From Mesorhizobium sp. (GTDB lineage Bacteria; Pseudomonadota; Alphaproteobacteria; Rhizobiales; Rhizobiaceae): a DNA stretch of 33,565 bases. The translations under genes and the position numbers were made by a program. The notes below the pieces were generated by a model. It was given only the letters and a program-made list of their open reading frames with translations. It had not been told where the DNA came from and made no database searches. This document shows, in pieces, positions 1-33,565 of the stretch (positions are counted from its first letter, which is position 1; each line of letters opens with the position of its first letter). The stretch is taken from assembly GCF_016793485.1 (NCBI RefSeq), contig NZ_JAEULZ010000004.1, positions 1-33,565 of the forward strand. The letters run 5' to 3'.

Positions 1-24
1 CGGACTCCGATCGTCTGGAGTCCG
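1..24. repeat. Inverted repeat at the window edge
   Basis: Positions 1-8 (CGGACTCC) and 17-24 (GGAGTCCG) are perfect reverse complements around an 8-nt loop. It could be the end of a terminator or of a structured RNA cut by the window edge. No T-run follows on the plus strand, so no function can be assigned. Confidence 0.4.
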
Positions 25-489
25 CGAGCGCACGAGGCGACAGGCGGTCGGACGTCCCGCTCAGTCCAGCGGAAGCACCCGGCGCCACACTTGCCCCTTG
101 ATGCTGGCTGTACACACCAGGTCCCACAGGCAAGTTGCAGGGTGGAGAATAAAGGAGGTGGGACGGGTGTGGATAAATCGGGCGGAATTTTTCGACAGAT
201 CGAATTAAATCAACGATTTAGCCGGTTTGGCTTTCCACATCTGCCCTTTCCATTCTTCATCTTCGGGCTTGACCCGAGGATCCATGCCGTGAGGCGCGAT
301 CTGTCCGTTAAGGTTGGCGGTCCAGCGCGTGTTCTTGAGGGGTTGCGCGCTGCCGGACCGTCACGGCATGGATCCTAGGGTCGCGCTACGCTTGCCCTAG
401 GATGACGAAGGGGGGCGTCTTGGCGCCAACACATCGCAGTTTGGCAATCTTCCTTACTGCGCTAGGTTGCATTCCGGAGGAAGCTTCTC
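25..489. other. Gene-less stretch before the DUF1801 pair
   Basis: I see no convincing gene here. The only sizeable plus-strand open frame (91-378) runs through the dispersed repeat at 256-409, has no good ribosome site and no recognisable protein features. The last 50 bases carry a possible weak promoter (TTGGCA at 441-446, TAGGTT at 463-468, 16-nt spacer) and a good Shine-Dalgarno sequence (GGAGGA at 476-481) for the gene starting at 490. Confidence 0.5.
256..409. repeat. Dispersed inverted repeat (family C)
   Basis: GGATCCATGCCGTGA at 278-292 is mirrored exactly by its reverse complement at 361-375. Flanking sequence continues the symmetry loosely out to about 256 and 409. The element resembles intergenic palindromes that are frequent in Mesorhizobium-type genomes and often produce spurious short translations beginning MDPRVKPED. 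That resemblance is recalled, not searched. No gene lies between the arms. Confidence 0.6.
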
Positions 490-966
490 ATGGTCGACAA
501 GACGACACCCAAGCCTAAGAGCGCGGCGAAAACAAAGGCCGTCGGCAAGGCTACGCCAAAAAAAGACGTCGCGCTGCTTTCGGGTGGGAACCCGCAGATC
601 GCCAAGGGCTATGGCGACGAACCGGTGCAGGCCTATATCGCCGCCATGCCGGGCTGGAAGAGCGCGGTCGGCAAGCGGCTGGATGCGATCATCGCCAAGA
701 CTGTGCCGGGGGTGGAGAAGGCGGTGAAGTGGAATTCGCCTTTCTACGGCGTCGAGAAGGGCAACTGGTTCCTCAGCTTCCACGTCTTCGCGAAATACAT
801 CAAGGTGGCGTTCTTCCGTGGCGCGCAACTGGAGCCCGAGCCGCCCGTCACGTCGAAGCAGAAGGATGTGCGCTATTTTCATATCCACGAGGACGACGAA
901 CTGGACGAAAAGCAGTTAGTTGATTGGGTGAAGCAGGCAAGTATGCTGCCGGGCGAGAGGATGTGA
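490..966 (+). CDS. DUF1801 domain protein
   Basis: This 158-residue protein has a lysine- and alanine-rich N-terminal tail (about residues 1-30) followed by a compact domain of the DUF1801 / YdhG type. The family hallmark is the segment around VEKAVKWNSPFYGVEKGNWF, where a KW followed by a hydrophobic strand fits the fold. DUF1801 proteins are small cytosolic proteins distantly related to the CyaY/YjbR fold, and no reaction is established for them. The start at 490 is supported by GGAGGA 8 nt upstream. The next gene begins 9 nt after the stop and belongs to the same family, so the two are probably co-transcribed products of an old duplication. The basic tail is unusual and could contact nucleic acid, but that is a guess. 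Confidence 0.8.
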   Translation: MVDKTTPKPKSAAKTKAVGKATPKKDVALLSGGNPQIAKGYGDEPVQAYIAAMPGWKSAVGKRLDAIIAKTVPGVEKAVKWNSPFYGVEKGNWFLSFHVFAKYIKVAFFRGAQLEPEPPVTSKQKDVRYFHIHEDDELDEKQLVDWVKQASMLPGERM

Positions 967-975
967 GGGGCAGAC

Positions 976-1377
976 ATGACCAACGACACCGCCGCAGAGA
1001 AGTCAGCTTCCGAACTCATCGACGCCAAGATCGCGGGCCTCGGCGGCTGGCGGGGCGAGACGCTGGCGCAGTTGCGGGCAGCGATCAGGGAGGCCGATCC
1101 TGAGATCGTCGAGACGGTGAAGTGGCGGAAGCCGACGAACCCTGCCGGCGTGCCGGTGTGGGAGCGCGGCGGCATCATCTGCACGGGCGAGACCTACAAG
1201 GACAAGGTGAAGCTGACCTTCGCGCAGGGCGCGGCGCTGCCTGACCCGAATGGGATTTTCAACGCCAGCCTCGATGCGGGCACACGCCGTGCGATCGATG
1301 TGTTCGAGGGGGACAGGGTGGATGCGGCGGCGCTGAAGGCGCTGGTTCGCGCGGCGGTGAAGACAAATTTGGGGTAG
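976..1377 (+). CDS. DUF1801-type protein, second of a pair
   Basis: This 133-residue cytosolic protein carries the same core motif as its upstream neighbour (ETVKWRKPTNPAGVPVWERG, then a strand with KVKLTFAQGA), so it is a second DUF1801 family member. It lacks the basic N-terminal tail of the first gene. GAGGGG lies just before the ATG. The 9-nt gap to the upstream gene implies one transcript. The C-terminal part (residues 95-130) looks like a helical region rich in alanine and arginine. Biochemical function is unknown for the family. A palindromic repeat (1390-1514) follows the stop codon and may act as the 3' boundary of the transcript. Confidence 0.8.
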   Translation: MTNDTAAEKSASELIDAKIAGLGGWRGETLAQLRAAIREADPEIVETVKWRKPTNPAGVPVWERGGIICTGETYKDKVKLTFAQGAALPDPNGIFNASLDAGTRRAIDVFEGDRVDAAALKALVRAAVKTNLG

Positions 1378-1389
1378 GGGCGCGTCCTT

Positions 1390-1514
1390 CCTTCTCCCCG
1401 TTTACGGGGAGAAGGTGTCACAAAGTGACGGATGAGGGGCCGCGCTTCGTTTCGGAATGTTTGCGCTGCCCCTCACCTGCCTGCCGGCATCCTCTCCCCG
1501 TGAACGGGGAGAGG
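1390..1514. repeat. Palindromic repeat pair, family A copy 1 (27-nt spacer)
   Basis: Two hairpin units face each other. The left unit is an 11-bp stem (1390-1400 with 1405-1415, loop TTTA) leading to a GAGGGGC core at 1434-1440. The right unit is the mirror: GCCCCTC at 1468-1474, then a 10-bp stem (1491-1500 with 1505-1514, loop TGAA). The spacer between the cores (1441-1467) is 27 nt, the same as in copy 2 at 3431-3555. The element lies between convergent genes and its hairpins could also stop transcription. Confidence 0.8.
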
Positions 1515-1519
1515 AAAGG

Positions 1520-2425
1520 CTACTCCTTCACCGCGCCGGTCATCGACGAGACGTAATGCTCGACGAAGAAGGAATAGAGGATGACGACCGGCAGCGAGCC
1601 GATCAGCGCGCCGGCCATCAGCGCGCCCCATTCGTAGACGTCGGAGCGGACGAGTTCGGTGAGCACGCCGACGGGCACCGTCTTGTTTTCCGACGACTGG
1701 ATGAAGGTGAGCGCGTAGATGAACTCGTTCCACGACAGCGTGAAGGCGAAGATGCCGGCCGAGATCAGGCCGGGCACCGAGAGCGGCAGGATGATCTTGG
1801 TCAGGATCTGCCAGCGGCTGGCGCCGTCGATCAGCGCGCATTCCTCCAACTCGAAGGGAATGGAGCGGAAGTAGCCCATCAGGAGCCAGGTGCAGAAGGG
1901 CACCAGGAAGGTGGGGTAGGTGAGGATCAGCGCGAACGGCGTGTCGTAGAGGCCGAGCCGGAAGACCATGACCGACAGCGGGATGAAGAGGATGGACGGC
2001 GGCACGAGATAGGCGAGGAAGATCGCCAGGCCCACCTGCCGCGAGCCGGAAAAGCGCAGACGTTCGATGGCGTAGGCGGCGAAGACGGCGGCCAGAAGCG
2101 ACAGGAAGGTGGAGCCGGCCGAGATCAGGATCGTGTTCCACAGCCAGCCCGGATAGGAGGTGTCGAAGAGCAGGTAGCGAAAATGCTCCAGCGTCGGCCC
2201 GATGACCCAGAAGGGGCTGTAGTCGTTGAAGTTGGTCATCTGCTCGTTGGGCTTCACCGAGGTGACCGCCATCCAGTAGAACGGGAAGAGCAGCACGAAG
2301 ACGAAGATGAGCAGCGGCAGGTAGACGGTGACGACGCGGCGCGGCAGGCTCTGCAGATAGCCCATGCCGCCGTCGTCTCCCCCTTTCGGGCCGAGGGACG
2401 TCTTGCGGGTTTCGGTGACGGCCAT
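1520..2425 (-). CDS. Sugar ABC transporter permease (MalG/UgpE type)
   Basis: This 301-residue inner-membrane protein is one of two channel subunits of a CUT1-type carbohydrate importer. It has about six membrane segments, the first near residues 34-52. The cytoplasmic EAA loop that docks on the ATPase is visible as ECALIDGASRWQ followed by ILPLSVPGL. The start was placed at 2425 because GGAGG lies upstream and the ATG overlaps the stop of the preceding permease in a TGATG arrangement, which indicates translational coupling. An in-frame extension further upstream would run through the other permease and is rejected. The gene is the last of the operon, and a palindromic repeat follows it. The substrate cannot be read from the sequence. 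Confidence 0.93.
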   Translation of the reverse strand: MAVTETRKTSLGPKGGDDGGMGYLQSLPRRVVTVYLPLLIFVFVLLFPFYWMAVTSVKPNEQMTNFNDYSPFWVIGPTLEHFRYLLFDTSYPGWLWNTILISAGSTFLSLLAAVFAAYAIERLRFSGSRQVGLAIFLAYLVPPSILFIPLSVMVFRLGLYDTPFALILTYPTFLVPFCTWLLMGYFRSIPFELEECALIDGASRWQILTKIILPLSVPGLISAGIFAFTLSWNEFIYALTFIQSSENKTVPVGVLTELVRSDVYEWGALMAGALIGSLPVVILYSFFVEHYVSSMTGAVKE

Positions 2426-3363
2426 CAGTCGCCTCCTCCCTGCTGCCATTTGCGGCGCTGCAGGCCGAAATAGGAGAACAGGATCGCGGACAGCAGGAAG
2501 GGGATCATGGCGACCGCAATCGCCGCGCCCTCGCCGAGTTGGCCGCCCGATATGCCGCGCTGGAAGGAGAGCGTCGCCATCAGGTGCGTGGCGTTGACCG
2601 GGCCGCCGCGCGTCAGCACGTAGATGAGCTGGAAGTCGGTGAAGGTGAACAGCACCGAGAACGTCATGGTGATGGCGATGATGGGCGTGAGCAGAGGCAG
2701 CGTGACATAGCGGAAGAGCTGCCAGCGCCCGGCGCCGTCGAGCGTGGCCGCCTCGTAGAGCGATTGCGGGATGGTCTGCAGGCCGGCGAGCAGCGTGATC
2801 GCCACGAAGGGAATGCCGCGCCAGACATTCGCCGCGATGACCGAGGCGCGCGCGTTGGTGGGGTCGCCGAGGAAATTGATGCGCTGGTCGATGATGCCCA
2901 TCTCGATCAGCGCCCATGAGATGATGGAGAACTGCGAGTCGAATATCCACCAGAAGGCGATGGCCGACAGCACCGTCGGCACGACCCAGGGCAGCAGCAC
3001 GATGGCGCGGAAGAAGGACTTGAGCGGCAGGTTCTCGTTGAGGATCAGGGCCAGCCAGAGGCCGAGCACGAATTTCAGGATCGAGGCGACGGTGGTGTAG
3101 AGCAGCGTGTTGAAGACCGAGAGCCAGAAGACGCTGTCGTCCCAGAGATATTCGTAGTTCTCCAGCCCGATGAAGATGCCCGGTCGGCCGATGCGCGCAT
3201 CAGTGAAGCCGAGCCAGACGCCAAGCCCGAGCGGATAGGTGAGGAAGACGAGCAGCAGGGCCGCTGCCGGCAGCATGAACCACGCCGACAGCCAGCCGCG
3301 GCTTTCGGTGAGGCCCGCAAGGCGGGAGGACGTGCCCTTGGTCGATGCTGTCGTAGAGGCCAT
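2425..3363 (-). CDS. Sugar ABC transporter permease (MalF/UgpA type)
   Basis: This 312-residue inner-membrane subunit pairs with the downstream permease. A hydrophobic segment near residues 20-42 (LSAWFMLPAAALLLVFLTYP) is followed by further membrane helices, and the EAA loop is seen as EAATLDGAGRWQ followed by TLPLLTPII. I chose the ATG at 3363. Fifty further residues upstream are in frame but are encoded by the family A repeat and have no family character. The stop overlaps the start of the next permease by one base. Between this gene and the binding-protein gene lies repeat copy 2, which may lower permease expression relative to the binding protein, as in other ABC operons. Confidence 0.92.
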   Translation of the reverse strand: MASTTASTKGTSSRLAGLTESRGWLSAWFMLPAAALLLVFLTYPLGLGVWLGFTDARIGRPGIFIGLENYEYLWDDSVFWLSVFNTLLYTTVASILKFVLGLWLALILNENLPLKSFFRAIVLLPWVVPTVLSAIAFWWIFDSQFSIISWALIEMGIIDQRINFLGDPTNARASVIAANVWRGIPFVAITLLAGLQTIPQSLYEAATLDGAGRWQLFRYVTLPLLTPIIAITMTFSVLFTFTDFQLIYVLTRGGPVNATHLMATLSFQRGISGGQLGEGAAIAVAMIPFLLSAILFSYFGLQRRKWQQGGGD

Positions 3364-3430
3364 GGCGTGTTCCGGCTTTTTCCCTTGGGGCCTGCGCGGC
3401 GAGATTGGCGAAAACCTCGATGTCCGTGTT

Positions 3431-3555
3431 TCTCTCCCCGCCTGCGGGGAGAGATGTCCGGCAGGACAGTGAGGGGCGGCGTTACAATTCGCGATCCGGG
3501 CGCTGCCCCTCATCCGTCACTTCGTGACACCTTCTCCCCGCGGGCGGGGAGAAGG
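3431..3555. repeat. Palindromic repeat pair, family A copy 2 (27-nt spacer)
   Basis: The architecture matches copy 1 in the opposite sense. A 10-bp stem (3431-3440 with 3445-3454) leads to a GAGGGGC core at 3471-3477. Its mirror has the core GCCCCTC at 3505-3511 and an 11-bp stem (3530-3540 with 3545-3555). The core-to-core spacer (3478-3504) is again 27 nt. It lies inside the sugar transporter operon between the binding-protein and first permease genes. Confidence 0.8.
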
Positions 3556-3565
3556 AAAGTGGCGC

Positions 3566-4894
3566 CTAGACGCGATAGTACCGGTTGGCGCGCTTCTCGG
3601 CCTCGGCCATCGCGTCTTCCGGCGTTGCCTGTCCGGTGACCGCGCGGGCGTACATGTCGACCAGCACGTAGTCGGCCATGGTGGCGGCGGACGCGTAGCC
3701 GAGCGGGCCGGAATAGCCGTTCGGGCGCAGCGTCTCGGACGCCTTGGAATAGGGCGCGGCGATCGGGTCCGAGGTCCAGACGGGGTTGTCCGCGAAGGCC
3801 TTCAGCGACTGGCAGCAATAGCCGAGCGACTTCTCGATCCAGTTGGCCATCTGCTCCTGCTCGAACATGAACTTGAGATAGGCCTTCGCCGCGTTCGGAT
3901 AGGGCGTGTAGTCGAAGACGACTGCGGTCGTGGTCTGATGCAGTTCGACCGACTTGCCGACGGGGCCGATCGGCAGGTTAGTGGTGCGGATGTCCTTGGC
4001 GATCTCCGTCAGCTTGGGATCGTTGTCCCTGTTGATCTGCGCGGTGCGATAGGCGGAGATGCCGTTGGCGATGACGGACAGTTCGCCGGCGAGGAAGGCG
4101 CGGTTGTTGTTGACGTCGAGCCAGCTTTCCGTGCCGGGGATGAAGGTCTTGTAGAGCTCCTGCGCGTACTGGATGGACTTCAGCGTCTCCGGGCTGTTGA
4201 TGACGACCGTGCCGCTGTCATCGACCATGCGGCCGCCGTGGCTCCAGAGCAGCCAGTGGGCGTAGTTGTTGCCGTCGCCGACGCCGTGGCCGTGGGTGAA
4301 GCCCGCCGGATGGCCGGTCTTTTGCAGCGCCTTGCAGAGCTCCAGGAAGCCTGCCGTGTCTTTCGGGAATTCGGAGAAGCCTGCTTGCTTGACCCAGGAG
4401 TCGCGGTAAACGATCGCGTTGCCGATTGCCGCGAGCGGCAGGCCGATGAACTTGCCGTCCTTGGTGGCGTAGTCCTTGCCGCCGTCGTACCAGCCGCCAT
4501 ACTTGTTGCCGAGGTAATCGGCGAGCTCGGTCACGTCGTGCAGCTTGTCGGGGTACTGGTGGGCGTCGTCGAACCAGACCCACATGATGTCGGGGCCTGA
4601 GCCGACGTTGGCGGCGACCGCTGCCTTCGGGCGGATATCCTCCCAGCTTTCCTTGTCGATGCGGACCTGCACGCCGGTGGCGTCGGTGAACTTCTTGGTG
4701 TTGGCGATCCAGGCATCCTCGTCGCCCTGCACGAAGGGCGACCAGCGCAGGACGCGCAAGGTTGCGCCGGCTTCCGGCGTGTAGGTCGGCTCGCTCTGCG
4801 CGAAGGCGGGCGTGGCGCCGATAAGCCTGCTGCCGGCGACGCCGGCGGCAAGCCCCGCCGTGGTGCGCATCAAGTCACGTCTGGTGAATTTCAT
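3566..4894 (-). CDS. Sugar ABC transporter substrate-binding protein, Tat-type signal
   Basis: This 442-residue periplasmic solute-binding protein belongs to the extracellular solute-binding family 1 (MalE-like). The N-terminus has a twin-arginine leader (TRRDLM with R5 and R6, a hydrophobic stretch, then an AFA/Q cleavage site near residue 32), so export of a folded protein by Tat is likely. The mature part has the family's features, including GPDIMWVWFDD and the aromatic-rich GNAIVYRDSWV. The start at 4894 was preferred over a GTG two codons upstream because AAGGAGG is 8 nt from the ATG and only 2 nt from the GTG. The gene sits between the ATPase gene and the two permease genes, all on one strand. 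The ligand is presumably a sugar, but which one is not evident. Confidence 0.92.
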   Translation of the reverse strand: MKFTRRDLMRTTAGLAAGVAGSRLIGATPAFAQSEPTYTPEAGATLRVLRWSPFVQGDEDAWIANTKKFTDATGVQVRIDKESWEDIRPKAAVAANVGSGPDIMWVWFDDAHQYPDKLHDVTELADYLGNKYGGWYDGGKDYATKDGKFIGLPLAAIGNAIVYRDSWVKQAGFSEFPKDTAGFLELCKALQKTGHPAGFTHGHGVGDGNNYAHWLLWSHGGRMVDDSGTVVINSPETLKSIQYAQELYKTFIPGTESWLDVNNNRAFLAGELSVIANGISAYRTAQINRDNDPKLTEIAKDIRTTNLPIGPVGKSVELHQTTTAVVFDYTPYPNAAKAYLKFMFEQEQMANWIEKSLGYCCQSLKAFADNPVWTSDPIAAPYSKASETLRPNGYSGPLGYASAATMADYVLVDMYARAVTGQATPEDAMAEAEKRANRYYRV

Positions 4895-4965
4895 AGTCAC
4901 TTCCTCCTTGTTTCCATGAAATGGTTGTTCGCGTGCGGTCCTGTCCGGTTTTGCGTTGGCTTCCC

Positions 4966-6030
<1,065 letters not shown>

Positions 6031-6125
6031 CGTTCCTCCCGAACGGTTGCTTCCGCGACGCCTTTCCAACGGAACGCGCCATCCCTGGATAAACGCCTGC
6101 TTCACGCAGGTCTTGAACCCCGGAT

Positions 6126-6137
6126 GGTAGCGCTACC
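6126..6137. promoter_or_regulatory. Palindromic operator-like site, possibly LacI family
   Basis: GGTAGCGCTACC is a perfect 12-bp palindrome located 89 bases upstream of the first gene of the sugar transporter operon. Its AGCGCT centre resembles operators of LacI-family sugar regulators. On the minus strand a TTTACA hexamer lies a short distance upstream of it and might be a -35 element, so a repressor bound here would block initiation. No regulator gene of that family is in the window, so the assignment is an inference from shape and position. Confidence 0.5.
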
Positions 6138-6188
6138 TCGAGTTGCATGTAAACCCAGACTAAGGGTGAAGACCGGGAGGGTTGACGG

Positions 6189-6210
6189 CCCCGAAAGCCC
6201 AGTTTCGGGG
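6189..6210 (-). terminator. Hairpin downstream of the patatin-like gene
   Basis: CCCCGAAA (6189-6196) and TTTCGGGG (6203-6210) form a perfect 8-bp stem with a 6-nt loop, starting 14 bases beyond the stop codon at 6225 in the direction of that gene. No T-run follows on the minus strand, so it may stabilise a 3' end or act as a weak terminator. Confidence 0.4.
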
Positions 6211-6224
6211 TGGTTGGAAGCGCC

Positions 6225-7667
6225 TCAGTCCAGCGAGGCCGACAGGGGCTTGACGCCCGCCTTGCGCTGAATCCTGTAGAAGGCATCACGCAGGATGACG
6301 TTGTCGCGCAACGACTGGGTGCCTGCGGAGATAACGAGATCGACCTGCTCACGCGGCAGCTTGAGGCGGGTCGGGACGGCGTTCAGCCGTGACCGCTCCG
6401 GTTGAGCAAAATCGTCGAAGGACACATTCTCCACGACGAGCTCGACGTCGCGACAGTCCCAGCCGGCCAGCGTTCCACGATATTGGCGCACCGTCTCGGC
6501 GGGCAACCCGCAACGCCATGTGACCAGCTTGCCGCGCCAGGCCGCGACAGCCATGCGCAGCGCGTCGAATTCATCGCGAACCGAGGACCGAATGCTGGCG
6601 TTCGAGATGGCGCCGACCATCTGCGGGAACTTCGGCCCGTTTTTCGTTTGCACCCAGTCGCCCTCGGTGCGGATGCTGGCGTCGGCGACGATGAAGACGA
6701 AAGTCTTGAGCTTAACGGCCTCCTCCGCCGACAGCGGACCATGAGCAGACTTTGCCGCTTCCCGCTCCAGGCTGAAACCAGTGACGCCGATATTGTCGGT
6801 CAGGCCGCCGTCGAGCAGCTTGATATACTCGACGTTGTCGTCGTTCTGGTAGGTGTCGAGCGCGCGCGCATAGGCTTTCAGTCGGATCGACGCGGCCGGG
6901 TCGGCAAGCGCCCGCGTCAGCCATTCCGGCTGCTGGTAGCCGCATTTCCTGCTGGGCGTTGCGGTTGAGATGACGAGCGGCGCGAAGACCACGGGAAAGG
7001 CGGCCGACGCCGCTACGGCGTCAGCGATGCGAACCTTGTCGAGATCGCTGCAGAGCGCGGCGAAGGTGTCGTAGGTGAAGGCGAACGGCGTGGCGTTGTA
7101 GATGTCGGATGCGTTGATCCAGACGATCGGCGCGTCCTTGCGGCGGAAAGACGTATAGGTCTTGCCGTCGAAAACCTTGCGGTTCAGCCAGTCGGCGAAG
7201 GTCGAGCGATCGTTGGCGCCACCATTGTAGATGCGCACCCAGTTGGCCGGCGAAAATTCCGACTTGTGCAGCTCTTTCTCGGCGTCGGCGAGCAGGAAGC
7301 GTTCCCGCAGGTCGACATAACCGCGACCCTTGAGGCCGAAATAGGCGGCGGTGACGGCTCCGCCGGACGTGCCGGAAATCATCCTGATGTCGTCGATCAG
7401 CGTGCGGCGTTCCGGATAGCTGTCGACGACGATCTCTTGCAGCCCACGCAGCACGCCGTAACCGAAAGCGGCAGCGCGCGTGCCGCCGCCCGAGATGGCG
7501 AGCCCTATTACGGTGGACCCGTCATCGGCGGCGTTGGGGATATACTGCGCGGACGGCCTTCCGGCTTGCGCGACATGGGTGTTGATGGGCCCGACATCGG
7601 CCGAAACGCAGGCGGAAAGCACCAACCCGGCGAACGCGATACAAACTGAGCTGAACGCAGCACGCAT
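6225..7667 (-). CDS. Patatin-like phospholipase, predicted lipoprotein
   Basis: This 480-residue protein is a probable lipid acyl hydrolase of the patatin / RssA family. The N-terminus is a lipoprotein signal with lipobox LSAC (Cys20). The patatin elements follow in order: glycine-rich oxyanion loop SGGGTRAA (59-66), nucleophile elbow GTSGG with Ser101, and catalytic aspartate in DGGLTDN (Asp286). The serine-aspartate dyad is therefore complete. Starting at 7667 places the signal peptide at the N-terminus with AGGGGAGA upstream. A longer in-frame start would bury the signal behind 20 arginine-rich residues. It is probably anchored in the envelope and acts on phospholipids there. It is a single-gene unit between the sugar importer and the oxidoreductase gene. 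The C-terminal 150 residues have no motif I recognise. Confidence 0.9.
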   Translation of the reverse strand: MRAAFSSVCIAFAGLVLSACVSADVGPINTHVAQAGRPSAQYIPNAADDGSTVIGLAISGGGTRAAAFGYGVLRGLQEIVVDSYPERRTLIDDIRMISGTSGGAVTAAYFGLKGRGYVDLRERFLLADAEKELHKSEFSPANWVRIYNGGANDRSTFADWLNRKVFDGKTYTSFRRKDAPIVWINASDIYNATPFAFTYDTFAALCSDLDKVRIADAVAASAAFPVVFAPLVISTATPSRKCGYQQPEWLTRALADPAASIRLKAYARALDTYQNDDNVEYIKLLDGGLTDNIGVTGFSLEREAAKSAHGPLSAEEAVKLKTFVFIVADASIRTEGDWVQTKNGPKFPQMVGAISNASIRSSVRDEFDALRMAVAAWRGKLVTWRCGLPAETVRQYRGTLAGWDCRDVELVVENVSFDDFAQPERSRLNAVPTRLKLPREQVDLVISAGTQSLRDNVILRDAFYRIQRKAGVKPLSASLD

Positions 7668-7808
7668 AAACCAGTCGTCTCCCCTTCCTGCGGCGGCGAC
7701 AGTGCCGCACCTGCCTGCCCGGCGCAACCGCGCTCAGGGATTGTATGGTCCGGAGACGCGGGATGCTGCCGAGGTGAGGCGTTTGTGCACCGGTTCGGCC
7801 AGGGCCGG

Positions 7809-9188
7809 TCAGCCGACAGGCTTCATGTCGGCGATGACGGTCGGCAGCAGTTCCGAGACGGTCGGGTGGATCGGAACCATGCGCTGCATGACCGTGTAGG
7901 GCGCTTTAGCGTACATCATGTCGAGAATGCCGTGCACCGCCTCGTCGCCGCTGGCGCCGAGAAGGGAAGCGCCGAGAAGTTCCCTGGTGTCGGCGTCGGC
8001 GATGATCTTCATGAAGCCCTTCGTCTCGCCGCGCTCCACCGCGCGCCCAACCTGTGTCATCTGCCGTGTACCGATGAGGATTTTCCGGCCGGACTTGCGA
8101 GCCTCGGTTTCCGTCATGCCGGCGCGGCCGAGCGGCGGGTCGATGTAGAGCGCATAGCCCGGCTTGCGGTCGCTGACGCGGCGTGTGTCTCCGTCGAGCA
8201 GGTTGGCGGCGACGATCTCGAAATCGTTGTAGGCGGTGTGGGTGAAGGCGCCGCGCCCATTGCAGTCGCCCAGCGCATAGATGTGCGGCTGGCTCGTGCG
8301 CAGTTCGTCGTCGACGGCGATGTAGCCGCGCGCGTCCGTCGCCACGCCGGCCTTGTCGAGGCCGAGGTCGTCGGTGTTGGGGCGTCGGCCGATGGCGAGC
8401 AGGACATGGGTGCCGGGCACGTCGCGGTCGCCTGACATGCAGTCGACATGCACGCAGACGCCGTCGGCGCGGGGGGAGAAGCTGATGCATTCGGCGTCGA
8501 GTCGGAAGGCGATGCCTTCCTCTTCGAGGATGGTCTTGATGGCGTCGGAGACGTCGGGGTCCTCGCGGAAAATGAGGCGCGGACCCTTTTCAACGACCGT
8601 GACCTTTGCCCCGAAGCGGCGGTACATCTGGGCGAATTCCAGCCCGATGTAGGAGCCACCGACGATGACGAGGTGTTCGGGCAGGAAATCGATGTCCATG
8701 ATGGAGGAGTTGGTGAGGTAGCTGATCCTGTCGATGCCGGGCATCGGAGGCACGTTGGCGCGGCCGCCGACATTGATGAAGATGCGGTCGGCGGACAGGG
8801 TCTCGCCGTTGACGCTGACCTCGTGCGGCGAGACGAATGTCGCATGTCCGCGAAAGATGGTGCAGCGCTCCATGCCTTCCAGCCAGCCTTCGGTGCCGGA
8901 ACGCGAATCGAGCGTCACCTTGTCCTTGCGCGCCTTGATGGCCTTCATGTCGGGCACGATGTCGCCGCCGACGGAAAAGCCGTAGTCGGCCGCGCGGCGC
9001 GTCATGTGCATGGCGTAGGCGCTGGCGACCATTGTCTTCGTGGGTTTGCAGCCGGTGTTGACGCAGGTGCCGCCGAAGAATTTCCGTTCGATCATGGCGA
9101 CCGACTGGCCGGCCGCCGTCAAACGGCCGACGAGCGAAGGGCCGGCTTGTCCGGCCCCGATGACGATGGCGTCAAACTTATTCACCAT
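7809..9188 (-). CDS. FAD-dependent pyridine nucleotide-disulfide oxidoreductase (MerA/RclA-like)
   Basis: This 459-residue cytosolic flavoprotein belongs to the glutathione reductase / mercuric reductase superfamily. An FAD-binding GAGQAG (11-16) is followed by the redox disulfide in CVNTGC (Cys42 and Cys47), an NAD(P)H site around VGGSYIGLEFAQ, a second FAD motif YALGD, and a C-terminal dimerisation domain with HPTVSE carrying the catalytic histidine-glutamate pair. It lacks both the N-terminal metal-binding domain and the C-terminal cysteine pair of true mercuric reductase, so mercury reduction should not be assumed. It is closer to the MerA/RclA-like enzymes of unknown substrate. The ATG at 9188 shares a base with the stop of the upstream membrane-protein gene (TAATG), so the two are translated together. 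Confidence 0.92.
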   Translation of the reverse strand: MVNKFDAIVIGAGQAGPSLVGRLTAAGQSVAMIERKFFGGTCVNTGCKPTKTMVASAYAMHMTRRAADYGFSVGGDIVPDMKAIKARKDKVTLDSRSGTEGWLEGMERCTIFRGHATFVSPHEVSVNGETLSADRIFINVGGRANVPPMPGIDRISYLTNSSIMDIDFLPEHLVIVGGSYIGLEFAQMYRRFGAKVTVVEKGPRLIFREDPDVSDAIKTILEEEGIAFRLDAECISFSPRADGVCVHVDCMSGDRDVPGTHVLLAIGRRPNTDDLGLDKAGVATDARGYIAVDDELRTSQPHIYALGDCNGRGAFTHTAYNDFEIVAANLLDGDTRRVSDRKPGYALYIDPPLGRAGMTETEARKSGRKILIGTRQMTQVGRAVERGETKGFMKIIADADTRELLGASLLGASGDEAVHGILDMMYAKAPYTVMQRMVPIHPTVSELLPTVIADMKPVG

Positions 9189-9649
9189 TAGGTAACCGCC
9201 GAGACGAGCCAGAAGGCGAGCGCGATGGCGACGATGTCCTCGAGGATGGCGGCGGGCGGATCCTTGCCGAAAGCGGCGGCGAGACGGGCGCGGACGGCAG
9301 CACCGCCATAGGTGCCGATGACCGCGCCGACGACGCCGGCAAGCAGACCGACGAGCAAGGCGCCGCCGGCCGTGCCGATGATCGCGCCGGTGAAGGCGCC
9401 GCTGACGAGGCGCGCGCCGAACTGCTGCGGCACCTTGCGGCTCGGCGTCGAGGGAAGCTGGTCGGTGACGAGTTCGACGAGGGCGAGCACGGTGAAGACC
9501 GCAACCGCGATCCAGTGGCCCATGAAACCGGCCCAGGTGCCGGCGAGCGGCAGCCAGCCGAGATAGGCGCCCCAGGCGACGGCGGCAGGCGCGGTCATGG
9601 CGCGCAGGCCGGCGACCACGCCGATCAAAAGTGCAAGCAGGTACAGCAT
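9188..9649 (-). CDS. DUF4126 family membrane protein
   Basis: This 153-residue inner-membrane protein has about four hydrophobic helices rich in glycine and alanine. The N-terminus (LLALLIGVVAGLRAMTAPAAVAWG) and the segments LVSGAFTGAIIGTAGG and LAGVVGAVIGTYGG give the glycine-zipper-like pattern that I associate with DUF4126. The function of the family is not known. AAGGGAA lies a few bases ahead of the ATG at 9649. The stop overlaps the start of the flavin disulfide reductase gene by one base, implying a functional link between a membrane component and the redox enzyme. The 149 bases upstream of this gene hold nothing I recognise beyond a likely promoter region. Confidence 0.8.
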   Translation of the reverse strand: MLYLLALLIGVVAGLRAMTAPAAVAWGAYLGWLPLAGTWAGFMGHWIAVAVFTVLALVELVTDQLPSTPSRKVPQQFGARLVSGAFTGAIIGTAGGALLVGLLAGVVGAVIGTYGGAAVRARLAAAFGKDPPAAILEDIVAIALAFWLVSAVT

Positions 9650-9798
9650 GATGTTCCCTTCTAAGATCGAAGCTATTGGTGATCGAAGCCGTTGGCGTGA
9701 CCGGCTTAGGGAAACATCCCGCGCGACAGGTCGGCTGACGCAACGGTAGCCGAGAAGATTTTGCGGCGCCAGATAGAGAATGGCGCGGCGGTCGTCGA

Positions 9799-10851
9799 TC
9801 AGTAATCCCCGCCCGCGACCGGGGTCCAGATGACATCATCCACCCGCTGCGCGCCGGTGGCGAGCATGACGAGGCGGTCGAAACCGAGCGCGGAGCCGGA
9901 GGCCTGGGGCATGATCTTCAGCGCCGCCAGGAAATCCTCGTCGATGGGATAGCGTTCGCCGTAGATCTGTTCCTTCTCGTCCATGTCGGCCTCGAACCGG
10001 CGGCGCTGTTCGTCGACGTCGGTCAGTTCGCCGAAGGCGTTGGCGAGTTCGACGCCGCAGCAATAGAGCTCGAAGCGCTCGGCGACGCGCGGGTCACGCG
10101 GGGAGGGGCGGGCAAGCGCTGCTTCGGAGATCGGGTATTCGTAGAGGATGGTGGCGCGGCCGGAGCCGAGGTTAGGCTCGATGCGCTCGACCATGACGCG
10201 GCTGAACAGGTCGGTCCAGGTGTCGTCGGGCGCGGTGCGCATGCCTGCATTGCTGACCGCCGCGTGGAGCGCGTCGCGGTCGGTCGAGCCGTCGCGTCCG
10301 ACGCTGGCGAGCAGGTCTATGCCGGCATGGCGGGCGAAAGCGTCGGCGACGGTCAGGCGCTCCGGTTCGGCGAAGGGATCGGCTTCGCGGCCGCGAAAGG
10401 AGAAGGTTTTCGCGCCCGTCTTTTCGGCCGCGAGCGAGATGAAGGCGGCGCAGTCGGCCATCAGGCTCTCGTAGGTTTCGCTAGCGCGGTACCATTCGAG
10501 CATGGTGAATTCGGGATGATGCAGCGGGCCGCGCTCGCGGTTGCGCCAGACCGGGCCGAAGGAAAATATTCGCTCCTCGCCGGCGGCGAGCAGCTTCTTG
10601 CAGGCGAATTCGGGCGAGGTGTGGAGGTAGAGGGGCTGTCGGGTTGCGTCGGGGAGAATCGCTTGCGTCGCAAAGGCGGACAGATGCGTTTCGTTGCCGG
10701 GAGAAATCTGGAGGGCCGCCGTCTGCACCTCGATGAAATCGCGGGCGGCGAGCCAGTCGCGGATGGCGGCGGCGATGGCGTTGCGCGCCAACAGGCGAGG
10801 GCGGCGGTCGGCGTGGCGGTGGGGTGTCCACCAGGGTGAGACCTCGCTCAT
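9799..10851 (-). CDS. epmA: EF-P lysine lysyltransferase EpmA (PoxA/GenX)
   Basis: This 350-residue enzyme is a paralogue of the catalytic core of class II lysyl-tRNA synthetase. It ATP-activates (R)-beta-lysine and attaches it to a lysine of elongation factor P. There is no N-terminal anticodon-binding domain, which separates it from LysRS. Class II motif 2 is at about 96-122 ([10 protein letters not shown], then [10 protein letters not shown]), and motif 3 is in the last 32 residues ([12 protein letters not shown]). The alanine of that motif (Ala321) appears to correspond to E. coli EpmA Ala298, which favours beta-lysine over lysine. The gene is divergent from efp, its substrate gene, with 111 bases between the two starts. 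EpmB, the aminomutase that makes beta-lysine, is not in this window. Confidence 0.95.
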
Positions 10852-10962
10852 CGCCTGGTTTCGCCTGTCGTTGAGGGCTGGCGGCGCGGCTCAAGATGCG
10901 CTAGGGCACGGCTCAAACCCTTCATGGCCGGCATTCGCCGGCGAACAATCGCAGGATTTCTC

Positions 10963-11532
10963 ATGGTGAAAGTGATCGCCAGCTCGCTCCGCAAGGGCAA
11001 TGTCGTCGACAAGGACGGCAAGCTCTATGTCATTCTCTTCGCCGAGAACATCCATCCTGGCAAGGGCACGCCGGTGACGCAGCTGGACATGCGCCGCATT
11101 TCGGATGGCGTGAAGGTGTCGGAGCGCTATCGCACCACCGAGCAGGTCGAGCGCGCCCATGTCGAGGATCGCGAGCACACATTCCTGTACGCCGACGGCG
11201 AGGGCTTCCACTTCATGAACCCCGAGACCTATGACCAGGTCGCGGTGTCGGAAGAGGTGATCGGCGACGCCGCGCCCTATCTTCTGGAAGGCATGAGCGT
11301 ATCGCTCTCGGTGCACGAGGGCGTCGGCATCGCCATCGTGCTGCCGCAGCGCGCGACCTTCGAAGTGGTGGAGACCGAGCCAACGACCAAAGGCCAGACG
11401 GCGTCCTCCTCCTACAAGCCGGCGCTGCTGTCCAACGGCGTAAAGACCGCGGTGCCGCCGCACATCGCAGTCGGCACGCGCATCGTCGTCATGACGGCCG
11501 ACGGGTCGTATGTGGAGCGCGCGAAGGACTGA
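10963..11532 (+). CDS. efp: Translation elongation factor P
   Basis: This 189-residue protein rescues ribosomes stalled at polyproline stretches by binding between the P and E sites. Three beta-barrel domains are expected: an N-terminal KOW-like domain (1-65), a central domain (66-130) and a C-terminal OB domain (130-185) with [13 protein letters not shown] and the family signature region. The modification loop reads HPGKG with the lysine at position 34, the residue modified by EpmA in E. coli. The start at 10963 gives the standard EF-P length. An upstream in-frame ATG would add 13 atypical residues from a GCCGGC hairpin in the leader (10927-10942). Pairing with a divergent epmA supports beta-lysylation as the modification route here. 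Confidence 0.97.
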
Positions 11533-11581
11533 TCTTCCGGTCGGTTCCGATGTTGGCAGACCAAGAATTGCCGAGCTCAAT

Positions 11582-11610
11582 TTGACAAGTGACAATTGTC
11601 ACGCTACACT
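11582..11610 (+). promoter_or_regulatory. higBA promoter with operator palindrome in the spacer
   Basis: A consensus -35 hexamer TTGACA (11582-11587) and a -10 hexamer TACACT (11605-11610) are separated by exactly 17 nt. The spacer contains the perfect 14-bp palindrome GTGACAATTGTCAC (11589-11602), well placed as an operator for HigA autorepression. Only 6 nt separate the -10 from the higB ATG at 11617, so transcription should begin at or next to the start codon and leave essentially no leader. Confidence 0.78.
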
Positions 11611-11616
11611 CCCGTC

Positions 11617-11895
11617 ATGATCGGGAGCTTTGCTCATCGCGGCCTTAAACGTCTTTATGGGCGTGGTGACCGATCCGGGGTCAGACCCGATATGGTCGCC
11701 AAGGTTGAACGTATTCTGCAACGCCTCGACGAAATCACCGATCCGGAACAAATGGCGTTGCCGGGCTATCGTCTCCATCCTCTCACTGGCGACCTGAAGG
11801 GGTTCTGGTCTGTCACTGTGAACGGAAACTGGCGTGTGATCTTTCGGTTCGAACAAGGTCAGCCGCAAAAGGTCGATCTGATCGACTATCACTGA
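11617..11895 (+). CDS. higB: HigB-type toxin, RelE/ParE superfamily
   Basis: This 92-residue toxin is of the HigB subgroup, ribosome-dependent mRNA interferases. Typical features are the N-terminal [15 protein letters not shown], the central [26 protein letters not shown] (His54, Lys61, Trp72, Arg73) and the terminal DYH. The length is normal for the family. The gene order, toxin first and antitoxin 11 nt downstream, is the usual one for higBA. I chose the ATG at 11617 over a TTG at 11596, because the promoter -10 element lies between them. No Shine-Dalgarno sequence can fit in the short leader. The G+C content looks lower than in neighbouring genes, consistent with a mobile toxin-antitoxin unit inserted downstream of efp. 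Confidence 0.93.
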
Positions 11896-11906
11896 GGAAC
11901 GCGACG

Positions 11907-12200
11907 ATGCCGATGCTTGCTCCGCCCCATCCCGGTCTTTCCATCCGGCACGACTGCCTGGAGCCGCTGAACCTGTCTATCACCGAAGGCGCCAAGATTC
12001 TGGGCGTGTCCCGACAGGCCTTGAACAACGTCGTGAATGGCAAGGCTGGAATATCCGCCGAAATGGCGATCCGGCTGGACAAGGCTTTCGGCGGTGGCGC
12101 TGAAACGTGGTTGCGGATGCAGACCAGCTACGATCTGGCGGAGGCGATGAAGTTTGCGGGCGACATCAAGGTCGATCGAGTTGAGCCGAAAGCGGCTTGA
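11907..12200 (+). CDS. higA: HigA-type antitoxin, Xre family
   Basis: This 97-residue DNA-binding antitoxin has a helix-turn-helix of the Xre/HigA type at about residues 24-57 ([20 protein letters not shown]), followed by the family's [22 protein letters not shown] and a C-terminal helix. It should bind HigB and neutralise it, and together they should repress the promoter at 11582-11610 through the palindrome in the spacer. GAGGAACG precedes the ATG by a few bases, so unlike higB it has a regular ribosome site. A strong terminator begins 3 nt after the stop. It is complete, with no sign of decay. Confidence 0.94.
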
Positions 12201-12203
12201 ACG

Positions 12204-12233
12204 AAAAAAGGCCGGCATTTGCCGGCCTTTTTT
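12204..12233. terminator. Bidirectional intrinsic terminator between higA and fhs
   Basis: An A6 run, GGCCGGC, loop ATTT, GCCGGCC and a T6 run (12204-12233) form a symmetric hairpin with U-tracts on both strands. It can terminate higBA from the left and fhs from the right, as these genes converge here. Confidence 0.93.
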
Positions 12234-12253
12234 GTTTGGATGGTGCCTGAAGC

Positions 12254-13933
12254 TCAGAACAGGCCTTCGATCTCGCCCTTGTCGTTGAGGTAGATCTTTT
12301 CGGACGACGGGACCTTGGGCAGGCCGGGCATGGTCATGATCTCGCCGCAGATGACGACGACGAAGCCGGCGCCGGCCGAGAGCCTGACCTCGCGGACCGG
12401 GACCGTGTGGCCGGTCGGCGCGCCGCGCAGGTTGGGGTCGGTCGAGAAGGAATATTGCGTCTTGGCCATGCAGACCGGCAGGTTGCCGTAACCGGCCTGT
12501 TCCCAGGCATGGAGCTGGTCGCGCACCGACTTGTCGGCGATCGCCTCCGAGCCGCGATAGATGCGCTTGACGATGGTGTTGATCTTGTCGAACAGCGGCA
12601 TGTCGTCGGGATAGAGCGGCGCGAACTGGGACTGGCCGGACTCGGCGAGCTCGACAACCTTGTTGGCAAGTTCCTCGATGCCGGCCGAGCCATGCGCCCA
12701 GTGTTTGCAGAGGATCGCCTCCGAGCCCTGTGCGGCGACGAATTCCTTCATCGCGGCGATCTCGGCGTCGGTGTCCGAGATGAAGTGGTTCATGGCGACA
12801 ACGACCGGCACGCCGAACTGCTTCACGTTCTCGATGTGGCGGCCAAGGTTGGCGCAGCCCTTCTTCACGGCCTCGACGTTTTCGGTGCCGAGGTCTTCCT
12901 TCTTGACGCCGCCGTTCATCTTCATGGCGCGCACGGTGGCGACAATGACGGCCGCGGCTGGCTTGAGGCCCGCCTTGCGGCACTTGATGTCGAAGAACTT
13001 CTCCGCGCCGAGGTCCGCGCCGAAGCCGGCTTCGGTGACGACGTAGTCGGCAAGCTTGAGCGCTGTCGTGGTGGCGACGACGGAATTACAGCCGTGCGCG
13101 ATGTTGGCGAAGGGGCCGCCGTGCACGAAGGCCGGGTTGTTCTCCAGCGTCTGTACGAGGTTCGGCTGCATGGCGTCCTTCAGCACCACGGCCATCGCGC
13201 CGTCGGCCTTGAGATCGCGGGCATAGACCGGCGTCTTGTCGCGGCGGTAGGCGATGATGATGTCGCCGATGCGCTTCTGCAGGTCCTTCAAGTCGGTGGC
13301 GAGGCAGAGGATGGCCATGACTTCGGAGGCGACGGTGATGTCGAAGCCGGCCTCGCGCGGATAGCCGTTGGCGACGCCGCCGAGCGAGCAGACGATCTCG
13401 CGCAGGGCGCGGTCGTTCATGTCCATGACGCGACGCCAGGCGACGCGGCGGGTGTCGATGCCGAGTTCGTTGCCCCAGTAGATGTGGTTGTCGATCAGCG
13501 CCGACAGCAGGTTGTGCGCCGTGGTGATGGCGTGGAAGTCGCCGGTGAAGTGGAGGTTCATGTCCTCCATCGGCACGACCTGCGCGTAGCCGCCGCCGGC
13601 AGCGCCGCCCTTGACGCCGAAGTTCGGGCCAAGAGAGGCCTCGCGGATGCAGGTGATGGCCTTCTTGCCGATGCGGTTGAGACCGTCGCCGAGGCCGACG
13701 GTCGTGGTGGTCTTCCCTTCGCCTGCCGGCGTCGGGTTGATGGCGGTGACGAGGATCAGCTTGCCGTCCTTGCCGCCCTTCTTCGAGGCGATGAACTCGG
13801 CGGAAATCTTCGCCTTGTCATGGCCGTAGGGAAGCAGATGCTCGGCGGGGATGCCCAGCTTGGCGCCGATCTCCATGATCGGCTTCTTCTTCGCCGCGCG
13901 GGCGATCTGGATGTCGGATTTCACTTCGGCCAT
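12254..13933 (-). CDS. fhs: Formate--tetrahydrofolate ligase
   Basis: This 559-residue cytosolic enzyme makes 10-formyltetrahydrofolate from formate, ATP and tetrahydrofolate, feeding purine and formyl-methionine synthesis and one-carbon metabolism. The P-loop [10 protein letters not shown] is at 68-77, and the family blocks [20 protein letters not shown] and LTGDFHAIT-type sequence (here [14 protein letters not shown]) are intact. The C-terminus ends with a [13 protein letters not shown] motif. The length matches the usual 556-560 residues. The start at 13933 has AAGGGAA upstream. It is a single-gene unit ending at a shared terminator. A short inverted repeat at 14071-14087 is the only candidate regulatory site noted upstream. 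Confidence 0.97.
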
Positions 13934-14070
13934 GACGGCGTTCCCTTGGGCTGGACGTTTGCGGCGGTTCTTGTTCTGGTCGGCGCCTTGGCGAAAGGCC
14001 GGCGCGCGGGCTGCGCGGCGATCTAAACTTTCCCCAACCGCTTAGTCAACCAGCATGCAAAATTGTTTCC

Positions 14071-14087
14071 TCGAAAGAAACTTTCGA
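14071..14087. promoter_or_regulatory. Short perfect inverted repeat upstream of fhs
   Basis: TCGAAAG (14071-14077), a 3-nt spacer and CTTTCGA (14081-14087) form a perfect palindrome 138 bases upstream of the fhs start. The surrounding sequence (14040-14105) is noticeably more A/T-rich than its flanks, as expected of a promoter. It may be an operator, but no regulator can be named. The rest of the 13934-14227 gap holds nothing else I can support. Confidence 0.35.
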
Positions 14088-14227
14088 TTGGCCAAGAGGA
14101 TTTTCCATTCGGCCGTGCGAGCGCTGGAATAGAGCCTCAGCGTCGTGCGGCGCGCCGTCCCAAAACAGGCGTGGAATGAACGAAAAGCGACGCCGCAAAT
14201 TGAGCAGCGTCGCCGGAGCGCCTTTCA

Positions 14228-15409
14228 TCAGCGTTCGAGCACCGACCTGATCTCGACGATCTGCGAGCGCGCCCTCAGCAGGTTGAAGCCCATCGTCGCC
14301 AGATGCGAGGGGAAGAAGGCGCTCGACTCGTTGCCGTTCGAGATGATCCAGGGCTGCATGTTCAGCGCATCGCGCATCTGCACCATCATCGTGTCCCAGA
14401 GCGTGCCGATGTTGCGTTCCTGGATGACCTTGGAGAAGTCAGCGCGGGTTGCGCTCAGGATGCCGTAGTATGCGTAAAGCTGGCCGTAGGCGAACCAGAA
14501 GCGGTCGTCGGCGCGCGGATCGAACCAGCCGGCGTCGGAGGCCTCGATCTGGCCGCGCAGGATATCGGAGGTGGAGCCCATGTCGCCGGCGATACGGTCG
14601 AGGAACTGCATGAGATTGTCGGCGCGCGCGTCGAACGTCGCCTGGCACTGCTGGAGGGTTGCATTGAAGGCGTTCAGGTTCTCGATCGCGTCGCGATAGA
14701 CGCTTGGCGTCGGACGGGTGGGACCGCGCATGCCGACGTACCAGGCGTCCTCGTCCCAGGCGAGCGCCGTGCGCGCATTCTGCAGGTTCTGGTCGATGCG
14801 CGAGGTGCCGCGCGCGCGGCCGAGCGTGTCGACCAACTCGGTGGTCGTGCGGCGCATGACCTGGTTGATGCCGAGCTGGAATGCCGCCTTGTTGTCGAAC
14901 CATGGCGTGTTGCGCCAGGGAACACCGAACAGGCCGAGCTTATAGGCCAGCATCGAGGAAATCCACGCATTCTGGTTGATGTTGAAATCGACCAGGAAGG
15001 CGCTGGTATGCGCGATCTCGGAGTGCTTGCAGGACGGTGCGGCGGGCGTGGCCGGTTCGCTCGCGGCAGCATCGCCGGAGCCCTGCGTGCCGCTCATTGC
15101 GCCCTGTGCGGTCTGGATGCGTTCGCCCGCCAGCAGGCTTGCGCTCTGGGGCGCCGCATCCGCGAGGATCGGACCCGGATAGTCCGGGTCGAAATTCTTC
15201 CAGAACTGGGTGACGTAGAAGAAATAGCCGTAGGCAAGGACGATGCCCACCACGATCGCGCCGAGGACCGTCTTCAGGATCCAGCCGCGCTCGGCGTACC
15301 AGCGGCCGAACCACATGAACGGCCAGAGAAGGATGCCGATGACGAAGCCAATGCCGCGCCCGATCCACTGGAAGACCCGGGTGAAGAAGTTCACAATCGG
15401 ATCAAGCAT
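14228..15409 (-). CDS. DUF2333-type membrane protein
   Basis: This 393-residue protein has two N-terminal hydrophobic stretches (about 17-35 and 44-66) and a large remaining domain, probably periplasmic. I place it in DUF2333 from the N-terminal WIGRGIGFVIGILLWPFMWFGRWY and the conserved middle, which includes FLVDFNINQNAWISS and FGVPWRNTPWFDNKAAFQLGINQVMRR. No function is known. A low-complexity linker rich in alanine and serine (about 95-125) precedes the conserved domain. GGAGGG is directly before the ATG. It is the last gene of the minus-strand run that starts at 22452, 33 nt after the 428-residue protein gene. It may be the membrane anchor of a machine formed with the AAA+ ATPase; that is inference from gene order. 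Confidence 0.82.
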   Translation of the reverse strand: MLDPIVNFFTRVFQWIGRGIGFVIGILLWPFMWFGRWYAERGWILKTVLGAIVVGIVLAYGYFFYVTQFWKNFDPDYPGPILADAAPQSASLLAGERIQTAQGAMSGTQGSGDAAASEPATPAAPSCKHSEIAHTSAFLVDFNINQNAWISSMLAYKLGLFGVPWRNTPWFDNKAAFQLGINQVMRRTTTELVDTLGRARGTSRIDQNLQNARTALAWDEDAWYVGMRGPTRPTPSVYRDAIENLNAFNATLQQCQATFDARADNLMQFLDRIAGDMGSTSDILRGQIEASDAGWFDPRADDRFWFAYGQLYAYYGILSATRADFSKVIQERNIGTLWDTMMVQMRDALNMQPWIISNGNESSAFFPSHLATMGFNLLRARSQIVEIRSVLER

Positions 15410-15442
15410 GCATTCCCTCCGTTGCCGGCAGCGGCGCCAAGC

Positions 15443-16729
15443 CTAGTCCACCAAGCCGTAAAGTCGCTCGCGGTAGCCAGCCTTGTCCTTCAGATATGTG
15501 GTTTTCAGCGTCTCGACAACATGCGCCCGCCAAAGCTCGGGCCACTCCTGATAGTCCTTATAGAAGCCCTGCTTGTTGAAAATGTAACGGGAAACGAAGT
15601 CTGAGGGCACGAAGTCTGAGATGAGCCGGTTGGTCAGCCACGCGTCGGGGTGGTCGGGCTTGGCGCGCACCACGAGGAAACGGTGCAGCGGGAAAATCTC
15701 CTCCAGCTTCAACTGGCCATATTGCGCGATCTCGCGCTTCGCCGCGTTGAGGAAGGGGAAGGTGCCTTCGCTGGCGATCAGTTGCGCGTTCTGGTGGATC
15801 CACGTCTGCAGCCAGACCTTGTCGAGTTGCCGGAGATCACGCTTCGGGTCGCTGTCGCGGATGAGGGTGCGCGTCGCCATCTCGGCGCGATGCTCGAGAT
15901 AGCCAGACGATTCCAGCCAGGAGGCGCGGGGGAGCTCGATGCGGCCGGTCGTGGCGAGAAAGCGGAAGACGCGGTCGGCATCGCGGATCGACAGATAGCT
16001 GACTTGCCATGGTCGCGAGCGGCGAAAGCCGGGCGCTGTGGGGTCGGAAATGACAGTTGTCATGTCCGGATCGACAAAGACGTAGAGGCCGCCGAAATGG
16101 CTGGTCCAGTAGGCGTTGTGACGGAAGATGACCTGGTCGGGAACCAGCGCGTTCTCCCTGATGTCGCCGGTCACCTTGGCCAGTTCCACCATCTCGTTCA
16201 GCATGGCGTCGTCGCGCCAGGCTTCCGGCTCCAGCTTCAGGCGGTCGACCAGCCGGCCAAGCTGAGCAGCCTTGCCCAGCACGTCCTCGGCCGACAGGAC
16301 GCGGAACTCGACCTGGTTGATGGAGAGCAGGTCCTCGATGTCCTCGACCTTGGAGACTGAATCCTCGATCTCGCCGTAGATGACATCCTTGATGGTCAGC
16401 GCGTCGATGGCGCGGGCGTTCTTCTCGAAGAACTCGAACAGAAGCTGCGAGGTGTTGGAGAAGGCCGTGTGGACGACCGGCAGCTCCTGCTGCGACGGCG
16501 TCAGGATGATGAAGCGGCGGTTGATCTCGTTAGGATCGAGATACTGATAGTCGCCGAGCTCTTCCGCGACCTGCGGGGAGAAGCCGCTGCGGTCGATCTC
16601 GAAGGATTTGAGCGCTGTGGGCTTCAAGCCGAAGGCGACAAGCGCCTTGTTGTAGCGGTCGATGAGATGCGGCTCCTCGACCGGCAGGAGCCGGCCGTAG
16701 ATGAGATCGTTGTCGCGCAGGAGGTCCAT
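15443..16729 (-). CDS. Uncharacterised 428-residue protein (possibly DUF6638)
   Basis: I do not recognise a catalytic motif. It is a soluble protein without signal peptide or membrane segment, rich in charged residues, starting MDLLRDNDLIYGRLLPVEEPHLIDRY. A central part (about 205-285) is richer in aromatics and beta-prone sequence (RHNAYWTSHFGGLYVFVDPD), and the C-terminus is helical and basic. I associate this sequence tentatively with DUF6638; that number is recalled, not checked. Its Shine-Dalgarno sequence (GGAGAAGGA) is provided by the arm of the repeat at 16734-16759, so translation depends on the inserted repeat. It follows the AAA+ ATPase gene in the operon except for the DUF559 cassette, and 33 nt separate it from the DUF2333 gene. 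Confidence 0.8.
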   Translation of the reverse strand: MDLLRDNDLIYGRLLPVEEPHLIDRYNKALVAFGLKPTALKSFEIDRSGFSPQVAEELGDYQYLDPNEINRRFIILTPSQQELPVVHTAFSNTSQLLFEFFEKNARAIDALTIKDVIYGEIEDSVSKVEDIEDLLSINQVEFRVLSAEDVLGKAAQLGRLVDRLKLEPEAWRDDAMLNEMVELAKVTGDIRENALVPDQVIFRHNAYWTSHFGGLYVFVDPDMTTVISDPTAPGFRRSRPWQVSYLSIRDADRVFRFLATTGRIELPRASWLESSGYLEHRAEMATRTLIRDSDPKRDLRQLDKVWLQTWIHQNAQLIASEGTFPFLNAAKREIAQYGQLKLEEIFPLHRFLVVRAKPDHPDAWLTNRLISDFVPSDFVSRYIFNKQGFYKDYQEWPELWRAHVVETLKTTYLKDKAGYRERLYGLVD

Positions 16730-16733
16730 CAGT

Positions 16734-16787
16734 CCTTCTCCCCGTTCACGGGGAGAAGGTGCCCGCAGGGCGGATGAGGGGCGGCGC
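16734..16787. repeat. Family A repeat unit, left border of the DUF559 cassette
   Basis: An 11-bp stem (16734-16744 with 16749-16759, loop TTCA) is followed by a GAGGGGC core at 16776-16782. This is the same unit as the left half of the pairs at 1390 and 3431. Its mirror image is at 17211-17259, on the other side of the nuclease gene. Confidence 0.85.
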
Positions 16788-16793
16788 TAACCT

Positions 16794-17204
16794 TCATGAC
16801 TTCTCCGCCGATCTTGCGGGGACGAAGCGCATGTCGGTAGCAACAAAACCATCGACCAGACGCCCTTCGAGCGCTTCGACGATCGTATCAAGGACGAGAC
16901 CGCGTTGCGTCAATACGTCGATGTTCCAGAATCGCAAAACCGACCAGCCATTCATAGACATTGTTTCGTCACGCATCCTATCGTAACCCGAATCCGCATG
17001 TTGGCTGCCATCTATTTCCACAACGATATTCTTTTCGCGGCATGCGAAATCGGCAAAGAACGGCCCGATCGGAAACTGACGGACAAATTTGTAACCGTTC
17101 AAGCGGCGGCCCCGCAGTTCGTGCCACATCAGTTCTTCCGCCTCGTTTTCGACCCTGCGAAGCATTCGGGATCGTGTGGTCTTGCTGGAATTTCCTCCAC
17201 GCAT
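16794..17204 (-). CDS. DUF559 family endonuclease-like protein
   Basis: This 136-residue protein has the Vsr-like PD-(D/E)XK nuclease fold typical of DUF559. After a basic helical N-terminus (residues 8-35, with LMWHELRGRRLNGYKFVRQ) comes the active-site region IGPFFADFAC (Asp52), then VVEIDGSQH (Glu63, Asp65, Gln68, His69), and the terminal WSVLRFWNIDVL. All expected acidic residues are present, so it is probably active on DNA. I set the start at 17204 because the 22 residues upstream in frame are a translation of the repeat. It lies inside the operon between the ATPase gene and the 428-residue gene, same strand, and is visibly poorer in G+C than both. It is probably a late arrival rather than an original operon member. 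Confidence 0.85.
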   Translation of the reverse strand: MRGGNSSKTTRSRMLRRVENEAEELMWHELRGRRLNGYKFVRQFPIGPFFADFACREKNIVVEIDGSQHADSGYDRMRDETMSMNGWSVLRFWNIDVLTQRGLVLDTIVEALEGRLVDGFVATDMRFVPARSAEKS

Positions 17205-17210
17205 TGCGTT

Positions 17211-17259
17211 GCCCCTCATCCGCCCTTCGGGCACCTTCTCCCCGTGAACGGGGAGAAGG
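17211..17259. repeat. Family A repeat unit, right border of the DUF559 cassette
   Basis: GCCCCTC core at 17211-17217, then an 11-bp stem (17234-17244 with 17249-17259, loop TGAA): the inverted copy of the unit at 16734-16787. It ends 3 nt before the ATPase stop codon. Confidence 0.85.
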
Positions 17260-17262
17260 GAA

Positions 17263-19173
17263 TTACGCATTCCACAATCCCTTCTGCTTCAGTTCCTCCA
17301 TTTCGCGGGCGGCGCGTTCGCGCAGGCGCTGGTCGCGCAGGAGTTTCTCGACGGCGGAATCGTCGGCGCGGTCGGAGTAGCGGAATTCGCTGTCGGCGTA
17401 GCGGTTGATCTCCTGCATGACCATGGCCATGTCGAAGGGGCCGCGCAGGTCCTCGATCATCGCCTTCTTGTCGTCGTAGGACTTGTGCATGAAGGTTTCC
17501 GGCTTCTCGAACCAGTCGTCGGGAAGCTCGATGTCCATGGCGCGCATCTTGATGGCGTCGGTGACGTTCTTGATGGCGCGGCCGGTGAAGCGCGGCTCGG
17601 CTTCCTTGATCAGATGCAGATATTCGCCGACATCGGCCAGCGTCTTCGGGTCGCCGTTCTCTTTCATGAAGCGCTCGTAGACCTTCATCAGGCCGTCCTC
17701 CTGCGGCTTCGCATGGCTTTCGTAGGCGGTGTCCACGGCGCGCTGGATTTCCTGCGCGGCGTAAAGCTCATGTTCGCCGAGCGGAATCTTGTGGTTCTTG
17801 CCGGCGAGCAGCACGAAGATGTCGATGTAGTCCTCGCGGGTCTGAGGTCCGTCGACCAGCCACCGCGCGCCCGCGCGCTGGCGCAGCGCGTCGTCGACAT
17901 TCTCGGGGTAGTTGGAGAACATCCCGAAGGAGCAGTTGCCGCGAATGACGGTCATCGCACCTGAGAAGGCCGACATGAGAACGCCGGTGATCTCGTGCTG
18001 GCCGGCCGAGGCGCGGTCGTCCGAGCGCTTGGCTGCGACCTGGTCGATGTCGTCGATGGTGCCGAAGCCTATGGCGCGCGGGTTGAGCACGTTGTCGATG
18101 AAGGCGCGGCAGTTCTGGCCGGACTTGCCCTGGTAGGACGAAATCTGGTCGACGCCGAAATTCTCATAGTGGAAAGGCCAGCCGGCGACCTGGCAGTAGT
18201 CGTTGACGAGGCCGGCGATCATCTGGATCAGCGTCGTCTTGCCGGTGCCGGGCGCGCCGTCGCCGATGAATGTGAAGAGGAAGCCGCCAAGCTCGACGAA
18301 GGGGTTGGACTGGCGGTCGAAGTCGTAAGCCATCAGCATCTTGGCGAGCTTGACCGACTGGAATTTTGCGATGTGGTTGCCGACGACCTCCTCGGGCTTC
18401 TTGAAGGTCATGACCAGGGGCTTGGAGCGCTTGCCGGGCGCGACATCGAAGCCGTCGAGCGTGAAATCGTCCGCGTCGATGCGGATATGCGCGTCCTCGA
18501 AGGCACCGAGACCGTCGAAGCGGCCTTTGCGGGTGAGCAGCCCGTCGATGGCGACCCGGGCGAAGGTCTTTGCGCGCAGGGTAATATCTGTGTCCGCCTT
18601 CACGCCAGCGAGTGCGGCGTCCAGCCCCGCGATCATCGACTTCAACGCGTCCTGCGGCGTGTCGAACAGGAAATCGGGTTCCTTGACGTCGTTCGGCGCT
18701 TCGCCGTCGACTTCGATGAGTTGCGAAAGGTAGGAGGCGAAGGCGAAGGCGGCGACATAGGCGGATGCCGACAACAGCTTCTTGAAGCGGGAGGCTTCCT
18801 CGCCTTCGAGCGGCGCGCGGGCGTTCTTGGCCTGCAGGCTCTCCAGTTCGCCGGAGCGGGAGAAGACGTCGGAGACGGCCAGCGCAATGGCGAGTCCGCG
18901 CCGCGCACGGTAGAGCAGTGTGTGCTGGGCGATCGACATGAGTTGGTCGTCGGGCTTCACCGAGGCGACCGTCTTCGACAATTCGACCTCTCGCGTCTTG
19001 CGCACCGAGCCGGTGGAGACGGTCGAGACGAAGCGTCGGCCGGTGCCGGCAAGCGCGGTCGAGGACTGGCCGGACGAATCCTCCAGCACGACGATGCGGG
19101 TGATCATCGACTGCGCCGTGGCGCGATGCTTCTCGATGTCGGCTTCGGGGATGGTGGTCAGGCCTGTGTCCAT
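17263..19173 (-). CDS. AAA+ ATPase
   Basis: This 636-residue soluble protein has an N-terminal region of about 300 residues without recognised domains, then one AAA module. Walker A is GDGAPGTGKTT (304-314), Walker B is GFGTIDDIDQV (370-380), a sensor-like strand ISGAMTVIRGNCSFGMFSNYP follows in modified form, and RQRAGAR (431-437) supplies likely arginine fingers. The C-terminus is strongly charged and helical. Such ATPases assemble as rings and remodel protein partners; its partners are probably encoded in the same operon. The start at 19173 lies 2 nt after the fic stop, with AAGGA upstream; longer in-frame versions run through fic and are rejected. The ATG context and spacing indicate coupling to Fic. 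The specific role is unknown. Confidence 0.9.
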   Translation of the reverse strand: MDTGLTTIPEADIEKHRATAQSMITRIVVLEDSSGQSSTALAGTGRRFVSTVSTGSVRKTREVELSKTVASVKPDDQLMSIAQHTLLYRARRGLAIALAVSDVFSRSGELESLQAKNARAPLEGEEASRFKKLLSASAYVAAFAFASYLSQLIEVDGEAPNDVKEPDFLFDTPQDALKSMIAGLDAALAGVKADTDITLRAKTFARVAIDGLLTRKGRFDGLGAFEDAHIRIDADDFTLDGFDVAPGKRSKPLVMTFKKPEEVVGNHIAKFQSVKLAKMLMAYDFDRQSNPFVELGGFLFTFIGDGAPGTGKTTLIQMIAGLVNDYCQVAGWPFHYENFGVDQISSYQGKSGQNCRAFIDNVLNPRAIGFGTIDDIDQVAAKRSDDRASAGQHEITGVLMSAFSGAMTVIRGNCSFGMFSNYPENVDDALRQRAGARWLVDGPQTREDYIDIFVLLAGKNHKIPLGEHELYAAQEIQRAVDTAYESHAKPQEDGLMKVYERFMKENGDPKTLADVGEYLHLIKEAEPRFTGRAIKNVTDAIKMRAMDIELPDDWFEKPETFMHKSYDDKKAMIEDLRGPFDMAMVMQEINRYADSEFRYSDRADDSAVEKLLRDQRLRERAAREMEELKQKGLWNA

Positions 19174-19175
19174 GA

Positions 19176-19967
19176 TCACGTCCTTGTTTGACTTGCCCGG
19201 CTCGCCGGAAGGGCCTCGGCCTGCGCGCGCCGCGCGGCTCCCAGAAAAGTATCCAGCGTGCTGTCGAGCCGCTGGAAGAAGAATTCGCTCAGCGCCTTGT
19301 TGTCGTCGTTGCGCAGGCCTTTGCCGATCGCCTGAGAATAGGTGGAATAGTCCTCCGGTCGGATCGCGATGAGCGGAAAATCGCAGCGGGCGAGCAGCCA
19401 GTTTGTGAGCAGGCGCGCGGTGCGGCCGTTGCCGTCGTTGAACGGGTGGATGGCCATCAGCCGGAAATGCGCCTCGAAGGCGGTTGCCGGTTCCTTTGGC
19501 GCGGGTGCGAGCCAGGCGCAGAAGTCGGCCATCAGGGCCGGTATGCCGGCCGATCCGAGGAAGTCGATCGCGCCCGCCTCGGTCTCCATCCTGCGCGGTT
19601 TGTCGGCATAGCGTCCGGAAATTTCGGGGATCGACTGGCACACCGCAAGGCGGTGAAGATGGCGTATGTCCGACTCGGCGATTGGAGCGTCGGGTTTTGT
19701 CGAGGCCTGTACGATCCAGTTGATCGCGCCGGCGTGCTCGGCGGTTTGCAGATGATCCTTGAGCGGCCTGCCGGTGAACGTCATTCCCTTTTCAAGGATG
19801 AGCGCCGTCTCACCCGCGGTCAGCGCGCTGCCGTCGATGGCGTTGGACGCGTAGGTGATGCCGATCAGGTGGTTGTGCTCAAGGGCGGAAAGCGCGTCGG
19901 CCGGCAGCGCATGACGCAGCGCATCCAGTTCCCATTTCTTGGCGAGCACCACGTCGGCAAGCGTCAT
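19176..19967 (-). CDS. Fic family protein (probable AMP transferase)
   Basis: This 263-residue soluble protein has a complete Fic core, HPFNDGNGR (His174-Arg182) followed by TAR, the signature of enzymes that transfer AMP from ATP to a hydroxyl side chain. The substrate-loop and flap region precede it (about 118-150). The N-terminal helix holds SNAIDG (41-46), at the place where autoinhibited Fic proteins have (S/T)xxxE(G/N): the inhibitory glutamate is replaced by aspartate. The rest of the N-terminal domain (LTAGETALILEKG, then GRPLKDHL) matches the common stand-alone Fic group. Its stop is 2 nt from the start of the AAA+ ATPase gene and its start is 30 nt from the preceding gene. The ATPase or another operon product may be its target. 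Confidence 0.93.
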   Translation of the reverse strand: MTLADVVLAKKWELDALRHALPADALSALEHNHLIGITYASNAIDGSALTAGETALILEKGMTFTGRPLKDHLQTAEHAGAINWIVQASTKPDAPIAESDIRHLHRLAVCQSIPEISGRYADKPRRMETEAGAIDFLGSAGIPALMADFCAWLAPAPKEPATAFEAHFRLMAIHPFNDGNGRTARLLTNWLLARCDFPLIAIRPEDYSTYSQAIGKGLRNDDNKALSEFFFQRLDSTLDTFLGAARRAQAEALPASRASQTRT

Positions 19968-19997
19968 GGCGCCAACTCCGCGCTATGGAAAGCCGGG

Positions 19998-21143
19998 TCA
20001 CACATCGCTGATCACCTGTCCCTTCGACAGGATGTGGACCTTGTAGCCGAGGAATATCTTCTGCGCTTCGCCGGCAGCGTAGAGGGCCTGATAGGCCTCG
20101 TGGGGAATGAGCGCATGTTTCTCGTAGCTGGAGACGCCCTGGCGGGCGGCCTCGAGGTCGTCGGTGTTGATATAGAATTCCTGGGCGTCCTTCTCCTTCG
20201 ACCACAGGCCCTTGCGGCCCGCGCGCTCGCCCTTCGAATAAACCTCCTGCACGGTCCAGGTGAGCAGCCACGCATTTTCGGGCTTGCGAACCTTCGAGAG
20301 CACGTCGGAGACCGCCGAATTGTGCTCGGTGATCCCCGCCGAATAGAAGGGACCGAGCACGACACGGCGCAACTGCGTCGGGTGCAGCGTCTCGAAGTCC
20401 TTGTCGAGATTGGTCGCGATGGTGGTCGGCGACAGCGTGTAGGCCGAGTTCTTCTCGGTGAAGTCGTCGAAGCGATGGGCAAGCTCGGGATTGAGGAGGC
20501 CGTCTACGGGCAGGGGGATATCAACCTTGTCGTTCAGCTTGCCGTCGCGCGTGACGAGCTGGCGCCGCATCGCCTCCGAGGAATCCTCGATCGTCACCAT
20601 GTAGATCAGAGGCAGGTTTGCCGTGCCGTCGAACGCCGCCCAGTGGACGAGGTAGAACGGCCTGCCGGTCTTGGGATTGACCGAGACCTTTACTGTTTTC
20701 GCAAGCGTGAAGGGACCGAAGATGTCGCCTGCCTGCACGGCTTCGAGATAGAGGCGCTCGGCCATCGACTTCTGCAGCGCCAGCGGGAACTCCTTGCGGC
20801 GCAGGATGAAGTCGGCCATCTCGGCGCGCAGGTCATCCGCGGCGGGGATGTTGGCCAGGCGTTGCTCGGCCTGCCGGCGGTCGTTCTCGAGTTCGAGCAG
20901 GTTCTGGAACACCGGAAAGCCGCTTTCAGCCTTGCTGATGCGGAACGTTTCCATGAAGCCGAGCCGGTTCTTCCAGCAGGAGAACGAGATTTCCAGCCGA
21001 GCGATGTATTCGGCCACCACCTTCGCCACGATACCGTGCCGGTAGAGCGGCGAGCGATCGTCGCGCATGAAGATTTCGAGACCGCGAAGCGCGGCCGCGA
21101 TCGCCGAGAAATATTGCGCCGCGGCGTCGGGAGCGGGGGTCAT
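19998..21143 (-). CDS. Uncharacterised 381-residue protein
   Basis: I do not recognise this protein. It has no signal peptide or membrane segment. The N-terminal half (1-110) is helical with heptad-like spacing (FQNLLELENDRRQAEQRLANI). The middle part, about 145-215, looks like mixed beta sheet (GRPFYLVHWAAFDG, LPLIYMVTIEDSSE). The C-terminal part includes WLLTWTVQEVYSKGER and a conserved-looking tail GYKVHILSKGQVISDV. The start at 21143 was chosen because 34 more in-frame residues upstream are encoded by repeat B. Its ribosome site is weak. It is the second gene of the operon, between the coiled-coil gene and fic, and is likely a partner of the ATPase; this is inference from order only. Confidence 0.78.
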   Translation of the reverse strand: MTPAPDAAAQYFSAIAAALRGLEIFMRDDRSPLYRHGIVAKVVAEYIARLEISFSCWKNRLGFMETFRISKAESGFPVFQNLLELENDRRQAEQRLANIPAADDLRAEMADFILRRKEFPLALQKSMAERLYLEAVQAGDIFGPFTLAKTVKVSVNPKTGRPFYLVHWAAFDGTANLPLIYMVTIEDSSEAMRRQLVTRDGKLNDKVDIPLPVDGLLNPELAHRFDDFTEKNSAYTLSPTTIATNLDKDFETLHPTQLRRVVLGPFYSAGITEHNSAVSDVLSKVRKPENAWLLTWTVQEVYSKGERAGRKGLWSKEKDAQEFYINTDDLEAARQGVSSYEKHALIPHEAYQALYAAGEAQKIFLGYKVHILSKGQVISDV

Positions 21144-21170
21144 GCGGAGTCTCGCGGAAGATGGTGCCCT

Positions 21171-21335
21171 GTCGCGCCCCCCTCTGTCCTCCCGGACATC
21201 TCCCCCACGAGGGGGGAGATTGGCTGGCGCGACAACGTTCGCCAATGTTCGCTACTGCGATATGGGCGCTGCCACATACGAAGGCTGATCTCCCCCCGTG
21301 TGGGGGAGATGTCCGGCAGGACAGAGGGGGGCGAC
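21171..21335. repeat. Palindromic repeat, family B copy 1 (67-nt spacer)
   Basis: A left arm at 21171-21220 beginning GTCGCGCCCCCCTC and ending GGGGGGAGAT is mirrored by a right arm at 21288-21335 beginning ATCTCCCCCC and ending GGGGGGCGAC. Each arm also contains its own hairpin (ATCTCCCCC with GGGGGGAGAT). The spacer is 67 nt, as in copy 2 at 30502-30666, although the spacer sequences differ. It sits between the first and second genes of the AAA+/Fic operon. Confidence 0.85.
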
Positions 21336-21363
21336 ATAGAACTCAACGTCTGCTGTTCGCCGA

Positions 21364-22452
21364 TCAGCTCTGCACGTAGTTCGAGGCGTTGTGCTTCTTC
21401 AGGACGTCGTCGAAACGGCGTGCGAACGCGTCGTCGGCGAGCTTCTTGCGGCGCTGGATGTCGGCCGTCGCGACCATGTTCTTCTCGTGCATTTCCAGGA
21501 GGTCGCCGATATGCTTCTGCGCGGCCGCACCGATGCCTGCCATCGTCTCCTCGGCGGTGTTGTCGACCTTTGAGCCGAGCGTGTTGATCTTGTGCGCCAC
21601 ATCCTGCTGCGCGGCGGTCTTCAAGCTGTCCTCCAGCGCCTTGTATAGCACAATGCGCTGTTCGGTATCGATGGTGAGCTTGTTGATAAGCGTGTTTTGC
21701 GCAGCGATCTGGTTGTTCAGCGAATCGACGAAGGTCTGGAACATGGACGTGTAGCGCTCGAGCGTCTGGCTTTCCGCCAGCAGTTCCTGCTCCTTGGCCT
21801 GTTTCTCATTGTATTCGGTGGCGAGCTTCGAGCGCTCGCCCTCAAGCTGCGTGCGCTGCGTCTGGTCGGTCGAGGCGGCGATCCTGTTCTCGACGTCCAG
21901 CAGGGCAGGGTTCAGTTCCTCGATGCGTTTCTGGATGCCCGTCAGGTTGTCGACGGTTGCCTTGCGGCGCTCGATGACCTGCGCGAGGCTCGTTTCCGAG
22001 GTGGCGTAGCGCTGTTCGAGGACCTGTTTCTGCGCCTTGAGGATGCCGACGATGGTGTCGGACTTCGACAGAAGCTCCTGCAGGTTGCCCGAAAGCGACA
22101 TGTTGCGGACGCGCTCGGTGCGCATGCGCTGCTTGGACTGGGCCGAGAAGATGCCGATGAAGCTTTCCCAGCCGGTGAAGCTCTTCATGCTCTCGAATTC
22201 GGTGCCGAAGACGTTGGTGGCGTCCTCCAGCCCGATGATCAGGTCGGCGATGTTGCCTTCCATGACCTTCTGCTGCTTCAGAACGTCCTCGATGCGGGCG
22301 TTTTCGATGTCGAAGTCGGACGCGCCGATCTTCGCGTCGGTCCGGGCGATCTTGTCGAGAACGGTGCCGGACTGCTCGATCTTGGAGCGCATCTCCTCGA
22401 CGACCTGCCTGGTCTTCGCAATCTCGGCATCGAAATTCTGCAATGTCGCCAT
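21364..22452 (-). CDS. Coiled-coil protein, possibly TelA-like
   Basis: This 362-residue soluble protein is dominated by long helices with heptad patterns, at about residues 5-45, 125-215 and 215-300 (for instance QTQRTQLEGERSKLATEYN). There is no signal peptide or membrane helix. The arrangement of long helices with alternating acidic and alanine-rich faces, and the region from LLSKSDTIVGILKAQKQVLE onward, recalls the TelA/KlaA toxic-anion-resistance family, but no diagnostic motif settles it. The start at 22452 follows GGGAGA. It is the promoter-proximal gene of the minus-strand run ending at 14228. The 263-base gap to choX must hold promoters in both directions. A structural or scaffold role next to an AAA+ ATPase is reasonable but unproven. 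Confidence 0.78.
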   Translation of the reverse strand: MATLQNFDAEIAKTRQVVEEMRSKIEQSGTVLDKIARTDAKIGASDFDIENARIEDVLKQQKVMEGNIADLIIGLEDATNVFGTEFESMKSFTGWESFIGIFSAQSKQRMRTERVRNMSLSGNLQELLSKSDTIVGILKAQKQVLEQRYATSETSLAQVIERRKATVDNLTGIQKRIEELNPALLDVENRIAASTDQTQRTQLEGERSKLATEYNEKQAKEQELLAESQTLERYTSMFQTFVDSLNNQIAAQNTLINKLTIDTEQRIVLYKALEDSLKTAAQQDVAHKINTLGSKVDNTAEETMAGIGAAAQKHIGDLLEMHEKNMVATADIQRRKKLADDAFARRFDDVLKKHNASNYVQS

Positions 22453-22715
22453 TTGATGTCTCCCGCAAAGCTTACGCGGCGGGAATATATGGGGGGTCGG
22501 TATCGATTGAAAGACGCGGCGGAGCGATTCCGTTATTTGTCGGAAACGGGTTGCATGTCGCAGAAGGATCAAAAATCGCCGCGCCACGCTGCGTCATAGC
22601 GCTTGAAACGGCATGAAAATGGTGTTTGGCTTGGGCGATAAGGGGTGGAGCGGCGTCCGCAAGGATTTTCGAGCCGCTTCTGGGCAACAAGCATCCACAA
22701 TGGGAGAATACATTC

Positions 22716-23660
22716 ATGTTGCGTATGAAATCTTTCGTCGCCGGCATGGGCATGGCGGCCCTGCTCTCGACCGGGGCGCTGGCGGCCGATTCTGAAAGCT
22801 GCAAGACGGTCAAGTTCTCGGACGTGGGCTGGACCGACATCACCGCCACCACGGCGACGGCCTCCGTCATCCTTGAGGCGCTGGGCTACGCGCCCGAGGT
22901 GCAGGTGCTTTCGGTGCCGGTGACCTACACGTCCTTGTCGTCCAAGGACATCGACGTGTTCCTCGGCAACTGGATGCCGACCATGGAAGCCGACATCAAG
23001 CCGTATCTCGAAGACAAGTCGGTCGAGGACATCAAGGTCAACCTCGAGGGCGCGAAATACACGCTTGCCGTGCCGAAGGCCACCTTCGACGCCGGGCTCA
23101 AGAGCTTCCAGGATATCGCCAAGTTCAAGGACAAGCTCGGCAACAAGATCTATGGCATCGAGGCCGGCAACGACGGCAACCGCCTGATCCTCGACATGAT
23201 CGCGGCCAACCAGTACGACCTCGGCGGCTTCGAGCTCGTGGAAAGCTCCGAGGCCGGCATGCTGGCGGCCGTGCAGAAGGCGGCGGGCGCCAAGGAAGAC
23301 GTCGTGTTCCTCGGCTGGGAGCCGCATCCGATGAACGCCAACATCGAGATGGCCTATCTCTCGGGCGGCGACGACGTGTTCGGCCCCAACTACGGCGGCG
23401 CGACCGTCCACACCAACGTGCGCGCCGGCTATGTCGCCGACTGCCCGAACGTCGGCAAGTTCATCTCCAACCTCGTGTTCACGCTGAAGATGGAAAACGA
23501 GATCATGGGCGCGATCCTGAACGACGGGACCGATCCGAAGGAAGCGGCGAAGGCATGGCTCAAGGCCAGCCCCGACACAATGACGCCATGGCTCGAAGGC
23601 GTGACGACCTTCGACGGCGGCGATGCCGCCGCGGCGGTCAAAACCGCGATCGGCGGATGA
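22716..23660 (+). CDS. choX: Choline ABC transporter substrate-binding protein ChoX
   Basis: This 314-residue periplasmic protein binds choline with high affinity for import. A signal peptide (LLSTGALAA, cleavage near residue 24) precedes an OpuAC-type solute-binding domain. The aromatic box that cages the quaternary amine is complete. Trp39, Trp86, Tyr115 and Trp201, plus Asp41 and Asn152, correspond to Sinorhizobium ChoX Trp43, Trp90, Tyr119, Trp205, Asp45 and Asn156 with a constant offset of four. Two cysteines (29 and 243) could form a disulfide. The start at 22716 is supported by GGGAGA 8 nt upstream. choW and choV follow on the same strand. The regulation site is not visible. Confidence 0.96.
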   Translation: MLRMKSFVAGMGMAALLSTGALAADSESCKTVKFSDVGWTDITATTATASVILEALGYAPEVQVLSVPVTYTSLSSKDIDVFLGNWMPTMEADIKPYLEDKSVEDIKVNLEGAKYTLAVPKATFDAGLKSFQDIAKFKDKLGNKIYGIEAGNDGNRLILDMIAANQYDLGGFELVESSEAGMLAAVQKAAGAKEDVVFLGWEPHPMNANIEMAYLSGGDDVFGPNYGGATVHTNVRAGYVADCPNVGKFISNLVFTLKMENEIMGAILNDGTDPKEAAKAWLKASPDTMTPWLEGVTTFDGGDAAAAVKTAIGG

Positions 23661-23697
23661 TCGGGTCTGTGACCCCGATGCGATAAGCGTTTTAGAG

Positions 23698-23724
23698 GCG
23701 GCAGTCCGGGCAAGACTGCCGCCT
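23698..23724 (+). other. Strong hairpin between choX and choW
   Basis: GGCGGCAGTC (23698-23707) and GACTGCCGCC (23715-23724) form a perfect 10-bp stem. Outer sequences GCGATAA (23681-23687) and TTATCGC (23726-23732) can extend it, and a smaller hairpin sits at 23661-23680. There is only a short TTT after the stem. It probably protects choX mRNA from 3' decay or partially terminates, raising binding protein over permease. Confidence 0.65.
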
Positions 23725-23783
23725 TTATCGCAAGCAAGCAGGAAAACCTGCACGAAGAAGAACCAGCGGCCGGAGGGGCGAGT

Positions 23784-24635
23784 TTGGATCCGATCAGCGA
23801 ACTCATAAGAAGCGTCAAGATTCCCATCGGCCAATGGGGAAAGTCGTTCTTCGATTTCCTCACCAGCAATTTCGAATGGCTGTTCGATTCCATCGCGGGC
23901 GCGCTGACCTACCTTCTTCAGGGCATGATCAACATCATGCTGTGGTTCCCGCCGATCGTGGTGGTGGCGGCCATCGCCGCTCTCGCCTGGTGGCTGCAGC
24001 GGTCCTGGAAGATCGCGCTGTTCGTCGTCCTCGGGCTGCTCTTCATCGTCAACCAGAACCTGTGGAAGGAAACGGTCGAGACGATCGTCCTCGTCGTGGC
24101 GGCGGCGGCGGCCTCCATGGCGATCGGCGTGCCGGTCGGCATCTGGGCGGCGCACAAGTCGAGCGTCTGGTCCTGGCTGAACCCGATCCTCGACCTGATG
24201 CAGACCATGCCGACCTTCGTCTACCTAATCCCGGTTCTGATCCTGTTCGGGCTGGGTATCGCGCCCGGCCTGATCGTGACCGTGATCTTCGCCGCGCCGG
24301 CGCCGATCCGGCTGACGTACCTCGGCATCACCTCGGTGCCCAAGCCGATGATCGAGGCGGGCGAGGCGTTCGGCGCGACCAAGCGCCAACTGCTTTGGAA
24401 GGTCGAGCTGCCGGCGGCGCTGCCGACGATCATGGCAGGCCTGACCCAGTGCATCATGCTCTGCCTGTCGATGGTGGTGATCGCCGCGCTGATCGGCGCC
24501 AACGGTCTGGGCAAGCCCGTGGTGCGCGCGCTGAATACAGTGAACATCCCGCTCGGCCTCGAAGCCGGCCTCGCCATTGTCATACTCGCCATCATCCTCG
24601 ACCGGATGAGCCGCGTCAGAATGGGAGGCGCATGA
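23784..24635 (+). CDS. choW: Choline ABC transporter permease ChoW
   Basis: This 283-residue inner-membrane permease belongs to the ProW/OpuAB group. A cytosolic N-terminal helix (DPISELIRSVKIPIGQWGKSFFDFLT) leads to six or so membrane helices between about residues 40 and 275. The family block with PTFVYLIPVLILFG and the EAA loop EAGEAFGATKRQLLWKVELPAALP are intact. The start codon is TTG at 23784: GGAGGGG (23772-23778) sits 5 nt upstream, and the resulting N-terminus is that expected of ChoW. No ATG in frame gives a better start. Its stop overlaps the choV start region (ATGATG), so the two are translationally coupled. Forms the channel for ChoX and ChoV. Confidence 0.95.
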   Translation: MDPISELIRSVKIPIGQWGKSFFDFLTSNFEWLFDSIAGALTYLLQGMINIMLWFPPIVVVAAIAALAWWLQRSWKIALFVVLGLLFIVNQNLWKETVETIVLVVAAAAASMAIGVPVGIWAAHKSSVWSWLNPILDLMQTMPTFVYLIPVLILFGLGIAPGLIVTVIFAAPAPIRLTYLGITSVPKPMIEAGEAFGATKRQLLWKVELPAALPTIMAGLTQCIMLCLSMVVIAALIGANGLGKPVVRALNTVNIPLGLEAGLAIVILAIILDRMSRVRMGGA

Positions 24636-25816
24636 TGAGCGTCGCCGTCGATTTCAAAAATGTCGATATCGTCTTCGGCGAAAACCAGAAGGCCGCGCTG
24701 GCGATGATCGACCAGGGCGCGACCCGTGCCCAGATCCTGGAGAAGACCGGGGCGGTTCTGGGCTGCGCGGGCGCGAACCTGACCGTCCACGAGGGCGAAA
24801 TCTCTGTGCTGATGGGCCTGTCGGGTTCGGGCAAGTCGACGCTGCTGCGTGCGGTCAACCGGTTGAACATCCCGGCGCGGGGCAACGTGTTCGTCAAGGC
24901 CGGCGACAAGACGGTCGATGTCGCCACCTGCGACGCCGAAACGCTGCGCGGAGTGAGGCAGCGCCATGTCGCCATGGTGTTCCAGCAGTTCGCGCTCCTA
25001 CCGTGGCGTACCGTCGAGCAGAATGTAGGCCTGGGTCTGGAGCTTGCCGGCGTGCCGGATGCCGAGCGCAAGGCCCGCGTCGAAAAGCAGCTCAAGCTCG
25101 TCGGCCTCGACCAGTGGTCGAAGAAATACGCGCACGAGCTTTCGGGCGGCATGCAGCAGCGCGTCGGCCTGGCGCGTGCCTTCGCCACCGAGGCGCCCAT
25201 CCTTTTGATGGACGAGCCGTTTTCCGCGCTCGATCCGCTGATCCGCACCAAGCTTCAGGACGAATTGCTGCAACTGCAGGCGGAACTGAAGAAGACGATC
25301 GTCTTCGTCAGCCACGATTTGGAGGAGGCGCTGAAGATCGGCAGCCACATCACCATCATGGAGGGCGGGCGCATCGTCCAGACCGGTGCGCCGGAGGACA
25401 TCGTGCTCCGGCCTGCCAACGACTATGTGCGCGACTTCATCGCCAACGTGAACCCGCTCTCGGTGCTGACCGCATGGAACGTCATGCGCGACCGCCGCGA
25501 CCTCGAGCAGGCCGGCGACGGCTGGATATGGCTGGATCGCCGCCAGACGACGCGTTTCAAGCTGGACGATCAGGGGCTCGTGGCGGCGGCGGAGCGCGAC
25601 GGCAAGCCTTCGGTCTGGGTATCCTGCGACGATGTCGAGAGGCTGCCCGAGGACGCGCCACACGTGTTCTGGGCGCGGCCCGGGACTTCGCTCAAGACGG
25701 TTATGCTGGCCATGCATCGCTCGCAAACCGCACCGGTGGCTCTGTTCGACGACCAGTCGCGCTTTGTCGGCGCGATCGGGGTGAGGGACGTTCTGAGCGC
25801 GGTGCTGCGAAGATAG
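24635..25816 (+). CDS. choV: Choline ABC transporter ATP-binding protein ChoV
   Basis: This 393-residue cytosolic ATPase drives choline import. Walker A is GLSGSGKST (61-69), the signature is LSGGMQQR (169-176), Walker B is ILLMDEP (189-195), and VSHDLEEA is the H-loop. The N-terminal GENQKAALAMIDQGATRAQIL is the extra element of the ProV/OpuAA group. The C-terminal 100 residues form a degenerate CBS-like domain ending GVRDVLSAVLRR. Two adjacent ATGs (24632 and 24635) are possible starts. The second is given here because GGGAGG is 6 nt from it and only 3 nt from the first; the other start would add one methionine. Expression is coupled to choW. It converges with the gene ending at 25846. Confidence 0.95.
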   Translation: MSVAVDFKNVDIVFGENQKAALAMIDQGATRAQILEKTGAVLGCAGANLTVHEGEISVLMGLSGSGKSTLLRAVNRLNIPARGNVFVKAGDKTVDVATCDAETLRGVRQRHVAMVFQQFALLPWRTVEQNVGLGLELAGVPDAERKARVEKQLKLVGLDQWSKKYAHELSGGMQQRVGLARAFATEAPILLMDEPFSALDPLIRTKLQDELLQLQAELKKTIVFVSHDLEEALKIGSHITIMEGGRIVQTGAPEDIVLRPANDYVRDFIANVNPLSVLTAWNVMRDRRDLEQAGDGWIWLDRRQTTRFKLDDQGLVAAAERDGKPSVWVSCDDVERLPEDAPHVFWARPGTSLKTVMLAMHRSQTAPVALFDDQSRFVGAIGVRDVLSAVLRR

Positions 25817-25820
25817 CGAG

Positions 25821-25846
25821 GCCTGACGCCGCCGCGGCGCTCAGGC
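25821..25846. terminator. Hairpin between convergent choV and the exported-protein gene
   Basis: GCCTGA (25821-25826) and TCAGGC (25841-25846) pair, with an additional CGCC / GGCG inner stem, in the 29-nt gap between two convergent genes. A clear T-run is missing, so it is a structured 3' end rather than a proven terminator. Confidence 0.4.
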
Positions 25847-26367
25847 TATTCATTGAAGCCGAAACCGGTGTCGAACGCCGTTTCCAGCTTGGCCGCGTGC
25901 GGGCGTACGAGGTCGGCGTAGCGTGCGCCTTCGGCTCGCAGGAGCTGAATCTCGGCGATCTTTTCCTCGATAAGTCCGCGCAGTTCCGTCTTCTGCTCCG
26001 CCGACAGGTGGGGGGCGTCATCGAAGCCTTTGATCGCCTCTGTCAGCCGGGTGGAGAAGACGTCGGTTGGGATGGTCGCCAGATAGCCGCGAAAGGTCGT
26101 GTCGAGGGCGTTCTTCCACGCCTGCCGGGAGAAACCGGCGGCGGCGATTTCGCCATTCCAGTTCGAGTCGTCCTCGAAGATGCGATCGGCTTCCTCTTCG
26201 TCCCATGCGAAGGGCCCGAGCTCCGGCGCAAGGCTGACCATCAGAAGCGTCACCTTCTCGACCTCGTCGGGCGAGAGGCTTTTGGCGGGAAAGGTGAGGC
26301 CGAGCGCGAGGCCGATTCCTGAGATCGCAGCGATCAGGATACGGCGGAAAAAGGAGGGGTGCTTCAC
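25846..26367 (-). CDS. Exported protein of unknown function (173 aa)
   Basis: The N-terminus is a signal peptide or single membrane helix: basic KHPSFFRR, then a hydrophobic ILIAAISGIGLALGLTF and a small-residue cleavage region. The rest is acidic and helical (SPDEVEKVTLLMVSLAPELGPFAWDEEEADRIFEDD), with no cysteines or catalytic motif I can name. The start is taken as the GTG at 26367, whose GTGA overlaps the stop of the upstream lipoprotein gene, and AGGAG lies 9 nt upstream. In-frame codons further upstream read through the lipoprotein gene and have no signal. The two products probably act together in the envelope. I do not recognise the family. Confidence 0.72.
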   Translation of the reverse strand: MKHPSFFRRILIAAISGIGLALGLTFPAKSLSPDEVEKVTLLMVSLAPELGPFAWDEEEADRIFEDDSNWNGEIAAAGFSRQAWKNALDTTFRGYLATIPTDVFSTRLTEAIKGFDDAPHLSAEQKTELRGLIEEKIAEIQLLRAEGARYADLVRPHAAKLETAFDTGFGFNE

Positions 26368-26699
26368 GACATGCACTCCTGCTGTATCGCGCTTTGGGTG
26401 TCGTTTCGCGCCTTGGACTGCATGACGGAGCTGCCCATCGACACGGCCTGCCCGGCGATGGCGCCGCCGCGTCCGGCAAAGCCACCAAGCCCGCCCGCCA
26501 TGGAGAGGGCACTGCCGAGCAAGGCGGCGTTTGTCGCCTGCTGCTGCGCCTTGGCGACCGCATCCTGGCAACGTGTCGCGGAAGCGGCCTGACGCGCCGC
26601 CGGCTTCTGCGTCATACCTTTAGTTGCGGAGACCTGCTGGTTAGTCGTCTGGCTGCATGCGGCAAGCGCGCCGCAAAACAGGACTGCGATTGTTCTCAT
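26364..26699 (-). CDS. Small lipoprotein with glycine-rich domain (111 aa)
   Basis: A lipoprotein signal of 14 residues ends at lipobox LAAC (Cys15: MRTIAVLFCGALAAC). The mature part has a short Q/T/K-rich tether, a helical stretch (RCQDAVAKAQQQATN) and a hydrophobic glycine-rich segment (GSALSMAGGLGGFAGRGGAIAGQA) that could insert in a membrane. It ends with a cysteine near the C-terminus (QQECMS). GAGGAAG precedes the ATG. The stop overlaps the start of the next gene (GTGA), so a joint envelope function is likely. No known family is recognised; it resembles small outer-membrane glycine-zipper lipoproteins in layout. Confidence 0.78.
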   Translation of the reverse strand: MRTIAVLFCGALAACSQTTNQQVSATKGMTQKPAARQAASATRCQDAVAKAQQQATNAALLGSALSMAGGLGGFAGRGGAIAGQAVSMGSSVMQSKARNDTQSAIQQECMS

Positions 26700-26888
26700 C
26701 GTTCTTCCTCAATCGGATTGCGTGACGCGGCGTGTTGCGCGTGCTGGTTTCCCAAGCAAACATCACGCCGTCCGTTCACGGGAACGGAAGCGCGCTCTGC
26801 TTGTGGCAAACCGTCTAGGACCGCCGCGGGGACCGGTCTTGGGGAGAGGCGAACGAATGCGGGTTGACGCGAACTGCGTGGGGTTTTT

Positions 26889-27839
26889 TTAATGCTTGTT
26901 CAGGAGCGTGGTCGCCTTGATCTCCCGGGGCGTGGCGGAAAAGCGCTGTCGAAACACCTTGTTGAAATGGGAAAGGTCGCCGAAGCCGCAGTCGAACGCT
27001 ATCGCCGCGATCGTCCTGGCACCGCTGCTTTCGATCGCCTCGCGGGCAAGATCGAGACGGCTGTCGCGCAGGAACTGGCTGAAGCTGGTGCCCTCTCGCT
27101 CGAAAAGGCGCTGGACATAGCGTGGCGTGATGCCCTGTCGTCGTGCCACGGCAGCGATGTCCAGGCCGGCGTCGGAGAGGTTTCGCGCGATGTCTTCCTT
27201 CACCAGAGCGAGGCGCGCTTCGCCGATGCCCGCCTGTTCCGATGCCGGCGCTCCCTTGCCCCGTTCAAGAGCGAGGCCAGCGAGTTGGTAGAGATGCTCG
27301 GCCGCGAGTTGTGCCGCGCTGCCCTGCAGCGGGGAGTGTTCGAGAAGCATGCGTCCGTAGCCCGCCAGCAATGCAGCGCCGGGCGTCGCGGCAGGCAGAT
27401 GATGCAGGGGCTGCGTAGCAATCGCGGGGGCAAGAGCGTTCATCCGCCGTTCGTCCAGCACGATGGCGAGCAGGCTCGTTTCGGGCATGGTGAAGGTTTG
27501 CTCGAGGCTTTCGCGCACGATCACTACGTCGCCGGTGGCCACGCTGATGTTTCCGCGTCCTCGATTCAAGTCGATCTCGTAGCCGGCCTCGTGGATGGTC
27601 AGCATGTAGTTCTGGCGGCCGTCGGCCGTCAGTTCGCGCGTCCGTGCGCCGGTAACGGCGGAATAGCGCGCAGAGCCCACAACCGTGCCGCCGCCGAGGT
27701 CCAAGGAGGCCAGTTCGAAGGCGAAACCGGCGCGGTCTCTCGGCGTGAAATGCAGGCCTGCCACTGATCGAGCGACGAAATCGTGGAGGTATGAGAGGCG
27801 ATCGCCGGCCGGGACATCCCGGTTCGAAAGCCTCAGCAT
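26889..27839 (-). CDS. AraC-family transcriptional regulator
   Basis: This 316-residue cytosolic DNA-binding protein has an AraC_binding_2-like sensor domain (about 20-190, FeaR-type, with IVRESLEQTFTMPETSLLAIVLD) and a C-terminal pair of helix-turn-helix motifs (about 220-310: LDIAAVARRQGITPRYVQRLFE and TIAAIAFDCGFGDLSHFNKVFRQRF followed by PREIK). It ends with TTLLNKH. The start at 27839 is the only ATG that gives a normal family length. Longer in-frame versions pass antisense to the clpS gene and lack similarity. It is separated by 189 bases from the lipoprotein gene and is divergent to clpS across 216 bases. Neither ligand nor target is visible. Confidence 0.9.
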   Translation of the reverse strand: MLRLSNRDVPAGDRLSYLHDFVARSVAGLHFTPRDRAGFAFELASLDLGGGTVVGSARYSAVTGARTRELTADGRQNYMLTIHEAGYEIDLNRGRGNISVATGDVVIVRESLEQTFTMPETSLLAIVLDERRMNALAPAIATQPLHHLPAATPGAALLAGYGRMLLEHSPLQGSAAQLAAEHLYQLAGLALERGKGAPASEQAGIGEARLALVKEDIARNLSDAGLDIAAVARRQGITPRYVQRLFEREGTSFSQFLRDSRLDLAREAIESSGARTIAAIAFDCGFGDLSHFNKVFRQRFSATPREIKATTLLNKH

Positions 27840-28055
27840 GCGTGGCCATCCAATGCGGATGACGGGACTACGAAAGCGAGCGCGGGGGACGCATTGCAGG
27901 TCATGACAGTTCCTTGTCGGGACCGGCAACTTGGTTGCATCGTGTTTCGTGCCTGTGACGCTGCGGCGCGCCGTCTGTAACGCGATCCTCCTGGGGCAGT
28001 GGATTGCGCCACAATGTCGTGTCACCATGAGCTTCCGTGCCGTAGGGCGACGCCG

Positions 28056-28367
28056 ATGTCCGATGACAAGACTCTCGTAAAACCGCGCGTAAAGACCAAG
28101 CCGAAGGTCGAGCGGCCGAAACTGCACAAGGTCATCCTGCTCAACGATGACTTCACGCCGCGCGAATTCGTCGTGATGGTGTTGAAGGCCGAGTTCCATG
28201 TGGGGGAAGACCTTGCCAACAAGATCATGATCACGGCGCACCGGCGCGGCGCCTGCGTGGTCGCCGTGTTTCCGCAGGACGTCGCAGAGACGAAGGCGAC
28301 CCGCGCGACAGACGCGGGCAAGGCCAAGGGCTACCCGCTGATGTTCACGACCGAGCCGGAGGAGTAG
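28056..28367 (+). CDS. clpS2: ClpS-type protease adaptor (ClpS2 group)
   Basis: This 103-residue adaptor delivers N-degron substrates to ClpAP. The substrate pocket residues are present: Asn30, Asp31 and Asp32 in LLNDDFTPREFV, and His62 in TAHRRG. They correspond to E. coli ClpS Asn34, Asp35, Asp36 and His66 with a constant offset of four. A lysine-rich N-terminus (residues 5-24) and the tail PLMFTTEPEE are like the second ClpS of Agrobacterium, ClpS2, which is encoded away from clpA. No clpA is adjacent here either. The start at 28056 is the first ATG that gives the family length. The stop is 4 nt from the stop of the convergent membrane-protein gene, so their 3' ends overlap. Confidence 0.93.
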   Translation: MSDDKTLVKPRVKTKPKVERPKLHKVILLNDDFTPREFVVMVLKAEFHVGEDLANKIMITAHRRGACVVAVFPQDVAETKATRATDAGKAKGYPLMFTTEPEE

Positions 28368-28371
28368 AGGC

Positions 28372-30456
28372 CTACCGACCCTCGCGATACCACATGGAGC
28401 CTAGCGCAAGCAGGAGGACGCCGAGGCCGAAGAAGCCGCCGAAGAGCGGCACGCGGCTGACGGATTTCAGCACGCTGTCGTCGGTGGTCCTGAGGCCGAT
28501 CCAGTCGTTGCCGGACGCGTTGGAAGAGCCGCGCACAGGGACGATGCCCGGAAGCGAGACCCCGCTCAGCGATGCGACGCGACGCACGGAGCCGCCGGAT
28601 GCCTCCGCAGGAGCGCGCAGGACGTCCATGGTCGAGACGGTGTCGGCGAATTCCGGCGCGTTGACGGGGCCGACATGGGCAAGCGCCGAAAGGTCACCGT
28701 TGCCAACCTGATAGAGGCCGATCTCATCTACCGCCATGGAGCCGGTGAAGACGCCGGGCTGGGACTTCGTCAACGGAACGGTGATCGCCTGCCCGGACGG
28801 CGAGATGACGGTGGCCGGTCCCGGATCGTCCGACATAGTCTGCCTGACGACATCAAGCGTCATGCCGCGGCCATTGGCGACCAGGCGCTCTTCCTCCAGT
28901 TCCGGCTCCTTCATCAGCCAGTGCGCCATCCGGCGATAGAGTTGCACGTACGGGCCGCCGCCCTCGAAACCGCGCGCCCACAGCCAGCCCTGGTCCGACA
29001 GAAGCATGCCGACGCGGCCTTCGCCCTTGCGGTTGAGCAGCAGAAGAGGACGGTCGTCCGGGCCCTTCATGACGACCTCGCCCTCGGGACGGTCGATGCC
29101 GACGACACGGAACCAGCGGCTCCACTGCGGCGGCTCGGACCCCGAGCCTTCGAGACCGCGCGTGACGGGATGGCGCTGGCCGAGATCGGTGAGGCGCGGG
29201 TAGAAGGGCTTGTCGATGACCTGTCCGGACGGCATTGCGGGCAGGGCCGACATCAGCGGCGTGCGCGCGATCGACTGGTCGCCGGCATATTCGGGCCCGG
29301 CCGCGATCAGCAGCGCGCCGCCCTTTTCGACATATTCGGCGATGTAGTCGTAGTAGAGGATCGGCAGCACGTCGCGATGCTGGTAGCGATCGAAGATGAT
29401 GAGGTCGAAATCGTTGATCTTCTCGACGAACAACTCGCGCGTCGGGAAGGCGATCAGCGACAGTTCGTTGATCGGCGTGCCGTCCTGCTTCTCCGGCGGG
29501 CGCAGGATGGTGAAATGCACGAGGTCGACCGAGGCGTCGGACTTCAGCAGGTTGCGCCACGTGCGCTCGCCGGCATGCGGCTCGCCCGAGACGAGCAGGA
29601 CGCGCAGGTTCTCGCGAATGCCGTCGAGGATGGCGACGGCCCGGTTGTTGGTGTCGGTGATCTCGCCATCCTCGGCGGGGATCGAGAGTTCGACGATGTT
29701 GCGGCCGGCATTGGGAATGACGAGGTCGAGCAGCATCTGCTGGCCGATGGTGGCGCGCTCGGTGGAGACCCATTCACCGTTTACGAGCACGCGCACTTCC
29801 ACTTGGCCAGCCTGGTTTGGGCCAGCCTGGTTCTGCGGGGAGGCGATAACGCGGTAGCTCATCTGCAGCGGCTTGCCGACGATGCCGAAGCGCGGCGCGT
29901 TCTCGAAGCGGATGCGGCGGTCGCGCTCGCCATCGTCGCCGGTGATCAGCGCATGAAGCGGCGCGTTGAACGGTTCCGCGCCTGTCGGTACGTCGTGCAC
30001 CTGCCCGTCGGTGACCATGATCGCGCCGGCAACGCGCGACGGGGGCACATCGCGGAATGCGCTTTCCAAGGCGCCGAACAGGCGCGTCTGGGTGCGGTCG
30101 TCGGCGGCGTTGGCGCGGCCGGCCTCGACCACGCGCACCTCGAATTGCGGGAAGCGGGCGAGGCGCTGTTGCAGGCCCTCGACCGCCGCGCTCGTCTCGG
30201 CCTGCCGGTCGCCGATGTCCTGGCTCTGGCTGCGGTCAACGACAAGCGCGACGACGCTTTTCAGCGGCTCGCGCTCTTCGTCCAGCAGGACGGGGTTGAC
30301 CAAGGCAAGTGCAAGTGCTGCCAGCGCAAGCATGCGCACCCAGGCGCCGCGCTGGCGGAAGAACAGGCCGGCCAGCGCAAGAAGCGCGATGGGGACGAGG
30401 ACGACGGCCAGCCAAGTCCACGAGATCAGCGGTTCGAAGGAGACGGACCAGTTCAT
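28372..30456 (-). CDS. Large membrane protein of a MoxR/DUF58-type cluster (694 aa)
   Basis: This membrane protein has two N-terminal hydrophobic helices (about 10-32 and 39-57), a long extracytoplasmic or periplasmic region, and a C-terminal helix (about 670-688, LFGGFFGLGVLLLALGSMWY). After the first helices comes VVALVVDRSQSQD, a von Willebrand A-like start with a modified metal site. The central part contains LRVLLVSGEPHAGER and LIIFDRYQHRDVLP with YVEKGGALLIAAGPEY, resembling the glutamine-amidotransferase-like domain often found in such cluster proteins. No catalytic cysteine is evident. The start at 30456 has GGGAGG 7 nt upstream. Repeat B copy 2 separates it from the upstream DUF4159 gene on the same strand. 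It probably works with MoxR and DUF58 proteins in the envelope. Confidence 0.85.
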   Translation of the reverse strand: MNWSVSFEPLISWTWLAVVLVPIALLALAGLFFRQRGAWVRMLALAALALALVNPVLLDEEREPLKSVVALVVDRSQSQDIGDRQAETSAAVEGLQQRLARFPQFEVRVVEAGRANAADDRTQTRLFGALESAFRDVPPSRVAGAIMVTDGQVHDVPTGAEPFNAPLHALITGDDGERDRRIRFENAPRFGIVGKPLQMSYRVIASPQNQAGPNQAGQVEVRVLVNGEWVSTERATIGQQMLLDLVIPNAGRNIVELSIPAEDGEITDTNNRAVAILDGIRENLRVLLVSGEPHAGERTWRNLLKSDASVDLVHFTILRPPEKQDGTPINELSLIAFPTRELFVEKINDFDLIIFDRYQHRDVLPILYYDYIAEYVEKGGALLIAAGPEYAGDQSIARTPLMSALPAMPSGQVIDKPFYPRLTDLGQRHPVTRGLEGSGSEPPQWSRWFRVVGIDRPEGEVVMKGPDDRPLLLLNRKGEGRVGMLLSDQGWLWARGFEGGGPYVQLYRRMAHWLMKEPELEEERLVANGRGMTLDVVRQTMSDDPGPATVISPSGQAITVPLTKSQPGVFTGSMAVDEIGLYQVGNGDLSALAHVGPVNAPEFADTVSTMDVLRAPAEASGGSVRRVASLSGVSLPGIVPVRGSSNASGNDWIGLRTTDDSVLKSVSRVPLFGGFFGLGVLLLALGSMWYREGR

Positions 30457-30501
30457 GGGCGCGCCTCCCGACTTTGCTTATGGCGGACGCCTTGGCTCCC
30501 T

Positions 30502-30666
30502 GTCGCGCCCCCCTCTGTCCTGCCGGACATCTCCCCCACGAGGGGGGAGATTACGCTGTCGCCAGCGCGCCGCCCAATCCTAGAGGTTGCAGGATTGGCG
30601 GGACCATTGAAGCTGCCGATCTCCCCCCTCGTGGGGGAGATGGCCGGCAGGCCAGAGGGGGGCGTC
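30502..30666. repeat. Palindromic repeat, family B copy 2 (67-nt spacer)
   Basis: Left arm 30502-30551 (GTCGCGCCCCCCTC to GGGGGGAGAT) and right arm 30619-30666 (ATCTCCCCCC to GGGGGGCGTC) have the same layout as copy 1 at 21171-21335. The spacer (30552-30618) is 67 nt, the same length as in copy 1 though the sequence differs. It lies between the two large membrane-protein genes. Confidence 0.85.
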
Positions 30667-30685
30667 TGGAACTGAGAAATAGTGA

Positions 30686-33502
30686 TCACTGCCCAAGCCT
30701 CTCCAGCAACACAGGCACGTGGACCTGGTCGGATTTGTAGTTGCCTGTCAGCATGTACATCATGATGTTGACGCCGGAGCGCAGGGCGTAGACGCGCTGC
30801 ATCGGGTCCGCCGGAACGGTCGGCAGCATCGGGTTGCCCTGCGCATCGACGGCCCATGCGCCGGCGAAGTCGTTGGCGGTGATCATGATGGGCGTGACGC
30901 CGTCGCCGGTGCGGACCGGACGGTTGTCGGTGTTCTGCGCGTCCAGCGACGCCTCGACCCAAAGCGGACTGCCGTTGAAGCGGCCGGGGAACTCGGGGAG
31001 AATAAAGAAGGATTTCGTCAGCACGTGGTCTTCCGGCACCGGTTCCAGCGGCGGCACGTTGAGGTTGCTCAGGATGTCGCGCAGGCGCTGGGTTGCGGGG
31101 CTTGCGGGGCCGGCGTCGATGCCGGTCGCGTACTGGTCGCGGGTGTCGAACAGGACGGTGCCGCCGGCCTGCATGTAGGCGTCGATGCGGGCGATCGCGT
31201 CCTGGCTCGGCATCTCGGCATTCGCGTCGATCGGCCAGTAGATGAGCGGGTAGAAGGCGAGTTCGTCGGTGGCGATGTTGACGCCGGCCGGCTCGCCCGG
31301 CTCCAGCGCCGTCTTTTCGATGAGGAAACGGGACAGACCGGTAAGCCCGGCGCGCGAGATGGCATCGACCGAGGAGTCGCCCGTTATGACATAGGCGAGG
31401 CGGGTGGTAGAGATGGCTGCCATCGCAGCCTCGTCGCCCGGCTTCATGTCCTGCGCGCGCGAGACGCCGGGAACGAGTGCGAGACCGGCGGCGAGGAACA
31501 GCACCGCAGCCGTACCGGACCCGCGACGCAGCATGCGCGAACGGCGCGAAAAGAGACCGCCCATCCAGAAGACGGCGAGCGTATCCAGCACCATGAGCGC
31601 GAGCGCGGCAGCCACCAGCGGCCCCTTCAAATCACGCGATTCGTCGAAAGCATAGCGCACTTCGGTCACAGGCGCAGTCACTGTCGGGCGGACGAGCGGC
31701 GCAAAAGCGGCGTCGGCCGGCAGGAGATTGTGGGCGATCACGCCTTCCTCGCTGCCATAGAGGCCGGGCGGGTTCTCCAGATTGACCGCGATCGAGCCGG
31801 CGGCAAGCGGCCGCGCGTCCGGCGAGGGCGGGACGATCTGGCCGTCTGCTGCAATCATGCGGTAGGGCGGAAGCGAGGCCGGCTGGCCATCCGCGCCCGC
31901 CGTCGCCGCGCCCTGGTTGCGCGACAACTGCACGATGCGGCGAAGCATCTCGACGAAGCTGCCGGAGATCGGCAGGTTCGACCACGTCGCTTCGGGCGTG
32001 ACGTGGAAGAGAACAACAGTGCCCTGGCCGCGCGTGGCGCCGGTTACGAGCGGCGTGCCGTCGGCGAGGTTGGCCCATGTGCGCTCGACGATGTCGGAGG
32101 TCGGCTCTGCAAGGACCTGGCGGGTGACGGTCACTTCGGCGGGCGGGGCCAGATCGGCGAAGGGGCCGTTGGCCGGGAAGTCGCTGACCGGCTGCGGCTC
32201 GGTCCATGACAGCGCGCCGCCAAGCGAGCGTTCGCCGAGGCGCAGCCGCACCGGCAGCAATTCCTCGTCGTTGCCGGCGGCAGCGAGGCGGGAGCCGGCG
32301 AAGCGGACCAGCGTGCCGCCGTCTTGTACCCATTTGACGAGCTGCTCGCGGGCGGCGTCCGGAATGGTGCCGACATCGGCCATGACGATCATTGCCGGGT
32401 TCTGCTCGAGAATCTGCGGAATGGCCTCGGCGAGGTCCTTGCTTGCCGGCTCGACCAGATCGGCGAAAGGCTGGAGCGCGCGCGTGATGTAGAAGAGCGG
32501 AGACAGCAGCGGCTGCGCCTGGTCGGCCTCGGCCTGTGAAAGCAACCCGACGCGCCTGCGCCGCGAGCTTTCATCCAGCACGCGAACGGAGGCGGCCTGC
32601 CGCTCGCCGTCGATGGCGACTGAAGCGAAGTCGTTGCGCAGTTCGAAGGGCACGGTCATCTCGCCGCTGCCCGATGCCTGTCCCGCACCGAAAGAGATGA
32701 CGGCGTCGGCGATGCGGCGGCCGCGATCGTCGAATGCGCCGGCTGTGACCTGGCGCGGCGCGACGTCGGTCGGCGCGCGGACAGCCGACAGGGTGAAGCC
32801 CGCGGCGGCGTTTTCGGTGGAGGTGAGGCCGACCATGTCGAGGCGGTCAGGCACGGCCCAGATGATATTGGCGGGATCGCGGCCGAGAAGCTGTGCAAAA
32901 GCCGTATCGTCGCCCGGCGCTGCCAGCCCGTCGGCAAGGACTGCGACGGAAGCGCCGGGTAGCTGTTCGAGGGCGGCGGCGACCCGGGCATAGACCGCCT
33001 GCCGGTCCACCGGGACAGGACGCGGTTCGGCGACGTTCAGCACTTCCATCGCGGCTGCGGCGTCGAACGGGCCGATCTCGGCGTTCGGGCGCTCCGCCGT
33101 GAAGGCGAGCACGACGGGCGATCCCGTCGCATTGGCGTCGGAGATCAGCCGTGCGGCGGTGGCGACGCGCTCGTCCCAGCCGGGAGCGCTCGCCCATCCG
33201 TTGTCCACCACGAGCGCCAGCGCCGTGCCGCCGGTGGGCAGCCGCTCGCGCGGGTTCCAGATCGGGTCGGCGAGGGCAAGCACGATAAGGGCGGCCATCA
33301 GCAGGCGCAGCAGGGTCAGCCACCACGGGCTCTGGTGGGGCGTCTCCTCCTTGCGCAGGACACGCGCGAGGATTCTCAGCGGCGGAAAGACTTCGGTCTG
33401 CGGCTTGGGCGGCGTCAGGCGCAGCAGCCACCAGATGACAGGCAGCGCAAGCAGTCCCCACAGGATCGCCGGAAAGCCGAAGGTGAGCGGAAGCCAGCTC
33501 AT
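30686..33502 (-). CDS. BatA-like N-terminus fused to DUF4159 domain (938 aa)
   Basis: This 938-residue membrane protein begins with the aerotolerance-regulator N-terminal unit: helix at about 7-27 (FGFPAILWGLLALPVIWWLL), the linker with LRILARVLRKEETPHQSPWW, and a second helix (60-82) ending in ADPIWNPRERLP. A von Willebrand A-like domain follows (LALVVDNGWASAPGWDERVATA), then a long central region, further hydrophobic segments near 640-690, and a DUF4159 domain over roughly 702-938 (AYVITGDSSVDAIS, FYPLIYWPID, GGTVLFDTRDQ). The DUF4159 fold is distantly related to glutamine amidotransferase-like domains. The start at 33502 overlaps the stop of the preceding gene by 4 nt (ATGA). Such genes sit behind moxR and DUF58 genes in Hyphomicrobiales. 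The function is not defined. Confidence 0.93.
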   Translation of the reverse strand: MSWLPLTFGFPAILWGLLALPVIWWLLRLTPPKPQTEVFPPLRILARVLRKEETPHQSPWWLTLLRLLMAALIVLALADPIWNPRERLPTGGTALALVVDNGWASAPGWDERVATAARLISDANATGSPVVLAFTAERPNAEIGPFDAAAAMEVLNVAEPRPVPVDRQAVYARVAAALEQLPGASVAVLADGLAAPGDDTAFAQLLGRDPANIIWAVPDRLDMVGLTSTENAAAGFTLSAVRAPTDVAPRQVTAGAFDDRGRRIADAVISFGAGQASGSGEMTVPFELRNDFASVAIDGERQAASVRVLDESSRRRRVGLLSQAEADQAQPLLSPLFYITRALQPFADLVEPASKDLAEAIPQILEQNPAMIVMADVGTIPDAAREQLVKWVQDGGTLVRFAGSRLAAAGNDEELLPVRLRLGERSLGGALSWTEPQPVSDFPANGPFADLAPPAEVTVTRQVLAEPTSDIVERTWANLADGTPLVTGATRGQGTVVLFHVTPEATWSNLPISGSFVEMLRRIVQLSRNQGAATAGADGQPASLPPYRMIAADGQIVPPSPDARPLAAGSIAVNLENPPGLYGSEEGVIAHNLLPADAAFAPLVRPTVTAPVTEVRYAFDESRDLKGPLVAAALALMVLDTLAVFWMGGLFSRRSRMLRRGSGTAAVLFLAAGLALVPGVSRAQDMKPGDEAAMAAISTTRLAYVITGDSSVDAISRAGLTGLSRFLIEKTALEPGEPAGVNIATDELAFYPLIYWPIDANAEMPSQDAIARIDAYMQAGGTVLFDTRDQYATGIDAGPASPATQRLRDILSNLNVPPLEPVPEDHVLTKSFFILPEFPGRFNGSPLWVEASLDAQNTDNRPVRTGDGVTPIMITANDFAGAWAVDAQGNPMLPTVPADPMQRVYALRSGVNIMMYMLTGNYKSDQVHVPVLLERLGQ

Positions 33503-33565
33503 TGATGGGCTCGCTGATCGGTTTCTCTCTCAAGACGCAGGGAGAGGAAAAGCACCCCCCCTCCG
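33499..33565 (-). CDS. C-terminal end of an upstream gene, probably DUF58 protein (partial)
   Basis: Reading the minus strand from the right edge, an open frame with no stop enters the window, ends LSLRLERETDQRAHQ and terminates in the TGA that overlaps the ATG of the DUF4159 gene (ATGA, 33499-33502). The frame fits the tail of a DUF58 protein, which usually precedes this gene type, but only 21 codons are visible. The rest lies outside the window. The overlap indicates translational coupling. Confidence 0.6.
   Translation of the reverse strand, partial: GGGVLFLSLRLERETDQRAHQ

Follow-up and report, generated by a model that had tools for sequence, protein, structure and literature searches.

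A DUF559 nuclease gene between inverted palindromic repeats as a candidate autonomous member of a REP-like repeat family

Intergenic DNA of rhizobia is said to contain RIME elements, about 100 bp long and with two palindromes, which Osteras reportedly described in 1995 (cited in PMC2573895); the repeats analysed here, also intergenic, rhizobial and made of two palindromes, are likened to them by description only. For the RAYT/REP systems (REPINs, REPtrons), PMC2817692 gives three criteria that link a RAYT to its repeats, namely inverted flanking repeats, co-segregation and a correlation with repeat abundance. REPs with a CGTC tag are mostly alphaproteobacterial and are without a dedicated transposase (PMC3733652). 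The intrastrand triplex motifs named BoxC, PIT or TM_ECO have been known since the 1990s; according to PMC4666352, their E. coli consensus is CCCTCNCCCN3-6GGGNGAGGGN3GGGNGAGGG, strain MG1655 carries 23 copies, ten of which form five inverted pairs, their neighbourhoods are variable and unstable, no transposase or integrase remnants are reported around the E. coli sites, and the G/C-rich triplex motif occurs in more than 260 genomes.

In the window, which is the whole analysed stretch of 33,565 nucleotides from Mesorhizobium sp., a gene for a DUF559 protein of 136 residues with a Vsr-like nuclease fold (16794..17204, minus strand) was found between a left repeat unit (16734..16782, plus strand) and its inverted copy, the right unit (17211..17259, minus strand). 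The left unit is built of the hairpin CCTTCTCCCC-GTTCAC-GGGGAGAAGG, a small second stem and the inner core GGATGAGGGGC, which mirrors the purine arm with one mismatch. Taken as arms of 54 nt (16734-16787 and 17206-17259), the two sides are 94% complementary. The downstream neighbour is a DUF6638 gene identified by profile match (15443..16729, minus strand), and the upstream neighbour is an AAA ATPase gene (17263..19641, minus strand) with its stop codon at 17263-17265 and an uncertain ORF start. The DUF559 gene was assigned from its Pfam match, fold and conservation, and it measures 411 nt with the start at ATGCGTGGAGG, which was picked by reading; alternative starts are an upstream ATG within the right core and the start in the ORF list, which gives a still longer frame. 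Since the right core lies 6 nt from the picked start codon (17202-17217), the GAGGGG of the repeat occupies, by sequence reading, the position of a ribosome-binding site, and this inner strand may serve the nuclease gene as such. Compared with the DUF559 gene of locus L021, differences per codon position of 0.27, 0.20 and 0.52 show constraint on the gene at the sequence level. No Rfam RNA reached its gathering score in the window.

Two further pairs of the same repeat family, family A, are empty. They are found at 1390..1514 (cores 1434-1440 and 1468-1474, directed towards the middle) and at 3431..3555 (cores 3471-3477 and 3505-3511), where the second stem of the left unit resembles family B. 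The spacing given in the original prediction is exact: the cores are 27 nt apart in both empty pairs and 428 nt apart in the filled pair (left core GAGGGGC, 16776-16782; right core GCCCCTC, 17211-17217), where the DUF559 gene lies between them. Folding of the empty pairs as DNA gave z values of -9.3 and -7.5. Two pairs of family B, at 21175..21333 (ATCTCCCCC..GGGGGAGAT, core AGAGGGGGG) and, in the same orientation, at 30506..30664, have their hairpins towards the middle and their cores outward, opposite in facing to the family A pairs; family B units also flank clade IV DUF559 genes of other genomes.

The ten units examined in the window all follow a common plan of pyrimidine arm, loop, purine arm, small stem and mirror purine strand, the last with at most one mismatch to the purine arm. 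This mirror strand stands on the purine-arm side in 10/10 units and on the opposite side in 0/10 (45 nt of context each), and it points to the middle in the family A pairs and on both flanks of the gene. The ten units thereby have the layout of pyrimidine arm, loop, purine arm, loop and mirror purine strand, which amounts to an in-principle ability to form a triplex. They share with BoxC/PIT/TM_ECO the pyrimidine/purine-arm hairpin followed by a mirror purine strand, the intergenic position and the occurrence of some inverted pairs, but differ in that an additional small stem separates the hairpin from the third strand; moreover, PMC4666352 reports no mobility gene near TM_ECO sites. Like the CGTC-tagged REPs, they are abundant palindromic repeats for which no transposase is known, but their sequence is different and the CGTC tag was not seen in the window units.

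The window protein matches PF04480 with an E value of 1.4e-31 (109 bits versus a gathering score of 20.6). Its structure model resembles the homing endonuclease I-Bth0305I, the nearest solved fold outside DUF559, and Vsr. Five residues, numbered by the frame window:16794-17225:-, are highly conserved among the aligned proteins (E30 in 162/163, D59 in 163/165, E70 in 161/166, D72 in 162/166 and H76 in 159/166) and, judged on the model, would be catalytic. A Y1_Tnp match is absent from the protein. A clear known defence protein was also considered and rejected, as the PADLOC matches reached just 15 and 10.5 bits and concerned parts of far larger models. According to PMC12907096, Caulobacter VsrA contains DUF559, is connected with DNA damage when a solitary cytosine methyltransferase is missing from the cell, and has been proposed as a mismatch-repair enzyme. 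Together with the Vsr-like fold, this connection would fit a Vsr-like mismatch-repair enzyme with incidental repeats beside its gene; we consider this improbable, because incidental repeats would neither flank 108/180 DUF559 loci nor follow the enzyme clade, as described below, and because the curated Vsr identity was rejected at 13.2 bits for TIGR00632 against a cut-off of 97.85.

The association of DUF559 genes with such repeats was assessed by a flank score, for which the 300 nt downstream were reverse-complemented and matched locally to the 300 nt upstream, the best match giving the score and 36 being the threshold. The window unit scored 93, and in 400 kb of its own genome all 318 control genes stayed below 36. 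In the family set, inverted palindromic arms were present at 52/100 DUF559 loci versus 2/652 control genes (0/318 in the own genome and 2/334 in 20 other genomes, all called by a crude longest-ORF script); PIN-domain genes (0/30) and Y1 transposase genes (0/6) had none, and when flanks of different DUF559 loci were paired at random, 7% reached the threshold. Arms were likewise present at 14/29 loci of the phylum set (the 29 best-scoring new loci), 20/26 loci of genus g73 and 11/14 loci from other orders and classes of the phylum. They also flanked all seven testable named GTDB loci, including those of Mesorhizobium sp. Root554, Rhizobium dioscoreae and R. rhizogenes (L207 was excluded at a contig end), and 4/8 plasmid-collection loci. 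DUF559 genes are thus enriched between these repeats, as the original prediction expected, and the control genes rule out chance or base composition as the cause. Over all sets the arms occur at 108/180 loci, which are not phylogenetically independent (106/174, a count in which the plasmid collection was represented just by two loci with arms, plus its six other loci, L271 and L272 with arms and L242, L269, L270 and L273 without); the remaining 72, E. coli ycjD among them, have no inverted arms by this score.

A looser test, which asked for a hairpin with a pyrimidine arm no more than 300 nt away on one side or the other, was positive at 149/165 DUF559 loci (85/96 family, 28/29 phylum and 36/40 later loci), compared with 11/652 control genes, none of which had hairpins on both sides, and 0/29 PIN genes after exclusion of L300 at a contig end. 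Eleven of the 96 family loci had no nearby hairpin. The 96 are the original 100 without four armless loci, L017, which is a fragment of 31 residues, and L130-L132, which match weakly and in two cases lie within frames of more than 1000 aa; the 40 later loci comprise 26 from seven g73 genomes, all their remaining listed matches except one short fragment, and 14 picked by hand from the next rows. Seven DUF559 matches in the own genome amount to six genes, one gene being split into two halves. Five of the six lie between palindromic units by reading and four within inverted pairs by score; at L001, similar units stand on both flanks, partly in direct orientation. The sixth gene, L007 (G000:C49:599713-600026), is split into two frames, has a full repeat pair downstream only, and is probably a decaying copy, judging from its sequence.

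At the orthologous AAA/DUF6638 junction of four genomes of the genus, the whole unit is present in the own genome (G000) and in G001 and is absent from two of the three congeners. The two empty junctions, an overlapping TGATG in G003 and TGATCATG in G002, have no repeats at all. The situation that was to count against the original prediction, in which all relatives carry the gene and no empty site exists, therefore does not hold. Searches of the genus and family yielded 31 such junctions, of which L056 was excluded at a contig end; by reading, the other 30 contain DUF559 with repeats (11), repeats only (5), neither (5) or other genes (9). In the last group (L053, L065-L067, L069 and L074-L077), small antitoxin-PIN-like gene pairs, again by reading, occupy the junction corresponding to window 16729-17263, and their printed ends are without a flanking repeat. 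The junction has the appearance of a hot spot for insertions.

We infer that the unit may spread, although over short time scales its descent appears mostly vertical, since close DUF559 copies are found at the same site. No pair of loci at different sites with more than 90% gene identity was found, and direct flanking duplications are marginal, with 6/200 permutations equally good. Measured by the classical criteria for insertion sequences, inverted arms are present (101 nt at L179) and the flanking duplication is marginal. Among L179 and 30 junction loci of its genus, L213 is empty and L212 and L214 carry other repeats; L179 is bordered on each side by the 8-nt repeat GGTGCCGC, but the empty allele has diverged. 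A comparison bearing on concerted evolution of the two arms gave a mixed result: over 11 junction loci, arm similarity was 0.85 for the two arms of one locus and 0.61 and 0.66 for arms of different loci, the former value being favoured by the way the arms were chosen, and when just the six loci whose arms belong to family A are taken there is no difference (0.86-1.0 within versus 0.90 and 0.95 between).

The original prediction had offered two mechanisms, a spreading unit analogous to RAYTs with their REPs and a homing-like nuclease acting on the empty pair. The former analogy holds on the three criteria for a RAYT-REP link in PMC2817692, which are all found for DUF559 and its repeats. By the latter, the nuclease would cut an empty repeat pair, a filled copy would repair the break, and the gene would move from pair to pair. 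In keeping with this, the gene replaces the 27-nt spacer of the empty pairs, 5/30 junction relatives have repeats without the gene, and I-Bth0305I, the nearest solved fold, is a homing endonuclease. Homing into the empty pair is nevertheless unlikely, because the closest empty sites, in G002 and G003, are entirely without a repeat; the DUF559 unit also differs from Vsr-like homing endonucleases such as I-Bth0305I in having no intron or intein setting.

A somewhat better, though still doubtful, explanation is that the nuclease resolves or trims hairpins or triplexes of the repeats, or that the repeats regulate its gene, so that the two are kept side by side without mobility. It would account for the close copies at the same site, for the core at the expected place of the ribosome-binding site, and for the unstable neighbourhoods of E. 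coli triplex repeats described in PMC4666352. It accords poorly with the wide range of unrelated neighbourhoods that contain DUF559 units (75 loci in 38 clusters), with the presence or absence of the unit at orthologous junctions, and with the retention by related enzymes of their own repeat family, for which a guardian of all hairpins would have no need.

That retention was seen when the arms were grouped into families: family I has CTTCTCCCC or CCTCTCCCC hairpins and a GGRTGAGGGGC core, II is CCTCCCC..GGGTGGGGT, III is ..GTGGAGGGGGC, IV equals family B of the window, V is CTTCTCCCCTTGTGGGAGAAGG..GGATGAGGGGTG, and VI has a long second stem with AAGAGAGGGG. Neighbours in the order of the DUF559 tree tend by reading towards common arm families. 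When each neighbourhood was represented by a single locus (38 in all), the arms of nearest neighbours by protein had a similarity of 0.44, above all 2000 permutations (maximum 0.355), and the global Mantel correlation was weak (r 0.13, with 111/2000 permutations as high). At the site of the empty pair 1390-1514, one of two congeners (L244 and L245 being their loci) has a family V pair and the other a half V plus half II element, so that one site hosts different repeat families; the pair at 3431-3555 could not be anchored in relatives.

Repeat number also follows the enzyme. The own genome contains 102 exact hairpins, compared with four of the reversed pattern. Across 61 genomes, the 38 with DUF559 have a median of 34.5 hairpins and none has zero, whereas the 23 without it have a median of 0 (12 with zero, nine with at least 5; G045 was counted here, its sole match lying within a 1908-aa frame), a difference with p=4e-6 and a partial rank correlation of 0.53 given genome size. 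Hairpins of family B in particular reach a median of 15.5 in 12 clade IV genomes versus 1.0 in 26 genomes with other DUF559 genes (p=0.007, genomes being assigned to clade IV by eye), and hairpins of other families are not commoner in the clade IV genomes (p=0.57). The own genome has 37 exact family B hairpins, and none of its six DUF559 genes seems from tree order to belong to clade IV; family B is possibly an orphan repeat population there. The highest counts were seen in G053, with 406 hairpins, 289 of them of family B, each about three times the next highest among the 61 genomes.

If instead another enzyme, a RAYT or an insertion-sequence transposase, moved the repeats, DUF559 would be mere cargo. 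REP-type repeats elsewhere are tied to RAYTs in PMC2817692 and PMC3116915, but our transposase survey, which covered Y1_Tnp, found this RAYT-type domain in just 6/61 genomes; it is absent from the other 55, including the own genome, and none of the matches is flanked by arms. We rejected a RAYT as the mover on these grounds, and the cargo explanation as a whole is the least credible of those considered.

We therefore favour, at a probability of roughly 0.6, the reading that the repeat-DUF559-repeat unit is an autonomous member of a REP-like family, whose nuclease nicks its cognate repeat and whose repeat pairs are spread by the ensuing repair. This REP/RAYT-like reading is supported by the inverted flanking repeats, their coevolution with the enzyme, a repeat abundance that tracks the enzyme, the divergent copies and the mostly vertical descent, together with the presence or absence of the unit at orthologous junctions, the conserved residues and the lack of a Y1 match in most genomes. 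Speaking against it are the failure to find near-identical genes at different sites, the marginal flanking duplications, the weak Mantel correlation, the many family B hairpins of the own genome, the nine DUF559-free genomes with at least 5 hairpins, the loci without a nearby hairpin and those without inverted arms, the mirror strands on the wrong side of some hairpins, the lineage-confounded counts in E. coli, and the role proposed for VsrA. In the proposed mechanism, a small Vsr-fold nuclease would recognise and nick its own repeat while this is single-stranded or extruded, the repeat being a hairpin accompanied by a purine strand in mirror image that could in principle form an intrastrand triplex; repair or re-joining would then place copies of the repeat pair, or in rare cases of the complete unit, at further intergenic sites, and the empty pairs would be non-autonomous members. 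Both that the nuclease cuts the repeat and that cutting causes the spread are steps we infer. As in the RAYT/REP systems of PMC2817692 and PMC3116915, a nuclease gene lies within inverted REPs, the repeats are specific to the enzyme and frequently form inverted pairs, their number follows the enzyme, and each genome holds few divergent enzyme copies (1-9 DUF559 matches). The differences are that DUF559 has a Vsr-like nuclease fold while RAYTs are HUH tyrosine transposases, and that the DUF559 repeats, by reading, have GAGGGG-type cores and a mirror-image third strand instead of a GTAG/GTGG tag. If the reading is true, partnerships in the style of REPs have also formed around an enzyme that has no kinship with RAYTs, and DUF559, still of 'unknown function' in Pfam, has a biological role.

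In many of the bacteria examined, E. coli included, DUF559 genes stand next to or between copies of one style of short folded repeat, and their product is therefore well suited as a candidate for the enzyme, so far missing, by which these repeats are made or spread. On a wider version of this proposal, for which we would give even odds, DUF559 proteins would be phylum-wide repeat-associated nucleases that create and spread triplex-forming palindromes, both BoxC/PIT and the REP-like families of rhizobia, in a manner other than that of RAYTs, and YcjD would be the enzyme behind BoxC. BoxC/PIT-type repeats would thereby gain a named enzyme family, one that E. coli K-12 itself encodes, so that an old question becomes testable in a laboratory strain. 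Among the titles and abstracts listed for an open-licence library, none linked DUF559 with repeats of this kind (ycjD was searched only in combination). The exact TM_ECO consensus occurs within 300 nt of DUF559 at 10/29 phylum-set loci, 0/96 family loci and 0/40 later loci; it is absent from the window and 400 kb of the own genome, and from 833 kb of control DNA from the window's family, which is a weak control because that family lacks the consensus. Of 368 hairpin readings in the flanks of the family-set loci, 180 have a mirror strand after the purine arm and 63 have one before the pyrimidine arm, near-palindromes being counted on both strands; the strands on the wrong side perhaps stem from neighbouring units.

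E. coli ycjD itself is a DUF559 gene (E 1.4e-49); the E. coli genome of the control panel was reported without a PF04480 match, against this strong one. At the sapF-ycjD-fabI locus of three strains (L304, L270 and L348), all BoxC/TM units lie downstream of ycjD; L304 has one exact unit there and L270 has two, which lie on opposite strands. No exact unit is present in the sequences read from three ycjD-negative strains (L305-L307), where a different gene follows sapF and which offer no clean empty site. A sapF-ycjD query was covered to at least 80% in 3364/5426 E. coli genomes. Among 59 chromosomal records spread through the ranking (60 rows, the plasmid record H250 being dropped), the 37 with ycjD have 16-34 places matching the repeat (median 22) and the 22 without it 3-24 (median 8; four with 17-24), each count including the sapF/ycjD place itself; this correlation is confounded by lineage, as low counts and the absence of ycjD may be inherited jointly.

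Two single loci are of further note. In Sinorhizobium meliloti (L240), the DUF559 gene follows an ATP-binding protein gene like that of the window and has a repeat pair on each side; a copy of ISRm16 closely follows the right-hand pair and seems to cut it. On a Deinococcus plasmid, the DUF559 gene L271 is flanked by short inverted hairpins with a score of 41, which may mean that the pairing with repeats reaches another phylum.
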